Assembly: GCA_902577425.1 (NCBI GenBank) | Contig: CACGZD010000006.1 | Location: forward strand, 1 to 64,000 | DNA length: 64,000 nt | DNA from: an uncultured Alphaproteobacteria bacterium | GTDB lineage: Bacteria > Pseudomonadota > Alphaproteobacteria > HIMB59 > GCA-002718135 | Direction of reading: 5' to 3' | Shown here: one piece after another, positions 1-64,000 of the stretch | How positions within the stretch are numbered: the stretch's first letter is position 1 | Layout of the letters: each line of letters opens with the position of its first letter | Notes under the pieces: model-generated | Seen by the model: the letters and a program-made list of their open reading frames with translations, nothing else | Databases searched by the model: none | Told to the model about the DNA's origin: nothing | Program-made: the position numbers and the translations under genes

Positions 1-1275
1 AATGATATTCATATTAAATCCCAGCTTGGTAGATACCGTATGCGTGGTATGGCATTGATGAAGAAAATTCCTCATTGGGATGATCTTACTTTTTTACCAG
101 GTACTCTAACTAGATTTGTTATCGAAGGATATAGAGAGAAGTGCGAAACTAAAACTGTAATAGGTCCAAATTGTAAAAATCCAATTAAATTAGATATACC
201 AATCTATATTACTAGTATGAGTTTTGGTGCACTTTCATATGAAGCAAAAACAGCACTTGCTCGAGGCGCAACAATGGCCGGTAGTGCAACATGCTCTGGT
301 GAAGGTGGCATGATACCTGATGAAAGACGTTATTCACAATTATGGTATTATCAATGTATACAATCAAGGTATGGATTTAATCCTCATCATGCACAACTAG
401 CTGATGGCATTGAAGTTTTTATTGGACAAGGTCAAAAAGTTGGTATGGGAGGGCATTTAATGGGTCAAAAGGTTACTGATCAAGTTGCTGAAATGAGATC
501 TCTTCCTGCTGGTATAGATCAAAGATCTCCAGCACGACATCCTGATTGGCTAGGTCCTGATGATTTAGCTTTAAAAGTTGAAGAATTAAGAGAACTTACT
601 GACAATCAAGTTCCTATACAATTAAAATTAGGCGCAGCAAAAGTTTATGATGATGTGCGTATGGCTGCAAAGTGTAATCCAGATTCAATTTACTTAGATT
701 GTATGGAAGGATCAACTGGTGCAGGCCCACACATTGCTGCTGCAAATACAGGTATCCCAGGAATAGCTGCAGTAAGAGAAGCTAGAAGGGCTTTAGATGA
801 TGTGGGAAAAACTGGTGAAGTAACTTTAGTTTTTGCTGGAGGAATTAGGGATGGAGCAGATATGGCTAAAGCTCTTGCTCTTGGAGCAGACGCTATAGCA
901 GTTGGAACAGGAGCATTAGTTGCATTAAATTGTAACAAAGATATACCTGAAGCTGATTTTGAAAAAGAACTAGGAGTAGAAGCTGGTCTTTGCTATCATT
1001 GTCATACTGGTAGATGTCCTGTTGGTGTTGCTACACAAGATCCAAAGTTAAGAAAACGTTTAAATCCAGATGATGCAGCTCTTAGAGTTTATAATTATTT
1101 GCATTCCATGACTCTAGAAGCTCAATTATTAGCTAGAGCATGTGGAAAAACAAATATCCATTCGCTTGAACCTGAAGACCTAGCTGCATTAACTATGGAA
1201 GCATCTGCTTTAGCAAAAGTTCCTTTAGCAGGAACAGAGTACACTGTAGGTGTAGATAACTTCCATTCAATTTAG
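1..1275 (+). CDS. glxD: Glutamate synthase-like FMN domain protein (GlxD/MgsC type), 5'-partial
   Basis: The reading frame is open to the left edge, so the gene starts outside the window. 424 residues remain of a family of about 440. It corresponds to the FMN-binding barrel of the glutamate synthase large subunit as a separate protein, as in glxD of rhizobial glxABCD and mgsC of N-methylglutamate synthase. Visible family marks are the IPHWDDLTFLPGTLTRF start region, SGEGGM near residue 100 (window numbering), a glycine-rich FMN/phosphate loop (FAGGIRDGADMAKALALGADA) and a cysteine cluster near residue 335 (CYHCHTGRCPVG) fitting the 3Fe-4S site. It probably transfers amide nitrogen or methylamine onto 2-oxoglutarate together with upstream subunits not in the window. 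GlxD and MgsC cannot be separated from sequence alone. A type III glutamine synthetase nearby fits either route. Confidence 0.9.
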   Translation, partial: NDIHIKSQLGRYRMRGMALMKKIPHWDDLTFLPGTLTRFVIEGYREKCETKTVIGPNCKNPIKLDIPIYITSMSFGALSYEAKTALARGATMAGSATCSGEGGMIPDERRYSQLWYYQCIQSRYGFNPHHAQLADGIEVFIGQGQKVGMGGHLMGQKVTDQVAEMRSLPAGIDQRSPARHPDWLGPDDLALKVEELRELTDNQVPIQLKLGAAKVYDDVRMAAKCNPDSIYLDCMEGSTGAGPHIAAANTGIPGIAAVREARRALDDVGKTGEVTLVFAGGIRDGADMAKALALGADAIAVGTGALVALNCNKDIPEADFEKELGVEAGLCYHCHTGRCPVGVATQDPKLRKRLNPDDAALRVYNYLHSMTLEAQLLARACGKTNIHSLEPEDLAALTMEASALAKVPLAGTEYTVGVDNFHSI

Positions 1276-1285
1276 GAGAATACTG

Positions 1286-1684
1286 ATGGCTAAAAAAAAG
1301 AAAAATAAAACTAGCTCAAAGAAAAAAGACTCAGGTATTAAAACAGCTAGAGAAAAAATGATTGGTCAGCATATAGGTTATAGATATGATGTAAATCTTC
1401 TACCAGACTATACTAGACTTACACCTTTTTTAAAAAAATATATAGAAACTATGGGTTGGGATGATCTTAATTGGCTTGAAGATGTTCATATGGGTTATGA
1501 AAATGATAAACCTGCAGTTTTTGATAGAAATATAAATGGATGGGTGACTACTCCAAAAAATCTTAAGCTACCCAAAGATCAACAAGATAGAGATATGATA
1601 GCAAGAGAATTATTGATAAAATTTCAAATGTCTCCAAATCATCCTTTAGTTGTATTAAAGAAAGCTTATAAGAAATTTGATTAA
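1286..1684 (+). CDS. Small lysine-rich protein of unknown function following glxD
   Basis: 132 residues with a basic N-terminus (about ten lysines in the first sixteen residues) followed by an ordered-looking region rich in aromatic residues (YRYDVNLLPDYTRLTPFL, WDDLNWLEDVHMGYEN). I do not recognise the family. The start is the ATG 10 bases after the glxD stop. Its ribosome-binding site AGGAGAA overlaps the end of glxD, so the two are almost certainly one transcript. Its 3' end overlaps the convergent gene at 1681 by 4 bases. No signal peptide or membrane segment is visible, so it should be cytoplasmic. The basic tail could bind nucleic acid or an acidic partner, but that is a guess. Confidence 0.75.
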   Translation: MAKKKKNKTSSKKKDSGIKTAREKMIGQHIGYRYDVNLLPDYTRLTPFLKKYIETMGWDDLNWLEDVHMGYENDKPAVFDRNINGWVTTPKNLKLPKDQQDRDMIARELLIKFQMSPNHPLVVLKKAYKKFD

Positions 1685-2226
1685 GATATTTGACTTAATT
1701 GATTTTTTAATGGACTAAAAAAAAGTATTTCAATATTTTCATTTAGAGCAGGATTGAAGAAAAAGTTGTGCCAAAAAGTATATTGCCATTTTGGATCATT
1801 TTTTTTAAGTTTTTTTATAGATATAGGAAATAGAAAACCAGTCTCATTTTCATAAAATTGAACATTTGATTTTTTTAAATTTAGAAGTTTTTTAAAAAGT
1901 AATGAATCTTTATCAAAAGTTGCAGTGAAAGAACCTTCAAAATTATCAGGAGTATTATAATATTCAGAAGAGAGAAATTTTACAGCTTTATCAAATCTAA
2001 TTTCTGGTTCATGTGTTTGTTTAATCATAAATTCAAACATTTTTGCAGTATTTAAGCAGTCTTTTTCAATTAATACAGATCGGACATCACAAACCTCTTT
2101 ATTTGTTTTAATATTGATTATTTTTGCAGTAGTTCCTTCAGAAGGTTTTCCACTAAACATTCTGAAATTTCGTTGTCTTAGGCTACATTGCCAAGTAACA
2201 AAGTCACTCCATCCAACTTTAGGCAT
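1681..2226 (-). CDS. Unknown protein downstream of type III glutamine synthetase
   Basis: 181 residues from the ATG at 2226. One codon upstream is a TTG that is less likely to be used. It lies 9 bases after the stop of the glutamine synthetase on the same strand, so they are probably co-transcribed. I do not recognise the family. The N-terminus (PKVGWSDFVTWQCSLRQRNF) is rich in Trp, Cys and Arg, and the middle is a mixed alpha/beta pattern without membrane segments. The position suggests a role linked to the amide or methylamide synthetase, for example a regulatory partner, but nothing in the sequence shows this. Confidence 0.7.
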   Translation of the reverse strand: MPKVGWSDFVTWQCSLRQRNFRMFSGKPSEGTTAKIINIKTNKEVCDVRSVLIEKDCLNTAKMFEFMIKQTHEPEIRFDKAVKFLSSEYYNTPDNFEGSFTATFDKDSLLFKKLLNLKKSNVQFYENETGFLFPISIKKLKKNDPKWQYTFWHNFFFNPALNENIEILFFSPLKNQLSQIS

Positions 2227-2235
2227 CAATAATTT

Positions 2236-3594
2236 TTAACAATCTAATGTATTGTCTTTTTCCCACTGGGTAATAATATTCGATTTAATAGATTTTTTTG
2301 CCCCTTTGAATCCAATTTTTTTCTCATTGGATGCGTTATATTTTTTTATTTCTCTTTTTTTCAAAGTTATATAAGAATTAATTACTTCTTTACCAAAAGC
2401 AGCTTTCAATACTTTACTATTTTCTAAATTAGTTAGCGCTTGTTGTAAATTTAAGGGCAGTTTTTTTGCTCCTTTAACTTTATGAGCTTCCTCATACATA
2501 TTAACATTAACTGGTTTACCTGGATTTCTTTTTTTCTCAATACCATCAATTCCTGCAGCTAGTATTCCAGCTTGTAATAAGTACGGATTAGTTGCACCAT
2601 CCATTAAACGCAATTCAAATCTTCCAGATCCAGGAACACGTATCATATGAGTCCGGTTATTTCCAGAATAGGTGATAGTATTTGGCGACCATGTTGCTCC
2701 TGAAGCAGTTACTGGAGCATTTATTCTTTTGTAACTATTAATAGTTGGATTAAACCAGGCTGTTAAAGCTTCAGCAGAATGCATAATACCACCCATAAAA
2801 TTATATGCTGTTTTTGATAAACCTAAATTATCTTTTTTATCTAAAAATAAATTTTTATTTTTTTTATTCCAAATTGATAAATGAGCATGACACCCATTCC
2901 CAGTTTTGTTAATAAAAGGTTTAGGCATAAATGTAGCTCTTAATCCTGATTTTTCAGCTAATGTCCTAACCATGAATTTAAAAAAAACATGACGGTCAGC
3001 AGTTTGAAGACAATCTGAAAAATCCCAATTCATTTCAAATTGACCATTAGCATCTTCATGATCATTTTGGTAAGGTCCCCATCCTAGCATAATCATACAA
3101 TCACAAATTCCTTTAATTAAATCATATTGTCTCATTAAAGCAGATTGATCATAACAAGGTTTATCTGCAATATCATTTTGATCGGCTATAGTATCACCAG
3201 AAGGAGATATTAAAAAATACTCACATTCAACACCGCTTTTAAGATACATATTCTTTTTAGCTAGTTTATTAATTTGATTTCTTAACATCACTCTTGGAGA
3301 TGCTTCTACAGGTTTTCCGTTCATCCATAGATCAGCTGCTAACCAAGCTACATCCATTTGCCAAGGAAGTTGAATCATACTTTTAGGATCTGGAATTGCT
3401 GCCATGTCAGGATCAGAAGGAGACATATCTAAATAAGTAGAGAAACCAGCAAAGCCCGCACCATCTTTTTGCATTTCTTTTATAGATTGAGCAGGAACTA
3501 ATTTGGATCTTAGTACTCCAAAAAAGTCTACATAACTTATCAAAAAGTATTTTATTTTTTTCTTTTTTGCAATCTCCGCTAGATTTATAGCCAT
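2236..3594 (-). CDS. glnT: Type III glutamine synthetase family (GlnT / gamma-glutamylmethylamide synthetase-like)
   Basis: 452 residues, the usual length for the GlnT/GmaS group. It joins ammonia or methylamine to glutamate using ATP. The GS catalytic fold is clear: Glu ligands in GVECEYFLIS and DHEDANGQFEMNW, the His loop TGNGCHAHLSIWN, and the Arg-rich substrate strand GNNRTHMIRVPGSGRFELR. The start ATG has a good AAGGAG site 7 bases upstream. With the glxD/mgsC-type gene nearby, two readings fit: ammonium assimilation into glutamine (GlnT), or the first step of methylamine use (GmaS) through gamma-glutamylmethylamide and N-methylglutamate. Sequence reading alone does not decide. No adenylylation-loop assignment is attempted. 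Confidence 0.9.
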   Translation of the reverse strand: MAINLAEIAKKKKIKYFLISYVDFFGVLRSKLVPAQSIKEMQKDGAGFAGFSTYLDMSPSDPDMAAIPDPKSMIQLPWQMDVAWLAADLWMNGKPVEASPRVMLRNQINKLAKKNMYLKSGVECEYFLISPSGDTIADQNDIADKPCYDQSALMRQYDLIKGICDCMIMLGWGPYQNDHEDANGQFEMNWDFSDCLQTADRHVFFKFMVRTLAEKSGLRATFMPKPFINKTGNGCHAHLSIWNKKNKNLFLDKKDNLGLSKTAYNFMGGIMHSAEALTAWFNPTINSYKRINAPVTASGATWSPNTITYSGNNRTHMIRVPGSGRFELRLMDGATNPYLLQAGILAAGIDGIEKKRNPGKPVNVNMYEEAHKVKGAKKLPLNLQQALTNLENSKVLKAAFGKEVINSYITLKKREIKKYNASNEKKIGFKGAKKSIKSNIITQWEKDNTLDC

Positions 3595-3712
3595 TTTAAC
3601 TCCTTAAATATTTCAATAACAGATTAATAAACCTCAAATAATAATTAATAAATACATTTTTTATAAATCATTTAATAAGTAATCGATAATACTTTTTACT
3701 ATAAATATCCAA

Positions 3713-4561
3713 ATGAAAGCAATTATATTGAATCTTATAGCGTGGGGAACATTGCCCATAATGGACGGAATGGCAAAATATTTAAGTACCCAGATGCATT
3801 TTGTAGAAGTTGTATGGGCAAGATATTTTTTTATGGTTGTATTAAGTCTTCCAATCACTTTTTTCTTTTTTAGAAGATACCTTACGTGGCCACAAAATTT
3901 TTTACTTCAAATGTCTAGAAGTATTTTTTTATTTTTATCAACTATTTGTTTTTTTTATGCTATCTCTGTCATTTCTCTAGCAAAATCTCTTACATTGGCT
4001 TTTGTTGCTCCAATCTTTGTTACAATTTTATCTGCTTTGTTATTAAAAGAAAAAGTTGGGATTCATCGATGGGGTGCAGTATTTGTAGGATTTATTGGAG
4101 CACTTATTATCATTCAACCAGGTATTATTAAAATTAACCTAGCATCAATAGCTAGTCTTGGAGCAGGAATATCTTATGCATTTTATGTAATTTCAACCAG
4201 AAAACTTTCATCTTTTGACAACCCCTATCTTACATTAATATTTACTGGTGTATTTGGCGCTATAATAATAAGTATTATTGTTCCATATTATTGGACAACG
4301 CCAAATATTAATCAATGGCTATTAATGATTAGTCTAGCGGCAGTTGGAATGTTCGCTCATTTTTGTTTAATCTTATCATTAAACTATGCTGAAGCATCTA
4401 AGCTTGCTCCTTTAGCTTACTTTGAAATAGTTAATAATATTTTAATTGGTTATTATTTCTTTGGCGACTTTCCAAATAAATGGTTATGGTTAGGTCTATT
4501 TTTTATTGTATCAAGTGGAATTTATATTTCAATAAGAGAAGTGAAAAAATTAAATTTATAA
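3713..4561 (+). CDS. EamA/DMT-family transporter
   Basis: 282 residues with about ten hydrophobic segments in two similar halves, the drug/metabolite transporter layout. Family features are the first helix with PIMDGMAKYL, VEVVWARYF in the second helix and an acidic-basic loop LLKEKVGIHRWGAV after the first half. It is probably an inner-membrane exporter or permease for small metabolites. The substrate cannot be read from sequence. Only 3 bases separate it from a second EamA gene, so the pair may be co-expressed or form a heteromer. It is divergent from the glutamine synthetase across a 118-base spacer. No clear ribosome-binding site precedes the ATG, so a slightly different start is possible. 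Confidence 0.88.
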   Translation: MKAIILNLIAWGTLPIMDGMAKYLSTQMHFVEVVWARYFFMVVLSLPITFFFFRRYLTWPQNFLLQMSRSIFLFLSTICFFYAISVISLAKSLTLAFVAPIFVTILSALLLKEKVGIHRWGAVFVGFIGALIIIQPGIIKINLASIASLGAGISYAFYVISTRKLSSFDNPYLTLIFTGVFGAIIISIIVPYYWTTPNINQWLLMISLAAVGMFAHFCLILSLNYAEASKLAPLAYFEIVNNILIGYYFFGDFPNKWLWLGLFFIVSSGIYISIREVKKLNL

Positions 4562-4564
4562 AAT

Positions 4565-5461
4565 ATGAATTTAACAAATAAACAAAAAGGGTTAGCATTA
4601 TCTTTAATAGGTGTATTATTAATAACTCCTGACTCATTATTTATTCGTTTAATTGATCTTGGCGCTTGGGAGTTAGTTTTTTATAGAGGCCTAGTTCCTT
4701 GTATATGTTTGTTAATTGTATTAAGTTTTTATTATAGATCACAATTCATAAAATCTTTTTTAGTATTAGGCATCCCTGGCTTATTTTATGCAATATTAAT
4801 TGCTTTAGGAAGTACTACATTTGTTATTTCAATTGAGAATACATATGTTGCTAATACTTTAATTATGATTGCATTACTTCCTTTTGCAACCGCTATTTTA
4901 AGTTCAATTTTTTTAAAGGAACATCCAAGTAAAAGAATGTGGCTAACTATAATAGCTTGTTTTACTGTAGTTTTATTTATATTTTATGACTCTTATCAGG
5001 GTAATCGTTTATATGGTGATTTTTTTGGCTTACTAACAGCTGTAATGGTTGGTGGTAGTGCGGTAGTTGTTCGTTATGGCAAAAACTTTAATTTTTTGCC
5101 TGCACTTTTGTTATCTAAGTTTTTTATTATGTTGATAGCTATAATGTTTATGAAAAACTTCCCTGAAACATTATTTGTAGATCAGAAAAATTTGTATTTA
5201 ATAATTGCGATGGGAGTATTTGCAGTTTTTATTCCCTTAGCTATGATTACTCTAGCTCCTAGATATATACCAGCTTATGAAGTAGAAATCTTTTTTGTTC
5301 TAGAAACTATTTTAGGCCCTGTTTGGGTATGGCTCGTTATTCAAGAACAACCAACAAACAAAACAATTATTGGAGGAGTTTTTATAATTATCATTATATT
5401 TATTCACACATTTCTGGAGCTTAGAGAAAACAAAAAAGTAGAACATAATTCATTAAAATAA
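4565..5461 (+). CDS. EamA/DMT-family transporter
   Basis: 298 residues with about ten membrane segments and the two-repeat EamA pattern (LGAWELVFYRGL in helix 2, IFLKEHPSKRMWLT at the end of the first repeat, PAYEVEIFFVLETILGPVWVWLV in the second). Its ATG is 3 bases after the stop of the previous EamA gene. Tandem EamA genes are common in marine alphaproteobacteria, where they are assigned to amino-acid, nucleoside or osmolyte export. The substrate here is unknown. The C-terminus is a short charged tail typical of a cytoplasmic end. Confidence 0.88.
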   Translation: MNLTNKQKGLALSLIGVLLITPDSLFIRLIDLGAWELVFYRGLVPCICLLIVLSFYYRSQFIKSFLVLGIPGLFYAILIALGSTTFVISIENTYVANTLIMIALLPFATAILSSIFLKEHPSKRMWLTIIACFTVVLFIFYDSYQGNRLYGDFFGLLTAVMVGGSAVVVRYGKNFNFLPALLLSKFFIMLIAIMFMKNFPETLFVDQKNLYLIIAMGVFAVFIPLAMITLAPRYIPAYEVEIFFVLETILGPVWVWLVIQEQPTNKTIIGGVFIIIIIFIHTFLELRENKKVEHNSLK

Positions 5462-5524
5462 TTAAAAATCGCAGAATTCTAGGAAAAAATATACCCATTT
5501 TTCAAAAAAAAAATGAGTTAGAGG

Positions 5525-5553
5525 TTGAATCTCCCCGTAAAAGATATGATAAA
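5525..5553 (+). promoter_or_regulatory. Predicted sigma-70 promoter of the amtB transcript
   Basis: TTGAAT at 5525-5530 and GATAAA at 5548-5553 are separated by exactly 17 bases. The expected start of transcription, near 5560, falls just before the riboswitch at 5567. That positional fit supports the call more than the hexamers alone. No sigma-54 GG-N10-GC element was seen. Confidence 0.5.
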
Positions 5554-5566
5554 GCGATATATTAAT

Positions 5567-5621
5567 CGTTCATCTCATAAGTTGTATGAGACGGAAGTAG
5601 GCTAGGAGACCGAAGGAACGC
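5567..5621 (+). ncRNA. glnA-class glutamine riboswitch in the amtB leader
   Basis: A three-way junction is visible. P1 pairs CGTTC (5567-5571) with GAACG (5616-5620). P2 pairs TCTCATA (5573-5579) with TATGAGA (5585-5591). A short third arm closes GG 5600-5601 with CC 5610-5611. The conserved joining strings I know for glnA RNAs, ACGGAAGTAGG (5591-5601) and CGAAGGAACGC (5611-5621), are both present. glnA-class RNAs bind L-glutamine and control nitrogen genes in cyanobacteria and marine bacteria, and an ammonium transporter is an expected target. A competing hairpin, AAGGAA 5613-5618 with TTCCTT 5623-5628, would break P1 and may be part of the switch. Confidence 0.9.
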
Positions 5622-5702
5622 ATTCCTTTATGTTTTCAAATTACTTTCATTACTTTTTATAGATTAACGATTGTAAAGATAAACTCAAAAAGAGGGGGTC
5701 TA

Positions 5703-6983
5703 ATGACGTTAGAAGAATTAAATGTCTTTGTCACCACACAAGCTAATGTAGGTATGGAAGCTTATTATTGGTGGTGTACAGGACTGATGATTATTATTCA
5801 CGTTGGGTTCTTAATGTATGAAGTAGGGGCAACAAGAATGAAAAATGCCGTTTCTTCAGGTGTGAAAAATTTATTAGCATTTGCATTTATGATTCCAACA
5901 TTTTGGCTATTTGGCTGGTGGATCTATCTAGCATTTCCTGGAGGATTTGTTCCTATAGATTTAGAAGGATATGGAGTTCCATGGAATGTTTCAATGGGAC
6001 CTATGCTAAGTGATCAAGCGACTGGTGTATTTTGGGCAGCTTTTACGCTGTTTGCATGTACAACAGCTTCAATTTTTTCTGGAGCTGTAATAGAAAGAAT
6101 TAGAATAAGTGCTTTTGTATTTTTAGCAGTTATTCTTGGGTCAGTAGTATGGATCTTAGCTGCTTCTTGGGGATGGCATCCTGATGGATGGCTAGTAACA
6201 GGATTTGGTTTTCATGATGTAGCAGCTGCAGGTTGTGTACACACAGTTGCAGGATTATTTGCATTTGGTGTATTACTAAACCTTGGTCCAAGAGTAGGAA
6301 AATATAATGATGATGGATCGGCAAACGACTTAGCAGGTCATAGCTTAGTACTATCATTTGTTGGCTTATTAACTCTAATTGTAGGATTCTTTGGATTCTT
6401 AGGAGCTTGTTTAATTTGGGCAGGATCTGATTTTGGAGGTTGGATAAATATTTATGGTGCTCCAGCTACATTATCATCTTTTGCTTTTAATACTTTAATG
6501 GGTCTAGCAGGTGGTATGATAGGTGCCTTCTGGTGGAGTAAAGGTAATCCATTTTGGATGATGTCAGGAGGATTAGCAGGTATATTTATATGTGCTGGTG
6601 GTCTTGATATTTGGTACCCTGGATTTGCTTTTATTCTTGGAACAATTGCTGGTTGTGTAATTATTCCTGCTAATAATTGGCTTCACAATACTTTTAAAAT
6701 TGATGACTGTGTAGGTGCAGTATCAATTCACGGTGTGTGTGGTATCCTAGGTATGTTGGCTGTAGGTCTCTTTGCTTCTGGTTTTCCAGCTGCAGGAGAT
6801 ATACCTCCATCAAACTTAATGGGACAAATTGTTGGTATCATCACAATGGCGTTAACTGGATTTGTACCTGGCTATGTTATTTCTTTAATTATGAAAATGG
6901 CTGGCTGGTTACGTGTTCCAGATCACGTTCAAGAAGCGGGTATTGACAAAACAGAGCTTGAGCTTCAAGCTTATAACCAGTAA
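5703..6983 (+). CDS. amtB: Ammonium transporter
   Basis: 426 residues with eleven predicted membrane helices and no separate signal peptide. It carries ammonium or ammonia across the inner membrane. The two pore histidines lie in AGCVHTVAGL and VSIHGVCGILG. The Phe-gate region resembles CTTASIFSGAVIERIR. The ATG has a very strong AGAGGGGG ribosome-binding site 5 bases upstream. The leader carries a glutamine riboswitch, so high glutamine is expected to turn expression down. A 57-residue membrane protein follows after 20 bases, then a strong terminator. No glnK gene follows within the window, unlike many amtB operons. Confidence 0.95.
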   Translation: MTLEELNVFVTTQANVGMEAYYWWCTGLMIIIHVGFLMYEVGATRMKNAVSSGVKNLLAFAFMIPTFWLFGWWIYLAFPGGFVPIDLEGYGVPWNVSMGPMLSDQATGVFWAAFTLFACTTASIFSGAVIERIRISAFVFLAVILGSVVWILAASWGWHPDGWLVTGFGFHDVAAAGCVHTVAGLFAFGVLLNLGPRVGKYNDDGSANDLAGHSLVLSFVGLLTLIVGFFGFLGACLIWAGSDFGGWINIYGAPATLSSFAFNTLMGLAGGMIGAFWWSKGNPFWMMSGGLAGIFICAGGLDIWYPGFAFILGTIAGCVIIPANNWLHNTFKIDDCVGAVSIHGVCGILGMLAVGLFASGFPAAGDIPPSNLMGQIVGIITMALTGFVPGYVISLIMKMAGWLRVPDHVQEAGIDKTELELQAYNQ

Positions 6984-7003
6984 CAAAGAGAAAGGAACAT
7001 ATT

Positions 7004-7177
7004 ATGAATACATGGCCTGGACCAGAAAATAGTTGGGAAGGTGTAGATGCTTATTTTACATGGGCTTCCTCATCAGGTATGCTTGTTCTATTCACTTTAG
7101 TTACAGCTGCAATATGCTTAGCCGTGATTATAGCTGCTGCTAGACATGAGTCAGAAGTAGCAGATAGCAACAAGTAA
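7004..7177 (+). CDS. 57-residue single-span membrane protein co-transcribed with amtB
   Basis: The frame runs from ATG 7004 to TAA 7177 with a ribosome-binding site (GAGAAAGGAAC) just upstream. The protein starts MNTWPGPENSWEGVDAYF, has one hydrophobic helix at about residues 26-46 and ends in a short charged tail (RHESEVADSNK). It sits 20 bases after amtB and before the shared terminator at 7193, so it belongs to the riboswitch-controlled unit. I do not know a named family. It could be an accessory subunit or stabiliser of AmtB, which is inference from position only. Confidence 0.8.
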   Translation: MNTWPGPENSWEGVDAYFTWASSSGMLVLFTLVTAAICLAVIIAAARHESEVADSNK

Positions 7178-7192
7178 ACAAATTTTATAAAC

Positions 7193-7227
7193 AAAAAGGG
7201 CAGTATTATTACTGCCCTTTTTTTATT
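7193..7227 (+). terminator. Rho-independent terminator of the amtB operon
   Basis: GGGCAGTA (7198-7205) pairs with TACTGCCC (7210-7217) around loop TTAT. The stem is extended by five A-T pairs and followed by a run of seven T (7218-7224). This is a strong terminator closing the riboswitch-amtB-small protein transcript. Confidence 0.93.
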
Positions 7228-7246
7228 TAAAAATGTATTATAAGTT

Positions 7247-7414
7247 ATGAATTATAAAGTAGTAGAAAACATTCTTAGTAATGTTTATCAATTTGCTTTT
7301 GATAATAAAATTATAGTAGCTGTTTTATGGATTGCTGTTATGTTTTTCTTACTTAGAAAATTATCCAAAAGAGATAATGAATTTTATTTAAAAGATTTTT
7401 TTAAAAAAAAATAA
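7247..7414 (+). CDS. Possible 55-residue single-span membrane protein
   Basis: The frame runs from ATG 7247 to TAA 7414. It has an amphipathic N-terminus, one hydrophobic helix (IIVAVLWIAVMFFLL, about residues 22-36) and a basic C-terminus. No good ribosome-binding site precedes it and it lies directly after the amtB terminator, so it would need its own promoter. Membrane-like composition and a clean frame favour a real gene. The AT-rich background makes chance possible. Confidence 0.45.
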   Translation: MNYKVVENILSNVYQFAFDNKIIVAVLWIAVMFFLLRKLSKRDNEFYLKDFFKKK

Positions 7415-7420
7415 TTTAAA

Positions 7421-7669
7421 TTATTTTTTGGGCACAGTTATTAAAGAGATAAAAATTAAAAAAACAAAACTTATAATTCCACAAAAAACTGAACCAAAAA
7501 AGATAAAAGATAGGGTTAGCATAATATTATCACTATTTAATTTATTAAAAAAGAAAGGACTTTGTAAAATTTGATCAATAAAACATATAAAAGAAAGAAC
7601 CATGAGACCTGTCATAAATCCTCTTTTATAAAATTTAATCCATTTATCTTTTATTAGTGTAATATTCAT
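7421..7669 (-). CDS. Small two-span membrane protein, unknown
   Basis: 82 residues with a basic N-terminus (IKDKWIKFYKRGF) and two hydrophobic segments at about 17-35 and 48-78. It lies 15 bases upstream-side of the MetX-like gene's 3' end on the same strand, so it could be the last gene of that transcript. No family recognised. Short length and AT-rich sequence keep confidence modest. Confidence 0.5.
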   Translation of the reverse strand: MNITLIKDKWIKFYKRGFMTGLMVLSFICFIDQILQSPFFFNKLNSDNIMLTLSFIFFGSVFCGIISFVFLIFISLITVPKK

Positions 7670-7684
7670 AAATATAATTCATCA

Positions 7685-8686
7685 TTATTTTAATAAATCG
7701 TTAATAGCATTATCTAGTGCCACCTCAAAATTTTTATTATTTCCAGGATTAGCAACACAATGTCCCCATATAGAATCGAATTTTCTTAATTCAGCATTTT
7801 GCATATGTTTTACTTCAAATTCATTATCTTCTGGTGGAAAATAAAGATCATGACTACAAGGCATTAAAATAGCTTTTGCTTTAATTCTATTCAATGCTTC
7901 AGTAAAATTATTATTATAAATTGGACCTGTGCTAATATCATTTTGTTGCCAAGTTAGAAGTTTTGTTAGAAGATTATTAGCATCCCAGTTATTGACATGA
8001 TCATTTTCCCAATCAATTAATAATTCTTCAACGTTTTTAAATCCTAACTCTTTGTATTTTTTTTCTCTAAAAAAAGACTGTGAAAATGCCCAACCAGCAT
8101 AAACTCTTCCAAAAGCTTTTAATCCTTCAATAGGTGGTGAAGAATAATTACCGTTGTTCCATATTGGATCAGCGCAAAGAGCTGCTTTTACTCCTTCTAA
8201 AAAAACAAAGTTATGTTCTGAAGTTTTGGCAGAAGCACAAAAAGGCAAAATAGCTTCAACCATATCAGGGTATTGAGCAGCCCATTGATAAGATTGACAA
8301 CCTGCCATGGACCAACCAGTAACTAAAGCAATTTTTTCTATATTAAAATTTTTAGTTAATAATTCATGTTGGCATTTAATATTATCCCATAAAGTTATTG
8401 TTGGAAATTTGGATCCTCTTTGTTTTTTGTCAGCATTACTTGGAGATGTAGAAAGTCCGTTTCCAAATAAATTTATTGATATAATAAAATGTTTTTCAGG
8501 GTTAATAGCTCTATTCGCACCAAAGAAACCTTCATTTCTTTTATGAGTACCTGTATAAAAAGTAGGTAATAGAATAACGTTATTTTTATCTGAATTTAAA
8601 GCTCCATATGTTTTGTATGCAAGCTTAGCTGAGAGTAAGGTTTCTCCAGATAAGAGCTCTATATCTCCTAATTCATAATTATTCAT
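7685..8686 (-). CDS. MetX-like alpha/beta hydrolase (homoserine O-acetyltransferase superfamily)
   Basis: 333 residues with the alpha/beta hydrolase fold of the homoserine acetyltransferase group: start LSAKLAYKTYGALN, the oxyanion region NVILLPTFYTGTH, the nucleophile elbow GWSMAGCQSYQWA (Ser near 148), an Asp in CSHDLYFPPEDN and a His in SIWGHCVANPG. It is shorter than true MetX (about 370-400 residues) and its elbow differs from the usual GGSxGGM. It is therefore probably not a methionine-biosynthesis enzyme but a related esterase or acyltransferase. It lies 28 bases downstream of the PuuA-like glutamine synthetase and is likely in the same operon, suggesting a role in amine or amide breakdown. 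Confidence 0.8.
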   Translation of the reverse strand: MNNYELGDIELLSGETLLSAKLAYKTYGALNSDKNNVILLPTFYTGTHKRNEGFFGANRAINPEKHFIISINLFGNGLSTSPSNADKKQRGSKFPTITLWDNIKCQHELLTKNFNIEKIALVTGWSMAGCQSYQWAAQYPDMVEAILPFCASAKTSEHNFVFLEGVKAALCADPIWNNGNYSSPPIEGLKAFGRVYAGWAFSQSFFREKKYKELGFKNVEELLIDWENDHVNNWDANNLLTKLLTWQQNDISTGPIYNNNFTEALNRIKAKAILMPCSHDLYFPPEDNEFEVKHMQNAELRKFDSIWGHCVANPGNNKNFEVALDNAINDLLK

Positions 8687-8714
8687 TTAATAAACTAACA
8701 ATATATTTATTCTA

Positions 8715-10130
8715 TTAGTATAATCGTAAATATTCCTTTACTTCCCAGTCTGTAACTGCCTGATGATATCTTTCCCATTCATCATTTTTATAATTTACAT
8801 ATGAATTTAACATAACTTTTCCTAAAACTTTTTCAGCAATTTTATTTTTTTGTAAAGCTTCAATTGCTTGAAGTAAATTTCTAGGAAGGCGTCTTATTCC
8901 AAGCTTCTTCATTTCTTGATTACTTAGAGCATAAAGATCAAAATCAGAAGGCTTACCAGGATCAATTTTATTTTGAATACCTTCTACAGCTGCTGAAATT
9001 GTCATACCTAATGCTAGATATACATTCATTGTTAAATCTGCTGCACGATTTTCTATACAATATCTATTTTGTGGTAATCTAAACTGAGCTGAACGGTTAT
9101 TATGGCCATAAGTTATATTTGTTGGAGCCCAAGTATGTACACCTCCTTCAAATCCTCCTACAGTTGGAACTAGTCCATTATAAGAATTAACAGTTGGACA
9201 TGTAATAGCTGTAATTGCTTCTGAGTTAGCTAGTAATCCTCCAACAGCATGCATTGATTCTTGAGACCATTTATTGTTATCCTTAAAAATATTTGTATTA
9301 TTTTTAATATCATTAAGAGAAAAATTTATATGACCTCCTGATCGCCAATCACCAATAGTTGGCTTTGGCATAAATGTTACAAACATATCATGTTTTTTTG
9401 CCACTTCTTTTAAAAGAATCTTTAAAAACACTAATCTATCAGCCATTTGAAGTAAATCTGTGTAATGGAAATCTAATTCAAATTGAGAATAAGCTCCTTC
9501 TGCAACAACATCATGAAGGTCCCACCCTAACTCTCCTAAAATATCGATCATTTCTTTTAGGAAATGCATTGAGTCTAGAGAATATTCAACATCATAACCA
9601 AATGCTTGTCTTCTTGGACGAATGCCATGTGGAGGATCATTATCTATAGCTTTTACAGGCTCTCCTTTTTCATTATATTTCATTACAATGAATTCAGGTT
9701 CAATTCCTGCAAAACCTGAATATCCCTCCTCTTGTTTTTCCTGAATAATTCTTTTTAAAGCTTGTCTTGGACATACATTATAGGGAGCTCCTTCCCAAAA
9801 TAAATCTGCAAAAATTATTGCAGTTGTTTTGTCCCAAGGACAAACATAAACTGCATTAAGATCTGGAAGCATAATTTGATCAGGATCAGCTGGAGAAAGT
9901 TCAGGAACAAATGATACTGAATGAACGGCAAATTGAGGACCTTTTCCTATGCATAGCTCCTCAAAATCACTCATGGGAACAGGTTTGGTTTTGGCAATGC
10001 CATGCATATCAATCCAACTAGATAAAACATACTTGACCCCAGCATCTTCAAGTTTTCTTTTTGTTGAGGCTATATTCGGTTTATTTCTTTCTATGGCTTC
10101 CTCTAAACTTTCATAATAAATTTTACTCAT
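8715..10130 (-). CDS. Glutamine synthetase-like gamma-glutamyl-amine ligase (PuuA/IpuC group)
   Basis: 471 residues of the glutamine synthetase superfamily but distinct from the first GS in this window. GS ligand strands are GIEPEFIVM and AEGAYSQFELDFHYTD, followed by SGGHINFSL and GHNNRSAQFRLPQNRYCIENRAAD. Such paralogues (PuuA for putrescine, IpuC for isopropylamine, aniline ligases) couple glutamate to an organic amine as the entry step of amine catabolism. The neighbours (MetX-like hydrolase, cupin, glyoxalase, Rieske oxygenase) agree with a degradation operon. The amine cannot be named from sequence. The preceding cupin gene ends 29 bases upstream. Confidence 0.85.
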   Translation of the reverse strand: MSKIYYESLEEAIERNKPNIASTKRKLEDAGVKYVLSSWIDMHGIAKTKPVPMSDFEELCIGKGPQFAVHSVSFVPELSPADPDQIMLPDLNAVYVCPWDKTTAIIFADLFWEGAPYNVCPRQALKRIIQEKQEEGYSGFAGIEPEFIVMKYNEKGEPVKAIDNDPPHGIRPRRQAFGYDVEYSLDSMHFLKEMIDILGELGWDLHDVVAEGAYSQFELDFHYTDLLQMADRLVFLKILLKEVAKKHDMFVTFMPKPTIGDWRSGGHINFSLNDIKNNTNIFKDNNKWSQESMHAVGGLLANSEAITAITCPTVNSYNGLVPTVGGFEGGVHTWAPTNITYGHNNRSAQFRLPQNRYCIENRAADLTMNVYLALGMTISAAVEGIQNKIDPGKPSDFDLYALSNQEMKKLGIRRLPRNLLQAIEALQKNKIAEKVLGKVMLNSYVNYKNDEWERYHQAVTDWEVKEYLRLY

Positions 10131-10159
10131 GTATAATTTTCTCCTATGTTTATACTTTT

Positions 10160-10558
10160 TTAATCTAAACCCATATCTTCAGGGTCAATTCCTGGCACAT
10201 GAGTTAATCCAGCTTTTTTCTTCCAGTCATGCGGATATGCAGCATAAAAAATTACGCAAGTTTCATCACATTCATAAGCTATATGATTATCTCTTGGTAC
10301 ATATAAAACATCACCAGGATTACAAATATAAGACTCTCCATCACAAATTAGTCTAAAAGTTCCTTTCATGCAGTAAATTATTTCATCACAAGTTAGATCC
10401 CAAGGTACAGAAATATTGTTTAGAAAATTTAAACCTCCACACATTGTGTCACTTACTTTTGATGTGACAAAAGGTTTGATATAAGTTTGACCAGGTTCTA
10501 AAGTATGTAATCGGTGCTCTATATCTTTAAATTTATATAATTGAGGTTTCTTTCCCAT
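10160..10558 (-). CDS. Cupin protein, EutQ-like
   Basis: 132 residues with a single cupin barrel. The first cupin motif is around CDEIIYCMKGTFRLICDGE and the second around PGDVLYVPRDNHIAYECD. Its EutQ-like character (an acetate kinase-like cupin of ethanolamine metabolism) rests on general resemblance. The metal ligands are not the classic HxH set, so metal binding is uncertain. It sits between the glyoxalase and the PuuA-like ligase on the same strand with spacers of 19 and 29 bases. It may act as an isomerase, a sensor or a small-molecule binder for the same amine route. Confidence 0.72.
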   Translation of the reverse strand: MGKKPQLYKFKDIEHRLHTLEPGQTYIKPFVTSKVSDTMCGGLNFLNNISVPWDLTCDEIIYCMKGTFRLICDGESYICNPGDVLYVPRDNHIAYECDETCVIFYAAYPHDWKKKAGLTHVPGIDPEDMGLD

Positions 10559-10577
10559 TTATTTATTCCTTTCTTCA

Positions 10578-10997
10578 TTATTGTTGTATCTTTTCGTTTA
10601 ACTCTACTTTGTAGCCATCTGGATCTTCACAAAAAGCTATAACTCTTGTTCCGTGTTTCATTGGTCCTGGTGGACGTGTTATTTTTATTCCAGCAGCTGA
10701 TAAATCTTCACAAGCTTTATAAACATCTGGTGTTTCTATACAAATATGACCCCATCCATTACCTTTGTCGTAAATATCTTTTTGATCCCAGTTATGAGTT
10801 AGTTCTAAAGTTGGAAATTCAGTTTCAGGTCCATAACCAATAAATGTATTCGTAAATTTACCTTCTGGATAATCTGTTTTACGAAGAACTGACATTCCCA
10901 ATATTTCACAATAAAATTTTAGAGATTGATCAAGATTTTGAACACGCATCATAGTATGAGCTAATCTGAATCCCTGATTTATTTTTTTCTGTTCCAT
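10578..10997 (-). CDS. gloA: Glyoxalase I (lactoylglutathione lyase)
   Basis: 139 residues with two beta-alpha-beta-beta-beta modules of the vicinal oxygen chelate fold. The four expected metal ligands are present: His14 (RLAHTMMRV), Glu65 (PTLELTHNW), His84 (GWGHICIE) and Glu132 (YKVELNE). It converts the hemithioacetal of methylglyoxal and glutathione to S-lactoylglutathione in the cytoplasm. Its place inside an amine-degradation-like operon may reflect removal of reactive aldehydes made there. The start ATG is in a favourable position; the purine stretch before it is weak as a ribosome-binding site. Confidence 0.9.
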   Translation of the reverse strand: MEQKKINQGFRLAHTMMRVQNLDQSLKFYCEILGMSVLRKTDYPEGKFTNTFIGYGPETEFPTLELTHNWDQKDIYDKGNGWGHICIETPDVYKACEDLSAAGIKITRPPGPMKHGTRVIAFCEDPDGYKVELNEKIQQ

Positions 10998-11011
10998 TTT
11001 TTTTTGATTTT

Positions 11012-12076
11012 TTAAGATTTATTTATGGACTTAATCACAATTTTTTGGAATGCGCGAACACTATTTTCCCAATGCGGGGATAATAATCCACCATTTTTAG
11101 CAGCTGATGATAATCTACCTATTTGTAATCTTTCACATATTTCATGATCTTCTTTATGAACATCCCACCATAAATTTCTTAGTTTATTGATCTCTTTTTT
11201 CTTTAATTGCATATCTTCCGTCAAATAAATAACACGCTTTTGATGAGTGATACCGGGCTCAACAGGAATATTTAAATGTACACCTATCTGTCCAGGGTAA
11301 TAAGTTCCAATTATGAAATTTGGAAACAGTGAAAGATACTTTGAACTTACAGATAAGCTATCAGCAGAGGTACTTTCTTCATTTAAATCTACGGCACTTC
11401 CATAACATCTTCCATCAACTATTGTGTAATGATCTTTAAGTGGCTGACTTGTAGTTGTTTTATGAACAAACTGCACATGATAAGGCTCTATATAATTTTC
11501 AATTAGAAATTTCCAATTTGTATTAATGTTTCCAAAATCCAAAGTAGCTACTGGATTAATTTTTTTTAAATTTATATTTTGGAGATGTTTAAATAAAGGA
11601 GAAGCATATTTTTCAAATGGTAAAGCTTTATTATTTAAATTTATAAAAATCCAATCATGCCAAATCTTTACTCGCACAGATTTTAATCCATTTTTTTTTC
11701 TAAGAAAACCTTTAGGTTGATGGTTATTAGTTCCACCAAAGTGAGGAGAAGCTACCAAATTCCCCTTAAGATCATAAGACCATGCATGATAAGGGCAGCT
11801 AATAATTTGACCAACATTTTTTGCTTTATCTACTAATTTTAAACACCGATGACTACAAACATTATGAAAGGCATTAATTTTATTTTCAGATTCTTTAATT
11901 AAAAGAATAGGTTGTTCAGCTACATTTATTGGAAGTACATCTCCTTTATTTTTTAATTCATGCTTAAAACCTACAAAAACCCAATTTTTTTCAAATATAT
12001 TTTTGCTTTCTTTAGCCCAAAAATTTTTATCAGTATAAGCTTTTGAAGGTAGTCCTTTAAATATATTATTAGACAT
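11012..12076 (-). CDS. Rieske-type ring/amine-hydroxylating oxygenase, alpha subunit
   Basis: 354 residues from the ATG at 12076. An upstream in-frame codon at 12133 adds a hydrophobic tail that does not fit the family, while GGAG precedes 12076. The N-terminal Rieske 2Fe-2S domain has CSHRCL and, 17 residues later, CPYHAW. The catalytic domain has the mononuclear iron motif ENYIEPYHVQFVHKTT. This group includes glycine betaine, carnitine and stachydrine monooxygenases. The substrate here is unknown, but a quaternary or secondary amine fits the neighbours. A reductase partner was not found in the window. It is divergent from the ureohydrolase gene. Confidence 0.87.
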   Translation of the reverse strand: MSNNIFKGLPSKAYTDKNFWAKESKNIFEKNWVFVGFKHELKNKGDVLPINVAEQPILLIKESENKINAFHNVCSHRCLKLVDKAKNVGQIISCPYHAWSYDLKGNLVASPHFGGTNNHQPKGFLRKKNGLKSVRVKIWHDWIFINLNNKALPFEKYASPLFKHLQNINLKKINPVATLDFGNINTNWKFLIENYIEPYHVQFVHKTTTSQPLKDHYTIVDGRCYGSAVDLNEESTSADSLSVSSKYLSLFPNFIIGTYYPGQIGVHLNIPVEPGITHQKRVIYLTEDMQLKKKEINKLRNLWWDVHKEDHEICERLQIGRLSSAAKNGGLLSPHWENSVRAFQKIVIKSINKS

Positions 12077-12189
12077 AATCTTTATATGCTCCAAAAAAAG
12101 AATAAGAAAATCATATCCACAAAACCTTATCACAAACTCATTTAAAATAAACTATAGTGTTTATAAATTCGTGATATAAGAAATTTAAT

Positions 12190-13149
12190 ATGACAGATAA
12201 TACTTATGACAAAGGTAGATTGAACTTACCATTCGTAGGCATATGCACATTTGGAAAATACCCTTATGTAGAAGATTGGGATAATATTAATGCAGATGTT
12301 GCAGTTATGGGTGCACCTTTTGATTTTGGAAGTCAATTTCGCACAGGATCAAGAATGGGACCAAGAGCAATAAGAGAGGCGTCTACATTGTTTTCATTTG
12401 GACATGCAGGAGCATATGATTTTGAAGACGATATAACTTATTTACCATCAAAAACTACTAAAATTGTAGATATAGGTGATGCAGATATTATTCATACAGA
12501 TACGTTAAAAAGTCATGCAAACATAAAATTTGGAGTTGAAAAAATTTTAGACTCAAAAGCTATTCCAATTGTTATGGGAGGCGATCATTCTATAAATATT
12601 CCTTGTATAGATGCTTTTGAAAAAGAAGATCCTTTTCATATTATTCAAATTGACGCTCATTTAGATTTTGTTGATCAAAGACATGGAGTAAAATATGGGC
12701 ATGGCAACCCCATGAGGAGAGCTTCTGAAAAGAAATATGTTTCAGGAATGACTCAGATAGGTATTAGAAATGTTTCATCTACTTCTAAAGATGGGTACAT
12801 AGATGCTAGATCACGAGGTTCTTCAATTTTTTCTGTCAGGCACCTTCGTCGTCTTGGTATAGAAAAAATACTAGAATCTATTCCTAAGAACAAAAGATAT
12901 TATATTACAATCGATATAGATGCTTTTGATCCTTCAATTGCAGCTGGCACAGGTACTCCTAGTCATGGTGGATTTTACTATTATGAAGTTCTTGAATTAC
13001 TTGATGCTATAATTAAACAAGGTGAAGTTATAGGCATGGACTTAGTTGAAGTTGCCCCAGATTATGATCCAACTTTTTCCACATCAACACTCGCAGCTCA
13101 ATTGTTAATGAATGCTATTGGAAGAATTTTATATTATAAAAATTTGTAG
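12190..13149 (+). CDS. Ureohydrolase (agmatinase/guanidinobutyrase family)
   Basis: 319 residues, normal for the SpeB-like family. The binuclear manganese site is intact: GGDHS (His133), DAHLDF and DIDAFDPS. The enzyme removes urea from a guanidino compound such as agmatine, 4-guanidinobutyrate or guanidine; residues around the metal do not let me choose. It starts a plus-strand unit with the TauD/BBOX-like gene 17 bases downstream and is divergent from the Rieske oxygenase. The gene set points to use of amines or guanidines as nitrogen sources. Confidence 0.9.
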   Translation: MTDNTYDKGRLNLPFVGICTFGKYPYVEDWDNINADVAVMGAPFDFGSQFRTGSRMGPRAIREASTLFSFGHAGAYDFEDDITYLPSKTTKIVDIGDADIIHTDTLKSHANIKFGVEKILDSKAIPIVMGGDHSINIPCIDAFEKEDPFHIIQIDAHLDFVDQRHGVKYGHGNPMRRASEKKYVSGMTQIGIRNVSSTSKDGYIDARSRGSSIFSVRHLRRLGIEKILESIPKNKRYYITIDIDAFDPSIAAGTGTPSHGGFYYYEVLELLDAIIKQGEVIGMDLVEVAPDYDPTFSTSTLAAQLLMNAIGRILYYKNL

Positions 13150-13166
13150 AATTAAAAAAAATCAAA

Positions 13167-14270
13167 ATGAGCTCAGTTTTAATAGACGATGATAACTGTT
13201 TGTTAATTCAAAATGATGATCTATCAAAATTTTTGTTACACCCTCAATGGCTTCGAGAAAGATTATCTGAACCAGATTATGTGGATACAAATAATAAGCA
13301 AAGACTTTACGAACCATCTTTATTAAATCAAAATTTAAAAATAATAGAATATTCTTTAGAAGGAAATAATTTAAATATTTATTTTTCAGATGGCGCAAAA
13401 GGCACTTTCTCATTACAGAATTTGTTAGCTGAAATAAACAAGACTGATACTATTCCATTAAAAACACCATGGAAAAATAGTTTTACTAAGTTACCAATTT
13501 TTGATCATGAAAAATTAAGTAATCAGAAAAATTTAATTAAAATGTTAGAAAATTTTCAGCAATTAGGTTTTGTTATTATTTCAAATATATCAAAAGCTGA
13601 AGGCACTGTAATAAAGTTTGCTGAAAGTTTGGGTCCAGTAAGAACAACAAATTTTGGCAAACATTTTGATGTTGTTTCAAAACCAGATCCTAATGATTTA
13701 GCATATACGAGTCTTGGTCTTACGGCTCATACTGATAATCCTTATAGAAAGCCAATTCCAGGAATTCAAATTTTGCATTGTATTGCTAATGAAGCAAAAG
13801 GAGGAGATTCTTGTCTTGTTGATGGATTTGCTATAGCTGAGCATTTAAGAGAGACTGACAAAGAAGCCTTTGAAATATTAACTCAAACAGATGTTTTGTT
13901 TAAATTTACTGACAAAGATATTCTTTTAGAAAATTATGGTAAATTAATTGAATTAGATGATTTTGGAAATTATGTACAAAGTAGATTTAGTGGAAGATTA
14001 GATTTTGTAACATATTTAGAGCCAAAAAAATTGGAAAAATTTTATTCTGCAAGAAGAAAAATTTTTAACTTATATGCTTCAAAAGAATTTGAAATTAAAT
14101 TTAGGTTAGAAGGTGGAATGCTTATGATGTTTGATAACTTAAGAATATTACATGGACGAACTGAATATGATGTGAGTACCGGCTTTAGACATTTGCAAGG
14201 ATGTTATATTGATCACGACTCTACTGAAGGTAAGCTTAGATTATTAAAATCTATTAAATTTAATAAGTAA
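13167..14270 (+). CDS. Gamma-butyrobetaine hydroxylase-like Fe(II)/2-oxoglutarate dioxygenase
   Basis: 367 residues. Residues 1-90 resemble the small N-terminal domain of butyrobetaine/trimethyllysine hydroxylases (HPQWLRERLSEPDYVD). The remainder is the TauD-like double-stranded helix. The iron triad is visible as His188 and Asp190 (AHTDN) and distal His329 (LRILHGR), with a 2-oxoglutarate arginine in GFRHLQG. It probably hydroxylates a betaine-like or related compound in the cytoplasm. It follows the ureohydrolase by 17 bases. The next gene is convergent. Confidence 0.85.
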   Translation: MSSVLIDDDNCLLIQNDDLSKFLLHPQWLRERLSEPDYVDTNNKQRLYEPSLLNQNLKIIEYSLEGNNLNIYFSDGAKGTFSLQNLLAEINKTDTIPLKTPWKNSFTKLPIFDHEKLSNQKNLIKMLENFQQLGFVIISNISKAEGTVIKFAESLGPVRTTNFGKHFDVVSKPDPNDLAYTSLGLTAHTDNPYRKPIPGIQILHCIANEAKGGDSCLVDGFAIAEHLRETDKEAFEILTQTDVLFKFTDKDILLENYGKLIELDDFGNYVQSRFSGRLDFVTYLEPKKLEKFYSARRKIFNLYASKEFEIKFRLEGGMLMMFDNLRILHGRTEYDVSTGFRHLQGCYIDHDSTEGKLRLLKSIKFNK

Positions 14271-14284
14271 TTTAAAAAATTAAA

Positions 14285-15757
14285 TTATCTAATTACAAAA
14301 GGATCATCAATTTCTTTTGTTGATGTATTAATCCATGTAGTTTTTGTATTGGAATAATCTTTCATTACCTCTAATCCTGACTCTCTACCATACCCACTAT
14401 TTTTAAATCCACCAAAGGGAGCAACTGGAGAAATTAATCGATAAGTATTAACAAATACAATTCCTGCTTGTACAGCTTTTGAAACTCTCATTGCTATTCC
14501 ATTATTTTCTGTAAATATTCCAGCGGCAAGCCCAAAACTATTATCATTCATTAATTTAATTGCATTTTCTTCATCTTTAAATTTCATTACAGATAAAACT
14601 GGACCAAATAATTCATTCTCTGCAACAGGCAAATTATGATTTGCACACTCAATTATTGTAGGCTCAAAATAATAACCATTTTTAAATTTATCAACTTTAT
14701 TTCCCCCAGTAATTATTTTACCTCCTAATTCCTTTGTTTGTCTAATTTTTTCTTCTATATTTTGTAATTGATTTAAAGTAGCAAGGGGTCCTAGTTGAGT
14801 TGTAGTTGATAAAGGATCGCCAATTTCAATTTCTTCTACTCTATTTTTTAATTCCTCTAAATATTCATCATAAATTTCTTCTTGCAAATAAAGTCTTGAA
14901 CCAGCAATACAACTTTGACCACCTGCCCCGAATATACTTGCCATAATTCCATTAATAGCATTGTTTTTACGAGCATCTTTAAAAACTACTACTGGACTTT
15001 TTCCACCAAGTTCTAGAGATATTTGAGATAAATTTTCTGCAGAGTTTCTAATAATATGTTTTGCTGTATGGACACCTCCTGTAAATGCTATTTTATTAAT
15101 TTTTGGATGCGAAGTAAGTAACTTGCTACAAGTATCTGCAAAACCAGTTATAATATTTACTACACCTTTTGGTATTCCAACTTTATCAATAATTTTTGCA
15201 AATTCTAATAATGGAGTAGGGGCAATTTCTGATGCCTTAATAATAATAGTATTACCCATTGCTAAGGCTGGAGCAAGTTTGACTGCAGTGAGAAACATTT
15301 GTGAGTTCCATGGTATTATCGCAGCAACAACACCAACAGGAACTCTGGTGGTGAAAACATGCATATCTTCTTTATCTATTGGAAGCGTTGATCCTTCAAT
15401 TTTGTCAACCAACCCAGCATAGTAATAATAATATTCAGCGATATAATTTGCCTGAAATCTTGTTTCTTTAAATAATTTCCCAGTATCTTTTGTTTCTATT
15501 GTTCCAAGTAATTCTGCTTTCTCCTTAAGTTGATCACCAATTGCTCTTAAATAGTTTGCTCTTTTGCTAGGAAATATTTTTGACCATTCTCCACAAAAAG
15601 CATTATGTGCTGCTTCTACGGCTGAATTCACCTCATACTCTTCCGCGAGTGAAATTTCTGCAAATTCCTTTTCAGTCGATGGATCAACAGACTTAAAAGA
15701 TTTACCTGATTTAGATTCAGTGAATTCACCGTTGATATAATTTTTAAACTGCTGCAT
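14285..15757 (-). CDS. NAD(P)-dependent aldehyde dehydrogenase
   Basis: 490 residues from the ATG at 15757, which overlaps the stop of the upstream kinase gene (TGATG). An in-frame TTG one codon earlier is less likely. The aldehyde dehydrogenase fold is complete: IPWNSQ coenzyme loop, the general base in LELGGKSP, the catalytic cysteine in GGQSCIAGSRL, and the C-terminal PFGGFKNSGYGRE. It oxidises an aldehyde to the acid. Translational coupling with a galactokinase-like gene and the divergent hexosaminidase cluster suggest a sugar-derived or lactaldehyde/betaine-type substrate. The specific aldehyde is not readable. Confidence 0.9.
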   Translation of the reverse strand: MQQFKNYINGEFTESKSGKSFKSVDPSTEKEFAEISLAEEYEVNSAVEAAHNAFCGEWSKIFPSKRANYLRAIGDQLKEKAELLGTIETKDTGKLFKETRFQANYIAEYYYYYAGLVDKIEGSTLPIDKEDMHVFTTRVPVGVVAAIIPWNSQMFLTAVKLAPALAMGNTIIIKASEIAPTPLLEFAKIIDKVGIPKGVVNIITGFADTCSKLLTSHPKINKIAFTGGVHTAKHIIRNSAENLSQISLELGGKSPVVVFKDARKNNAINGIMASIFGAGGQSCIAGSRLYLQEEIYDEYLEELKNRVEEIEIGDPLSTTTQLGPLATLNQLQNIEEKIRQTKELGGKIITGGNKVDKFKNGYYFEPTIIECANHNLPVAENELFGPVLSVMKFKDEENAIKLMNDNSFGLAAGIFTENNGIAMRVSKAVQAGIVFVNTYRLISPVAPFGGFKNSGYGRESGLEVMKDYSNTKTTWINTSTKEIDDPFVIR

Positions 15758-16827
15758 CAAACCTCAAATATATTTTTATTATCATAATATTTGCTCATAT
15801 TTGTTTTCCATTCATAATAGTTGTTTTTGTGTATTAGTGACACTGTGAATCCCCCAAATCCTCCTCCGGTTAATCTTGCACCCTCTGCTCCAGATGTATT
15901 TGATCTTTCAACAATCAAATCAACATCTTCAGTTGAAGCTTCAAAATCTTTTGAATATGATTGATGGCTTTCATTCATTAACTTTCCAAATGATTTAATA
16001 TCTTTATTTAATATATACCCCTTTGCTTCGAGGACCCTAGCATTTTCAGTAATAACATGTCTTGCTCTTTTTAATATTAATTCATCTTTTATTTTATTTT
16101 GATCAAATTGCCCTGGTTTAATTGAACCTAAATATTCTGTGCCAAGATACTCTTCAGCCTTTTTAAGTTGGTTATACCTTTCATTATATGCGCTATCTCT
16201 AAGATTTCTTTGTACGGCAGAGTCAACTAAACAAAAAACCCAATTATCTGGTAGGTCTATCAATTCAAATTTTAAACTTAAACAATCTAAAAAAAAAGCC
16301 TTTCTATGAATACCAATTGAGGAAACCATTTGATCCATGATCCCTCCTGAAACACCTATATAATTACGTTCAACTTTTTGAGCTAAAATTGCAATATGTT
16401 TTTCTGTGTATTCAGTATTAAAAAAACTATTTAGTGACTTTAAAACGGCAACGCAAAGAGCTGATGATGATGAAATGCCACGACCTATTGGAATAGTTGA
16501 GGATATATAAATATTTAAATGAGTATTAGGTATGTTTTTGTTTTCATCATAAAATACAAATAAAGAACCTTTTACATAATCAACCCATTTATTATTTTTT
16601 GACTTAATAAAGTCAGTAAAATTTATTTGCTCGTTAAAATGTTCAGAATAAACTTGATATTTTTTGTTTTCATTTTTTGAAATTTGAATAGTTGTTTTAA
16701 AATTTAGAAGAGATGGCAAAACATACCCTCCAGTATAATCAGTATGCTCACCTATTAAATTTACTCTTGCATGCGCACTGTTAACAACTGAAAAATCAGT
16801 ATTAAATATATCTTTAAAACTCTTCAT
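15757..16827 (-). CDS. galK: Galactokinase-like GHMP sugar kinase
   Basis: 356 residues. The galactokinase signature NLIGEHTDYTGGYVLP, the GHMP ATP loop GRGISSSSAL, the motif GVSGGIMDQ and the C-terminal GGGFGG are all present. It phosphorylates galactose or a near relative at C1. In this amino-sugar cluster N-acetylgalactosamine or another hexosamine is a reasonable alternative. It is divergent from the GH20 gene with only about 25 bases between start codons, so the two promoters must overlap. No Leloir partners (galT, galE) are in the window. The symbol is by family resemblance. Confidence 0.8.
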   Translation of the reverse strand: MKSFKDIFNTDFSVVNSAHARVNLIGEHTDYTGGYVLPSLLNFKTTIQISKNENKKYQVYSEHFNEQINFTDFIKSKNNKWVDYVKGSLFVFYDENKNIPNTHLNIYISSTIPIGRGISSSSALCVAVLKSLNSFFNTEYTEKHIAILAQKVERNYIGVSGGIMDQMVSSIGIHRKAFFLDCLSLKFELIDLPDNWVFCLVDSAVQRNLRDSAYNERYNQLKKAEEYLGTEYLGSIKPGQFDQNKIKDELILKRARHVITENARVLEAKGYILNKDIKSFGKLMNESHQSYSKDFEASTEDVDLIVERSNTSGAEGARLTGGGFGGFTVSLIHKNNYYEWKTNMSKYYDNKNIFEV

Positions 16828-16852
16828 AAACTAAATATATAAATTATTGATA

Positions 16853-18715
16853 ATGAAAATAAACTCAATTTTTGCTAAAAATAATAAATTAAAAATATCC
16901 ATTTTTAATAATCAATACAAACATGGTGATTTTAAAATTTGTTTTTCTCTGATTTATTCTATTCAAGAAATTGATGGTGGAACAATATCAAAAAAAATTG
17001 GTAGATACTATGAAATATACTCTGAACAAGATGAAGTAACTCTTACACTACAGGAACCAAGGATAGGCTCTTATAATCTTTCATGCGGCCCTGAGGGATT
17101 GTTTGTTTTAGGAAAAAATAATCAAATTATAGAGTGTAAAATTGATTCCTTAAAATTTGAAAGCCCTATACCTCAAATTTTATATTCTGATGATCAGGAT
17201 AAAATATTTGATCCAGTAATTCCGCTTCCTAATATTTCAAAATTAGAAAAAGAAACTATTCATATTAAAAATTTAGATTTTAAAATACCTCCAGATGAAA
17301 ATGATTTTTTTAAAAATTTTGATAATTTACTAAAAGTATCTGACATAAAATTTAATTTATCAGTGGGACATTTAATAATTTTTAATAAACAAAAATTAAA
17401 ATCTGAAGAATATAAAATTAAAATTAAGAAAGATTCAATTTCGATCGATTATTCTGATTATGGAGGAAAGTTTTATTCAATAATAACTCTGATACAGCTT
17501 ATAAACTTTTATAATACAAATCTACCTCTTGGATTAATTGAAGATAGACCAGCTTTAAATTGGAGAGGTATGCATTTAGATTGTGCTAGACAATTTTATA
17601 CCATTGATGAAATAAAAAGACTTATGGACTATATGTGTTTTTTTAAATTAAATCGTTTTCACTGGCATTTAACAGATAATGAAGCTTGGAGAGTTGAATT
17701 AGAGTGTTATCCTAATTTAACAAAAGTGGGTGCATTTAGAGGTTATAATCATACAATTCCACCTTTCTATGGCACTGGTTACAATAAAACTGGAGGTTAT
17801 TATTCTCGCAGTCAAATTAATGAATTGATTGTGTATGCAAAACAAAGAAATATTGAAATTATGCCTGAGATTGATTTACCAGCACACTCCTGGACATTGC
17901 TTCAAGTTATGCCTGAGTTAAGAGACTCAAGCTCCAATATAATTTCAAAAGACGTAGGTAATTATGCTAATAATACAATTAATCCTGCAGTAGAGGAGAC
18001 AAATATCTTTTTACAAAATATTTTAGAAGAGTTAAGCAAAATATTTTCATTTAACATAATTCATGTTGGAGTTGATGAAAGACCAAAAGAGTCATGGGAG
18101 GGATCACCCAAAGTAATTGAGTATATGAAAAAAAACAATATTGAGTCGTTTGATGAATTGCAAGATCATTATATGAACAATATCATTAGTATTTTAAAAA
18201 ATTCAAATAAGCTAACAGCAGCTTGGAACGAGGCTGCATTACCTCCTCACAATGATATTGGCTCTGCTGGAAGTGGAGGAAAAGTTGATAAAAATTGCAT
18301 TATATTTGCTTGGGAGCATCCTGATGTCGGTTTAATGTCTGTAAAAAAAGGTTTTAAAACAGTTCTTTGTCCAGGTCATAAAACATATTTTGATATGGCT
18401 TACAATAACTCTACATATGAAAGAGGAATTTGTTGGGCTGCCACAATAGAAGTAAAAGAAGTTTTTGATTGGAATCCTCTTCAAGATTATGAATCTGATG
18501 ATTTAGAAAATGTGTTAGGTATTCAGGGTCAACTTTGGTCAGAAACAATTACAGATAAAGAATACTTTGATCAAATGATTAACCCTCGCCTCTCAGCACT
18601 TGCTGAAATAGCTTGGTGCAAAAAAGCAAAAAGATCATGGTCTCAATTTAGATCATCGTTAATAAATAATTTAGAATATTTATCAAAATTGGGGTGGAAG
18701 TTTCATAATTTTTAG
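16853..18715 (+). CDS. Beta-N-acetylhexosaminidase, glycoside hydrolase family 20
   Basis: 620 residues from ATG 16853; a TTG two codons earlier is an alternative. The N-terminal part (about 1-225) is the small alpha/beta GH20b-like domain. The catalytic barrel begins at NWRGMHLDCARQF. The substrate-assisted catalytic pair Asp-Glu lies in HVGVDERP at about residues 408-409, with active-site tryptophans in WEHPD and QLWSE. No signal peptide is present, so it should act in the cytoplasm on imported GlcNAc- or GalNAc-containing oligosaccharides. It leads the plus-strand cluster with a dehydrogenase and ABC importer. Confidence 0.9.
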   Translation: MKINSIFAKNNKLKISIFNNQYKHGDFKICFSLIYSIQEIDGGTISKKIGRYYEIYSEQDEVTLTLQEPRIGSYNLSCGPEGLFVLGKNNQIIECKIDSLKFESPIPQILYSDDQDKIFDPVIPLPNISKLEKETIHIKNLDFKIPPDENDFFKNFDNLLKVSDIKFNLSVGHLIIFNKQKLKSEEYKIKIKKDSISIDYSDYGGKFYSIITLIQLINFYNTNLPLGLIEDRPALNWRGMHLDCARQFYTIDEIKRLMDYMCFFKLNRFHWHLTDNEAWRVELECYPNLTKVGAFRGYNHTIPPFYGTGYNKTGGYYSRSQINELIVYAKQRNIEIMPEIDLPAHSWTLLQVMPELRDSSSNIISKDVGNYANNTINPAVEETNIFLQNILEELSKIFSFNIIHVGVDERPKESWEGSPKVIEYMKKNNIESFDELQDHYMNNIISILKNSNKLTAAWNEAALPPHNDIGSAGSGGKVDKNCIIFAWEHPDVGLMSVKKGFKTVLCPGHKTYFDMAYNNSTYERGICWAATIEVKEVFDWNPLQDYESDDLENVLGIQGQLWSETITDKEYFDQMINPRLSALAEIAWCKKAKRSWSQFRSSLINNLEYLSKLGWKFHNF

Positions 18716-18744
18716 TATTATGATTATTATTTTAGGGTGATAAA

Positions 18745-19890
18745 ATGAAAATTGGAACAGTAGGGTTAGGAAACAGAATAGCACATGTATATCATGAATT
18801 ATCTCAAATTAATAAAGATGCAGAATTAATTGCCTATACTGATCCTTTGCCGATAGGTAGGGAATATGCAGAAAAAAATAATTTTTTTCCTAAAAAAAGT
18901 TACCCTACTCTAAAAGAAATGATTAGTAGTGAATCCCTTGATTTACTTATGATTGGATCACCAAATCATTTGCATTTAGAACACATAAAAGAAGGACTAT
19001 CTTCAGGTTTAAAAATTTTTGCCGAAAAACCAATTGTCATTGATGAAAATCAAACTGTTGAATTAGCTAAACTTATTAAAGAATATGGAAGAGATAAAAT
19101 TCTCGTTGGATTAGTCTTGCGTTACTCTCAACATGCTAGATCTGTTAGAGATTTAATTAATAGAGATATAATTGGTAACGTTATATCAATAGAGGCATCT
19201 GAACATATTATGCCCTGGCACGGAGGTTTCTTTATGCGCAATTGGAGAAGAAAAGAAAAATATTCTGGAGGTTTTATGTTAGAAAAATGCTGCCACGATA
19301 TTGATTTCTACTCCATGATTACAAATAGTAGACCAATAAAAGTAGCTAGTTTTGGAGGAAGAAATTCATTTATTCCCAACAATCAACCTAAAGATTCAAT
19401 TGAGGAATATACAAGATATAATTTAAAGGGTTGGGAGGCAAATGAAAAAGTATTTGATAGTGATGCAGACATAGTTGATCATCAAGTAGCTATTATTGAA
19501 TATGAGAATGGTGCAACTTTAGCTTTTCATACTAACATGTGTGTACCAGATGAATTTAGAAGATTTGCTGTTATTGGAACTAATGGGATGGTTGAAGGAG
19601 ATTTTGTAAGAGGTTTTTTAAAAGCTCATGATCAAAAAAATAATGTAATATTAGATGAAAATTATGGAGCAGCTTTTGGCATGATAAAAGGTCATTATGG
19701 TGCAGATAGTTTAATGCTTAAAGATATTAATGCACATTTAATTAATTCTGAATCATCACCATTGCCAGTTGGAGTAATAGATTGTATGGAAGCAGGAATT
19801 GTTGCCATGAAGATAGATGAATCAAGAAAAAGTGGTAAAATAATTGATATAAGACCTACATGGAAAAATATAGATAGTATTCTTGGTTAA
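18745..19890 (+). CDS. Gfo/Idh/MocA-family NAD(P)-dependent sugar dehydrogenase
   Basis: 381 residues with an N-terminal Rossmann domain (GTVGLGNRIAHVY), the family EKP motif (FAEKPIVI) near residue 95 and a C-terminal alpha/beta domain. The ATG follows an AGGGTGA ribosome-binding site. It most likely oxidises or epimerises a sugar or amino-sugar derivative released by the GH20 enzyme, although related proteins include glycosidases with NAD. It ends 2 bases before the first permease gene, so it belongs to the importer operon. Confidence 0.87.
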   Translation: MKIGTVGLGNRIAHVYHELSQINKDAELIAYTDPLPIGREYAEKNNFFPKKSYPTLKEMISSESLDLLMIGSPNHLHLEHIKEGLSSGLKIFAEKPIVIDENQTVELAKLIKEYGRDKILVGLVLRYSQHARSVRDLINRDIIGNVISIEASEHIMPWHGGFFMRNWRRKEKYSGGFMLEKCCHDIDFYSMITNSRPIKVASFGGRNSFIPNNQPKDSIEEYTRYNLKGWEANEKVFDSDADIVDHQVAIIEYENGATLAFHTNMCVPDEFRRFAVIGTNGMVEGDFVRGFLKAHDQKNNVILDENYGAAFGMIKGHYGADSLMLKDINAHLINSESSPLPVGVIDCMEAGIVAMKIDESRKSGKIIDIRPTWKNIDSILG

Positions 19891-19892
19891 AA

Positions 19893-20798
19893 ATGAAAAT
19901 GAAAACTAAACTTAGGTCATACAATTCTCCTACTTTTTTAGCTTATGCACTCATAGCCCCAGCAGCTATTTATATTTTATGTATTGTTGCTTGGCCATTA
20001 ATTGAAACTGTTAGATTATCTTTTACTAATTCAAGTTTAGCTGGAGAAGAATATATTGGTTTTGAAAATTATGAAAAAATGATTTCGAGTAAAAAATTTA
20101 ATAAAATTGTTATTAGAACTTTTGTTTGGATGTTTTTTTCTGTGAGTCTAAAATTAATAATTGGTTTAATAGGTGCAGTATTATTAAATGCGAATGTATT
20201 TGGAAGATCAGCTTTTAGAGTTTTAGTAATGCCCCCGTGGGTAGTGCCCATAGCTATTGGAATGCTTGGCTGGCTTTGGTTATATAATGGATATTTCGGA
20301 ATAATAGCAGGAGTTGGAATGCGAACAGGAATATTAGACGGACCTTTTGGATTTCTAGCTTATAAACAAAGCGCTTTTATTTCAACAGTAATAGCTGATG
20401 TTTGGGTTGGTGTACCTATGGTAACAGTTTTTTTTCTTGCAGCAATGCAAGGTGTTCCAAAAGATTTATATGAAGCAGCCTATTGTGATGGCGCTTCAAG
20501 GTGGTCACGATTTTTTAGAATTACATTACCTCAAATAACACCTGTTATTGTGACTATGTCAATACTGTCTGCTATTTGGACATTTAATTCCTTTGAAATT
20601 ATTTGGATTTTAACTGAAGGAGGGCCAAGAGGAGCAACAACAACACTTATTATTGATACTTATAAGCAAGCTTTAGGTAACTATAAATTTGGAAGAGGTG
20701 CTGCAAGGGCAGTTGTAGTAATGATTTTGTTAACTTTATTTGCGGGCTTTTATTTAGCTTTACTTGCGAGAATAAACAAAAGGGTAGCTCATGAATAA
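19893..20798 (+). CDS. Sugar ABC transporter permease (MalF-like)
   Basis: 301 residues with six membrane helices and the EAA loop YEAAYCDGASRWSRFFRITLPQI that docks the ATPase. It is the first of two permeases and overlaps the second by 8 bases. A second ATG lies two codons in and could be the start. No ATPase gene accompanies the pair; the AglK/UgpC-type ATPase at 35930 may serve. The substrate is probably an amino-sugar oligosaccharide or monosaccharide, judged from the neighbouring hexosaminidase and nagA. Confidence 0.92.
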   Translation: MKMKTKLRSYNSPTFLAYALIAPAAIYILCIVAWPLIETVRLSFTNSSLAGEEYIGFENYEKMISSKKFNKIVIRTFVWMFFSVSLKLIIGLIGAVLLNANVFGRSAFRVLVMPPWVVPIAIGMLGWLWLYNGYFGIIAGVGMRTGILDGPFGFLAYKQSAFISTVIADVWVGVPMVTVFFLAAMQGVPKDLYEAAYCDGASRWSRFFRITLPQITPVIVTMSILSAIWTFNSFEIIWILTEGGPRGATTTLIIDTYKQALGNYKFGRGAARAVVVMILLTLFAGFYLALLARINKRVAHE

Positions 20799-21630
20799 AT
20801 ATACAATTTTAGAAAAATTATTAATTTATTTTGGAATTTTAATATTTATGACATTTATTCTTTTACCTTTTGTTGAAATGTTTTATGCCTCTTTAAGGCC
20901 TTTAGACCATTTATTTAGATCACCTTATCAATTTTATTCAGATGATCTTTCATTTTGGGCATATAGTGAAATGTGGAAAACTGTTCCTATGCTTGGACGT
21001 TACATTTTTAATAGTTTTTTTCTTGCAACAGTAACTTCTTTATTAACTTTATTATTTGTTATTCCAGCAGCTTATTCATATGCAAGATTCAAATTTCCTG
21101 CAAAAAATACTAGTTTGTATCTTTTACTTGCAATTAATATGTTTTCTGGTGCTGTACTATTAATACCTTTATATAAATTATTAAGAACATTTGGTTTGTT
21201 AAATACTTATCAAGCAATGATAGTTCCAGGAGTAGCTTTTTTAATTCCCACTTCAATTTGGTTATTAAAATCATATTTTGAAAAAATTCCAATTGAATTA
21301 GAAGAAGCTGCCTTTTGTGATGGAGCTACAAGAATTCAAATACTTAGACATGTTATAGCTCCTTTAAGTACACCTGGTTTAGTTGTTGTAGGTATCTATG
21401 CATTTATAGGTTCTTATGCTCAACAATTTTTATTTGCAATTTCATTTAATCAAAAGAAAGAATTTATGCCTATACCTGCAGGTCTTTATGAATTTATTGG
21501 TTACACTACTGTTAAATGGAATGAAATGATGGCTGCTTCCTTAGTAGGTATAGCTCCTGTTCTCCTTGTTTTTTTATTTTTACAAAAGTATATTGTGGAA
21601 GGATTAACAGCAGGAGCTGTAAAAAACTAG
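20791..21630 (+). CDS. Sugar ABC transporter permease (MalG-like)
   Basis: 279 residues, six membrane helices, EAA loop LEEAAFCDGATRIQILRHVI. It overlaps the MalF-like gene by 8 bases (translational coupling), pairs with it to form the membrane channel, and is followed by a 104-base spacer before the binding protein gene. That spacer contains a T-rich tract and a TTGATA-like element but no convincing promoter. Confidence 0.92.
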   Translation: MNKYTILEKLLIYFGILIFMTFILLPFVEMFYASLRPLDHLFRSPYQFYSDDLSFWAYSEMWKTVPMLGRYIFNSFFLATVTSLLTLLFVIPAAYSYARFKFPAKNTSLYLLLAINMFSGAVLLIPLYKLLRTFGLLNTYQAMIVPGVAFLIPTSIWLLKSYFEKIPIELEEAAFCDGATRIQILRHVIAPLSTPGLVVVGIYAFIGSYAQQFLFAISFNQKKEFMPIPAGLYEFIGYTTVKWNEMMAASLVGIAPVLLVFLFLQKYIVEGLTAGAVKN

Positions 21631-21734
21631 AAAAACAGTCCCTTTTTTTTTAAAAATAAACAATATTCTTACTTGATACACTTCTAGTATTAACTTAATC
21701 ATAATAGTTATAAATATAATTATACGGAGGAAAT

Positions 21735-22946
21735 ATGAAATTTACCTTTATTAAAACAACACTTATTGCTTTTGTAGTGTCTCTGTTTAGCTCATTTCAT
21801 TTAATGGCTACAGACATGCATGGTGTTATGTGTGGTGGTGAAATTCGACCTGCAGACCAAGCTGTAGTAGATCAATTTATGGCAGATAATCCTGGTGTTA
21901 ATGTTACTATGGAAGCTGTTCCTTGGGGAACTTGCCAAGATAAAGTTATAAACTTGGCCATAGCAGGAGATCCTGTGAGTTTTTCTTATGTAGGATCAAG
22001 AACTCTAAAAGGTTTAGCTGAAAATGGACATATTGTTGCAGTTAATATTCCTGATTCACAAAAGAAAATGTATCAACCAGGTATATTAGACACAGTATCT
22101 TACAAAGGGGAAATTTGGGGATACCCTCATGCTTTTTCTACAAAAGCCCTTTTTATGAATTGTGGTATTCTTGAACAAGCTGGTTTAGCTTGCAATGGCC
22201 CACAGTCTTGGGATGAACTTTATGCAATGGCTGAAACTATTAAAAATAATACAGGAATTGCAGGTATTGGTTTAACTGGAAAAGATTTTGATAATACTAT
22301 GCATCAATTTTTGAACTATCTTTATAGTAATGGGGGACAAGTAATTGATCCTGATACTAATGAAATAACTTTAGATAGTCCGAATACTGTTGAAACTTTA
22401 GAGTTTTATGCAAAGTTAGCAAATGTTTCTCAAGAAGGACCATTAGCTTGGGAGCGTTCCCAGTTAACTGAACTATTTAATGATGAAAAAATAGCTATGT
22501 ATATCAATGGTCCTTGGGGAGCTGGGCAACACAAAGAAGAACTTAGTGTGAAAACTGTAAGAATTCCTGCTGGTCCAAATGGTAGCCAAGGAACACTTTT
22601 AATCACTGATAGTGTTGCAGTCTTTAATAATACTGGTCATGAAGATATGGCAAGTGCACTTGTGGCTCAGCTTACTTCAGGTGATGCTCAATATGATTTA
22701 GATACTAGTTGGGGTCTAACTCCAATTATGCAATATCCTCAAATTGGTAAGGTAGCGCCATACAATACAGATTATTGGATGATGTTTATTGATGCCATTG
22801 CAGATGGAGGTCCTGAGCCTCTATTTGTAGATTATAAAGCTTTTCAATCAGTTATGAATTCTATGATTCAAGGAGCAATTCTTGGAGAAGGAGATGCGGC
22901 TGATTTAGTTGCTGAAGCAGCTGAAGAATTGGAAGAGTATAAATAG
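21735..22946 (+). CDS. Sugar ABC transporter substrate-binding protein, family 1
   Basis: 403 residues with a signal peptide (basic MKFTFIKT, hydrophobic core, cleavage near LMA-TD) and the two-lobed periplasmic fold of extracellular solute-binding family 1 (DKVINLAIAGDPVSFSYVGS, GYPHAFSTKALFMNCGIL, INGPWGAG). The mature protein has several cysteines (CGG, TCQ, NCG, CNG). A strong GGAGGAAAT ribosome-binding site precedes the ATG. It captures the ligand for the permeases just upstream. The binding protein at the end of the operon with its own terminator suggests separate high expression. Confidence 0.93.
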   Translation: MKFTFIKTTLIAFVVSLFSSFHLMATDMHGVMCGGEIRPADQAVVDQFMADNPGVNVTMEAVPWGTCQDKVINLAIAGDPVSFSYVGSRTLKGLAENGHIVAVNIPDSQKKMYQPGILDTVSYKGEIWGYPHAFSTKALFMNCGILEQAGLACNGPQSWDELYAMAETIKNNTGIAGIGLTGKDFDNTMHQFLNYLYSNGGQVIDPDTNEITLDSPNTVETLEFYAKLANVSQEGPLAWERSQLTELFNDEKIAMYINGPWGAGQHKEELSVKTVRIPAGPNGSQGTLLITDSVAVFNNTGHEDMASALVAQLTSGDAQYDLDTSWGLTPIMQYPQIGKVAPYNTDYWMMFIDAIADGGPEPLFVDYKAFQSVMNSMIQGAILGEGDAADLVAEAAEELEEYK

Positions 22947-22960
22947 ACAAATTTTAAAAT

Positions 22961-22990
22961 AAGGACTGCCTTTTGGCAGTCCTTTTTATT
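22961..22990 (+). terminator. Rho-independent terminator after the binding protein gene
   Basis: AAGGACTGCC (22961-22970) pairs perfectly with GGCAGTCCTT (22975-22984) around loop TTTT and is followed by a T-rich run. It ends the GH20-dehydrogenase-ABC transcript before glmS. Confidence 0.95.
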
Positions 22991-23067
22991 TAGTATAAAA
23001 ATTTTCTAAACATTTTTGATATTTAATAGATAATAATCTTAAATTATTAATGTATATATAATATTCA

Positions 23068-24873
23068 ATGTGTGGAATTGTCGGTATTGCTAGCAAAAAT
23101 AATTGTATAGATAATATTTTGTCTGGATTATATTCTCTTGAGTACAGAGGTTATGATTCATCGGGATTAGCAACAATAAAAAATAATCATTTTGAATATA
23201 GTAAAAATATTGGTAAAATTTCTAATTTACAAAAATCTGTTAAAAATAATAAATTAATTGGAAATGTTGTAATTGCTCATACTAGGTGGGCAACTCATGG
23301 CAAACCTTCTATAAAAAATTGTCATCCATTTATAAAAGATAACTGTGTTTTAGTTCATAATGGTATCATTGAAAATTATACAGATTTAATAAATTATTAT
23401 TCAATAAAACAAAAAAATATTAAATCAGATACAGACTCTGAAATTATTGCTGAAATATACAATAAGTTATTAAATGAATTTAATAATCCTATTGAAGCTA
23501 TCAAAAACCTAAATAAAAAAATAGTAGGATCATTTTCTTTTGCATTTTTAGTCCATGGATCAAAATCAATATATGTAACAAGAAGAGGGAGTCCTTTAGT
23601 TTTAGGTAGTGGAGAAGGATTTAATGCTGTTAGTTCTGATGTCTTAGGTTTGCCAGATAATACAAAAGAAATTATTTTTTTAGAGGAAAATGATATTGCC
23701 GAAGTAAATGATACTTCAATTCTAATTTATAATAATAACAAAATCATCAAGAGAGAAAAACATAAATTTATTCCAAAAAAAGAATTTAAAGTTAAAGGAA
23801 ATTACAAACATTTTATGGAAAAAGAAATTTTTCATCAACCAATAAGTATTGAAGATACAATTTTGAATTTTGCTGATAAAAAAAGAAAAGTTGTTTATTT
23901 ACCTAAAACTAATATTAAATTTAATGAATTTTCAAACATAATTATAGTTGCTTGTGGAACAGCTTACCATTCTTGTATGGTGGCAAAATATTGGATTGAA
24001 GAGATGACTGACTTCAATGTTTCAATTGATATAGCCTCTGAATATAGATATCGCAAAAATAAAGTTAATAAAAACTCCCTAGGAATTGTTGTATCGCAGT
24101 CAGGTGAAACTATGGACACGTTAAAATGTTTAAGTAAATTTAAAAAAAATAATATTTTCACAATATCTATAGTAAATGTTTTAAATAGCTCAATTGCTAG
24201 ATTAAGTGATTTTATTTTACCTACTTTAGCTGGTCCTGAAATTGGCGTTGCTTCCACAAAAGCTTTTACTTCTCAATTATCTGTTTTAGCTCTATTTGTA
24301 CTTAATCTTCAACAAGGAAGTAAAAATATTAATAAGATTTTTTTTAATTCTATTTTTAGTATCCACAAATCTGTTAAAGAAATTTTAAAAAAAGAAAATG
24401 AATTTAAGAAAATAGCTAAAAAATTAGTCGATACTAAAAGCATTTTTTATATTGGTAGAGGTGCCATGTATCCTATTGCATTAGAAGGTGCCTTAAAGTT
24501 AAAAGAAATTACCTATAAGCATTGTGAAGGTTATGCCGCTGGAGAACTAAAACATGGCCCGTTAGCCTTAATTGAAAATAATATACCTGTTATTGTTTTA
24601 GCTCCTTTTGATGAAAATTATTCTAAATTACTCTCAAATATACAAGAGGTTAAAGCTAGAGGTGGAAGAATTATTATGATTACAGATAGGGATGGTGCAA
24701 AAAAAGTAAAAAAATATTGTGATCAAATTGTAATAATACCAAAAACAAATTTTTTAACATCCCCAATATTATATTCGATACCAGTCCAGTTAATTGCTTA
24801 TTATTTAGCAGTTTTTCTTGGAACAGATGTCGATCAACCAAGAAATTTAGCGAAATCTGTTACTGTAGAATAA
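23068..24873 (+). CDS. glmS: Glutamine--fructose-6-phosphate aminotransferase (isomerizing)
   Basis: 601 residues, normal length. The N-terminal class II glutamine amidotransferase domain starts MCGIVGIA with Cys as nucleophile after methionine removal, and contains HTRWATHG. Two C-terminal SIS domains follow (VACGTAYHSCMVAKYW and YIGRGAMYPIALEGALKLKE), ending NLAKSVTVE as expected. It makes glucosamine-6-phosphate for cell-wall precursors. Its location inside an amino-sugar catabolic cluster is notable because NagA and the SIS deaminase-like protein downstream work in the opposite direction. No ribozyme element was seen upstream. Confidence 0.96.
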   Translation: MCGIVGIASKNNCIDNILSGLYSLEYRGYDSSGLATIKNNHFEYSKNIGKISNLQKSVKNNKLIGNVVIAHTRWATHGKPSIKNCHPFIKDNCVLVHNGIIENYTDLINYYSIKQKNIKSDTDSEIIAEIYNKLLNEFNNPIEAIKNLNKKIVGSFSFAFLVHGSKSIYVTRRGSPLVLGSGEGFNAVSSDVLGLPDNTKEIIFLEENDIAEVNDTSILIYNNNKIIKREKHKFIPKKEFKVKGNYKHFMEKEIFHQPISIEDTILNFADKKRKVVYLPKTNIKFNEFSNIIIVACGTAYHSCMVAKYWIEEMTDFNVSIDIASEYRYRKNKVNKNSLGIVVSQSGETMDTLKCLSKFKKNNIFTISIVNVLNSSIARLSDFILPTLAGPEIGVASTKAFTSQLSVLALFVLNLQQGSKNINKIFFNSIFSIHKSVKEILKKENEFKKIAKKLVDTKSIFYIGRGAMYPIALEGALKLKEITYKHCEGYAAGELKHGPLALIENNIPVIVLAPFDENYSKLLSNIQEVKARGGRIIMITDRDGAKKVKKYCDQIVIIPKTNFLTSPILYSIPVQLIAYYLAVFLGTDVDQPRNLAKSVTVE

Positions 24874-24875
24874 TT

Positions 24876-25604
24876 TTACTTCAATTTATTATTGATAAAA
24901 GCATATTTTTTTTCTAAAATTTCATTATGTTTTTTGCTATTAGGTAAATTGGAACTTAAGTAAAAAGGAAAAGGATTTTGATTTTTTAATTTTGAAGACA
25001 TTTCAAGCCACAAGGAATTCAAAATAAATATTCCTGCAATTGTAGAAGATGAAGTTACTCCAAAATCTTTATAATTTATTAAAGTATCACCTATAGGACT
25101 GTAATTATCTATATAAATATCGTTATAGAAATAAAGTTTTGATTTTTTGATTTTTTTCAACTTATCTGAATAAGTTTTAGAAGTTACACCGATAACATAT
25201 ATTTTTTTATTTTTCATTATCTTTGCTATTTCTATAGATAATCGATTAATACCACTGGTTGAAAAAATAATTATAGAGTCATTTTTAGTAAAATTATATT
25301 TCTTTAAAATATTTTTAGCTAATTTTGGATTTCTTTCATACTCTGATGCTTTTTTTATGCCATAAGAAAAATCTATTCTTTTATCTAAAATTGGAGTAAC
25401 CCCAGCAAATGCTCCAGCTCTATGCAAACATTCTTCTGCTATACAATGATTATGACCAGTACCAAAAACATACACAATCCCTCCATTAACATAGTTGTTG
25501 GATAATTTGCTGGCAATTAATTTAATCTTATTTCTTTCATTTTTAGAAATTTTTTTTAATATTGAGGATAATTTTTTAGAAAAAATATCTATAGAGTTTT
25601 TCAT
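24876..25604 (-). CDS. SIS-domain sugar-phosphate protein (UPF0309/COG4821 type)
   Basis: 242 residues with one SIS fold. The phosphosugar loop is VYVFGTGHNHCIAEECLHRAG, and a second loop IIIFSTSGINRLSIEIAKIMK resembles MurQ/AgaS-type sites. It resembles the UPF0309 family found near amino-sugar genes, and is likely an isomerase or regulator acting on a hexosamine phosphate. It is the only minus-strand gene inside the plus-strand cluster, convergent with glmS (2-base gap) and divergent from nagA. Its exact reaction is unknown. Confidence 0.78.
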   Translation of the reverse strand: MKNSIDIFSKKLSSILKKISKNERNKIKLIASKLSNNYVNGGIVYVFGTGHNHCIAEECLHRAGAFAGVTPILDKRIDFSYGIKKASEYERNPKLAKNILKKYNFTKNDSIIIFSTSGINRLSIEIAKIMKNKKIYVIGVTSKTYSDKLKKIKKSKLYFYNDIYIDNYSPIGDTLINYKDFGVTSSSTIAGIFILNSLWLEMSSKLKNQNPFPFYLSSNLPNSKKHNEILEKKYAFINNKLK

Positions 25605-25666
25605 AGATAGCTTATAATGAAAAAACGAATCAAAAAAAATTAAAATTATTAATTTAGGAAATTATC

Positions 25667-26749
25667 TTGATATCATTAAAAGGCAAAATTGTTAACTTTG
25701 ACGAAACCTTCAATGGAGAAATAATTTTCAATAAAAAAATAGATAAAATCACAAGGTCAAAATCTATACAAAATGAAGATTATATAATTCCTGGATTTAT
25801 AGATCTGCATTGCCATGGAGCTAATGGTTTTGATACAATGGATGGATGGAATTCTATTAAAAAAATGTCAGCATACCATTTGAGTAATGGCACTACATCT
25901 ATTTTACCAACAACTTGGACTAGTACAATAGAACATACATTTAACGCACTAAAAGAGTTTAAAAACTTTAAGAATACTAACACTAATATATTAGGTGTTC
26001 ATTTAGAGGGGCCTTTTATCAATCCAAACAAGCTAGGGGCACAACCTCCGCTAACGATAAATCCATCTATTGAATTTATTAAAAAATTGATAGATGTTGC
26101 TCCGATCAAAGTTATCACCCTTGCTCCAGAGTTAGATGGCATGGATGACTTTATTTATCATTTAGACAAGCTTAAAATTAATATTCAATTTGGGCATTCT
26201 TTAGCTGATTTTGAATGTTGTGCTAAATTTATGAATAAATATAGTATTGGATTTACGCATCTTTATAACGCTATGTCAGGTAATCATCACAGAAGTTCAG
26301 GGGTTTTAGGTGCTGCTTTAGAATTAGGATCTTTTGCAGAAATTATTTGTGATCTTAATCATGTTAATCAAACTTCTATTAAGATTGCTAAAAAATGTAT
26401 TAAAAATTTGTATGCTGTTAGTGATTCAATGGGAGCTACTGGATTAGAAAATGGAATATATAATTTTTTTGGAGTTGATATTGAAAAAATAGATAAAAAA
26501 GCTGTTGTTAAAAAAACTAATGCTTTAGCTGGAAGTGTAATCAATATGCATGATACTTTTTCCAATTTAATTAAATTAAAATTTTCTTTAAATGAAGCTG
26601 TTAAAATGACTAGTTACAATGCTGCTCAATATATAAAAGAAAATGAGCTGGGATATATCGGAGAAAATAAAATATCTAATATTTTAGTTTTAGATAAAAC
26701 TTTAAAAATTAAACAAATATATTTAAATGGAATTAAAATTAATGAATAA
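25667..26749 (+). CDS. nagA: N-acetylglucosamine-6-phosphate deacetylase
   Basis: 360 residues starting at a TTG with TAGGAA just upstream; no ATG fits the family N-terminus. The amidohydrolase barrel features are present: FIDLHCHGANGFD (metal HxH-like), HLEGPFINPNKLGA (Glu ligand), GHSLADFE and FTHLYNAMSG (His ligands), and catalytic Asp in AVSDSMGATG. It removes acetate from GlcNAc-6-phosphate. The 3' end overlaps the SIS gene start, indicating coupling. Together with GH20 and the ABC importer it defines a chitin- or peptidoglycan-sugar utilisation route, although no nagK-type kinase is recognised apart from the galactokinase-like gene. Confidence 0.92.
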   Translation: MISLKGKIVNFDETFNGEIIFNKKIDKITRSKSIQNEDYIIPGFIDLHCHGANGFDTMDGWNSIKKMSAYHLSNGTTSILPTTWTSTIEHTFNALKEFKNFKNTNTNILGVHLEGPFINPNKLGAQPPLTINPSIEFIKKLIDVAPIKVITLAPELDGMDDFIYHLDKLKINIQFGHSLADFECCAKFMNKYSIGFTHLYNAMSGNHHRSSGVLGAALELGSFAEIICDLNHVNQTSIKIAKKCIKNLYAVSDSMGATGLENGIYNFFGVDIEKIDKKAVVKKTNALAGSVINMHDTFSNLIKLKFSLNEAVKMTSYNAAQYIKENELGYIGENKISNILVLDKTLKIKQIYLNGIKINE

Positions 26750-27764
26750 TTCAAAAGTATTAGAAGAAGCATTAAGTATACCATCAATAATTGAAAATTT
26801 TTCAAATATTGATAACAATCCTTATATTGAAACAGCTAATTTGATTAATCAAAAAAAAATTAAATATATTGTTACTATAGCTAGAGGAACATCAGATTGT
26901 GCTGCTCTTTATAGCTCTTATATTTTTGCTAAATATCTCGGTCTACCTACTTATAGTATGCCTCCTTCAATTATTACTCTTGAAAAATCCCATTTTGATT
27001 TTTCAGAGGCTTTAGTTATTATAATTACTCAATCAGGTAAAAGTTCTGACTTAATTGAATGTGAAAAAAAATCAAAAGAAATGGGAGCAAAAACTATTTT
27101 AATTTCAAATAATGAAAATAGTCCAATAAATAATCAGTCTAACTATTTTTTTAATATGTTTGCTGATGAGGAGAAAAGTGTTGCTGCAACTAAATCATTT
27201 GTTCAAACTTTGTTAATATTAATAAAGTTTGTTTTTTATTGCTTAGAAAAAAAAGATATAAATGATGATATAAAAAATTTAAGTGAGTTTCTTTTGAGAG
27301 ATTCTAATAATCAGTGGGAAACGGAGATAGTAGACAATACCATTAATACAGGATTTATACTTGGCAGAGGTGTTGGCTTCGCACTTTCAAATGAAATATC
27401 TCTTAAGTTTAAAGAATTATGCCAAGAAATGATAGAGCCATTTAGTAGTGCTGAAGTGATGCATGGGCCTAAAAGTTTAATTCAAGACTCATTTAAACTC
27501 TTTATTTTAGAAATGAATGACAACAGTGGTTTAACTGTTAAAAAAGATAGTAATGAAATTACCAATTATACAAAATTAATTTATAATATTTCTTCAAATA
27601 ATGAATCCAAAACAAGCTTTTTCTATCCACCAAATAAAATAACTGAATTAGATTCAGTGGTAATGATGACAAAATTTTATCCTTGGATCATCCGCTATTC
27701 TTTAAGCAAAGGACTTAATCCTGATAAACCACGTTATTTAACAAAAATAACAGAAACATTTTAA
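26742..27764 (+). CDS. SIS-domain protein, glucosamine-6-phosphate deaminase-like (NagB-II/AgaS type)
   Basis: 340 residues from ATG 26742, which overlaps the end of nagA (ATGAATAA). An upstream ATG at 26727 is possible. Two SIS domains resemble the C-terminal half of GlmS without the amidotransferase domain: TIARGTSDCAALYSSYIF, IIITQSGKSSDLIECEK and ILGRGVGFALSNEISLKFKEL, ending DKPRYLTKITETF. Such proteins act as hexosamine-6-phosphate deaminase/isomerases. Being coupled to nagA it most likely converts GlcN-6-P to fructose-6-P and ammonia, substituting for classical NagB. Confidence 0.88.
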   Translation: MNNSKVLEEALSIPSIIENFSNIDNNPYIETANLINQKKIKYIVTIARGTSDCAALYSSYIFAKYLGLPTYSMPPSIITLEKSHFDFSEALVIIITQSGKSSDLIECEKKSKEMGAKTILISNNENSPINNQSNYFFNMFADEEKSVAATKSFVQTLLILIKFVFYCLEKKDINDDIKNLSEFLLRDSNNQWETEIVDNTINTGFILGRGVGFALSNEISLKFKELCQEMIEPFSSAEVMHGPKSLIQDSFKLFILEMNDNSGLTVKKDSNEITNYTKLIYNISSNNESKTSFFYPPNKITELDSVVMMTKFYPWIIRYSLSKGLNPDKPRYLTKITETF

Positions 27765-27769
27765 AACAT

Positions 27770-29389
27770 TTGGATAATTTTGATATAGTTATTGTTGGAG
27801 CTGGTTCAGCTGGATGTATAGTTAGTAATCAAATAATTAAAAATACGAACTTAAAAGTATTATTAATTGAAGCAGGGCCAGGTGATAATAGTCCAACTAT
27901 CCAAGTACCCCTTGGTTATGGTATGACTTTCTATCACAAAAAAATGAATTGGAATTTTTATTCTAAAGCACAAAAGAATTTAAATAATCGAGAAATTTAT
28001 TATCCACGAGGAAAAGTTTTAGGAGGATCTGGATCAATTAATGCTATGATTTATGCACGAGGATTAAGTTCAGATTTTCAAAATTGGAATTTAAGTAGTG
28101 ATTGGTCTTGGGAAAATATTAAAGCTACCTATGATCAAATAGAATTTACTGTTAGTGATAAAACAAATATATTACCTCCTAATAAAATTCCAGTAAATGA
28201 TGTAAGCAAAAAACATCATCTCATATTAAGAAATTTTTTTGATGCAGCTAATGATTTTAAATTTAACTTTAATAAACAACTAAAAACATCTCTAGAAAAT
28301 CAAGTTGGAAATTACAATGTTAACATATTTAACGGATTTAGAACTTCATCATCTAAAGTTTTTTTAAAACCTATAATCAAACATCCTAATTTAACTATTT
28401 TTACTAAAACAGAAGTTTTAAAATTAAATTATGAAAATAATAAAATAATAAGTTTAAAGATTAAGCACAAAAATAAAGTAATTTCAGTAAAACCAAAGAT
28501 AGGTACAATCTTATCAAGTGGAGCAATAATGACACCTTATCTTTTGCTAAAATCAGGTATAGGTAATGCCGAAGAACTAAATAATTATAATATCCCTATC
28601 AATTTACACAGTCCTCATATTGGTAAAAATTTACAAGATCATTTAGGTTTAGATTACTTATACAAAACATCTATGACGACTTTAAATTATGATCTAGGTA
28701 CTTGGAGTGGAAGAATAAAATCAATTTTAAAATATTTATATAATAGAACAGGTCCTTTTGCATTAAGCCTCAATCAAGGAGGAGGGTATATTAATTGGAA
28801 TTCTTTAGACCCTTACCCTAACATTCAACTATATTTTAACCCATTAACTTATTCAGTTTCTTATAAAAAAAATAGACCTTTACTTAAAACTGATAAATTT
28901 AATGGTTTTATCATTGGCTTTAATTCATGTAGGCCAAAAAGCCTTGGGGAAGTTAAATTAAGAGCATCTAAAACAGATTATTTACCAAGTATAGATCCAA
29001 AATATTTAAGTGATGAAAGAGATATTCATGATTTATATTCGGCTTTTGATTTTATTAGAAACTTTTCAACAAATAGACACTTAAAAGAAATAATTGATTC
29101 ATCAGTAAATATTACTCCAATAAATGCAAATAATGAGGAATTACTTGGCCACTTTAAATCAAATGCTGGCACTGTTTATCATCCTTGTGGAACATGTCGT
29201 ATGAGTAAAGATATTAATTCAGGCGTTGTCTCTGAAAAACTAAAAGTTCATGGTATTAAAAATTTATGGATAGTGGATGCTTCTATTATGCCAAATATTA
29301 CATCAGGAAATATCAATGCCCCTGTTATGATGCTATCATATTTATCTAGTAAAATTATTATAGAAGAATTAAAACAAAAATATAAATGA
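27770..29389 (+). CDS. GMC-family FAD-dependent oxidoreductase
   Basis: 539 residues starting at TTG, 5 bases after the previous stop. The FAD-binding motif is DIVIVGAGSAGCIVSNQI at the N-terminus, with GGSGSINAMIYARG (GMC signature 1), SSGAIMTPYLLLKSGIG (signature 2) and the catalytic C-terminal His/Asn region YHPCGTCRM...NITSGNINAP. The family includes choline, glucose and sugar-alcohol dehydrogenases. In this setting it may oxidise a sugar. The next gene overlaps by 4 bases and is a sugar-acid dehydratase-like protein, so the two may act in order. No signal peptide is visible. Confidence 0.9.
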   Translation: MDNFDIVIVGAGSAGCIVSNQIIKNTNLKVLLIEAGPGDNSPTIQVPLGYGMTFYHKKMNWNFYSKAQKNLNNREIYYPRGKVLGGSGSINAMIYARGLSSDFQNWNLSSDWSWENIKATYDQIEFTVSDKTNILPPNKIPVNDVSKKHHLILRNFFDAANDFKFNFNKQLKTSLENQVGNYNVNIFNGFRTSSSKVFLKPIIKHPNLTIFTKTEVLKLNYENNKIISLKIKHKNKVISVKPKIGTILSSGAIMTPYLLLKSGIGNAEELNNYNIPINLHSPHIGKNLQDHLGLDYLYKTSMTTLNYDLGTWSGRIKSILKYLYNRTGPFALSLNQGGGYINWNSLDPYPNIQLYFNPLTYSVSYKKNRPLLKTDKFNGFIIGFNSCRPKSLGEVKLRASKTDYLPSIDPKYLSDERDIHDLYSAFDFIRNFSTNRHLKEIIDSSVNITPINANNEELLGHFKSNAGTVYHPCGTCRMSKDINSGVVSEKLKVHGIKNLWIVDASIMPNITSGNINAPVMMLSYLSSKIIIEELKQKYK

Positions 29390-30483
29390 AAATAAAGAAA
29401 TTAGAAACTTTTACCAAACCATTTGTAAGTTTTGTTAAAGTTACTTTAGAAGATGGCTCAACTGGAATTGGGCAAATGTCAACTTATCATGCTGATATAA
29501 CAGCACAAATATTTCATAAACAGGTTTGTCCTTGGATTTTAGGAAAGAACTATGAAGATTTTGAAGACATTGAAAACTTAATATTAGAAAAAGAACATAA
29601 ATTTCCTGGCTCTTATTTATTACGTGCAATTGCTGGTTTGGATACAGCATTATGGGACCTAAAAGGAAAACTAAAAAAGTTACCAGTTGTTTCATTAATT
29701 GGTGGCAATCCTGGTTTTCTAAAAATTTATGGATCATCTATGAAAAGAGATATTCAGCCTTATGATGAAGCAAAAAGATTTAAAACTCTTCAAGATGAAA
29801 AAGGTGTAAGTGCATTCAAATTTAGAATTGGATCAGAATGTGGAAGAGGAAAAGATGAATGGGAAGGTAGAACAGAAGAAATTGTTAGATTAATTAACAA
29901 AGAACTTGATATATCTACATCTAAACTAGTTGATGCAAATAGCTGCTACTCTTCTGAGCAAGCAATAGAGATTGGCAAGTTACTTATAGATAATAATATA
30001 ACTCATTTTGAAGAACCGTGCCCTTATTGGGACCCAGAAGAAACAAAAAAAGTTACAGAAGCACTAGAAATTGATGTCACAGGAGGAGAACAAGATTGTG
30101 ATTTTAGAATATGGAAAGATATGATTGATAGAAAAATTGTTAATATATTTCAGCCAGATGTTATGTACATGGGAGGACTAACAAGAATCTTAAAGCTAGC
30201 TAATATGATTAATAAGTCTGGTTTTACGTGCACACCTCATGCTGCAAATTTATCTCTTGTCACAGTTTGTACAATGCATTTTTTAAAGGCTATACCCAAT
30301 GCTGGTAAATACTTAGAATACAGTATTGAGGGTGAAGATTATTATCCATGGCAGAAAAATTTATTTTCTAAACATCCATTCAATATTATTGAAGGAAATG
30401 TTGAAATTTCTGATGATCCTGGATGGGGCGTTGAAATTAATAAAAATTGGCTTGAAACATCAGATTATAAAATTTCTGAATAG
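29386..30483 (+). CDS. Enolase superfamily, mandelate racemase-like sugar-acid dehydratase
   Basis: 365 residues, start ATG overlapping the GMC gene stop (ATGA). Metal ligands of the superfamily are visible: Asp in KLVDANSCYS, Glu in HFEEPCPYW and Glu in TGGEQDCDF. Catalytic candidates are Lys in the FKFRIG strand and the His in CTPHAANLSL with Asp in FQPDVMYMGG. This pattern fits the MR subgroup of sugar-acid dehydratases and racemases. The acid is not identified, and no KDG-type aldolase or kinase is in the window. Confidence 0.88.
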   Translation: MKIKKLETFTKPFVSFVKVTLEDGSTGIGQMSTYHADITAQIFHKQVCPWILGKNYEDFEDIENLILEKEHKFPGSYLLRAIAGLDTALWDLKGKLKKLPVVSLIGGNPGFLKIYGSSMKRDIQPYDEAKRFKTLQDEKGVSAFKFRIGSECGRGKDEWEGRTEEIVRLINKELDISTSKLVDANSCYSSEQAIEIGKLLIDNNITHFEEPCPYWDPEETKKVTEALEIDVTGGEQDCDFRIWKDMIDRKIVNIFQPDVMYMGGLTRILKLANMINKSGFTCTPHAANLSLVTVCTMHFLKAIPNAGKYLEYSIEGEDYYPWQKNLFSKHPFNIIEGNVEISDDPGWGVEINKNWLETSDYKISE

Positions 30484-30537
30484 GATTGAATTGAATTAAG
30501 TTAAAATATATAATCTTTATAAAAAAGGTAATTATAT

Positions 30538-30726
30538 ATGGCTACTTATGAATGTTCTAAGTGTGGAATGTCTGTAAACGCAACATGTGGTAAATGTGAT
30601 GATCCATTAATTGATGATACAATTGATGTAAATGGTACTTCTGTTCAAGTTTCAAAATGTCCTAATGATCATGGCAAAATAAAATCACCAAGTTGTTGTG
30701 GTGAAGATATGTCTTGCACGTTATAA
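30538..30726 (+). CDS. Small zinc-ribbon protein
   Basis: 62 residues with ten cysteines, including ECSKCGMSVNATCGKCDDP at the N-terminus and SPSCCGEDMSCTL at the C-terminus. The arrangement suggests one or two structural zinc sites. I do not know its function. The ribosome-binding site AAAAAGGTAA sits 7 bases before the ATG. It is a stand-alone gene, plus strand, convergent with the alpha/beta hydrolase 5 bases away. Confidence 0.8.
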   Translation: MATYECSKCGMSVNATCGKCDDPLIDDTIDVNGTSVQVSKCPNDHGKIKSPSCCGEDMSCTL

Positions 30727-30731
30727 AAAAA

Positions 30732-31526
30732 CTATTTTAAAAAATTTTTAATTTCTAAATTTACCAATTTAGATTTTTCATAATACGCCATATGCTTCAT
30801 TGATTTAATAATTTTTATTTGACTGTTTTTAATTTCTTTATGTAATTTCATACTCATTTTAGGTGTAGAATTTATATCTTTTTCGCCAGTAATTATTAAA
30901 GTTGGAAAAGTAAATTTATTAAAATTGATTTTTTCATTATTAGATTTAGTAAATAATTTATATACTGGTAAAAAATTTTCTTTTTTATTTTTTTCTAATA
31001 TTTTATAAAATTTTTTATATATTTTAGGATTTTCTTTTAAATACTTTTCTGAAAACCATCTTTTAATTGCTATATTTGAAATACTACTTCCCTTAAGTGC
31101 CAATTGATACCTTGAAAATACTAAATCTTTTTCTTTTTTTGATCTTTTATAAACTGAAGAAATTAATACTAACTTATTAATTTTTTTTTTAAAATTATTG
31201 CAAAATTGGAGAGCAATTAAACTTCCTATTGAAAAACCTATTAAATTAACTTTTGTAAAACCTAGATAATTTATAAGGTTATTTAATTGAATACTTAAAT
31301 TTTGATAGTTTATTTTTTTTAAATTTTTTTTTGTCATACCATGATTTAATAAATCATAGAAAAGAATATTCTTTTTAAAATATTTTTTTTGATTAGACCA
31401 AGCTGAACTATCTAATCCAACTCCATGAATAAAAATTGTGGGGATATTTTTTTTATCTAAGTGGTATTCATAGTAAGTGTCATTTTTATCATAACCTTTT
31501 ATAAATTTGTTGGTTATGGTTTGCAT
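30732..31526 (-). CDS. Alpha/beta hydrolase
   Basis: 264 residues. The oxyanion strand is IPTIFIHGVGLDSSAW, the nucleophile elbow GFSIGSLIALQF (Ser near residue 97), the acid probably Asp in ITGEKDINSTP and the His in MKHMAYYEKS. This is the 3-oxoadipate enol-lactonase/BphD-like shape, with specificity unknown. The ATG overlaps the stop of the upstream LLM monooxygenase, so the two are co-translated and may act on the same substrate. Confidence 0.83.
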   Translation of the reverse strand: MQTITNKFIKGYDKNDTYYEYHLDKKNIPTIFIHGVGLDSSAWSNQKKYFKKNILFYDLLNHGMTKKNLKKINYQNLSIQLNNLINYLGFTKVNLIGFSIGSLIALQFCNNFKKKINKLVLISSVYKRSKKEKDLVFSRYQLALKGSSISNIAIKRWFSEKYLKENPKIYKKFYKILEKNKKENFLPVYKLFTKSNNEKINFNKFTFPTLIITGEKDINSTPKMSMKLHKEIKNSQIKIIKSMKHMAYYEKSKLVNLEIKNFLK

Positions 31527-32698
31527 TAAGATGCTTGTTTAATTCTAGCCTTACTCTTATCTTTAAAATGAGGTATTACTTTTTCAGTAAACATTTTAAT
31601 ACTATTCATACAATCTTTATGATTTACACCTGGAAAATTTGACCACACTTGCAAGTATTTTAAGTTTAATTCTGATTGTAATTCTTCAATTTTCGAAATA
31701 ACATAGTCAATTGTACCAAACAGCATATTACGCTCATGGAGAAAGTCATAATTAAGTAAATCAAGTTTATTTTCAGTTTTTGGAAGTTCTTCATCAGGAT
31801 TCATATGATTACCTAAGCCTCTCCAATGACATACCCACTTAATATAATTTATCATTTGTTCGCCAGCTTTTTCCTTAGCTTCTTCCATCGAATTAGCTAA
31901 AAACATATCTCTTACCAAACATATTCCTTCGCCCATTTCGACATTTCTTTTTTCAATTTTTGATTTAGCATTTTTGTAAACCTCAAAACGTTTTTTTAGA
32001 GTTTTAACTGTAGGTATCCACATTATAGTATTGATATTATTTTTTGCTGCCCACTCTATAGAACTGTTACTATCTACTACTTGCCAAAGAGGAGGGTGGG
32101 GTTTCTGAATGGTTCTAGGCACAATACTTAATTTCTTTAAAATTTTTGTTTTAATATCCATAAATTCTTCATCAGGAGGGCTCATACTATGATTCCATTC
32201 AAAATTTGGAGTAGGGTATGTATAAAATTCACCCTTGTGTTCAAAAAATTTTTCAGACCATGCTTTTTTTAATATTGTTATTGTTTCTTCAAATAATCTA
32301 AAATTTTTTTCATTATTCTTTGTGTCTGCCTCCGGATTAATGTTTAAGGCTTCTCTTCCATAAATTCCTCTTCCAATTCCAGCCTCGACTCTTCCATTAG
32401 ATAATTGATCTAATAAGGCTATATCTTCAGCTATTCTTATTGGATTCCAAAAAGTAATAATACTTGCAGCTTGACCTATACGAATATTATTTGTTCTTGC
32501 AGCTATATCTGCACTTAACATTAGTGGGTTGGGGCATATTTCCATTCCTTCATGACTAAAATGATGTTCAGTGAACCAAATAGAGTCCCAATTATTTTGA
32601 TCACAATAAATGGATATTTCTCTTATTTCATCTAAGATTTGATTATATTTTTTTTTATTATTCCAATTTGTTGAATTACAAAAATAACCGAATTTCAT
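31526..32698 (-). CDS. LLM-class flavin-dependent monooxygenase
   Basis: 390 residues from the ATG at 32698, which has GGAGGGTAGGT directly upstream; the 12-codon N-terminal extension in the same frame is leader sequence. The bacterial luciferase-like barrel is shown by MKFGYFCNSTNW, IWFTEHHFSHEG, the NIRIGQAASIITFWNPIRIAEDIALLDQLSNGR region and VEAGIGRGI. It uses FMNH2 from a partner reductase not seen here. Coupling to an alpha/beta hydrolase suggests Baeyer-Villiger-type or desulfonation-type attack followed by hydrolysis. Its leader (32699-32773) can fold and is more GC-rich than its surroundings. Confidence 0.87.
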   Translation of the reverse strand: MKFGYFCNSTNWNNKKKYNQILDEIREISIYCDQNNWDSIWFTEHHFSHEGMEICPNPLMLSADIAARTNNIRIGQAASIITFWNPIRIAEDIALLDQLSNGRVEAGIGRGIYGREALNINPEADTKNNEKNFRLFEETITILKKAWSEKFFEHKGEFYTYPTPNFEWNHSMSPPDEEFMDIKTKILKKLSIVPRTIQKPHPPLWQVVDSNSSIEWAAKNNINTIMWIPTVKTLKKRFEVYKNAKSKIEKRNVEMGEGICLVRDMFLANSMEEAKEKAGEQMINYIKWVCHWRGLGNHMNPDEELPKTENKLDLLNYDFLHERNMLFGTIDYVISKIEELQSELNLKYLQVWSNFPGVNHKDCMNSIKMFTEKVIPHFKDKSKARIKQAS

Positions 32699-32773
32699 AC
32701 CTACCCTCCAACTTTTGTAGGCGACCGATCCCACTTTCGTATTTTACGACGAGTTATGTATCGCAATATACAT
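32699..32773 (-). promoter_or_regulatory. Foldable 5' leader of the LLM monooxygenase
   Basis: Three hairpins can form: CCTAC/GTAGG enclosing GGAGG (32700-32721), TCGT/ACGA (32737-32749) and ATGTAT/ATACAT (32756-32773). Base composition is more GC-rich than the surroundings. No known riboswitch class recognised. Confidence 0.35.
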
Positions 32774-32870
32774 AGTATTCTTTACTGAGAAAAAAACAAT
32801 AAATATGTAATAAATTGTTAATTAAAACTGTGATAATGTTAATTTATTTAATAAAAGCTTTAATTTATTA

Positions 32871-33530
32871 ATGATTAAAAATATAATATTCGATTTTGAT
32901 GGAGTTCTGGTGGATAGTGAGAAACTTGTTGGTCAGGCTTTTGCACAATATTTGATAAATAGAAATATCCCATTTTCTGAACAAGAATTTGCACTTTATG
33001 CTGGAAAAAAAACTATACATATAATTCAAGAACTTTCTGAAAAATTTAATATTGAAAATCAAAAAATTTTTTTTGATGATATTATGAAAATTGCCTTAGA
33101 TATTTTTGTAAATGAATTAACACCAGTACCAGGAGTAGAAAGTTTTTTAAAAAATTCAAATTGTAATTTTTTTATTGGATCTAATAGTATGAAAGAAAGA
33201 ATTCTTATAGGTTTAAAAAAAGTAAATTTCGAAAGTTATTTTAAAGAAGATAAAATATTTTCTTTTGATATGGTGAGTAATCCAAAACCAGAGCCAGATG
33301 TATATTTAAAAGCAATAGAAACTTATAAACTAAATAAAGATGAAACAATTATTATTGAAGATAGTGCAGTAGGAGTAACTGCAGGCGTAAAAGCAGGTGT
33401 AAAAGTTGTGGGCTTAACTGCTGGAGGACATTGGTTTCCTAATAGATCAAAACAAGAATTACTAGATGCAGGAGCTGATTTAATTATTGATAGTTATATT
33501 GATTTATCTAAACAAATTATAGACTTATGA
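32871..33530 (+). CDS. HAD-family phosphatase / beta-phosphoglucomutase-like
   Basis: 219 residues with the HAD nucleophile motif FDFDGVLVDSE at the N-terminus, motif II Ser in FIGSNSMKER, Lys in SNPKPEPDVYL and the terminal acids IIIEDSAVGVTAG. The helical cap begins directly after motif I, as in beta-phosphoglucomutase and sugar-phosphate phosphatases. It overlaps the next gene by 4 bases. Substrate unknown. Confidence 0.87.
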   Translation: MIKNIIFDFDGVLVDSEKLVGQAFAQYLINRNIPFSEQEFALYAGKKTIHIIQELSEKFNIENQKIFFDDIMKIALDIFVNELTPVPGVESFLKNSNCNFFIGSNSMKERILIGLKKVNFESYFKEDKIFSFDMVSNPKPEPDVYLKAIETYKLNKDETIIIEDSAVGVTAGVKAGVKVVGLTAGGHWFPNRSKQELLDAGADLIIDSYIDLSKQIIDL

Positions 33531-33991
33531 CTGAAGGACCATTAGTTAAAGGAAATCCTCTAAGAATTTCAGTCTATGCATTATTTTTTTGTTATATTAT
33601 TGGGGAATTTATTTTACCAAAGTATCATTTAATTTATATTATTAATTTAATAGGCATAATTGGTTTAATTATTAGTCTAATATTTTTCATTTCTGGATTT
33701 GAAATTTTTAAATCTTATAAAGAAAACCCTGTTCCAACTTCAGCTTCTAAAAGATTAATTAAAACTGGAATTTTTGCATATACTCGCAATCCTATTTATT
33801 TATCCTTTGTTTTATTCCATTTTAGTATGTTTCTTGTTTTTGAAAATGTTATGTATTTTTTAACTTCTATAATATTGTTTATATGGATACATAATTATGT
33901 AATTAAACCAGAAGAAGAATATCTGACTAATACTTTTGGAGATGAATACATAAGATATAAAGAAGCTGTTAGTAAATGGATTATTTTTTAA
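33527..33991 (+). CDS. Isoprenylcysteine carboxyl methyltransferase-like membrane protein
   Basis: 154 residues with about four membrane helices and the family C-terminus: YTRNPIYLSFVLFH followed by KPEEEYLTNTFGDEYIRYKEAV, the SAM-binding core of the ICMT/PEMT-like bacterial proteins. It is coupled to the HAD gene (ATGA-type overlap). The bacterial substrate is unknown; lipid or small-molecule methylation is possible. Confidence 0.83.
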   Translation: MTEGPLVKGNPLRISVYALFFCYIIGEFILPKYHLIYIINLIGIIGLIISLIFFISGFEIFKSYKENPVPTSASKRLIKTGIFAYTRNPIYLSFVLFHFSMFLVFENVMYFLTSIILFIWIHNYVIKPEEEYLTNTFGDEYIRYKEAVSKWIIF

Positions 33992-34019
33992 TATAGAAGT
34001 ATATAAGAGATTTAGAGTT

Positions 34020-34214
34020 ATGATTAAATTATTAATATTTTTTATAATATTAATAAGTCATAATAGATATGCCCAATACGACTCTAAAGACAAAAATAGA
34101 GTAATAGATACTTCTGATCAAATAATAATTTTATATAATTTAGCTAAAAAAAATATTGAAGATAAAGAATTAAAAAATGAAATATTAAATTTTAATTATA
34201 TATTAAATTTTTAA
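34020..34214 (+). CDS. Possible small secreted protein
   Basis: 64 residues with a signal-peptide-like start (MIKLLIFFIILISHNRYAQ, potential cleavage after AQ) followed by a charged helix. It overlaps the convergent glycerate kinase gene by 23 bases at the 3' end. The frame may be real but the evidence is composition only. Confidence 0.35.
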   Translation: MIKLLIFFIILISHNRYAQYDSKDKNRVIDTSDQIIILYNLAKKNIEDKELKNEILNFNYILNF

Positions 34215-35052
34215 TTCTTTGATTTTTATCAATTTTGATCACTATGTCAGCTTTTTTTGGCAGTACTTTAATCATAAATTTAGTAATTTTTTCATAATGA
34301 GATATAAAATATTTCAATTCTTTTTTATTCATGATTTTTTTATTATGTTTTTTTATCATCATTTTTTCTTGTTTAGATCTCCAATTTAAAACATAGTCAA
34401 AACTTGGAGATTTTAAAAAAATTTTCTTTCCAAACAGATTAAATAAATTTGCATATTCATTTTTTAATTTTTGATTATAAAAATTTCTCCATATCATTTC
34501 AGGATCTTCTTTTTTTTCTAAAAAATTAATATTTTTATATAAATATTTTTTTTGTATTGGGGGTGTTCCACAACACCATCCTTCAAGCATTAAAATATCA
34601 GCTTTTTTTATTATTTTTTCTCTTTTCTTTGAACGATCATCCTTAAGTTTATCAAATATAGGTTTAATAATAGGATACTTCTTATTTTGAAACGAAATAA
34701 TATCCTTTGTTAATTTATTTATATCATGTGTTCCTGGAACACCTCTAGTAATTAAGAGTGGGTGGATTTTTTTTGACAATATTAGTCTTTCTTTTTTTGA
34801 TAAATAATAATCATCTAAACTTAATGTTAATATTTTTTTTTTATAAAATTTAGAAACATTTTTTTCAATAATTTTTAGTAAGGTTGATTTACCAATACCT
34901 TGAGACCCAGAAATCAAAATTTTTTTTTGTTTTGAATTAGCAATATTGTCAATTATAGGTAATATATATTTACTTATGTATTTTTTTGGAAATTTTTTCT
35001 TAGTTAAAATGTTTAAGTCATTACTTATTGAATTGACAATTTTATTTTTCAT
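34192..35052 (-). CDS. D-glycerate 3-kinase (plant/yeast Tda10-type P-loop kinase)
   Basis: 286 residues. Walker A is ISGSQGIGKSTLLKII near residues 46-60, followed by SLDDYYLSKKERL and the long Lys/Arg-rich linker. The conserved RGVPGTHD and LEGWCCGTPP strings match D-glycerate 3-kinase/phosphoribulokinase-like proteins. It would phosphorylate glycerate from photorespiration-like glycolate use or sugar-acid breakdown. It is alone on the minus strand, divergent from the YihX-like phosphatase. Confidence 0.82.
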   Translation of the reverse strand: MKNKIVNSISNDLNILTKKKFPKKYISKYILPIIDNIANSKQKKILISGSQGIGKSTLLKIIEKNVSKFYKKKILTLSLDDYYLSKKERLILSKKIHPLLITRGVPGTHDINKLTKDIISFQNKKYPIIKPIFDKLKDDRSKKREKIIKKADILMLEGWCCGTPPIQKKYLYKNINFLEKKEDPEMIWRNFYNQKLKNEYANLFNLFGKKIFLKSPSFDYVLNWRSKQEKMMIKKHNKKIMNKKELKYFISHYEKITKFMIKVLPKKADIVIKIDKNQRIKNLIYN

Positions 35053-35112
35053 AATATTTATGTATCAATTTACTATATTAAAGCTAAGAGTATATAGAAA
35101 GTATAGCAACTT

Positions 35113-35706
35113 ATGAAATTTTTATTTGATTTAGGTGGTGTATTTTTTGATTGGGATCCTAAATTTTTTTTTAAAAAAATAATTTCTGACAATGATGAAA
35201 TGGATTTTTTTTTAACAAAAGTTTGCAATGATGAATGGAATTTAGCCCAAGACTCAGGGCGCAGCATTGAAGATGGAGAAAAAGATATTATTAGAAAATT
35301 TCCTCAATATGAAAATCTTATCAGGCAATACTATCCAAATCATAGAAAAATGATTAAAGGAATTTTTCAGTCTTCAGTTAATATTTTAATAAAATTAAAA
35401 CAAGATAATTATGAATGTTTCGTTCTATCTAACTGGTCTTCTGAAACATTTATAGATATACCTAAAGAATTCAAATTTATGGAAAATTTTGATGGTTTGT
35501 TGATTTCTGGAGAAGATAAGCTTGTTAAACCTGATCCTAAAATTTATTTATTAGCTATAGATAGATTTAATTTAGATCCACAAAATACTGTATTTATTGA
35601 TGATAAGTTAGTAAATATTGAAGCTGCTAAAAAACTAGGATTTAAAACAATACATTTGACTAATCCTAATACAATTGAAGCTGAGATAAATAAGTTTATA
35701 AAATAA
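35113..35706 (+). CDS. HAD-family hydrolase, YihX-like sugar-1-phosphate phosphatase
   Basis: 197 residues. Motif I is FDLGGVFFDWDP, where Gly replaces the usual second Asp neighbour as in YihX-type proteins. Motif II is VLSNWSSET, Lys in KLVKPDPKIY and terminal acids in VFIDDKLVNIEAA. It probably hydrolyses alpha-D-glucose-1-phosphate or a related phosphate. Adjacent to the alpha-glucoside operon but on the opposite strand. Confidence 0.85.
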   Translation: MKFLFDLGGVFFDWDPKFFFKKIISDNDEMDFFLTKVCNDEWNLAQDSGRSIEDGEKDIIRKFPQYENLIRQYYPNHRKMIKGIFQSSVNILIKLKQDNYECFVLSNWSSETFIDIPKEFKFMENFDGLLISGEDKLVKPDPKIYLLAIDRFNLDPQNTVFIDDKLVNIEAAKKLGFKTIHLTNPNTIEAEINKFIK

Positions 35707-35755
35707 AATAAAGTCATTAAATATAATTTAAATTTAATTTTATTAAAAAAATCAT

Positions 35756-35817
35756 TGAGCAGAGAAGTTTGCCAGAGGAATACTTCTAGGAGGAAATAAT
35801 ATGAAACTCTCTGCTCA
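35756..35817 (-). terminator. Large hairpin with T-run: possible minus-strand terminator or sRNA
   Basis: On the plus strand TGAGCAGAGAAGTTT (35756-35770) pairs with AAACTCTCTGCTCA (35804-35817) through 14 pairs and one bulge. Read on the minus strand the stem is followed after 4 bases by seven T (complement of 35745-35751). The loop contains TTTCCTCCT. An alternative pairing AGAAGT 35763-35768 with ACTTCT 35782-35787 exists. It may simply end the aglK transcript. Confidence 0.5.
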
Positions 35818-35872
35818 TAATAATAATATAACCAAAACGTTTTGGAGTAATAAAATAGGAACGAATCGGTAA
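35801..35872 (+). CDS. Possible 23-codon leader or relic reading frame
   Basis: A textbook TAGGAGG site precedes ATG 35801, which opens MKLSAHNNNITKTFWSNKI and ends at TAA 35872. The first codons form one arm of the large hairpin, and the frame runs through the LacI-type palindrome. No gene follows on this strand. It could be a decayed start of a lost gene, a leader peptide, or coincidence on the antisense side of a terminator. Confidence 0.25.
   Translation: MKLSAHNNNITKTFWSNKIGTNR
35832..35845. promoter_or_regulatory. Second LacI-type operator, perfect palindrome
   Basis: CCAAAACGTTTTGG, a perfect 14-base palindrome with central CG typical of LacI-family operators. It matches the operator at 41921-41934 except for one base. 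It lies beyond the 3' end of the aglK gene, 6 kb from the regulator. Confidence 0.7.
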
Positions 35873-35912
35873 TATTTATAAATTATTAATGATTAATAAA
35901 TATACCGATTCG
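35862..35912. repeat. Long inverted repeat downstream of aglK
   Basis: CGAATCGGT (35862-35870) pairs with ACCGATTCG (35904-35912). After a one-base bulge, ATATTTAT (35872-35879) pairs with ATAAATAT (35896-35903). That gives 17 pairs with a 16-base loop. No T-run follows on either strand, so it may protect the mRNA 3' end rather than terminate. Confidence 0.8.
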
Positions 35913-35929
35913 ATTAATTATTGTTATTA

Positions 35930-37009
35930 TTATTTAAAAGCTTGGTTGTTACTATCAAATAATTGACAACGTGAAGCTGTGAATCCAACTTTTACAGTAT
36001 CGCCAACCTTAATATTAGAATCGCCTTCAGTTTCTACAACGAGAGGTTCGCCATCTTTTTCCAAATATAGAAATGTACCAGATCCAAGTTTTTCAACTAC
36101 AAAAACTTTACTTTCCCAACTTGAATCACCATCTTGATTAACCAATAAGTGTTCAGGTCTAATGCCCAATGTAACTGAGTCACCATTTGATGAGTTTGAA
36201 GATGTTTTTGGTATTGTGATTTTGGATGTTCCAAAAATATCTATTTCTGTAGAGTTATTCGTAGAACTTAAGATTTTAGAATCAATAAAATTCATTTTTG
36301 GCGATCCAATAAAGCCTCCTACAAAAAGATTTGATGGATTGCTATACAATTCCATAGGAGAGCCTTTTTGTGATACTATACCTTCATCTAAAACAACTAT
36401 ATCATCTGCTAATGTCATTGCCTCAGTTTGATCGTGTGTTACATAAATCATTGTTGCGTTAAGTTGATCATGTAATTTAGCTAACTCAACACGCATTTGA
36501 ACTCGAAGAGCTGCATCCAGATTTGATAAAGGCTCATCGAATAAGAAAACTTTTGGTTTTCTGGTTATAGCTCTACCAATGGCTACACGTTGTCTTTGAC
36601 CTCCAGAAAGTTGCTTTGGTTTTCTTTGAAGATAATCTTCAATTTGTAAAATCCTTGCTGCTTCTTGCACTCTTTCATTTATTTCATCTTTTGATCTTTT
36701 TTCTAATTTTAACCCAAAAGCCATATTATCAAAAACTGTCATATGTGGGTACAAGGCATAAGACTGAAATACCATTGCAATATTTCTCTGTTTAGGAGGA
36801 AGATCATTAACGACTTCTCCATCAATAGAAATTGTCCCAGAATTAATATCTTCTAATCCTGCAATCATTCTTAACATCGTTGATTTTCCACACCCACTTG
36901 GGCCAACCAAAACTGTAAAAGATTGACTTTTTATATCAAGAGAAATGTCTTTAATAACATGAACATCTCCATAATATTTATTTATAGTATTTATATTTAT
37001 ATCTGCCAC
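35930..37009 (-). CDS. aglK: ABC transporter ATPase, AglK/UgpC/MsmK type
   Basis: 359 residues from a GTG at 37009 preceded by AAGGAGGATGAA. An upstream TTG would add nine atypical residues. Walker A GPSGCGKST, signature LSGGQRQRVAIGRA, Walker B VFLFDEPLSNLDA and the switch His in YVTHDQTEAM are all present. A C-terminal TOBE domain (about 235-359, LGIRPEHLL) marks the carbohydrate-importer family. It is the last gene of the AglEFG-like operon. It is the only ATPase in the window able to serve the amino-sugar permeases at 19893-21630, so sharing is plausible. Confidence 0.93.
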   Translation of the reverse strand: MADININTINKYYGDVHVIKDISLDIKSQSFTVLVGPSGCGKSTMLRMIAGLEDINSGTISIDGEVVNDLPPKQRNIAMVFQSYALYPHMTVFDNMAFGLKLEKRSKDEINERVQEAARILQIEDYLQRKPKQLSGGQRQRVAIGRAITRKPKVFLFDEPLSNLDAALRVQMRVELAKLHDQLNATMIYVTHDQTEAMTLADDIVVLDEGIVSQKGSPMELYSNPSNLFVGGFIGSPKMNFIDSKILSSTNNSTEIDIFGTSKITIPKTSSNSSNGDSVTLGIRPEHLLVNQDGDSSWESKVFVVEKLGSGTFLYLEKDGEPLVVETEGDSNIKVGDTVKVGFTASRCQLFDSNNQAFK

Positions 37010-37073
37010 TTCATCCTCCTTTGAGCGATCTTTCAAGCAGATTTAGTTTATTCCAATATTGATTTAGAAGCAA

Positions 37074-38387
37074 CTAAATTAAATAACCAAGGTGTTGATA
37101 TTGTTTTTCTATCATATGATTTAAAAGCTTTTCTGCATTATTTACATTATTAACTACTGGATCAGCTAAAAGGGCTTTTAGAGCTTTGTCTTTAGATTTT
37201 TCCAGAATTGCTTCAGCTGTTAATCTCATTACGCTTACTTGACTTAGTAACAAAGTAGAAAAATCAAAAGGATAATTTTCTAATTTAATACCATGAATTC
37301 CTTCTTTATTAATTTTTCCAGGTACTTCCACTACAATATTTTCAGGCAAATATTCTATATATCCTTTATTAGGTAAATTTACTGCAGCTTCCTCATAATT
37401 TAAATCTTGAATTATTCCCTCAATAATTTTTACTACTCGTTCTTTTGGTTTTTTTTGAAGATCAAAATAATCTTGGTATGATTCTTCATTCTCATAAAAT
37501 GTAAGACATTTTTCTCTATATTTTGTATAAAACTCTAAAATAGCTTCATGATCAGCTACACTATACGCCCATTGAATATATTCTCCTAAATGACTATCTG
37601 TTGTAATTGGAAGATAATTGTATCTATTAAATAATTCAAAAAAAACTCCTCTTTCTGCACCAGGCTTTTGTCCCCAAATTTCATGATCATTTACATAATT
37701 TTTGAAATATTCAGGTCCTTTTTTTCTAATGATTGAATATGCGTCTTTTGCTGTATCTTTAAATTTTGCTTCTGTAAGAATACTTAAATGATTTAATCCT
37801 CCAGCTCTATATTCAATATTTTCAAATGGAGTATTTAAAATATCTGGAAGTTGTCTTTCCATGGATGCTATCTCATGGCAAAGACCTATAAATTTCATTG
37901 AAGGATATTTTGTAGTTATTGTTTGACAAACTCGTTGCATAGGATTTGAATAATTGAAAACATACGCATTTGGACAAATTTTATTAATATCATCACAAAT
38001 TTCAACTATTGGTGGTGTAACTCTTAGAGAATGAAAAAGACCTCCAGGACCCCCATTCTCTCCAAAAACTTGTTTAAAGCCATATTGAAGAGGAACTTTC
38101 CAATCTTGATCCCATAAATCAAATCTTGGTTGTACTTCAATTGATATAATACAAAAATCAGCATTTTTGATAGCGTCTTTTCTTGAGGTGGTTGCTTCTA
38201 TTCTAAAGTTTAAATTTAATTTTTCTTTATATTTCTTTGCTATTAATTCTGTATTTTTTAAAGATTCAGCATTGATATCATGCAGAACAATTGTAGATTT
38301 ATCAAGTATCTTTGATTTAAAAATATCACCTATTGTTCCTAATCCAAAGTTTGTGCTCCCAGCTCCAATCAAAACAATTTTACTCAT
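37074..38387 (-). CDS. Glycoside hydrolase family 4, NAD- and metal-dependent
   Basis: 437 residues with the GH4 Rossmann start SKIVLIGAGSTNFGLG, NYSNPM and the catalytic/metal region CHEI at residues 170-173, with the second metal His at 200 (GGLNH). GH4 enzymes use NAD and Mn2+ in a redox-elimination mechanism. CHEI resembles the CHEV motif of alpha-galacturonidases more than the CHSV of alpha-galactosidases or the CN-type motif of 6-phospho-glycosidases. The importer in the same operon looks like an alpha-glucoside type. The actual substrate is therefore open. Cytoplasmic, between the permeases and aglK. Confidence 0.9.
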   Translation of the reverse strand: MSKIVLIGAGSTNFGLGTIGDIFKSKILDKSTIVLHDINAESLKNTELIAKKYKEKLNLNFRIEATTSRKDAIKNADFCIISIEVQPRFDLWDQDWKVPLQYGFKQVFGENGGPGGLFHSLRVTPPIVEICDDINKICPNAYVFNYSNPMQRVCQTITTKYPSMKFIGLCHEIASMERQLPDILNTPFENIEYRAGGLNHLSILTEAKFKDTAKDAYSIIRKKGPEYFKNYVNDHEIWGQKPGAERGVFFELFNRYNYLPITTDSHLGEYIQWAYSVADHEAILEFYTKYREKCLTFYENEESYQDYFDLQKKPKERVVKIIEGIIQDLNYEEAAVNLPNKGYIEYLPENIVVEVPGKINKEGIHGIKLENYPFDFSTLLLSQVSVMRLTAEAILEKSKDKALKALLADPVVNNVNNAEKLLNHMIEKQYQHLGYLI

Positions 38388-38390
38388 AAT

Positions 38391-39530
38391 TTAACCCTTT
38401 ACTGACCCTGCAACTAAACCTCTAATAAAATATCTTTGTAGTAAAAAAAATATCAAAAGAGGGACTGTCATAGATACAAATGCGCCTGTTGTCAAAATTT
38501 CCCAATTCTCTCCTCTTGATCCCAAAAGCTCTCTTAATTTTGCAGTAATAATTATTTCACTTGGTACTTGATCTAAAAATACTAAACCTACTAATAAATC
38601 ATTCCAAACCCACAAAAATTGAAGAATAAATACAGAAGCAAAAGCTGGAATCGATAAAGGTAAAATAATTTTTTTAAATATATCGTAATGATTGGCTCCA
38701 TCAACTCTTGCAGCCTCTATCATTTCATGAGGTAAAGATTTAATAAAATTTCTTAAGAGAAAAGTAGTTGAAGCTAAGCCAAAACCAGTATGCGCCATCC
38801 ATACACCGGGATAAGATTTGGAACTAATATTAAATAAATTACTAATATCATTATAAAGACTTAAAAGAGGAATTAAGGACATTTGTAAGGGCACTACAAG
38901 AGAGGCAATTACAGTAGCTAACAACAAATCTTTACCAAAAAATCTCATCCAAGAAAGAGCATAAGCAAAAAATGAACAAATTATTAATGGTATCACTGTA
39001 GATGGAATTGCCACAGCTAATGTATTAATAAATGCCTGACCAACACCTTCATTTAGCAGAACTTCTTTATAATTATTTAATGTAAATTTTGGAGGACTAC
39101 TAGCTGTTATAAAAACTCTTTTACCTTTTTTATTCTCAAAGGGTATTTGAGATTTCCAAATATAGTCACCAGTTTCACTAATTTCTATTTTACTTCCATC
39201 TTTAAAAATTGCTTCTTCATTGATTAAAAATTCATTTATATTTTTAGAAGTTATTCCAAAACTTTTAATTTTTTTTCCAGTTTTTGTGTTAAATATATTT
39301 CCTTTAATAATATAATTATTATTTTCTTTAAATTGAGATTCATATCCTGCTGTTCTATAAATTTCATTAATTTCAGTAGTAAATAATGATGTCCACCAAC
39401 CACTTGTAGCAAGTAAATCTTTATCTCTAAATGAACTTATTAAAAGTCCAAAGGTTGGAATAATCCAAACTATTACAAAAATTAATAAAATTATTTGTGA
39501 AACAATTGAAGAAAAAAAACTTTTTTTCAT
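38391..39530 (-). CDS. aglG: Alpha-glucoside ABC transporter permease, AglG-like
   Basis: 379 residues. After the first membrane helix (about 10-32) there is a soluble insertion of about 120 residues, predicted periplasmic, then the remaining five helices and the EAA loop IEAARVDGANHYDIFKKIILP. The insertion and length fit AglG of the AglEFGK alpha-glucoside system rather than MalG. It shares one base with the aglF stop and ends 3 bases before the GH4 start. Confidence 0.88.
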   Translation of the reverse strand: MKKSFFSSIVSQIILLIFVIVWIIPTFGLLISSFRDKDLLATSGWWTSLFTTEINEIYRTAGYESQFKENNNYIIKGNIFNTKTGKKIKSFGITSKNINEFLINEEAIFKDGSKIEISETGDYIWKSQIPFENKKGKRVFITASSPPKFTLNNYKEVLLNEGVGQAFINTLAVAIPSTVIPLIICSFFAYALSWMRFFGKDLLLATVIASLVVPLQMSLIPLLSLYNDISNLFNISSKSYPGVWMAHTGFGLASTTFLLRNFIKSLPHEMIEAARVDGANHYDIFKKIILPLSIPAFASVFILQFLWVWNDLLVGLVFLDQVPSEIIITAKLRELLGSRGENWEILTTGAFVSMTVPLLIFFLLQRYFIRGLVAGSVKG

Positions 39531-40513
39531 TATATTTTTTGTTCCTCTTTATGTCTGTATATGTTTAATATCATTATTGGAATAACAGCAATCATTATAA
39601 TTATTGCAAATACACTTCCTCTTCCTGAATCACCGCCACCCCTAAACATCCAGTCGTACATAAGATTAGCTAAGACATCTGTTTGCCACATACCATTTGT
39701 AAGAGCTAAAATTATATCAAAGATTTTCAATACAAGTATTGTGATTATGGTCCATATAACTAATATTGTTTGTTGAAGATAAGGAATAATTATTGAAGTA
39801 AATATTTTTAATTCATTTGCTCCATCAATTCTAGCTGCCTCTAGCATATCTTTTGGAACACCTCTTAAGGCGGCACTAAAAATTACCATAGCTAAACCTG
39901 TTTGTATCCAAATCATCACTGCCATTAAAAAAAGATTGTTCCAAAGTGGAATAGTTAACCAAGCTTGAGGTTCGTATCCAAGAAATACTATAATTGCATT
40001 TAAAAAACCTATTTGTTGATCTCCAGGACCCCTGTAATCATAAACAAATTTCCAAATAACACCAGCACCTACAAATGATATTGCCATAGGCATAAAAATA
40101 AGAGACTTTGCAATTGTTCCCCACCAAAGTTTGTCTGCTAAATTAGCGATAACTAAACCAAAAAAAGTACTTAATGTTGGAACTATTAAAAGCCAGCCAA
40201 GATTATTTAAAATGGCTCTTTTGAATTCGGGGTTTTGTATAGCCCAAATATAATTGCTAATTCCTACAAAATCTCTACCATATTTATCATAAAAGCTCAG
40301 TCTTACAGTTTCAAAAACTGGATATAAAATGAATATTAAGAGAACAATAAAACCTGGCGCTATAAAAATTATTACCCTTATTGACGAGTCATTTATTGAT
40401 TTTTTAGAAGTTTTTTCAGTAAAAAAATCTAATAAAAAATTAGATAAATGAAAGTATGCAACGCATACCAACACTCCAATAAAGATATATACAAATAAAG
40501 AAAAAATAGTCAC
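39530..40513 (-). CDS. aglF: Alpha-glucoside ABC transporter permease, AglF-like
   Basis: 327 residues from a GTG at 40513. It has an additional N-terminal helix (about 3-24) ahead of the usual six, and the EAA loop LEAARIDGANELKIFTSIIIPYL. It pairs with AglG. A hairpin with T-run lies between it and the binding-protein gene, so it is expected to be expressed at a lower level than aglE. Confidence 0.88.
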   Translation of the reverse strand: MTIFSLFVYIFIGVLVCVAYFHLSNFLLDFFTEKTSKKSINDSSIRVIIFIAPGFIVLLIFILYPVFETVRLSFYDKYGRDFVGISNYIWAIQNPEFKRAILNNLGWLLIVPTLSTFFGLVIANLADKLWWGTIAKSLIFMPMAISFVGAGVIWKFVYDYRGPGDQQIGFLNAIIVFLGYEPQAWLTIPLWNNLFLMAVMIWIQTGLAMVIFSAALRGVPKDMLEAARIDGANELKIFTSIIIPYLQQTILVIWTIITILVLKIFDIILALTNGMWQTDVLANLMYDWMFRGGGDSGRGSVFAIIIMIAVIPIMILNIYRHKEEQKI

Positions 40514-40529
40514 AAGAAAATATTATATT

Positions 40530-40565
40530 AAAAAATTAGACGAGCAAGTTAATTGCTCGTCTAAT
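40530..40565 (-). terminator. Partial terminator / mRNA-stabilising hairpin between aglE and aglF
   Basis: ATTAGACGAGCAA (40535-40547) pairs perfectly with TTGCTCGTCTAAT (40553-40565), 13 pairs with loop of 5. On the minus strand it is followed at once by TTTTT. Such elements commonly let binding-protein mRNA accumulate above permease mRNA. Confidence 0.88.
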
Positions 40566-40575
40566 ATAGGAGGTA

Positions 40576-41883
40576 TTATTTTATTGAATCCCAACTTGCT
40601 TGGATTGCATCAGCAACATCTTTTGCAGATTTTCCGTTAGTATAATCTACCATACCAGTCCAGAAACTTCCTGCTCCAATAGCGCCAGGCATTAAGTCTG
40701 ATCCATCAAATCTAAATGTTGTTGCACCAGTTAAGATTTCTCCAAGTTTTCTAAAAGTATCACTTGAATAAGCACTTAAATCAGCATTTTTATTTGGAGT
40801 TAAGAAACCACCTTTTGCCATCCACCATTCATTTGGTTCTGGATGCAGTAAAAATTTCAAAAATTCCATTGTAGCTTGATTTTCATTAGTTGCTGCAAAT
40901 AATGTTCCACCACCAAGTACTGGCTTTCCTAAATCTTTAGTTGAATAAGCAGGAAAATAAAAGAAATCATAATCTACACCAGCTTCCACACCTTCAGGAA
41001 AGAAAGCAGGAATAAAACTTGCTTGACGATGCATCATGCATTCAGCAGGCGATGTAAATAATCCATTTGGAGCATCTCTAAAATCAGTTGTAGCAACAGC
41101 TTTTGAGCCTCCATTGACATATTTGTCATTCAAAGCAAAAGAGCCAAAAAAATCCATAGCTTCTAAAACTCTTGGATCATTAAATGGCATTTCATTTGAT
41201 ACCCACATATCATAGACAGAAGGGTCATGCGTTCTTAGCATTATATCCTCCATCCAATCAGTAGCAGGCCAACCAGTTGCATCTCCTGAACCTAAACCAA
41301 TACACCAAGGTGTATTCCCATCACTAGCCATTTTTTCTGTTAATGCTATAAGATCTTCCATTGTAGTTGGAACTTCATATCCATTGTCTTCAAAATTATC
41401 TGGTGAATACCAAACTAAACTTTTAACATTAACTTTGTAAAAAATTGCATAAAATTGATCATTTCCATTTTCATCTGGATATGTAGCTAAATCAACCCAT
41501 GATTGACCAGCTGCATAATTGTCCATAACTGCTTTTTTAACATCATCACTTAAAGGCCTTAAACCACCAATAGCAGCCATGTTAGCAGCTAAACCTGGTT
41601 GTGGAAATATTGCTATATCTGCTGGACTTCCAGCTTTAATATCAATCACAATTTGTTGTTCAAAACTATCGGAACCACCATATTCAACTGTTGCTCCTGT
41701 AGCCTTTTCAAAAATTGAAGCTATTTCTCTCATATAACCATCTTCTGGAGCTAACCAAGGACCAGAAATTGTAACTTTTTGACCACTTAGATCTGGACCA
41801 CTATATGAGCCTGCAAAAGCACTGGTATTTAAAACAAAAATAGAAGTAACAACTGCAAGAATTAGTTTAATTGTTTTTTTCAT
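40576..41883 (-). CDS. aglE: Alpha-glucoside ABC transporter substrate-binding protein, AglE-like
   Basis: 435 residues from ATG 41883, which has GGAGGG 5 bases upstream; four extra in-frame codons from a TTG are leader. Signal peptide MKKTIKLILAVVTSIFVL with cleavage near AFA-GS. The mature protein has the AglE-like strings GPWLAPEDGYMREIASIF, GSDSFEQQIVIDIKAGSPADIAIFPQPGL and many Trp/Asp residues in the sugar cleft. It captures alpha-glucosides (trehalose-, sucrose- or maltose-like) by family analogy. First gene of the operon, controlled by a promoter that contains a LacI-type operator. Confidence 0.92.
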   Translation of the reverse strand: MKKTIKLILAVVTSIFVLNTSAFAGSYSGPDLSGQKVTISGPWLAPEDGYMREIASIFEKATGATVEYGGSDSFEQQIVIDIKAGSPADIAIFPQPGLAANMAAIGGLRPLSDDVKKAVMDNYAAGQSWVDLATYPDENGNDQFYAIFYKVNVKSLVWYSPDNFEDNGYEVPTTMEDLIALTEKMASDGNTPWCIGLGSGDATGWPATDWMEDIMLRTHDPSVYDMWVSNEMPFNDPRVLEAMDFFGSFALNDKYVNGGSKAVATTDFRDAPNGLFTSPAECMMHRQASFIPAFFPEGVEAGVDYDFFYFPAYSTKDLGKPVLGGGTLFAATNENQATMEFLKFLLHPEPNEWWMAKGGFLTPNKNADLSAYSSDTFRKLGEILTGATTFRFDGSDLMPGAIGAGSFWTGMVDYTNGKSAKDVADAIQASWDSIK

Positions 41884-41912
41884 TCTTCCCTCCAATTATA
41901 AATGTAACCAGC

Positions 41913-41941
41913 ATAATTTACCAAAGCGTTTTGGTTGTCAA
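41913..41941 (-). promoter_or_regulatory. aglE promoter with LacI-type operator in the spacer
   Basis: Read on the minus strand: TTGACA (complement of 41936-41941), a 17-base spacer, then AATTAT (complement of 41913-41918). The spacer contains the near-perfect palindrome CCAAAACGCTTTGG (41921-41934). A repressor bound there would block the promoter directly. The divergent LacI-family gene starts at 42002, so it probably regulates itself too. Confidence 0.82.
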
Positions 41942-42001
41942 TTATAAATAAATATATATTTAAGATAATATGTATATGTGTATATATCTTTGTAAAATCT
42001 T

Positions 42002-43024
42002 ATGAATATTAAAATTTTAGCAAAAAAATTGCGGCTTTCAATCACAACTGTTTCTAGAGCTTTAGGAGGTTATTCAGATGTTAGTGAAACTACAAGAAAA
42101 AAAGTAATTAAATATGCTAAAAAATATAAATATTCTCCTAATCCTAATGCAAGTAGTTTAGCTTCAGGTAAATCCAACACCCTTGGTTTTGTTATACCTT
42201 TATATGGACTTAATTCTAATACTTTGAATCAAGCATCTTTTTTTGAATTTATTGCTGGAATGTCTACCAAGATTCATTCTGAAAATATTCAATTTTTTAT
42301 GATGTTTGCAAATAATAAATTGGAAGAAAAAAATGCTTATGAAAAACTAATTAATGTACAAAAAGTAGACAAAATTATTTTGCATAATTTAAAAAAAAAT
42401 GACTCTAGAATAGGAATGTTAAAAAAAAATAAAATTAAATTTGTAGCTTGGGGCAGAACTCAAGGATTGATTGACTACTCATGGGTAGATTTAGACAATG
42501 AAGGAAGTTCTAAATTAATAATGCAATATTTAATTGAAAAAAATCATAAACATATAGCGTATATAAATATTGAAGAAAATTATAATTTTGCCTTTCAAAG
42601 AAAGCAAGGCTATCTTGACTCTCTTAAGAAAAATAAAATTAAATTTAATAAAAATTATTATATTTCTGTAAAACATGAAGATCCTGATCAAAGTTCTGCA
42701 GTCATTCAAAAAATGTTAAACAAAAATTCAAAAATCACAGCTATAATTTGTTCCACTGAATATTCTGCTGTTGGCGCAATCAAGGCATGTAATCAATTAA
42801 ATAAGAAAATTGGTAAGGATATATCTATTATTACTTTTGATGGCCCAGTAGTTGGGACTTTAGCTAACCCATCTTTAACTGCAATTACACATGAAAGAAA
42901 AAATTTAGGCCACAAAGCTATTGAAATTCTGACAGATATGGATAAAGATAATAGAGTTCATACTCATTTAGCTAAGGCGAAAATCATTGAAAGAGGATCT
43001 GTTTGTAAATTAAAGAAAAATTAA
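42002..43024 (+). CDS. LacI-family transcriptional regulator
   Basis: 340 residues. The N-terminal helix-turn-helix is MNIKILAKKLRLSITTVSRAL with hinge SPNPNASSLASGKSNTLGF. The rest is the periplasmic-binding-protein-like sensor domain (VIPLYGLN, ITFDGPVVGTLANPSLTAI). It is divergent from aglE with a LacI-type operator between them, so it is most likely the repressor of the alpha-glucoside operon with the imported sugar as inducer. No strong ribosome-binding site precedes the ATG, consistent with low expression. Confidence 0.92.
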   Translation: MNIKILAKKLRLSITTVSRALGGYSDVSETTRKKVIKYAKKYKYSPNPNASSLASGKSNTLGFVIPLYGLNSNTLNQASFFEFIAGMSTKIHSENIQFFMMFANNKLEEKNAYEKLINVQKVDKIILHNLKKNDSRIGMLKKNKIKFVAWGRTQGLIDYSWVDLDNEGSSKLIMQYLIEKNHKHIAYINIEENYNFAFQRKQGYLDSLKKNKIKFNKNYYISVKHEDPDQSSAVIQKMLNKNSKITAIICSTEYSAVGAIKACNQLNKKIGKDISIITFDGPVVGTLANPSLTAITHERKNLGHKAIEILTDMDKDNRVHTHLAKAKIIERGSVCKLKKN

Positions 43025-43108
43025 GTTTATTTATATTTAATTCTCATTTGTTTAATGTGGTATTTATTTAATTTATAGAAAATTAAAAACTTAATATATA
43101 AGGGTTTT

Positions 43109-44410
43109 ATGAAGTTAGTTTTAGTTGGAACCGGTTATGTAGGCCTTGTATCTGGTTCTTGTTTTGCTGAATTTGGATACGAAGTAATTTGTGTTGATAG
43201 TGACGAGTCTAGAATTTTAGAATTAAAAAAAGGTAATTGTCCTTTTTTTGAACCTGGAATGGAAGAGTTATTATCAAAACATAGGGATCAAACTAAACTA
43301 CTTAGTTTTACAACTTCTTTGCCTGAAGCCATGGAAGATGCTGATATAATATTTATTACTGTAGGTACTCCATCTAAAAGATTAGAGGAAGAAGCAGACT
43401 TAAGCGCTGTATGGAATGTTGCAAAAGATATAGCTAACAATATAAAAAAATACTGTTTAGTTGTAACTAAATCAACTGTCCCTGTGGGAACCACTAAAGA
43501 GATTAAAAAAATTATATCAAAAATTGTAACTAAAGAAAATTTTGATGTTGTTTCTAATCCAGAATTTCTTAGAGAGGGGTCAGCTATAAATGATTTTATG
43601 CGTCCAGATCGTATAATCATAGGAACTGATAATGAAAAATCAACAAAAATTATGAAAGAATTATATCGTCCATTATATTTATTAGAAACTCCTATTATTT
43701 CTTCATCTATAGAATCTTCAGAAATAATAAAATATGCCTCTAATAGTTTTTTAGCTACAAAAATTAGTTTTATAAATCAAATTGCGGATTTATGTGAGTC
43801 TATTGGCGCTGATGTCCAGGAGGTAGCTAAAGGAATGGGGATAGATAATCGAATAGGCTCAAAATTTCTTAATGCTGGACCTGGTTTTGGAGGCTCATGC
43901 TTTCCTAAAGATGTTAAAGCTTTTACATCTTCAGCAAAAAAACAAAATATAAATTTGTCAATCTTAGACGCTGTAAATTTATACAATCAAAATCGACCAT
44001 TAGAAATATCAAAAAAAATAATTAATTTAAAAAACTATAATAAAAATTCAAAATTAGCTTTATTGGGATTAAGTTTCAAACCTAATACGGATGATATTCG
44101 TGATTCTACTTCTCTTAAAATTGCACAGTACTTATTTGATCAAGGTATATCAATCAATTGTTATGACCCTGTAAGTAATGATAATGCTATGAATTTATTT
44201 CCTAATTTTAAATATTTTAAAAATGCCTATGAAGCAAGTGAAGCAGTTGATGCAATAATAATAGGTACTGAGTGGAATGAGTTTAGGGCTTTAAATTTTT
44301 TAAAACTAAAGAGCCTTATGAAAAATTTAGTAATTTTTGATTTAAGAAATATCTATAATAAACAAGAACTATCAGATTTAGGATTTGAGTATTATGGAAT
44401 TGGTAAATAA
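43109..44410 (+). CDS. ugd: UDP-glucose/UDP-mannose-type nucleotide-sugar 6-dehydrogenase
   Basis: 433 residues. N-terminal NAD domain VGTGYVGLVSGSCFAEFG, the conserved TVPVGTTKEI and SNPEFLREGSAINDF strings, the catalytic cysteine in GPGFGGSCFPKDV, and the C-terminal domain LLGLSFKPNTDDIRDS. It makes UDP-glucuronate from UDP-glucose for surface polysaccharide. Coupled to the phosphomannomutase gene, which overlaps it by 17 bases. Confidence 0.93.
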   Translation: MKLVLVGTGYVGLVSGSCFAEFGYEVICVDSDESRILELKKGNCPFFEPGMEELLSKHRDQTKLLSFTTSLPEAMEDADIIFITVGTPSKRLEEEADLSAVWNVAKDIANNIKKYCLVVTKSTVPVGTTKEIKKIISKIVTKENFDVVSNPEFLREGSAINDFMRPDRIIIGTDNEKSTKIMKELYRPLYLLETPIISSSIESSEIIKYASNSFLATKISFINQIADLCESIGADVQEVAKGMGIDNRIGSKFLNAGPGFGGSCFPKDVKAFTSSAKKQNINLSILDAVNLYNQNRPLEISKKIINLKNYNKNSKLALLGLSFKPNTDDIRDSTSLKIAQYLFDQGISINCYDPVSNDNAMNLFPNFKYFKNAYEASEAVDAIIIGTEWNEFRALNFLKLKSLMKNLVIFDLRNIYNKQELSDLGFEYYGIGK

Positions 44411-45803
44411 TTTTTTTATAGAAAAATTTAATCCTGAAGTACTTAGGGAATATGATATTCGAGGAATTGTTGAAAAAGATATTAATCAAAACACAGCTTA
44501 TACGATCGGTAGAATATTTGGACATATAGTAAGTAATAGTTTTAATGAAAAATCTATTGTTGTTGGTTATGATGGAAGAAATACTTCTCCAAATCTTCAA
44601 AAAGCTTTGTGTGAAGGGCTTATTGAAAGTGGATCAAATGTAAAAAATATTGGTTTATGTCCAACACCAATGACATATTATGCTCACCATTTTTTAAATA
44701 CTAATGCAGCAATTATGGTCACTGGGTCTCATAATCCTTCTGAATATAATGGTTTTAAAATGGTATTAGATAGGAATCCTTTTTATGCAAAAGATATTCA
44801 AAATTTTAAGAATTTAGCTGATGTTAATAAGCTTATAAAAGGGCAGGGAAAGCTTGAATTTATTGATGTTAAAAATCATTATATAGATCGTAATCTTGAA
44901 AATATTAGTTTTAAAAAAAAATTAAAAGTTGCTTGGGACATAGGCAATGGATCAATGGGAGTAGTTATGGATTCTATTGCATTGAAAATGAAAAATATTG
45001 AAAATATACTTATAAACAAGGAAGTCGATGGAAATTTTCCAAATCATCATCCTGATCCAACAGTAGCAAAGAATATGATTCAACTAATTGAAACAGTGAA
45101 AGAAAATAATTGTGATGTTGGGTTAGCATTTGATGGAGATGGAGATAGACTAGGCGTTGTAGACAATAAAGGTAGAATAATTTGGGCTGATCAATATATG
45201 TTATTATTAGCTAAAGAAATATCATCTATTTATAAAAATCCAAAAATTATTATGGATGTTAAATGTTCCAAAGTTTTTTTTGATGAAGTAAGAAAATTTA
45301 ATTGTGAACCAATTATGTATCAAACAGGCCATTCACCAATTAAAGAAAAAATGAAAGAGCTGAATTCTCCTTTATCAGGAGAAATGAGCGGTCATGTTTG
45401 TTACGGCGATGATTTTTATGGGTATGATGACGCTTTATATGTTGCTTTACGCTTACTTAGAATTTTATCACAAGAAAAAGAAACTTTGTCAGAATTAATA
45501 AATCAATTTCCTAAAACTATTTCAACACCTGAAACAAGGTTTGACGTAGATGAAATAAGAAAATTTGAAATTATTGAAGAAATAAAAGAAAGATTAAAAA
45601 ATAAGAAAGAGGAAATAATTGATATTGATGGTGTGAGAATACAAAATAATCTTGGATGGTTTTTAATTCGCGCTAGCAATACTCAAAATCAACTCACCTG
45701 TAGAGCTGAAGCTTTAAACAAAGAGGATCTTAAAACTTTAACAAATTTGATTGAAGATCAGCTATCATTAAGTGGTGTTAATTATAAATTTAGCCACGAA
45801 TAA
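44394..45803 (+). CDS. Phosphomannomutase/phosphoglucomutase
   Basis: 469 residues from ATG 44394 with AGGA upstream; a TTG three codons earlier is possible. REYDIRG at the start, the catalytic serine loop VTGSHNPSEYNGFK, the metal loop FDGDGDRLGVVD, the sugar loop GEMSGH and the phosphate loop RASNTQNQL are present. It interconverts hexose 6- and 1-phosphates for nucleotide-sugar synthesis. Overlap with ugd indicates a shared operon. The 3' end overlaps the convergent carboxypeptidase by 14 bases. Confidence 0.93.
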   Translation: MELVNNFFIEKFNPEVLREYDIRGIVEKDINQNTAYTIGRIFGHIVSNSFNEKSIVVGYDGRNTSPNLQKALCEGLIESGSNVKNIGLCPTPMTYYAHHFLNTNAAIMVTGSHNPSEYNGFKMVLDRNPFYAKDIQNFKNLADVNKLIKGQGKLEFIDVKNHYIDRNLENISFKKKLKVAWDIGNGSMGVVMDSIALKMKNIENILINKEVDGNFPNHHPDPTVAKNMIQLIETVKENNCDVGLAFDGDGDRLGVVDNKGRIIWADQYMLLLAKEISSIYKNPKIIMDVKCSKVFFDEVRKFNCEPIMYQTGHSPIKEKMKELNSPLSGEMSGHVCYGDDFYGYDDALYVALRLLRILSQEKETLSELINQFPKTISTPETRFDVDEIRKFEIIEEIKERLKNKKEEIIDIDGVRIQNNLGWFLIRASNTQNQLTCRAEALNKEDLKTLTNLIEDQLSLSGVNYKFSHE

Positions 45804-46890
45804 AACAATCTCGCTTGTACTTTTTTAATCTTGAGCAGGCTAATTTTGCATCCTTTTTTGAAAAGAATTGAAATCTAGACTCATATAGCTGTTTTCCATT
45901 AGACCTAATGAGAGTTACTGTAGCCTCTTTATTATTTGTTGTTTTTGGATACTTTTTTCTTATTAACTTTAAATGTTTTTCTGCATTTTTTTTATATTTA
46001 AATGTTCCTACAACTACTATGTAATTATTTTTAGAAGTATTAACATTTATTTTTTTAGAAGTTACTGTTTTTTGATTATTTGTTTTTTCTATTTTTAGTT
46101 TTTTAAAAGATCTATCCATAAGAAATGCAAGACTTTTATTTCTTTGTTTTCCTGTATCTCCACCAAAATACACACCTATAAGTCTTTTATTCTTTCTAAC
46201 CGCCGAAAAAGCTAATTGAAAACCTGAAGCCCTAATATATCCTGTTTTTATTCCATCCGCACCTTCATAAGAGAGCATTAATTTATTATGTGTTTTATAA
46301 GTTTTATTTTTCCAAACAAATTTTGTTTTACTAAAAAGTTTATATTCATTAGGAAAATTTGTAATTAAAGCATTTGCTAAAATAGCTATGTCACGTGCAG
46401 TTGTCATTTGTGCTCTATTTGGAAGTCCATGGGCATTTTTAAAAGTAGTTTTGTTCATTCCAAGATTTCGAGCATATGAAGTCATTAATTGTGCAAATTC
46501 TTTTTCTGTTCCAGATATATTTTCTGCAACAACAGTGGCTACATCATTTGCAGATTTAATGATTAGTGCCATTACAGCATCTTCTACACTAATACTTGTT
46601 CCTTCTTCCAAATAAAGTTTACTTGGTGATTCAGAAGCTGCAAATTTTGAAACTTTTAATTTTGTTTGCCAACTTAATTTATCTTTATGTATATAATCAA
46701 AAACTATATAAAGAGTCATAATTTTTGTTAGAGATGCAGGAAAATTTAATGTATCAGCATTAACCTCAAATAAAACTTCTTTAGTTTCATAATCCATTAC
46801 TATAGCAGCTTTTTTTGCAAATAAACTATTTGAAACTAGAACAATGAAAATGAAAAAAAAGACTTTAATGTATGAAGAAATCTTAAACAT
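45790..46890 (-). CDS. D-alanyl-D-alanine carboxypeptidase with C-terminal SPOR domain
   Basis: 366 residues. Signal peptide to about SLFA-KK, then the S11 peptidase domain with SLTK (Ser53-Lys56), SAN in IIKSANDVATVV and KTG in DGIKTGYIRASG. After a Lys/Asn-rich linker, residues about 285-366 form a SPOR domain (NYIVVVGTFKYKKNAEKHL), which binds denuded peptidoglycan at the division site. It trims peptidoglycan stem peptides in the periplasm. DacA-type enzymes with SPOR domains are common in alphaproteobacteria. Confidence 0.93.
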   Translation of the reverse strand: MFKISSYIKVFFFIFIVLVSNSLFAKKAAIVMDYETKEVLFEVNADTLNFPASLTKIMTLYIVFDYIHKDKLSWQTKLKVSKFAASESPSKLYLEEGTSISVEDAVMALIIKSANDVATVVAENISGTEKEFAQLMTSYARNLGMNKTTFKNAHGLPNRAQMTTARDIAILANALITNFPNEYKLFSKTKFVWKNKTYKTHNKLMLSYEGADGIKTGYIRASGFQLAFSAVRKNKRLIGVYFGGDTGKQRNKSLAFLMDRSFKKLKIEKTNNQKTVTSKKINVNTSKNNYIVVVGTFKYKKNAEKHLKLIRKKYPKTTNNKEATVTLIRSNGKQLYESRFQFFSKKDAKLACSRLKKYKRDCFIRG

Positions 46891-46992
46891 GTAATCTGTA
46901 TTCTTCTAACATATCTTTTTCGCTTCTCTCAAATAGAAATATATTTAATCTTGAAAAAGAAATTATATAAAATTAGAAAAATTAGCCAGAAC

Positions 46993-47457
46993 CTATTTTA
47001 TCTTTATTATTGCATCTATTTCTACTGAAATATTAAGAGGTAAGGCTATGGATCCTACTGCAACTCTAGTATGTTTACCTTTATCTCCAAAAATTTTTAC
47101 AAGAAGATCTGAAGCACCATTAATAATTATAGGTTGATTTGCATAATTTGGATTACAATTTACAAAACCTCCTATTTTTATAAAATTATCAAGCCTGTCC
47201 CAGTCTCCAGCAATACTTTGTTTCAATATTGCAATAATATTGAGACAGCATAATTCTGCTGCCAATATAGCTTCTTTATCGGTTATTTTATCTCCTACTT
47301 TTCCGCTATAAATAATTTGACCGTTTTTTGAAGGAGCTTGACCAGATATAAATACTAAATTATCAGTAATTTTATATGGAACATAATTTGCAACTGCTGA
47401 GGGAGGTTCTGGTATTTCTAGCCCTAAATCCTTGATATTTTTTTCAAACAAGTGCAT
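46993..47457 (-). CDS. RidA-family (YjgF/YER057c) protein
   Basis: 154 residues, the longer RidA variety. Conserved VFISGQAPSKNGQIIYSGKVG and the C-terminal LPLNISVEIDAIIKIK with the acidic residue, plus the cysteine/asparagine region CCLNIIAILK. RidA relatives hydrolyse reactive enamine/imine intermediates from PLP enzymes. The arginine typical of active RidA near residue 105 is not evident to me, so an imine-deaminase role is uncertain. Confidence 0.85.
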   Translation of the reverse strand: MHLFEKNIKDLGLEIPEPPSAVANYVPYKITDNLVFISGQAPSKNGQIIYSGKVGDKITDKEAILAAELCCLNIIAILKQSIAGDWDRLDNFIKIGGFVNCNPNYANQPIIINGASDLLVKIFGDKGKHTRVAVGSIALPLNISVEIDAIIKIK

Positions 47458-47500
47458 TAGGTATTTTATAAAACATTTTTAGAGAAGGTAAAGAAAAGAT

Positions 47501-48070
47501 ATGATTAAATTTAAAGAATTATTTTTTTTGTTTATATTCATATTAACTATTTTAATAGGAAGGTTATCAATGGCAAACGAAGATAGAGATACAATAAATA
47601 TGACTTTAAAAGATGGGGTAGTTGTTATTGAGACTAGACCAGATCTAGCTCCAAAACATGTTTCACAAATTAAACAACTGATTTCTGAAGGACAATATGA
47701 CGGAGTTGTTTTTCATAGAGTTATAGATGGTTTTATGGCACAAACTGGTGACGTGGAATTTGGAAATTCAGAAAATAGTGATTTTAATTTATCTAGAGCT
47801 GGTACAGGCGGATCTAAAATGTCTAATATCCCAGCTGAATTCTCTAATGAAAATCATACAAGAGGAACTTTATCTATGGCCAGAGCGCAGGATCCAAATA
47901 GTGCAAACAGTCAATTTTTTATCTGCTTTCAAGATTGTTCTTTTTTAGATGGACAATATTCAGTATGGGGACAAGTAATAGAAGGAATGGAATTTGTAGA
48001 TAATATTACTAGAGGCGAGCCACCTCAAAGCCCTGACAAGATTATTAAAATGGAGATTGTGACTAAATAA
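47501..48070 (+). CDS. Secreted cyclophilin-type peptidyl-prolyl isomerase
   Basis: 189 residues with a signal peptide (hydrophobic core LFFLFIFILTILIG, cleavage near SMA-NE). Cyclophilin core: the catalytic arginine in VFHRVIDGFMAQTGD, SMARAQDPNSANSQFFIC and VWGQVIEGMEFVDNI. It folds proteins in the periplasm. The dipeptidase gene starts 3 bases after its stop. Confidence 0.92.
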   Translation: MIKFKELFFLFIFILTILIGRLSMANEDRDTINMTLKDGVVVIETRPDLAPKHVSQIKQLISEGQYDGVVFHRVIDGFMAQTGDVEFGNSENSDFNLSRAGTGGSKMSNIPAEFSNENHTRGTLSMARAQDPNSANSQFFICFQDCSFLDGQYSVWGQVIEGMEFVDNITRGEPPQSPDKIIKMEIVTK

Positions 48071-48073
48071 ATC

Positions 48074-49159
48074 ATGTTTGTTGCTGATTTGCACAATGAT
48101 CTTGTTCAAAGAGCAATGATTGGTGAAGATGTTAGTAAATTTACAAAAGATGGTCATACTGATTTATTTAGATTAATTGAATCTTGTATTGATTTAGAAA
48201 TTTTAATTATCTGGGTTTCAACCATAGATAAATCAGAGAGTGCATTTCAGAAAGCAAATGAAATGTATGATAAATTAGAAGCACTATCAAATAGCAATGA
48301 TCTAGTAGATATTCCTAAAGACCTTAATGGCATAATAAACAATAAAAAAAATAATCTTCTTTCAATTCCAATTGGAATAGAAGGGGGGGAGGCATTAGAA
48401 AACTCTATAGATAAGCTTTTTCATTTTATTGAAAGAGGCATTTTGTATTTTGGCCCAACTTGGAATCATTCTTTAGATTGGGTTTCGTCCGGCAAGGATG
48501 AGTTTGAGAATAATGATAAAATAAAGACAAAAGGTCTATCTAAATTTGGAAAAGAAGTGATTCATGTTTGTAATGAAAATAATGTTATTATTGATGTTTC
48601 GCACATAGGAGAAAAAAGTTTTTGGGATATATCTTCTATTTCAAAAAAACCATTTATTGCATCGCATTCAAGTGTCTATAATTTATGTCCTCATTTTAGA
48701 AATCTTAAAGATGAACAGATATTAGAAATTAAAAATTCTCAAGGACTTATTGGAGTTAATCCATATCCATTTTTTATTGATCCTAATTTTGAAAAAAAAG
48801 AGTCAAATTATGTTAAAAATATTAAAAAAGAATTAGATCAAATAGGAATAAGTGACCCTAACCCAAATTCAAAATGGATTAAAAAACAACATTATTTGCA
48901 AAAAAAATTAACAGAAATTGTTCCTTCTTTAGATTTATTTATAGACCATATAGAATATATTATAAAATTAATTGGAATTGATTATGTAGCTATAGGAAGT
49001 GATTATGATGGCTTAGATTGTTTGCCAAAAGGTTGGAATAGTTGTCTTGATCATATAAAAATCTCTGAGTCACTAGATCAAAAAGGATATTCATTTTTAG
49101 AGATTGAAAAAATAATGGGAAAAAATTTTTTAAGACTTTTAGAAAATAATTTTAAATAA
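48074..49159 (+). CDS. Membrane dipeptidase family (M19 peptidase)
   Basis: 361 residues. M19 metal ligands: ADLHNDLVQR at the N-terminus, Glu in PIGIEGGEAL, His in IDVSHIGEKSF and ASHSSVYNLC, and Asp in GSDYDGLDC. It hydrolyses dipeptides, likely in the cytoplasm because no signal peptide is visible. Coupled to the cyclophilin gene by position; convergent overlap of 8 bases with the LysE-like gene. Confidence 0.88.
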   Translation: MFVADLHNDLVQRAMIGEDVSKFTKDGHTDLFRLIESCIDLEILIIWVSTIDKSESAFQKANEMYDKLEALSNSNDLVDIPKDLNGIINNKKNNLLSIPIGIEGGEALENSIDKLFHFIERGILYFGPTWNHSLDWVSSGKDEFENNDKIKTKGLSKFGKEVIHVCNENNVIIDVSHIGEKSFWDISSISKKPFIASHSSVYNLCPHFRNLKDEQILEIKNSQGLIGVNPYPFFIDPNFEKKESNYVKNIKKELDQIGISDPNPNSKWIKKQHYLQKKLTEIVPSLDLFIDHIEYIIKLIGIDYVAIGSDYDGLDCLPKGWNSCLDHIKISESLDQKGYSFLEIEKIMGKNFLRLLENNFK

Positions 49160-49760
49160 TTCTATAAAATAACATTAGGGATATAATTATTAAAACAATT
49201 CCTGTAGTTTTTTGAATCATTAATTTTTTTTCAATTAATAAATTTTTAAGACCATATCCTGTTACTAAAATACTAACAATAATATACCATATCGCATCAA
49301 TTAAAGATGCTGTTAGAACAAGAATTGTATTAAAATAAAAAGAAGCATCAATCACAATAAATTGTGAGTATACAGCAGTAAACCAAATCAAAATTTTAGG
49401 ATTGATAATTGCTATAGTAAATCCTTGTAAAAAAGAATTAATTTGGTTTTGTTTTTCTTCTTTTTTATCTTGTTTATTTTTTTGAAAAATAAACATTAAT
49501 CCAAACAAAAATAATAAAACTAAACCTATAATTTGAATTATCATAAATATTGTTTGATTAGTTTGAAGAATTAAGCCAAGTCCCAGCACAGCTAATGTTG
49601 CATAAACACCAATTCCTAAGCCATGACCTATAGAAGTTAAGATACCTGCCAATCTATTGAAATTTACATTGTTTCTTATTACAATAGCCAAAGATGGGCC
49701 CGGAGACATAGCCCCTGCAATGCAAACAATTGCAAATTGAGACCAGATAAAAAATGTCAT
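49152..49760 (-). CDS. LysE/RhtB-family amino-acid exporter
   Basis: 202 residues with six predicted helices and the family N-terminus CIAGAMSPGPSLAIVIRNN. It exports amino acids or derivatives across the inner membrane. It overlaps pdxJ by 4 bases (ATGA), so both share one transcript. Confidence 0.9.
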   Translation of the reverse strand: MTFFIWSQFAIVCIAGAMSPGPSLAIVIRNNVNFNRLAGILTSIGHGLGIGVYATLAVLGLGLILQTNQTIFMIIQIIGLVLLFLFGLMFIFQKNKQDKKEEKQNQINSFLQGFTIAIINPKILIWFTAVYSQFIVIDASFYFNTILVLTASLIDAIWYIIVSILVTGYGLKNLLIEKKLMIQKTTGIVLIIISLMLFYRII

Positions 49761-50500
49761 TTATTTATATCTTTAATTATTTTTAGATATTTCTTAATTG
49801 TGTTTTCTAATCCAAAATTAATTGAATCAATTATTATTGCATGACCTATAGAAACTTCTTTTATTAAAGTAATTTCTTTTAAAAAAAAATTGAGATTTTC
49901 TAAGTTTAAATCATGCCCAGCATTAAAATCAATTATAGGAAAATTTTTCTTAATATAATTAACTACTTCTTTATATGGTTTAATAGACTCATCTTTTTTT
50001 GATTTATAATTATGGGCATAATCAAAAGTATATAATTCTACTCTATTTGGTTCAATTACTTCTAAATTTTCTAAAGTATTGATAGAAGGACTGACAAATA
50101 TTGATACTCTGATATTATTTTTTTGAAACTCTTTAATGACTTCTTTTAAAAAAATTTTATTTTCTTTGCAGTCCCACCCAAAAGAAGATGTAATTGCTTC
50201 TGGTGGATCTGGAACAAGTGTAACTTGATTAGGTTTTGCCTCTAAAACTTTTTTAATAAATAATTCCGAAGGATATCCTTCAATGTTAAATTCAATTTTG
50301 CTATTATCTAATAATAAATTTTTAATATCTTTCAGGTCAGCGAATTTTGTGTGTCTTTCATCTGGACGAGGGTGTACAGTAATTCCATCTGCTCCATACA
50401 GAATACATTTTTTACATATTTCTATAAGATTTGGATAATCAGTACCTCTAGAATTTCTAAGAAGAGCAAATTTATTTACATTAATACTAAGCCGCGTCAT
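49757..50500 (-). CDS. pdxJ: Pyridoxine 5'-phosphate synthase
   Basis: 247 residues. The family strings TRLSINVNKFALLRNSRG, GADGITVHPRPDERH, KIEFNIEGYPS, VTLVPDPPEA and DFNAGHDLNLEN are all present. It condenses 3-amino-2-oxopropyl phosphate with 1-deoxyxylulose-5-phosphate as the last ring-forming step of vitamin B6 synthesis. Slightly longer than the usual 240 residues. First gene of the pdxJ-lysE pair. Confidence 0.95.
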   Translation of the reverse strand: MTRLSINVNKFALLRNSRGTDYPNLIEICKKCILYGADGITVHPRPDERHTKFADLKDIKNLLLDNSKIEFNIEGYPSELFIKKVLEAKPNQVTLVPDPPEAITSSFGWDCKENKIFLKEVIKEFQKNNIRVSIFVSPSINTLENLEVIEPNRVELYTFDYAHNYKSKKDESIKPYKEVVNYIKKNFPIIDFNAGHDLNLENLNFFLKEITLIKEVSIGHAIIIDSINFGLENTIKKYLKIIKDINK

Positions 50501-50579
50501 TTTATAATTATTCTCTTTACCTATTAATATTTATGTAACATATATCACAGAATAAGAATAATATAAAAATGGAGGTAAT

Positions 50580-50894
50580 ATGGCTACACTAATATATAGA
50601 CGAACGATGCAAGTTCATATGGATAAGCTTAGTGAGGCAATGGAAATTGCAACTGCGCAAGCTAAAATTTTCAAAGAACTTACTGGCAATGATGAATTAG
50701 TATCTTTTCAAATTGGAGGTAATCCAAGAACAATTTGTCGTCAAAGAATGGTTGAAATGGATAAATTAGGAGAAGATGATGCAAAAGTATCAGAAGATCC
50801 TAAATGGCAAGAATTAGAAAAACGACACAAGGGTGTTTTTGTAGATGGAACTATGGTTGATGAAATGCGTTATGTTATTAATATGCCAGAATAA
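50580..50894 (+). CDS. Conserved protein of unknown function, likely ferredoxin-like/NIPSNAP-type fold
   Basis: 104 residues, very clean ribosome-binding site ATGGAGGT 5 bases before the ATG, few lysine runs and a codon use less AT-biased than its neighbours. Sequence pattern YRRTMQVHMDKLSEAMEIATAQAKIFKELTG and VSFQIGGNPRTICRQRMVEM suggests a beta-alpha-beta fold like dimeric Dabb/NIPSNAP domains. I cannot name the function. The strong start signal suggests high expression. Confidence 0.8.
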   Translation: MATLIYRRTMQVHMDKLSEAMEIATAQAKIFKELTGNDELVSFQIGGNPRTICRQRMVEMDKLGEDDAKVSEDPKWQELEKRHKGVFVDGTMVDEMRYVINMPE

Positions 50895-50910
50895 TTTTAT
50901 TTATTAAAAT

Positions 50911-50927
50911 AGCGGGCTCAGCCCGCT
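50911..50927 (+). terminator. GC-rich hairpin after the 104-residue gene
   Basis: AGCGGGC pairs perfectly with GCCCGCT around loop TCA. A T-run is weak on the plus strand (TTGCC follows) and moderate on the minus strand (ATTTT). It probably closes the upstream gene. Confidence 0.55.
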
Positions 50928-51006
50928 TGCCATATTAAAAATATTTTTTTAAACTTTTTTTAAATTTATTTCTTTTCATTTAAATTTTTTAGAATATCTA
51001 TCTTAA

Positions 51007-52491
51007 ATGAGAAGTTTATTTGTAATTTTAGGCAATCAATTATTTGATACTAAATATATACGTGATTTTAAAAATTCTACATTTTTTATGCGTGAAGATT
51101 ATGAACTTTGCACTTATCAAAGACACCATAAATTAAAAATATTATTATTTTTGTCCTCAATGCGATCTTATGCAGATTTATTAAAAAATGAAAAATACAA
51201 AATAAAATATTTTGATTTAGATAATGATTTTAAAGTTCCATATGAAAGAAAGTTAAAAAATTTTATAATTAAAAATAATATTACTGAATTAATTACATTT
51301 GAAATAGAAGATAAATTTTTTGAAAATAAAATAAGAAAATTAGTAAATACAATTGAGATAAAGTGGAAAATAATAGATTCTCCAATGTTTCTTAATTCTA
51401 GAAAAGAATTTAGGAATTATTTAAATCTTACTAAAAAACCATTAATGGCTAATTTTTATAAAATTGTAAGAAAAAAATATAATATTTTAATGGATGGTGA
51501 TAAGCCTAGAGGAGGTAAATGGAGTTATGATAGTGAAAATAGAAAAAAATTACCAAAAAATTTTCAAATACCAATTATTCCTCAAATTCAAGAAACTAAT
51601 CATACAAAAAAATTAAAAGATATAGTTACAAAAAAATTTTCAAAACATCCAGGTGATATTAAAAATTTCTGGATACCTACAACTCAGAAAGATGCTGAAA
51701 AATGGTTAAATTTTTTTATAAAAAATAAGTTAAATTTATTTGGTGATTATGAAGATGCAGTTGATAAAGACAATAATATTTTGTTTCATAGTGCACTAAG
51801 TCCGCTTATAAATTTGGGTTTATTAACACCATTACAAATAATAAAAGAAATAAAAAAAGTAGAAAAAAAAATAAAAATTAATTCATTTGAAGGTTATTTT
51901 CGACAAATAGCAGGATGGAGAGAGTTTATAAGAGGTATATATCAAAACTATGACAAAAACTTAGAAAAAAATAATTTTTTTAATCATAATAATTTTTTTA
52001 AAAATAGTTGGTATGAAGGAACAACTGGGTTAGTGCCACTTGATCATTCTATTAAAAATTCAATTAATTATGGATGGACCCATCATATAGAATGTTTGAT
52101 GATTTTAGCTAATTTAATGAATCTTTGTGAGATAAAACCAAAGGAAGTTTATAATTGGTTCATGGAAATGAATATGGATTCATCAGATTGGGTTATGATG
52201 CCAAATGTTTACGGGATGGGACTTTTTAGTGATGGAGGAATTTTTTCTTCAAAACCTTATATTTGTGGATCAAGTTATATAATGAAAATGATGAACTTCA
52301 AAAAAGGTAAGTGGAATGATGTTATGGATGGATTATATTGGAGATTTATTAATAAAAATAGAAATTTTTTTTTAAAAAATCCAAGATTATCCATGATGGT
52401 TAGAATATTTGATAAAATGAAAATTGAAAGAAAAAATTATATATTAAATGAAGCAGAAAAATTTATTAACAAAAATACCTATGTCAAATAA
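51007..52491 (+). CDS. FeS-BCP/PhrB-type photolyase-cryptochrome lacking Fe-S ligands
   Basis: 494 residues, normal for the prokaryotic (6-4) photolyase group. Diagnostic strings: FVILGNQLF at the start, GDKPRGGKWSYDSENRKKLP at about 164-183, GYFRQIAGWREFIRGIY at 296-312, and a FAD-site region WTHHIECLMILANLMNL and DSSDWVMMPNVYGMGLFSDGG. In family members four cysteines hold a 4Fe-4S cluster. Here only Cys374 remains at an expected place; the CxxC pair is KKGK (432-435) and the last cysteine appears as Asp438 or Asp441. It probably repairs UV lesions or senses light. First gene of the photobiology cassette, overlapping the DUF393 gene by 11 bases. Confidence 0.88.
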   Translation: MRSLFVILGNQLFDTKYIRDFKNSTFFMREDYELCTYQRHHKLKILLFLSSMRSYADLLKNEKYKIKYFDLDNDFKVPYERKLKNFIIKNNITELITFEIEDKFFENKIRKLVNTIEIKWKIIDSPMFLNSRKEFRNYLNLTKKPLMANFYKIVRKKYNILMDGDKPRGGKWSYDSENRKKLPKNFQIPIIPQIQETNHTKKLKDIVTKKFSKHPGDIKNFWIPTTQKDAEKWLNFFIKNKLNLFGDYEDAVDKDNNILFHSALSPLINLGLLTPLQIIKEIKKVEKKIKINSFEGYFRQIAGWREFIRGIYQNYDKNLEKNNFFNHNNFFKNSWYEGTTGLVPLDHSIKNSINYGWTHHIECLMILANLMNLCEIKPKEVYNWFMEMNMDSSDWVMMPNVYGMGLFSDGGIFSSKPYICGSSYIMKMMNFKKGKWNDVMDGLYWRFINKNRNFFLKNPRLSMMVRIFDKMKIERKNYILNEAEKFINKNTYVK

Positions 52492-52831
52492 AGTTTTATT
52501 TAATAATTCATGTAGTATTTGTAGATTTGAAATAAATCATTACAAAAAAATTTCTGATAATTCTTTTGAATGGATAGATATAACAAATAATGAGGAAGCA
52601 ATAAGATTAACTTCTAAATCAAAAAAAGATTTACTAAGACGCTTACATGTTATTGATGGCAATGAAGTTATTTGTGGCGCAAAAGCTTTTATTTTTATAT
52701 GGAAAAAAATTCCAAAATATAGGATGTTATCTAAGATACTTGAATTAAAAATATTTTTTTATTTTTTTAATTTGTCTTATGAAATAGTAGCTTTTTTATT
52801 GTATATTAAAAATAGAAAACAGCTAAAATGA
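52481..52831 (+). CDS. DCC-family thiol-disulfide protein (DUF393)
   Basis: 116 residues from ATG 52481, inside the end of the photolyase gene; an upstream ATG in the same frame lies too far inside that gene. The DCC-type start VLFNNSCSICRFEINHY has the CxxC pair, followed by FEWIDITNNEEA, HVIDGNEVICGAKAFIFIW and a hydrophobic C-terminal segment. DUF393 proteins often neighbour photolyase/cryptochrome genes. Redox function is presumed from CxxC only. It overlaps the next frame by 4 bases. Confidence 0.85.
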   Translation: MSNKVLFNNSCSICRFEINHYKKISDNSFEWIDITNNEEAIRLTSKSKKDLLRRLHVIDGNEVICGAKAFIFIWKKIPKYRMLSKILELKIFFYFFNLSYEIVAFLLYIKNRKQLK

Positions 52832-52961
52832 AAAAAAAATTACCAAGTAAAGTATGTCCAAAATGTAAAAGAAATTTTAATTGGAGAAAAAATGGTCACT
52901 TAATTGGCATAAAGTTAAATACTGTTCAAAAAAATGCTCATCTAACAAAATTTTTGAATAA
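52828..52961 (+). pseudogene. DUF2256 small protein with a one-base frameshift
   Basis: ATG 52828 opens KKKLPSKVCPKCKRNFNWRK, the DUF2256 N-terminus. Within the A-run at 52887-52892 (six A) the frame is lost: adding one A gives WSLNWHKVKYCSKKCSSN and a stop at 52959-52961, restoring the family pattern CPxC...YCSxxC in 44 residues. The uninterrupted frame (to 53022) instead makes an unrelated tail. Either a real mutation, sequencing error, or expression by polymerase slippage. DUF2256 is usually linked to cryptochrome/photolyase genes, as here. It overlaps the 3' end of the convergent photolyase. Confidence 0.82.
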
Positions 52962-54081
52962 TTTTTGGAATATAATTTTTAAAATTAAAAAACCCTTTAT
53001 TACAATATTGCCATGCAAATAGATCAATTTCCCTATACAAAAAATTTACTTTTGTAAGATTAATTAAATTTATAAAATCTAAATTCTCTCCCACATAGGG
53101 ATAAAAAATATAAAAATCTTCTTTTATCTTTTTGATATCATCTATGTTGATTATATCACAACTTATTGATTTTTTATTCAATCTATTTAATTGATCATTG
53201 ATTAAATCATTTTTAAAATTTATGACTTTTTTACACAAACTATTTTTTCTATTATCATTTTTAACAATAATTATTTTTTCAAATATTTTATCATTGTATT
53301 CACTATTTTCAAAAAAGAGGTTATTTTCAAATATTAAAAGTTTTTTACTTCCTTCTATTTTTTTATTTTTTAATTCTTTATTAATTATAGAATATTCTAT
53401 ATTTTCTTTTATAGGCAAAGCATTTTCATTAATTGCAATTTTTTTATATTTTTCATTGGTAAATTTTCTAATATTCCATTCTTTTGCAAGATAATGTTTT
53501 CCTTTTGTTTGTATCCCCGCTACCCATCTCCAACTTAATGTATTTGAAGCTGTATCTCCATCATATAAATATTTCATAAAAAATGCTGCCCCTAATTCCC
53601 AAGGCAAATTAAAGGTAAAAATCCAGATACTGGCAAACCACATTCGAGCATGATTATGTAGGTAATTACTCTCTTTTAATTCTTTTACCCAATCATTAAA
53701 GCATTCAATATTGCTATTGCCCTCAGTTACCTGAATATATTTTCTATTATCTTTGAATTCATCTTTCAGTTTTTTTAGATTTTTTAAATAATTTTTCCAA
53801 ACTTGTGGCCTTAACTCCAACCAACCTCTCCAATAAATTCTCCATAGAATTTCTTGAATAAACTTTTCAGAAGTAAGGTATGAATGTTTTTTTAAAGATT
53901 CTCTAATAACTTCATTTTCACTAAGAATTCCGTGAGTAATGTATGGAGACAAATTTGATGTTGTTGTTTTATTATCAATATCAAATTTAAAATTTCTTAA
54001 TTTAGAATAATTTATCAACTTTTCTTCAATAAAATATGTTAAATTTTTTTTTGCTTCAATTCTTGTAGGTTTAATTATCAT
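52942..54081 (-). CDS. Photolyase-like protein with N-terminal FAD domain only (NewPHL-like)
   Basis: 379 residues. Residues 1-230 form the FAD-binding photolyase domain: TSNLSPYITHG (41-51), QEILWRIYWRGWLELRPQVW (76-95), NHARMWFAS (143-151), YDGDTASNTLSWRWVAGIQT from 173. There is no N-terminal antenna domain. Instead residues 240-379 form an alpha/beta-looking region (KKLLIFENNLFF, YIFYPYVGENLDF). This layout resembles the NewPHL group or a circularly permuted photolyase. It probably repairs pyrimidine dimers. Minus strand, convergent with the DUF2256 gene and divergent from DUF2805. Confidence 0.83.
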   Translation of the reverse strand: MIIKPTRIEAKKNLTYFIEEKLINYSKLRNFKFDIDNKTTTSNLSPYITHGILSENEVIRESLKKHSYLTSEKFIQEILWRIYWRGWLELRPQVWKNYLKNLKKLKDEFKDNRKYIQVTEGNSNIECFNDWVKELKESNYLHNHARMWFASIWIFTFNLPWELGAAFFMKYLYDGDTASNTLSWRWVAGIQTKGKHYLAKEWNIRKFTNEKYKKIAINENALPIKENIEYSIINKELKNKKIEGSKKLLIFENNLFFENSEYNDKIFEKIIIVKNDNRKNSLCKKVINFKNDLINDQLNRLNKKSISCDIINIDDIKKIKEDFYIFYPYVGENLDFINLINLTKVNFLYREIDLFAWQYCNKGFFNFKNYIPKIIQKFC

Positions 54082-54171
54082 ATAATTATTTTATTAAATT
54101 TTGTTTATATTTATAAATTTTAAATAATAATCAATATAGAATTTTTTAATTTTGTTATTATATTGAAAGTA

Positions 54172-54405
54172 ATGAATAATAATATTGATTTAATTATCAA
54201 ATTAGCATGGCATGATAAATCATCATTTGAAAAAATTTTCAGATTATATGGCGTTTCTGAAAAAGAGGTCATTTTAATAATGAGAAAGAACCTGAAACCC
54301 AGTTCTTTTAGAATTTGGCGCAAGAGAGTATCTGGTAGAAAATCTAAACATGAAAAAAAATTTAAATTATTGGATAAGAAAAATAATTCTTATGAGTCAA
54401 TATAA
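54172..54405 (+). CDS. DUF2805/TIGR03643-type small protein
   Basis: 77 residues from ATG 54172; a TTG three codons earlier is possible. The family pattern LIIKLAWHDKSSFEKIF...YGVSEKEVILIMRKNLKPSSFRIWRKRVSGRKSKH is clear. The N-terminal half looks like a helix-turn-helix and the C-terminal half is strongly basic, so nucleic-acid binding is plausible. This family is typically found near DUF2256 and photolyase genes, matching this locus. It is divergent from the NewPHL-like gene. Confidence 0.88.
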   Translation: MNNNIDLIIKLAWHDKSSFEKIFRLYGVSEKEVILIMRKNLKPSSFRIWRKRVSGRKSKHEKKFKLLDKKNNSYESI

Positions 54406-54450
54406 TGACCGTTAGTTCCCTTTTTTTATATTTCAATTTAAAATAATTAA

Positions 54451-55140
54451 TTAAAGTTTTTTTTGGTTAATTACAACATCAACTAAAATAGCAATAAGAA
54501 GATTGAGCATTGTGATGGCACAAATAATAATAAAACTAAAAAAATAGATCCACGCCCACCAAAATATTTCTTGTAAAGGAAGCATGACAGTTTCCCAGCT
54601 TGATAGAGTTAAAACTTGAAATAAGGTAATTAATGATACTCCAACATCATTCCATCTTTCTGGAATATGACTTGCAAAGAGCATAGATCCAATTGTTGCA
54701 TAAATATAAAGTATAATAAAAAGCAATAATCCTACATAAAAAACTCTTTTTATAGAATCAATTAAAGCTTCAATTATCTTCTTTAGTTCTGGAATAGCTG
54801 ATATTAATCTTAATACTCTAAATACCCTTAATAATCTTAATAACAGAAAACTTGAATTGTTTGGAATTGGAATTAGAGATACTAAAACTATTAAAGTATC
54901 GAAGATATTCCATCCATTCTTAAAAAAATTAATTTTTTTTGGCTCACCTATAAATCTAATTAAAATTTCAATAACAAAAAAAATTGTGATTAAATAATCA
55001 AGTATTTTTATTGAATTTGCAATGTATGCATTTAATTCATATGTGCTAACTCCAAGTGTGATAGCATTTAAAATTATTATTGTAATAACAATAAATTGAA
55101 AAATTCTTGATGAATTTAATTTAAATAACAAATTTGACAT
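54451..55140 (-). CDS. Voltage-gated ion channel, NaChBac-like, with unusual filter
   Basis: 229 residues, six membrane helices, forming tetramers by family analogy. S4 carries Arg102, 105, 108 and 111 at three-residue steps (LRLLRVFRVLRLI). The pore loop is FQVLTLSSWETVMLP (174-188). In bacterial sodium channels the filter reads TLESW; here the key Glu is Ser180 and an acid appears two places after Ser181, at Glu183. The C-terminal coiled-coil tail found in NaChBac is missing. Conducted ion is therefore uncertain. Confidence 0.87.
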   Translation of the reverse strand: MSNLLFKLNSSRIFQFIVITIIILNAITLGVSTYELNAYIANSIKILDYLITIFFVIEILIRFIGEPKKINFFKNGWNIFDTLIVLVSLIPIPNNSSFLLLRLLRVFRVLRLISAIPELKKIIEALIDSIKRVFYVGLLLFIILYIYATIGSMLFASHIPERWNDVGVSLITLFQVLTLSSWETVMLPLQEIFWWAWIYFFSFIIICAITMLNLLIAILVDVVINQKKL

Positions 55141-55286
55141 TATAATTTATTTTATATTATACTTTTTTAATTGCTTTTCAATTATGACGCTTATGAGGAC
55201 AGTTATACCTTGTTTAAAATATTAATTAAAAGTTAAATAAATTAATCCATTTAAATTTTAACTTCATTGTGATAATTGAGGATATA

Positions 55287-56045
55287 ATGTCAAAAAATTT
55301 TGCAGTTTATCCAAGTTTATTAGAAAAAACTGTTTTTGTTACTGGTGGAGCTTTAGGTATTGGAGCGGAGATTGTAACAGCTTTTGCTAAACAAGGTTCG
55401 AAAGTTGGTTTTCTTGATTTGGATATAGAGGCTAGTAAAAAACTTGCAAAAAAGTTGGGAGATAATGTTCATTTTGAAATATGTGATTTAACTAGTATTT
55501 CAGCTATGCAGACATCGATGAAAAACTTAAAGAAACTGATAGGATCTGCTGATATTTTGATTAATAATGCAGCAAATGATGATCGTCACGATTGGAAAGA
55601 TGTAACAGAAGATTATTGGAATGAAAGATTATCAACAAATCTTCGTCACCAATTTTTTGCTATTCAGCATGTTGCTCCTGAAATGATAAAAAAAGGTGGA
55701 GGATCAATTATCAATATAGGTTCAAATTCTTGGTGGGAGGCGGGCGGTGGATTTCCAGCATATGCCACTGCCAAATCAGCAGTTCATGGATTAACTAGAA
55801 CAATGGCAAGAGATCTAGGTAAGCATCGTATTCGAGTTAATACTGTGGTTCCAGGATGGATTATGACCGATAGACAAAAAAAATTATGGGTTACTCCTGA
55901 AGCTTTAGAAAATCAACAAAAGCGTCAATGTCTACCAGATCTTATAGAGCCTGTTTATGTTGCTCGCATGGTTTTATTCTTAGCTTCAGATGATGCTTCA
56001 ATGTGTACAGCAAATAATTATATGGTTGAAGCTGGTTCAATTTAA
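55287..56045 (+). CDS. Short-chain dehydrogenase/reductase
   Basis: 252 residues from ATG 55287 with TTGAGG upstream; an earlier GTG gives an atypical N-terminus. Rossmann motif TGGALGIG, LINNAAND, catalytic SNSWWEAGG...YATAKSA (Ser, Tyr and Lys) and VVPGWIMTD. Oxidoreductase for an alcohol or sugar; closest shape is sugar/3-oxoacyl-type SDR. It stands alone on the plus strand, convergent with the cupredoxin. Confidence 0.9.
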   Translation: MSKNFAVYPSLLEKTVFVTGGALGIGAEIVTAFAKQGSKVGFLDLDIEASKKLAKKLGDNVHFEICDLTSISAMQTSMKNLKKLIGSADILINNAANDDRHDWKDVTEDYWNERLSTNLRHQFFAIQHVAPEMIKKGGGSIINIGSNSWWEAGGGFPAYATAKSAVHGLTRTMARDLGKHRIRVNTVVPGWIMTDRQKKLWVTPEALENQQKRQCLPDLIEPVYVARMVLFLASDDASMCTANNYMVEAGSI

Positions 56046-56054
56046 TAAAATTTT

Positions 56055-56552
56055 TTAATTGATATTGATTTTAGAAATCATACCACTTTCGTAATGACCA
56101 GGTACATTACAAGCAGCTTCTAGAATAAGATCAGTATTAAATTTCCATATTATTTCGCTACTCTTATTTGGTTCTAATAAAACACTATTTGAATGAGAGT
56201 GAGCCATGGAATGATTAGTTTTTGAAATTTCTTTCATCTTTTCATAATCAATTTTGTCTCCTAGTAAAATTTCGTTTTCCATCATTTCCATCATTTCAGG
56301 CTGATGGTTTAAATGCATTTTTTTTGTCGCTATATTAAATTCATGAACAAGTAATCCAAGATTTTTGACTAAGAATTTAATTGTTTCACCTTTTTTTATA
56401 TTTATTACATTTGGCTCAAAATAATTATCATACATTTTTATTTCAATAATCCTATCTACCTCAGAAGATTCACCTTTTTTACCTATATGATTCATAGAAG
56501 CTGCAAATCCTATATTAGGAATAAGAAAAAGTAAAAAAATAAGAATCTTCAT
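56055..56552 (-). CDS. Periplasmic cupredoxin-like copper protein
   Basis: 165 residues with a signal peptide (MKILIFLLFLIPNIGFAAS). Beta-sandwich pattern with candidate type I copper ligands His in LLVHEFNI, Cys-His-Met in AACNVPGHYESGM. An insertion rich in Met and His (KKMHLNHQPEMMEMM, NHSMAHSHSN) lies between the ligand sets and may bind more copper. Likely electron carrier or copper chaperone in the periplasm. Its upstream region abuts the tRNA-Thr-derived repeat. Confidence 0.88.
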   Translation of the reverse strand: MKILIFLLFLIPNIGFAASMNHIGKKGESSEVDRIIEIKMYDNYFEPNVINIKKGETIKFLVKNLGLLVHEFNIATKKMHLNHQPEMMEMMENEILLGDKIDYEKMKEISKTNHSMAHSHSNSVLLEPNKSSEIIWKFNTDLILEAACNVPGHYESGMISKININ

Positions 56553-56601
56553 AATATTTAATATCTAACTAGTTAATGAATTAAATATTTCAATATGAAA
56601 T

Positions 56602-56640
56602 ATTAATGGTGCCACAGGGCAGAATCGAACTGCCGGCTTA
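56602..56640. repeat. 39-bp direct repeat: displaced copy of the tRNA-Thr 3' half
   Basis: Identical over 39 bases to 57219-57257. It contains, on the minus strand, variable loop AAGCC, the T arm GGCAG-TTCGATT-CTGCC, acceptor strand CTGTGGC, discriminator A and CCA plus six flanking bases. The sequence beyond it lacks any partner acceptor strand, D arm or anticodon arm, so it is not a tRNA gene. This is the pattern of an attachment-site duplication. Confidence 0.92.
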
Positions 56641-56768
56641 ACCCTTGCTAAGTCTGGTATTTGAATTCTAATTTAATTACCTTTGCACAAATATCAGAAT
56701 CAATCACTTGTCTTTTAATCAGAATCATATTTAAAATGATATAGTTAATTATAATAATAGGAGAATTT

Positions 56769-57170
56769 ATGATTGAATCTGCAGGGGGAATGGTGCCCTT
56801 TTTGTGCCACGTATTTTTAATTTTATTCGGAGGTTTTTTTGGATTAAATTTTGCATTTAATAAGAATTTTGCTAGCAAAAATTTTGGGTTTGATAATATT
56901 CAGGCAACTTATATGGGTAGACCGTTAGGTTTTTTAATGACTGGATGTGTTGTGATGGCTTTTTTTGCATTGTTTGAAATAGCAGGAGTAACATCTGCTA
57001 ATGAAATATTTGGTGCTATATTTATATTCACTGTTTTAGCTTTTGTTTACAATATCTCATTAGTTATGAAAATCTTACCAACTCATGATGGTAATGATCA
57101 CCATATTAAAAATGCTATAAGACCATTAATTCCAATGATTGTAATTTTAATTAGGTATTTTAATTTATAA
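56769..57170 (+). CDS. Small polytopic membrane protein inside the tRNA-Thr repeat pair
   Basis: 133 residues, ATG with AGGAGAATTT upstream, three to four hydrophobic segments (about 8-30, 52-75, 80-102, 118-132). I do not recognise a family. It has an acidic/His patch HDGNDHH near residue 107. It is the only gene between the two 39-bp repeats, so it is the cargo if the segment is an element. A perfect hairpin follows 10 bases after its stop. Confidence 0.75.
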   Translation: MIESAGGMVPFLCHVFLILFGGFFGLNFAFNKNFASKNFGFDNIQATYMGRPLGFLMTGCVVMAFFALFEIAGVTSANEIFGAIFIFTVLAFVYNISLVMKILPTHDGNDHHIKNAIRPLIPMIVILIRYFNL

Positions 57171-57180
57171 TTATAAAAAT

Positions 57181-57210
57181 TAAATAGCACTCAAATTAGA
57201 GTGCTATTTA
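57181..57210. terminator. Perfect hairpin between membrane gene and tRNA-Thr
   Basis: TAAATAGCACTC (57181-57192) pairs with GAGTGCTATTTA (57199-57210), 12 pairs and a 6-base loop. It lies between two convergent 3' ends, with AT-rich flanks, and can serve both directions. Confidence 0.82.
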
Positions 57211-57223
57211 TATTCAAGATTAA

Positions 57224-57298
57224 TGGTGCCACAGGGCAGAATCGAACTGCCGGCTTATTCATTACCAATGAATTACTCTACCCCTGAGTTACTGCGGC
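57224..57298 (-). tRNA. tRNA-Thr (anticodon GGT)
   Basis: 75 bases including encoded CCA. Acceptor GCCGCAG pairs with CTGTGGC with one G-T; D stem ACTC/GAGT; anticodon stem ATTCA/TGAAT with loop TTGGTAA, anticodon GGT complementary to 57264-57266; T arm GGCAG-TTCGATT-CTGCC; discriminator A then CCA. It reads the Thr codon ACC (and ACT). Its 3' 39 bases are duplicated at 56602. Confidence 0.97.
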
Positions 57299-57383
57299 AC
57301 AATTAGCTAAATATCATGAGTACAAATTATTTGTTATAAAAAAAATAAAACAATGAGATTATTCACAAAATATTTGATGAAAT

Positions 57384-57866
57384 TTAATTTGCTAAATTTT
57401 CAACTATTTCAGTATTATTAGTAAAATTAAAAATTTTGGGAGAAATTTTAATTTTTGAAGAGCGATTACCTCCACCTAATATTACATAATCTCGATTCAT
57501 AATTTTTGAGTCAATCCATATTGGCAAATTATCTGGTAAAGTAAATGGAGTAACACCTCCTATTTCCATATTTGTTAATTTAATAGTTTCTGCAGCATTA
57601 GCGAAAGAAACCTTTCTTGCTTCTAATTTTTTTCTGATCACATTATTTATATTTAATTTATTTGTAGCTAACAATGCGCAGGTAACATATTTTAATTCAC
57701 CAGTTTTAGTTTTTACAATAATGGCGTTAACGGAGTCTTCAAGTTTAATATTATATTCTTTACAAAATACTTGGGTGTCCGCCATATTAGGATCACAGTC
57801 CATTATTTCAAATTCTATATTTGTACTTTCTAAAAACTTTCTTATTTGAGGGAGAGTATCTGTCAT
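57384..57866 (-). CDS. YbaK/ProX-family aminoacyl-tRNA deacylase
   Basis: 160 residues of the YbaK/EbsC editing fold: Lys in AIIVKTKTG, MEIGGVTPFTLPDNLPIWID and the terminal VILGGGNRSSKIKISP. It removes misacylated amino acids such as Cys or Ala from tRNA. It is upstream of the tRNA-Thr gene and downstream of the ACC deaminase on the same strand (spacer 31 bases). Exact tRNA specificity not readable. Confidence 0.87.
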   Translation of the reverse strand: MTDTLPQIRKFLESTNIEFEIMDCDPNMADTQVFCKEYNIKLEDSVNAIIVKTKTGELKYVTCALLATNKLNINNVIRKKLEARKVSFANAAETIKLTNMEIGGVTPFTLPDNLPIWIDSKIMNRDYVILGGGNRSSKIKISPKIFNFTNNTEIVENLAN

Positions 57867-57897
57867 TTAATTAATCTTATAGATAAATTAACAATCT

Positions 57898-58914
57898 TTA
57901 ACCATCCTTATAATAATAACTATATCCATTTATAGCTGGAGCTCCACCTAGATGAGCATATAAAATTTTAGATCCATCAGGAAAAAATTTCTTTTTAGCG
58001 AGATCAATTAAGCCTTGCATTGATTTTCCTTCATAAACTGGGTCAGTTATCATTCCTTCTGTTTTAGCTGCTAACCGAATTGCATCATTAGTTTCTTCAC
58101 TTGGTACTCCATAAGATGGGTAAGCATAATCAGGATTTATAATTATTTCATCATCCTTAATTTCTCTTCCAAGCTCAACTAGTTTAGCGGTATTAGAAAC
58201 AATTTGTTTAACTTGAGATCTTGTTTGCTCATAAGTTGCCGAAGCATCTATTCCTATGACACGGTCAGCTCTATTATCATCTGCAAAACCCACAATCATT
58301 CCAGCTTGAGTAGATCCTGTTACTACACACACAATAATGTAATCAAATTTAAATCCTAATTCCTTTTCTTGCTCTTTTACTTCTTCAGCAAAGCCTACAT
58401 AACCAAGTCCACCATATTTATGAACTGATGCTCCAGCTGGAATACCGTAAGGTTTCCCACCTTCATCTTTTATAGCTTGAATAGCTTCTTCATAACTTTT
58501 TCTAATACCTATATCAAAACCATCATTAACTAATCGGCTATCAGCGCCCATTAAACGAGTTAAAAGTATGTTGCCAACTCGATCATATACTCCATCATAA
58601 TGTGGAACCCACTTTTCCTGAACAAGTCTGCATTTCATTCCTATTTTAGCAGCTGTTGCTGCAACCATTCTAGTATGGTTGGATTGAACGCCGCCAATTG
58701 AAACTAAGGTATCAGCACCAGAATCAATTGCATCAGGAACAATATATTCAAGTTTTCTTAGTTTGTTTCCTCCAAAAGCTAAACCTGAATTACAGTCATC
58801 TCGCTTTGCATAAATTTCTAAATTACCTTGTAATTTTCTAGAAAGTCTCGGTAAATGCTCTATTGGTGTTACTCCAAAAGTTAATGGATATCGCTTAAAC
58901 TTTTTTAAATTCAT
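57898..58914 (-). CDS. acdS: 1-aminocyclopropane-1-carboxylate deaminase
   Basis: 338 residues, exactly the length of characterised ACC deaminases. All diagnostic positions agree: Lys51 (GGNKLRK, PLP), Ser78 (GGVQSNH), Tyr268, Tyr294 and Glu295 (DPVYEGKS) and Leu322 (AHLGGAP). Glu295 and Leu322 distinguish it from D-cysteine desulfhydrases. It converts ACC to 2-oxobutyrate and ammonia in the cytoplasm. In a marine bacterium ACC could come from algae, where it is an ethylene precursor or a compatible solute-like metabolite. Confidence 0.95.
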
Positions 58915-58949
58915 TACTAACTAAATATCATATAATATATGATAAAACC

Positions 58950-59351
58950 ATGAAGATTAAAAAAATTGATTTATTCATATTAAGTATAAATATTCTTTTT
59001 TTTGTTTATTATTCTTTTCAACTTTTAGTTTTTACAGATGAATTTGCTATTAGGAATATTGGTGCATTTAACCATGCTATAGCAGGTTTATCAGAAATAT
59101 TAGGTATTATTTTTCTCTCATTATCAATAGGTTTAATTATAATTTTATATAAAGGAATAAAGAATCAACTACCATTATTTATAACAATATTGCTTATACA
59201 ATTAATTATTTCATTAAATTTTTGGAGATATATATTAACTAATAGTCCAGGTGAGACAGATCTTTTTACAATATCTATTAACGCATCAATCTTCTCTTTT
59301 TGTTCATTGCTAACAATATTATTTATTTTTAATAATAAAAAATATTTGTAG
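58950..59351 (+). CDS. Four-span membrane protein, unknown
   Basis: 133 residues with hydrophobic segments near 8-30, 42-66, 74-94 and 106-127. A conserved-looking loop TDEFAIRNIGAFNHAIAG follows the first helix. I do not recognise the family with certainty. It is 35 bases from the ACC deaminase start in the divergent direction and 29 bases before the DsbA-like gene. Confidence 0.65.
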   Translation: MKIKKIDLFILSINILFFVYYSFQLLVFTDEFAIRNIGAFNHAIAGLSEILGIIFLSLSIGLIIILYKGIKNQLPLFITILLIQLIISLNFWRYILTNSPGETDLFTISINASIFSFCSLLTILFIFNNKKYL

Positions 59352-59380
59352 AGAATTGAATTTTGTTTTAAATTAAAATT

Positions 59381-59977
59381 ATGAAAGAAATTGAATTTTG
59401 GTTTTCTATTGGAAGTACATATACTTATTTAACCGTTGAGAGAATTTTTTCTGTTGAAAAAGAAAATAATGTTAAATTTATTTGGAAACCTTTTAGCGTA
59501 AGACAAATAATGATTGAGATGGAAAATGTTCCTTTTACACCACCTCCAAAGAAAAATAAATCTGATTACATGTGGAGAGATATAGAAAGAAGAGCTAAAT
59601 TTTATGGATTTGAAGCAAAAGTTCCTGCGCCATACCCTCTAAAAGAATTTGATTTAGCAAATAAAATTGCAGTTTTAGGTATGGATCAAGAATGGGGTAT
59701 TCCTTATGTTAAAAAAACTTATCGAAGATGGTTTCAGCAAAGCTTGGAGCCAGCTTTAGAACCAAATGTTACTGAGATACTAAATCAACTAGAATTAGAT
59801 CCTATTAAAACTATAGAATTGGCAAAAAGTGAAAATATAAATCAAAAATATTTAAATCAAACTGAAATAGCGAAGAGTAAAAAAATTTTTGGTAGTCCAA
59901 CTTTTATTTATAACGATGAAGTTTTTTGGGGAGATGATAGACTTGAAGATTGCATTAAATGGTCAAATTTAAATTAA
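59381..59977 (+). CDS. DsbA-family 2-hydroxychromene-2-carboxylate isomerase-like protein
   Basis: 198 residues of the thioredoxin/GST-kappa superfamily. The start EIEFWFSIGSTYTYL has Ser in place of the DsbA cysteine, as in HCCA isomerases, with the glutathione-site region IFGSPTFIYNDEVFWGDDRLED at the C-terminus. It probably uses glutathione to isomerise an aromatic intermediate or acts as a GST-kappa-like enzyme. Cytoplasmic. Confidence 0.88.
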   Translation: MKEIEFWFSIGSTYTYLTVERIFSVEKENNVKFIWKPFSVRQIMIEMENVPFTPPPKKNKSDYMWRDIERRAKFYGFEAKVPAPYPLKEFDLANKIAVLGMDQEWGIPYVKKTYRRWFQQSLEPALEPNVTEILNQLELDPIKTIELAKSENINQKYLNQTEIAKSKKIFGSPTFIYNDEVFWGDDRLEDCIKWSNLN

Positions 59978-60012
59978 TTTATTTATATAGATTTCAAAAA
60001 CTTTAGATTTAA

Positions 60013-60516
60013 TTAATTTTCATAAGGTATAATTCTTATAGTGTTTCCATAAATAATAATTACTCTTTGATTGTTAGGAAGAGGATCTTTATCACCTTGT
60101 ACAAAAGCTTTATCCTGATTATTTTCACAACTCAAAGTACTTTCCCCACAATTATCAATATTAATAATATATTGAAAACCATCATGGTTTCCTAATGCAG
60201 CTTGTATTACTGATCCAGCTGCAGCACCGCCTACAGTACCAAAAACTATACCAATATCTTGACATTTAGTTCCGGCAACTTCTTCTTCTCCACAAATATG
60301 CGCTCCAAGCAAAGCTCCAATTAATCCTCCGGCAGTGGCACCAATCCAATCACTCTCTCCTTTAATTTTAACTGGTAAAGAAGTTTTGATAGTCCCATAT
60401 TCAACAGCTGTAACTTTTTGGGCATCTGTATTTTGAACAATCGTAGGTGAAGTATTAGAGCACGAATAAATAAATAATAGAGTTATAATAGTTATAAATT
60501 TAAACATATTAATCAT
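60013..60516 (-). CDS. Lipoprotein with glycine-zipper 2TM domain
   Basis: About 167 residues from ATG 60516; the track-independent choices are 60507 or a TTG at 60534. Signal sequence ends in a lipobox-like IYSC. Mature part has the glycine zipper WIGATAGGLIGALLGAHI...GIVFGTVGGAAAGSVIQAAL, as in SlyB/17-kDa antigens. Likely attached to the outer membrane. The start remains the least certain point. Confidence 0.82.
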   Translation of the reverse strand: MINMFKFITIITLLFIYSCSNTSPTIVQNTDAQKVTAVEYGTIKTSLPVKIKGESDWIGATAGGLIGALLGAHICGEEEVAGTKCQDIGIVFGTVGGAAAGSVIQAALGNHDGFQYIINIDNCGESTLSCENNQDKAFVQGDKDPLPNNQRVIIIYGNTIRIIPYEN

Positions 60517-60651
60517 AATAATAGTATACTTCAAAAAATGTTCAAATTAAGTTAACATATTAATTAGAATTTATTTAATTTTTTTTTATTATTTCATTAA
60601 CATGCATTCTATTATATTACCAAAAAATTGATTTTTCCTGATAAATAAAAT

Positions 60652-61215
60652 ATGACCAAAAAAATTTACCTTATTCGTCATGCTCAATCTGAAGCAAATA
60701 TAGCAGCAGATTTAGATAATCCTACTTATTACTTTGACGCTCCAATAACTACAGCGGGAGAAAAACAAGCATTAAATGCTAAAGAAAAACTAAAAAATAT
60801 TAATTTTGATTTAATGGTTTGCTCTCCTATGACACGAACTTTGCAAACTTTTGATATCATATTTCCAAAACCCATTTCTAATACAATAATCTTGCCATTA
60901 ATAAGAGAATATATTGAACACTCTTGTGATGTAGGTAGACAGCCTCATTTATTGAAAAAAGATTTTCCTAATCATGACTTTTCACATATCAATAAATATT
61001 GGTGGAACAATGATATTCCTATCAATGAAAAAAAAATTAATCATGAAACTATAAATGAATTAGATATGCGTGTAGAAAAATTTAAAAATTGGATAAAAAA
61101 AAGAGAAGAAAAAACTATTGCTGTAATTTGTCATGGTACTTTTATTTCAAGAATAATTCATTTTTTTCTAAATAATTGTGAGTTTGAAATTTGGCACTTA
61201 AAAAATGGTAAGTGA
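60652..61215 (+). CDS. Histidine phosphatase superfamily protein
   Basis: 187 residues with the RHAQSEAN motif at the N-terminus (catalytic His) and second His in VICHGTFISRII near the C-terminus. Phosphoglycerate-mutase-like phosphatase of unknown substrate. Overlaps the ABC-F gene by 11 bases. Confidence 0.88.
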   Translation: MTKKIYLIRHAQSEANIAADLDNPTYYFDAPITTAGEKQALNAKEKLKNINFDLMVCSPMTRTLQTFDIIFPKPISNTIILPLIREYIEHSCDVGRQPHLLKKDFPNHDFSHINKYWWNNDIPINEKKINHETINELDMRVEKFKNWIKKREEKTIAVICHGTFISRIIHFFLNNCEFEIWHLKNGK

Positions 61216-63016
61216 TTTAATTTTTTCTTTAAGAGAAACTTCAGTTAGTTTTGGCAAAAAAATTATTTTTGATAATCTTGATGTTAATATTCATAGAAAA
61301 GATTTAATAGCACTAATTGGAAAAAATGGAGTTGGGAAATCAACTCTTATGAGAATAATTAGTGATAAACAAGATTTAGATCAGGGTGAAGTTTGGCAGT
61401 TAAATAATATACGGGTAAGTTTTTTTAGTCAAAAATTTGAATTAGAGGAATCTTATTCTATTGAAAATGAATTACTAAATATTTTAGATAATGAAGAAGA
61501 CTCATATAAAATAGATATTTTTTGTAATAATTTACAATTAAATAAAAAAGATATTATTAAAAATTTATCAGGAGGTCAAAAAAGAAGAGTTGGATTAATT
61601 AAGTCTCTAATTAATGAATCAGATATACTATTATTAGATGAACCTACTAATCATTTAGATTTAGAATGCATTATTTGGTTAGAAAATTATTTAAAAACCT
61701 TCAAAGGATCCATAATTTGTGTAAGTCATGATAGAACTTTTTTAAGTAATTTTACTAATAAAGTTTTTTGGTTAGATAGAGGAAATTTAAGAGTAAGCCC
61801 CTCAGGATTTAAAAATTTTGATCGATGGTCGCAAGAAATGTTTGAACAAGAAGCAAGAGAACTAAAAAATAGAAAACAATTTGTTAATATTGAAGTTGAA
61901 TGGGCCAATAAAGGAGTAAAAGCTAGAGTTAAAAGAAATGTTAAAAGATTAGAAAGGGCTAAAGAATTAAAAGATCAACTTGAAAAAGATGAGTCATCAT
62001 ATCGTAAAGCTATTCAAACTGTTAAAATAAATAAGATTATTCCAGGTTTAGATAATTCTAAATTTATAGCTGAGTTTAATAAGGTAAGTATTGGTTATGA
62101 AATTCCAAAAAAAACAATTCTAAAAGATATTAATTTAAAAATTAATAAAAAAGATAGAATAGGTCTTATTGGCAAGAATGGAACAGGCAAATCTACATTT
62201 TTAAAGGCTTTGTTGGGAGAAATTAAAAGTCAAAAAGGTACAATTAAATTAAAAAAGAATATGAACTTTTCTTATTTTGATCAACTACGCAATGATCTTA
62301 ATACTGATAATTCGCTAAAAAAAATATTAGTGCCTAGTGGAGGTGATTATTTAAAGGTTCAAGGAAAAGATAGACATGTGTGCTCTTATTTAAAGGATTT
62401 TATGTTTGATCCATCTAAAGCAACTGATAGTATTAGTACTTTATCTGGTGGTCAACAAAATAGATTACTACTTGCAAAAGTGCTCGCTAATCCTCAAACA
62501 GGATTGATACTTGATGAACCTACAAATGATTTAGATTTAGAAACTATGGATTTATTAACTGAAATGTTATCAAATTATTCTGGTACTTTGCTTATTGTTT
62601 CTCATGATAGAGATTTTTTAGATCAAACTGTTAATAAGATATTATATTTTGATGAAAAAGGGCAAGTCTCCATTTTTCTTGGAGGATACAGTGATTTTCT
62701 TAAAAGTCAGCAAAATGAAAAAATCATTAAATCGATCTCAAAGAAAAAAAATAATTATAAAGTTGTTTCTTCAAAAAATAATAAGAAACTATCTTTTAAA
62801 TATAAATATGAATTAGAAAATTTGCCAAAAGAGATTGAAGATCTTGAAAATAAAATAAACGATATTACTAAAGAATTAAAAAATTCCAATTTGTATTTGA
62901 GTGATGCAAATAGATTCAATGAAATCACCAGTGAAATGTTAGAATTAAAAAAAGTATTATCAATTAAAGAAGAAAGATGGTTATTTTTATTAGAAATTGA
63001 AGAAAAAAATGAATAA
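61205..63016 (+). CDS. uup: ABC-F family ATPase (Uup-like)
   Basis: 603 residues, two ABC modules without membrane domain: GKNGVGKST and GKNGTGKST (Walker A), LSGGQKRR and LSGGQQNR (signatures), LLLDEPTNHLD and LILDEPTNDLD (Walker B). Between them is the ABC-F linker with PtIM-like basic helix (VKARVKRNVKRLERAKEL). A C-terminal coiled coil (about 535-603) matches Uup. It acts on ribosomes or branched DNA in the cytoplasm. Confidence 0.9.
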   Translation: MVSDLIFSLRETSVSFGKKIIFDNLDVNIHRKDLIALIGKNGVGKSTLMRIISDKQDLDQGEVWQLNNIRVSFFSQKFELEESYSIENELLNILDNEEDSYKIDIFCNNLQLNKKDIIKNLSGGQKRRVGLIKSLINESDILLLDEPTNHLDLECIIWLENYLKTFKGSIICVSHDRTFLSNFTNKVFWLDRGNLRVSPSGFKNFDRWSQEMFEQEARELKNRKQFVNIEVEWANKGVKARVKRNVKRLERAKELKDQLEKDESSYRKAIQTVKINKIIPGLDNSKFIAEFNKVSIGYEIPKKTILKDINLKINKKDRIGLIGKNGTGKSTFLKALLGEIKSQKGTIKLKKNMNFSYFDQLRNDLNTDNSLKKILVPSGGDYLKVQGKDRHVCSYLKDFMFDPSKATDSISTLSGGQQNRLLLAKVLANPQTGLILDEPTNDLDLETMDLLTEMLSNYSGTLLIVSHDRDFLDQTVNKILYFDEKGQVSIFLGGYSDFLKSQQNEKIIKSISKKKNNYKVVSSKNNKKLSFKYKYELENLPKEIEDLENKINDITKELKNSNLYLSDANRFNEITSEMLELKKVLSIKEERWLFLLEIEEKNE

Positions 63017-63056
63017 TGTTTGCGAATTTTTATAAATAATATTAATTTAATTAGTT

Positions 63057-63221
63057 ATGAATAATAGACAAATAAACATCCTTGGATGGATATTATTTAT
63101 AGTTTCTGCAATTGGATTCTTGATATCTAGCGTAGGAAATTTTTGGAGTATGTTTGGTAGTATTTTTTTTTTAGTAGCATGTATAATTTTTTTAATTCCT
63201 TTTTTTAGAAAAGATAGTTAA
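63057..63221 (+). CDS. Small two-span membrane protein
   Basis: 54 residues from ATG 63057 to TAA 63221: basic-polar start, two hydrophobic segments (about 6-24 and 33-50) and a basic tail RKDS. No family recognised. It lies in the gap between the ABC-F gene and the nitrilase-family gene, same strand. Weak ribosome-binding site. Confidence 0.55.
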   Translation: MNNRQINILGWILFIVSAIGFLISSVGNFWSMFGSIFFLVACIIFLIPFFRKDS

Positions 63222-63244
63222 GCTTTTTAAATTTTATTAAATAT

Positions 63245-64000
63245 ATGAATAATTTCAAAATATCACAAATACAATTTCAAGCTAAAGATACCCCATTAGA
63301 AAATGCATTATTATTAGAAAATCTTTTTCAAAAAACTTTAAATTTTAAACCTGATTTAATTTGCACTCCTGAATGTAGCAATATTATAACTCATGACAAA
63401 AAATATTTATTAAATAATTCCACTTATCAATATAATTGTCCAATTATCAAAAAAGCTAAAATTTTTGCTAAACAAAATAAAGTTTTTATTAATATTGGAT
63501 CTTTGTTACTTAAATTAAAAGGAAATAAAAAGTTAGTTAATCGATCAATATTAATTGATAATAATGGAAAAATTAAATCTATCTATGATAAAATACATTT
63601 GTTTGATGTAAATATTAGTTCTAGAGAAACACATAGAGAATCTCATTTTTTTATTAAAGGCAAAAGAAAAGTATTAAGTAAAATTAAAAATGTTAAAATA
63701 GGATTTACTATTTGTTATGATCTAAGGTTCCCTGATTTATATAGATATCTTGCTAAAAAAGGCGCTGAAATTATATTAATACCTGCTGCGTTCACTGTTC
63801 CTACAGGTGAAGCTCATTGGAATACTCTAGTAAGAGCAAGAGCTATTGAGAATTCTGTTTATGTTGTTGCTACAAATATGTGTGGCTCACATCATTCTGG
63901 TAGAAAAACTTATGGTAACTCTATTATATTTAATCCTTGGGGGATAAAATTAAATCATGCTTCATCAAAAACTAAGATTATTAATACGACTATTGATTTA
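63245..64000 (+). CDS. Carbon-nitrogen hydrolase (Nit/omega-amidase type), 3'-partial
   Basis: 252 codons are visible and the frame runs off the right edge. The nitrilase triad is complete in the part seen: Glu in ICTPECSN, Lys in IYDKIHLFD and Cys in FTICYDLRFPDLYR. Such proteins in alphaproteobacteria are mostly deaminated-glutathione or omega-amidases. The start ATG lies 24 bases after the small membrane gene. Confidence 0.9.
   Translation, partial: MNNFKISQIQFQAKDTPLENALLLENLFQKTLNFKPDLICTPECSNIITHDKKYLLNNSTYQYNCPIIKKAKIFAKQNKVFINIGSLLLKLKGNKKLVNRSILIDNNGKIKSIYDKIHLFDVNISSRETHRESHFFIKGKRKVLSKIKNVKIGFTICYDLRFPDLYRYLAKKGAEIILIPAAFTVPTGEAHWNTLVRARAIENSVYVVATNMCGSHHSGRKTYGNSIIFNPWGIKLNHASSKTKIINTTIDL

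Follow-up and report, generated by a model that had tools for sequence, protein, structure and literature searches.

Can the leader of an ammonium transporter gene sense glutamine as RNA, and, if so, how would binding reach the gene, and which protein-based sensor might the RNA replace? The window in which this locus lies is the whole stretch of DNA analysed, bases 1-64000 of contig C6 (64,000 nucleotides), from an alphaproteobacterial genome of 1.52 Mb in 31 contigs that is 90% complete (handle G000). The order to which the genome belongs is represented by 60 genomes, its own included, of which 36 fall in family f1 and 24 in family f2; many of them are 67-96% complete. These two families of one streamlined marine order are presumably families of the order HIMB59, which comprises HIMB59 and GCA002718135 (PMC10734472, excerpt).

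The original prediction placed a glutamine riboswitch of the glnA class before amtB in an alphaproteobacterium, citing the pairing and the conserved junction strings of glnA RNAs, and proposed a covariance search with the Rfam glutamine model as a check. That search gave a significant match to RF01739 (Glutamine, glnA leader), scoring 57.8 bits where the gathering score is 35, with E = 3.9e-10 for the entire window on both strands and 7.4e-12 for a 1.2-kb stretch. The model is covered completely (positions 1-53), and a whole-genome covariance search recovered the aptamer as well. The three-way junction of P1, P2 and P3 is complete, with the invariant CGGAAGUA and the GAAG/GAACG strand (Table 1); every conserved core position is preserved, and the cmscan alignment marks one non-standard pair, in P3. 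Two covariance matches exceed threshold in the whole window, a tRNA and RF01739, the latter being its sole above-threshold riboswitch match. The Downstream-peptide motif (Glutamine-II, RF01704) has a similar core and is also a glutamine aptamer, but in a permissive search of 5000-6200 it reached only 14.5 bits against a cut-off of 33, which rules out membership of that family; the remaining families in the same search all fell under their own cut-offs. The aptamer ends 78 nt before the start of amtB, on the same strand and in a nitrogen-gene context. The leader holds no second aptamer, and the site is single. By sequence and context the element is a glnA-class glutamine riboswitch, predicted to bind L-glutamine. 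Class, host, junction strings and the gene served all agree with the original prediction, while the direction of control we can only infer.

Both the class and this kind of target gene are already known, and the window site is a further example. Targets of glnA RNAs include PII, glutamine synthetase, glutamate synthase and ammonium transporters, the RNAs are of marine origin, and tandem arrangements are on record (PMC2864571, excerpt). The window element resembles the described class in its junction structure, conserved core and gene context. It differs in its alphaproteobacterial host, where the 2010 table gives 'Cyanobacteria, marine', and in a leader-long alternative fold that covers the entire aptamer.

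Table 1. Features of the amtB leader and adjoining genes (positions in the window).
Feature	Position	Strand	Basis
TTGAAT, possible -35 element (weak)	5525-5530	+	TTGAA(T/A) recurrence
Alternative extended hairpin (anti-aptamer fold), 41 pairs	5563-5673	+	leader MFE and shuffle test
Glutamine riboswitch aptamer, RF01739	5565-5624	+	cmscan
P1 of aptamer	5567-5571/5616-5620	+	cmscan alignment
P2 of aptamer	5573-5578/5586-5591	+	cmscan alignment
Aptamer core CGGAAGUA	5592-5599	+	cmscan alignment
P3 of aptamer	5600-5602/5609-5611	+	cmscan alignment
GAAG of aptamer	5612-5615	+	cmscan alignment
AAGGAA/UUCCUU, tip of extended hairpin	5613-5628	+	sequence; paired in MFE
UUACUUUC, partner of aptamer core in alternative fold	5641-5648	+	MFE
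AGAUUAACGAUU, partner of aptamer 5' strand	5661-5672	+	MFE
GAGGGGG, Shine-Dalgarno of amtB, 4 nt 5' of ATG	5692-5698	+	sequence
amtB, ammonium transporter, 426 aa	5703-6983	+	PF00909, E 6.7e-59
57-aa small-protein ORF immediately 3' of amtB	7004-7177	+	ORF; conserved in order-mates

The NCBIfam amt and marine-subtype models (TIGR00836 and TIGR03644) match the product of amtB only under their cut-offs, which marks it as a divergent kind of ammonium-transporter family member. The small ORF that follows matched no Pfam or NCBIfam family; of the 385 genomes of the class, 9 have it, its own genome counted. The stretch from 40 to 13149 is rich in nitrogen genes, among them those for a glutamate-synthase-like protein, an agmatinase-like protein, a type III glutamine synthetase (2236-3594) and a second GS-like protein (8715-10130).

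Window-type amtB genes, with at least 76% identity, are present in 11 f1 genomes, and six of these, the present one included, carry an intact single aptamer before the gene. In three others (G004, G005 and G007) the leaders have aptamer-like strings without the core, and in G034 and G035 none were seen by eye. The three coreless leaders (L048, L037 and L155) retain ATCGTT... strings and may be riboswitch relics. They indicate that aptamer decay occurs in family f1, so the window aptamer might itself be a functionless relic. We consider this extremely unlikely, because its core positions are intact, its score lies far above the cut-off and in five relatives the aptamer 5' of this gene is still intact.

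What faces this aptamer is a far longer structure than first proposed. In the MFE fold of the leader, pairing with the downstream leader absorbs the whole aptamer into the extended hairpin, and the two are mutually exclusive folds. UUACUUUC pairs with the aptamer core GGAAGUAG (5593-5600), and AGAUUAACGAUU complements the aptamer 5' strand AAUCGUUCAUCU (5564-5575) at all but one of its 12 positions. We counted cross pairs between aptamer and downstream region and compared them with 400 shuffles per leader, in which the downstream region was shuffled with its dinucleotides kept. The window leader forms 41 cross pairs against a shuffle mean of 17.0, and none of the 400 shuffles was as high. Excess alternative pairing was found in all six window-type leaders with an aptamer, each at p <= 0.04, the six representing three lineages and not six independent tests. 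For G000, G002, G014, G018, G022 and G026, respectively, the cross pairs number 41, 44, 34, 43, 34 and 34, and the fractions of shuffles as high are 0, 0.007, 0.040, 0, 0.040 and 0.028. The downstream sequences form three groups (g1, g6 and G018) that are barely alignable with one another. A duplex-only test gave p values of 0.005, 0.002, 0.076, 0.006, 0.118 and 0.032 in the same order and is weak for two g6 leaders (0.076 and 0.118). Between G000 and G002, 46 pairs are unchanged, 8 show one-sided pair-keeping changes, 2 are compensatory, 17 are broken in one of the two, and 2 were excluded for gaps. Without ligand the free fold beats the bound fold by 7 to 16 kcal/mol, so a switch would need kinetic control.

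The original prediction had a short AAGGAA/TTCCTT hairpin compete with P1. Its place and its overlap with P1 are exact: the arms lie at 5613-5618 and 5623-5628, across the 3' strand of P1 (5616-5620), and UAUGUUUU comes next, a layout that could suggest a small intrinsic terminator or a switch formed by this hairpin alone. Yet it is only the tip of the 41-pair fold, and three of the six leaders, the three of g6, have not kept it. Given that the MFE fold embeds the hairpin in a far longer helix, we think it very unlikely that it acts by itself. A scan of the leader found no terminator-like site, and, with the hairpin missing from the g6 leaders as well, we reject intrinsic termination there.

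We think it probable that amtB is controlled by a glutamine-I aptamer set against this leader-long anti-aptamer, the two folds being exclusive. The aptamer would fold first as the leader is transcribed. Bound L-glutamine would then hold the three-way junction and leave the downstream pyrimidine-rich strand single, while without glutamine that strand would invade and the aptamer would be absorbed into the long hairpin, which we take as the ligand-free state. Because the two folds exclude each other, glutamine would set amtB expression. A cell needs an ammonium transporter at low glutamine, and high glutamine would therefore be expected to turn the gene OFF. The final readout may lie at the translation start; alternatively, the G-poor pyrimidine-rich stretch, single in the bound state, could be a target of Rho or of an RNase. 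The proposal builds on three established observations, namely the identity of the aptamer, the context of genes in which it lies and the recurrence of the alternative complementarity, and is supported by the fact that all five aptamers of the genome precede nitrogen-assimilation genes. Counting against it, 5 of the 11 f1 genomes with a window-type amtB have no intact aptamer before that gene.

A more direct translational OFF switch can be imagined, in which the strand freed by glutamine binding sequesters the Shine-Dalgarno itself. The freed strand of the g6 relatives carries ACUUCC and their Shine-Dalgarno is GGAAGG, and partition functions constrained to the bound aptamer, compared with free ones, raise the opening cost of the stretch from Shine-Dalgarno to AUG in four of the six window-type leaders. 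The cost of opening the Shine-Dalgarno itself, however, changes by a mean of -0.04 kcal/mol in these leaders (n=6), rises in only two of them, and in the window leader falls from 4.4 to 4.0 when the aptamer is forced. The mean change is 0.07 in other amt leaders (n=39) and -0.15 in ATP-grasp leaders (n=17); in glnA leaders it is small, with a mean of 0.74 and a rise in 23 of the 26. The simplest translational readout thus finds no support: with no consistent change in the amt leaders, we reject a toggle of the Shine-Dalgarno as the main mechanism, and direct sequestration is an improbable alternative to the leader-long competition.

Nor did a promoter just before the aptamer, as originally predicted, appear in a consensus scan of 5440-5720, which found no plus-strand sigma-70-like match and one on the minus strand, a number equal to that in shuffles. 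What speaks for a promoter is TTGAA(T/A), read from the sequences about 40 nt 5' of the aptamer in all six window-type amtB leaders that have one. With no consistent change at the Shine-Dalgarno and no match to a terminator or a plus-strand promoter, we infer both the readout and its sign.

The window site belongs to a larger set. The genome has five aptamers: the single one described here and two tandem pairs, one before a second amt gene (G000:C2:56553-56687, on contig C2) and one between a PII gene and the glutamine synthetase gene glnA (G000:C6:79992-80115). The riboswitch is present in 34 of the 60 order genomes, that is, in 34/36 of f1 (all except G003 and G004) and 0/24 of f2. The 91 sites parsed in the 34 f1 genomes precede amt (47), glnA (27) or an ATP-grasp-like gene (17), classes assigned by scripted motif matching, with unfitted sites placed in amt classes by N-terminal sequence or default (one of the amt labels was given by default to a gene that a contig end interrupts). 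By architecture they comprise 41 tandems of the second amt type, 27 tandems before glnA, 17 tandems before ATP-grasp-like genes and 6 single sites of the window type, so that 85 of the 91 are tandem. Among the ATP-grasp-like sites of f1 (L087, L088 and similar loci), some leaders have an ORF of about 20 aa that overlaps the gene start.

These tandems share one design. In 61 of the 85, the GAAC of aptamer 1 and the GUUC of aptamer 2 are 20 nt apart; the spacing is 19 nt in 23 and 18 nt in one. The linker, C(A/G)UGC-(1-3 nt)-AGUUAU, is near-invariant, and aptamer 2 is followed by a 3' element, AUA(A/G)CU-(2-3 nt)-GCAUG, which by eye is present in tandem leaders and absent from the six single ones. 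Linker and element are complementary in 82/82 non-redundant tandem leaders, with at most two outer-end mismatches in two of them (88 of the 91 leaders were analysed, two having been left out since the script detected no start codon in them and one as an identical copy; none lacked the 5' strand). The internal-loop sizes on the two sides change in step (2/2 in 39, 3/3 in 26, 1/2 in 15 and 2/2 in 2), and in the 14 of 82 leaders compared with shuffles the duplex gave p values of 0.002 to 0.086. Because linker and element hardly vary, covariation neither supports nor refutes the helix, which is plausible but unproven. The same design, an 18-20 nt linker with a complementary 3' element, recurs in amt, glnA and ATP-grasp leaders (L076 and L077 being the two tandem sites of this genome), and the SAR116 loci L158 and L261 have similar linkers and elements. 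Excerpts of PMC9481103 count 157 doublets and 4 triplets among tandem glutamine riboswitches, which the two other sites of this genome resemble and from which the window site differs in being single. The table in those excerpts gives glutamine tandems multiple platforms, whereas the f1 linker, with its 18-20 nt, leaves no room for a second expression platform.

The tandem leaders also bear on the sign of control. A cyanobacterial glutamine riboswitch reportedly turns ON a glutamine synthetase inactivating factor, and glutamine could likewise turn amtB ON. Such control would fit the anti-start pairing UUUCAUA/UAUGAAA, which in 14 of 14 aligned tandem glnA leaders overlaps the linker-pairing element, and earlier experiments suggesting that genes under glnA and Downstream-peptide RNAs are downregulated by these upon nitrogen depletion (PMC2864571, excerpt). 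For amtB we doubt it: that glutamine should raise a transporter used for scavenging makes poor physiological sense, and across the six window-type leaders the bound state does not consistently make the Shine-Dalgarno more accessible. OFF at high glutamine is the sign we favour.

Elsewhere, glutamine is sensed by the GlnD/GlnE/PII cascade, which sets ammonium transport and glutamine synthetase. This protein-based system divides the two families, in what amounts to one evolutionary contrast: GlnD is found in 0/36 f1 and 24/24 f2 genomes (23 of them above the cut-off), and GlnE in 0/36 and 22/24. PII persists in 28/36 f1 genomes, one copy each, and in 23/24 f2 genomes, mostly as two copies; counted from coordinates, a PII gene lies directly 5' of the second amt gene in 20/24 f2 genomes. 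Among selected genomes, with three f1 sequences read partially, the canonical T-loop KGHTELYRGAEY occurs in 10/10 f2 proteins examined and 0/13 of f1, where the loop is non-canonical in all 13 checked and resembles GSTGGID..YDDEF.

The original prediction had RNA standing in for an NtrBC-type system. NtrC above its cut-off and RpoN are indeed found in 0/60 order genomes, the present one included, but an NtrX-like response regulator adjoining a kinase is present, below cut-off and, in this genome, cut by a contig end. Moreover, the riboswitch-free relatives also lack NtrC and RpoN, whose absence from both families therefore does not distinguish them; f1 is marked instead by missing GlnD, GlnE and a normal T-loop. 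Some NtrX-like regulators (L394 in G000:C9 and L395 in G005:C11) have a sigma-54-type AAA domain despite the absence of RpoN.

A general exclusion between GlnD and the riboswitch is refuted by the wider class set of 385 genomes. Six of these have the riboswitch, four of them outside f1 and all four in family f10, and 3/4 of the f10 riboswitch genomes also have a GlnD match. The f10 riboswitches (L065-L068) precede an ATP-grasp-type gene and not amt or glnA. We take the gene after the f10 aptamers and some f1 aptamers to be of the circularly permuted ATP-grasp type.

For f1 itself we offer a broader reading tentatively, as one that falls a little short of an even chance. The GlnD/GlnE/GlnK cascade with its standard PII T-loop would have been dismantled and replaced by a glutamine-riboswitch regulon on amt and glnA; the tandems would be true two-aptamer, one-platform devices held by the linker/3'-element helix, and at the window amtB a lone aptamer would be opposed by an anti-aptamer as long as the leader. 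The literature searched yielded no account of the lineage contrast of GlnD and GlnE with the riboswitch, of this leader or of a leader-long anti-aptamer, though an earlier report may exist.

Beyond the order, a core-pattern scan places the aptamer in cyanobacteria, SAR86, SAR116, other marine proteobacteria and viral contigs among the matches listed, and glutamine riboswitches occur in marine phages (PMC9004378, excerpt). Viral contig loci such as L282, L352, L353 and L338 have tandem glutamine aptamers with 8-11 nt linkers and, directly 3', a hairpin, CAUCUUU...AGGAGAUG, within which lies the Shine-Dalgarno of a short ORF. At L188 and L208 (SAR86 and related), three successive glutamine aptamers precede an ORF with a signal-peptide-like start.

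Our analysis shows that glnA-class RNAs occur in a family of streamlined marine alphaproteobacteria whose sister family retains the protein system. The simple amtB leader, available in six divergent versions, is material for work on the coupling between a glutamine aptamer and expression. The two families provide a natural contrast in which to ask whether an RNA regulon can substitute for GlnD/PII signalling, a question that bears on ammonium uptake by abundant ocean bacteria.

Follow-up and report, generated by a model that had tools for sequence, protein, structure and literature searches.

A predicted malK-linked small RNA with an anti-Shine-Dalgarno loop, probably directed at ABC binding-protein mRNAs, in the marine alphaproteobacterial order HIMB59

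Transcription regulators are scarce in streamlined marine alphaproteobacteria, and the RNA regulators proposed for these bacteria mostly act in cis. GcvB of enterobacteria acts on the start regions of many ABC binding-protein mRNAs and represses them, as is predicted for the RNA element described here; unlike that element, it is about 200 nt long, Hfq-dependent and GcvA-controlled, with a G/U-rich seed. AbcR1 and AbcR2 of rhizobia are Hfq-binding small RNAs (sRNAs) of 114–121 nt encoded in tandem beside the LysR gene lsrB; of their two anti-Shine-Dalgarno motifs, aSD1 (CUCCUCCC) is in a loop and aSD2 (UUCCCCUC) separates stem-loops, and together with Hfq they repress the mRNAs of binding proteins (PMC8844928). 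Our element is likewise alphaproteobacterial, with one anti-SD motif in a loop and another in unpaired sequence, and the repression of ABC binding-protein mRNAs at the ribosome-binding site (RBS), by which the AbcR RNAs rank nutrients, is predicted here too. Unlike them, it has a predicted length of about 75 nt, lies behind malK with a LacI-type operator in genomes where Hfq was not found, carries a motif that reaches the complement of AUG, and has no match in Rfam; it is a single copy behind malK, not one of tandem copies beside a LysR gene. NfeR1 of Sinorhizobium is 115 nt long, has three identical anti-SD motifs, shows no Hfq interaction and answers to stress and nitrogen, and its validated targets encode periplasmic binding proteins (PMC8844928). 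The predicted Hfq independence and predicted binding-protein targets of our anti-SD element resemble those of NfeR1, and its two unlike motifs and its linkage to a sugar operon set it apart. MalH of Escherichia coli, which arises by degradation of the 3' end of malG and tunes uptake, is also physically tied to a maltose-type ABC operon (PMC8081044), but a separate promoter is predicted for our element and no sequence relation was seen. Structured RNA candidates of Candidatus Pelagibacter ubique were found by comparison in intergenic regions, one of them being a bulged hairpin followed by poly-U; unlike our element, they have the contexts rhtB/proC, pntA, rnhB1 and SAR11_0635/0636, and for none of them is an anti-SD loop or a position behind malK described (PMC2704228). 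In the open-access literature that we searched, no earlier description of this RNA was found, and we regard the element as a new family of RNA that belongs to a class already known, the anti-SD sRNAs directed at binding proteins.

HIMB59, an order also called AEGEAN-169 and formerly SAR11 subclade V, comprises two GTDB families (PMC10734472); its genomes average 1.55 Mb and carry sugar ABC transporters unusual for SAR11 (PMC10308909). The window, i.e., the whole stretch of 64,000 nt analyzed here, comes from the 1.52-Mb genome (31 contigs) of a low-GC marine member. A sugar operon on its minus strand (35930–41895) encodes an SBP_bac_1 binding protein, two permeases, a GH4 glycosidase and a MalK-type ATPase. 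The nearest named relatives of this malK are in the single-cell genome AG-916-I19 (88% identity), where the RNA element is also present, and in Pelagibacteraceae single-cell genomes (77–80%), where it is absent. A HAD-hydrolase gene on the plus strand converges on the spacer behind malK and ends at 35706. On the minus strand, malK is followed in order by hairpin 2, a palindrome, a -10-like box, hairpin 1 and seven T. The first-pass annotation had pointed out the two hairpins, the LacI-type palindrome and the T-run, all of which are present in the spacer. The features of the neighborhood are as follows.

42002–43024, plus strand: LacI-family regulator gene, divergent from the sugar operon
41921–41934, palindromic: second LacI-type operator, in the sugar-operon promoter between its TTGACA and AATTAT
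35930–37036, minus strand: malK-type ATPase gene, constant upstream neighbor of the RNA element
35862–35914, minus strand: hairpin 2, an inverted repeat of about 17 pairs, probable malK-operon terminator
35832–35845, palindromic: LacI-type operator CCAAAACGTTTTGG within the predicted sRNA promoter, at the same site in the genus
35823–35830, minus strand: -10-like box TATATT / TATTAT
35745–35817, minus strand: proposed sRNA gene of about 74 nt from the predicted start (stem base) to the T-run, placed by covariance-model score, -10 box position and T7

A further hairpin, strong and terminator-like (13 pairs followed by T5), lies inside the operon at 40535–40565 (minus strand), between the binding-protein gene and the permease genes, and may tune the ratio of binding protein to permease.

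We think it probable that the element is a LacI-linked, Hfq-independent anti-SD sRNA that silences binding proteins and is made from a promoter of its own immediately downstream of the malK terminator. A trans-acting RNA of about 75 nt would start at the stem base on the minus strand, and the LacI-family protein controlling the sugar operon would also repress this RNA through the operator at 35832–35845; with both under one repressor, the sugar transporter and the sRNA would therefore be produced together when the sugar is present. The hairpin loop would expose CUCCU plus the adjoining AUAUUAUUU stretch and pair with the mRNAs of other ABC solute-binding proteins over SD, spacer and AUG, the best candidates being those for an SBP_bac_5 and an AapJ-like SBP_bac_3 protein; the pairing would block their translation without Hfq. 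Because the loop is complementary to the RBS and start of binding-protein genes, the uptake of rival nutrients would probably be lowered while the sugar is available. Conservation, structure, strand, single copy, linkage to malK, promoter-like and operator sequences and target complementarity come from the computation; transcription, control by LacI, repression and the ranking of nutrients are what we infer. The fuller picture, namely a new sRNA family that sets up a nutrient hierarchy in a streamlined marine lineage without detected Hfq, in which one LacI-controlled signal yields both a sugar ABC transporter and an RNA covering the SD and AUG of competing periplasmic binding proteins, and which in most of its members (g6) takes two exclusive folds, is put forward tentatively, at slightly under an even chance.

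We surveyed 162 genomes of the order, belonging to two families and seven genera. The covariance model finds the element in 88 of them, all in one family and with one copy per genome, at E-values from 1e-10 to 6e-19. When DNA was searched with the spacer, hairpin 1 was recovered at 80–90% identity in most genomes of the family, while for the remaining spacer conservation stops at the genus (close relatives). At all 44 loci examined, the element lies 97–117 nt behind malK on the same strand, and the gene beyond it varies among a HAD hydrolase, a DAO-type oxidoreductase and a glycerol-3-phosphate dehydrogenase; the element travels with malK. The sister family f2 yields no convincing homologue even with relaxed filters (best E 0.026, 26 bits), and a search with strict filters of 385 genomes sampled from the class finds the element in its own family only. 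No Rfam family matches at threshold, and the matches up to E = 10 include no sRNA of this kind. A mobile or repeated element is ruled out by the single copy per genome, and for a phage origin the exact 28-nt loop pattern gave 0 matches in viral contigs. A weak RNA-model match elsewhere in the window (43684–43752, plus strand; 18 bits, E 0.28) is probably due to chance.

For the promoter we compared 24 flanks, non-redundant at 80% identity. A hexamer agreeing with TATAAT at five or six positions ends 6–8 nt before the stem in 19 of the 24, with 8 cases at gap 6 and 9 at gap 7, while in 500 sets of shuffled flanks the highest count at any gap has a mean of 3.8 and is at most 7. The two palindromes of the window, at 35832 and 41921, are one base apart in sequence, and they are the only CG-centered sites with 0–1 mismatch in the genome. 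The operator upstream of the element occurs in 11 of the 24 distinct flanks and is absent in about half. In the window's genus its start, at -29, falls between the -35 and -10 elements, and many g6 genomes have it further out, from about -56, immediately upstream of the -35 region. In the genome G095 (L162), a LacI-type operator lies directly 3' of the element, 5 nt behind it, not upstream. Together with the T-run, the predicted start gives the transcript of about 74 nt, in line with the short minus-strand RNA of 75–90 bases envisaged in the first-pass annotation. The same RNA with the same targets could instead be processed from malK read-through mRNA, as a 3' UTR-derived sRNA of the MalH type. 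The constant distance and strand behind malK would fit such an origin, as would those flanks that have no good -10 box or no operator at all, but a terminator-like hairpin stands between malK and the element, and the TATAAT box is positioned before the stem in most flanks. Hairpin 2 is probably the terminator of the malK operon, and its counterpart in L011 is followed by T6. We judge the read-through origin unlikely, though it is the best of the alternatives.

The element itself consists of the following parts.

35757–35816 (35756–35817 at its widest), minus strand: hairpin 1, 60 nt, with a conserved core of 13 pairs
35804–35816, minus strand: outer stem, 5' arm GAGCAGAGAGTTT, pairing with 35757–35770, with compensatory changes
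35757–35770, minus strand: outer stem, 3' arm, pairing with 35804–35816, with compensatory changes
35788–35803, minus strand: targeting module CATATTATTTCCTCCT, complement of SD-spacer-AUG, nearly invariant in 25 distinct sequences and supported by target ranks
35781–35798, minus strand: inner hairpin TATTTC / GAAGTA, its loop holding CUCCU, supported by RNAalifold and by 97% paired cells
35774–35782, minus strand: second pyrimidine motif TATTCCTCT, conserved, predicting binding-protein targets poorly
35745–35751, minus strand: T7 run after the stem, intrinsic terminator tail

The spacer folds far more stably than its dinucleotide shuffles (z = -5.8 on the minus and -6.6 on the plus strand), none of 200 shuffles being equally low. 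Among the 25 distinct sequences, 97% of the stem's pair cells are standard and 7 of the 19 pairs show two-sided changes, against a shuffled mean of 2.1 and with 0 of 500 shuffles as high; sliding the stem partner out of register lowers the pairing from 97% to 44–63%. In L163 the stem is largely different in sequence and still pairs, and in L037 one pair of the inner hairpin is altered on both sides with the pairing kept. Changes on a single side of the stem give G-U pairs on the minus strand and A-C mismatches with partial loss of the helix on the plus strand, and because the G-U pairs are kept only in the minus-strand reading, the RNA is assigned to the minus strand. The covariance model agrees, scoring the window's element at 84.6 bits on the minus and 21.4 bits on the plus strand.

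The absence of conservation beyond a terminator, which the first-pass annotation had set against an sRNA, is not what the relatives display: across the 25 distinct sequences conservation is higher in the loop than in the stem, and UAUUAUUUCCUCCUA is present in 23 of them. Anti-SD motifs are placed twice, CUCCU in the inner loop and UUCCUC in an internal loop. The element is thus a structured RNA, conserved and standing alone, whose single-stranded seed is conserved as well; these features characterize trans-acting base-pairing sRNAs. A merely conserved terminator, or an mRNA-stabilizing hairpin of the converging genes, that does no regulatory pairing would fit the T7 after the stem in the window, the convergence itself and the terminator-like alternatives in g6 genomes; however, an intrinsic terminator leaves its loop sequence free, and here the variable part is the stem, while a nearly invariant 35-nt loop that is the precise complement of an SD plus AUG is more than a terminator needs, with hairpin 2 already serving malK. 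We consider this account still less likely than read-through processing. The alternatives just mentioned occur in most g6 genomes, where the 3' half of the element has an inverted copy downstream with which it can pair instead (L012, L013, L018 and L131). This fold, at about -30 to -38 kcal/mol, compared with about -16 to -18 kcal/mol for the closed hairpin, ends near a T-run and leaves the 5' targeting segment largely free. In folding models, the longer g6 RNA, of about 110 nt as predicted, would have two mutually exclusive folds, the closed hairpin and the long terminator hairpin; because the changes in the terminator helix are mostly one-sided, with register shifts, the basis for this second fold is its energy rather than covariation.

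Returning to the anti-SD sRNA, we searched for its targets with the module UUUCAUAUUAUUUCCUCCU, the complement of SD, spacer and AUG. Genome-wide, GGAGGAAATAANATG at 0–1 mismatch is found at two true gene starts only, those of the SBP_bac_5 and AapJ-like SBP_bac_3 genes. For the start-region background, the window was combined with 20 further stretches to 464 kb, or about 30% of the genome, holding 421 ORFs; start sites were called in a simple way, and 2 of the 20 stretches were picked for containing the best matches. Contiguous complementarity in the 421 ORFs reaches 18 bases for SBP_bac_5 and 17 for the AapJ-like SBP_bac_3, and all others have 11 or fewer. Ten of the 13 best-pairing starts among the 421 belong to ABC binding-protein genes, of which this sample holds at least 13 (L289 and L293:295 were called as such from family counts and N-termini); with control queries the share is 3/13 for the generic 16S anti-SD and 2/13 for the reversed module. 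This ranking of RBSs, a check proposed in the first-pass annotation, supports its view of a short minus-strand RNA directed at binding-protein mRNAs, as do the conserved copies with compensatory stem, loop, -10 box and common operator. The single target that it had named, GGAGGAAATATG before the binding-protein gene at 21735, does have real complementarity to the loop, but the match is short (10 nt) and moderate, and two other genes match far better. The second pyrimidine motif gives poor ranks for binding-protein starts, and we dropped it as an independent targeting site.

When UUUCCUCCU alone is the query, binding-protein genes make up 8 of the 13 top starts, so the strong SDs of these genes account for part of the enrichment. 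This result, and the likeness of CCUCC to the 16S rRNA 3' end, would also suit a general translation modulator, i.e., an anti-SD mimic for many SDs or a protein or ribosome binding site, with no specific binding-protein targets. The flanking AUAUUAU, however, is conserved and contributes -10.7 kcal/mol over shuffled flanks for each of exactly two genes, both encoding binding proteins; we regard a general modulator as quite improbable, and this part of the module appears to add specificity, most for the top two genes.

The start region of SBP_bac_5 is unchanged in most of the family. In G005, loop and SBP_bac_5 start carry the same altered AAATTAT, a suggestive single case of apparent covariation between the two molecules. 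The SBP_bac_5 orthologue of the sister-family genome G036, where the RNA was not found, has GGGAGGAAAAAAACATG, a weaker match. In sister family f2 (L242 1440–1510, and L243), where the RNA was likewise not found, an SBP_bac_1 start, TTCTTATAGGAGGAAATAATATGA, matches the g6 RNA loop perfectly or nearly so, and the SBP_bac_5 gene is missing from some RNA-bearing genomes. The sugar operon's own binding protein shows a moderate match to the loop, so weak self-repression is possible.

Two readings of the plus strand can be dismissed, a gene for a small peptide and the remnant of a lost gene that the first-pass annotation had suggested: TAGGAGG and ATG are indeed there with mostly conserved letters, being the complement of the loop, but the frames vary in length (1 to 34 codons) and read differently in every lineage, with no relation in sequence, the ATG is lost in L037, L150 and L163, and the stem pairs are broken on that strand.

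35801–35872, plus strand: 23-codon frame starting at this ATG, complement of the loop and not a gene; not conserved

Hfq (PF17209) was found in none of 20 genomes of the order, G000 included, and the control genomes, Caulobacter among them, were positive. The RNA, if it acts by pairing, works without Hfq or with another chaperone; in Pelagibacter, cold-shock proteins have been proposed to shape translation (PMC2864753). If our reading is true, it adds a base-pairing sRNA for bacteria in which Hfq is not detectable, as a further solution beside AbcR, NfeR1 and GcvB, and gives streamlined marine alphaproteobacteria a concrete mechanism, in the form of a trans-acting RNA, for the choice among dissolved nutrients. 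The prediction can be checked directly in existing ocean metatranscriptomes.

Far from the sugar operon, the window also holds a glutamine riboswitch (RF01739, 57.8 bits) at 5565–5624 on the plus strand, about 80 nt upstream of a 426-aa gene at 5703, and its occurrence in the present alphaproteobacterial lineage perhaps deserves attention.
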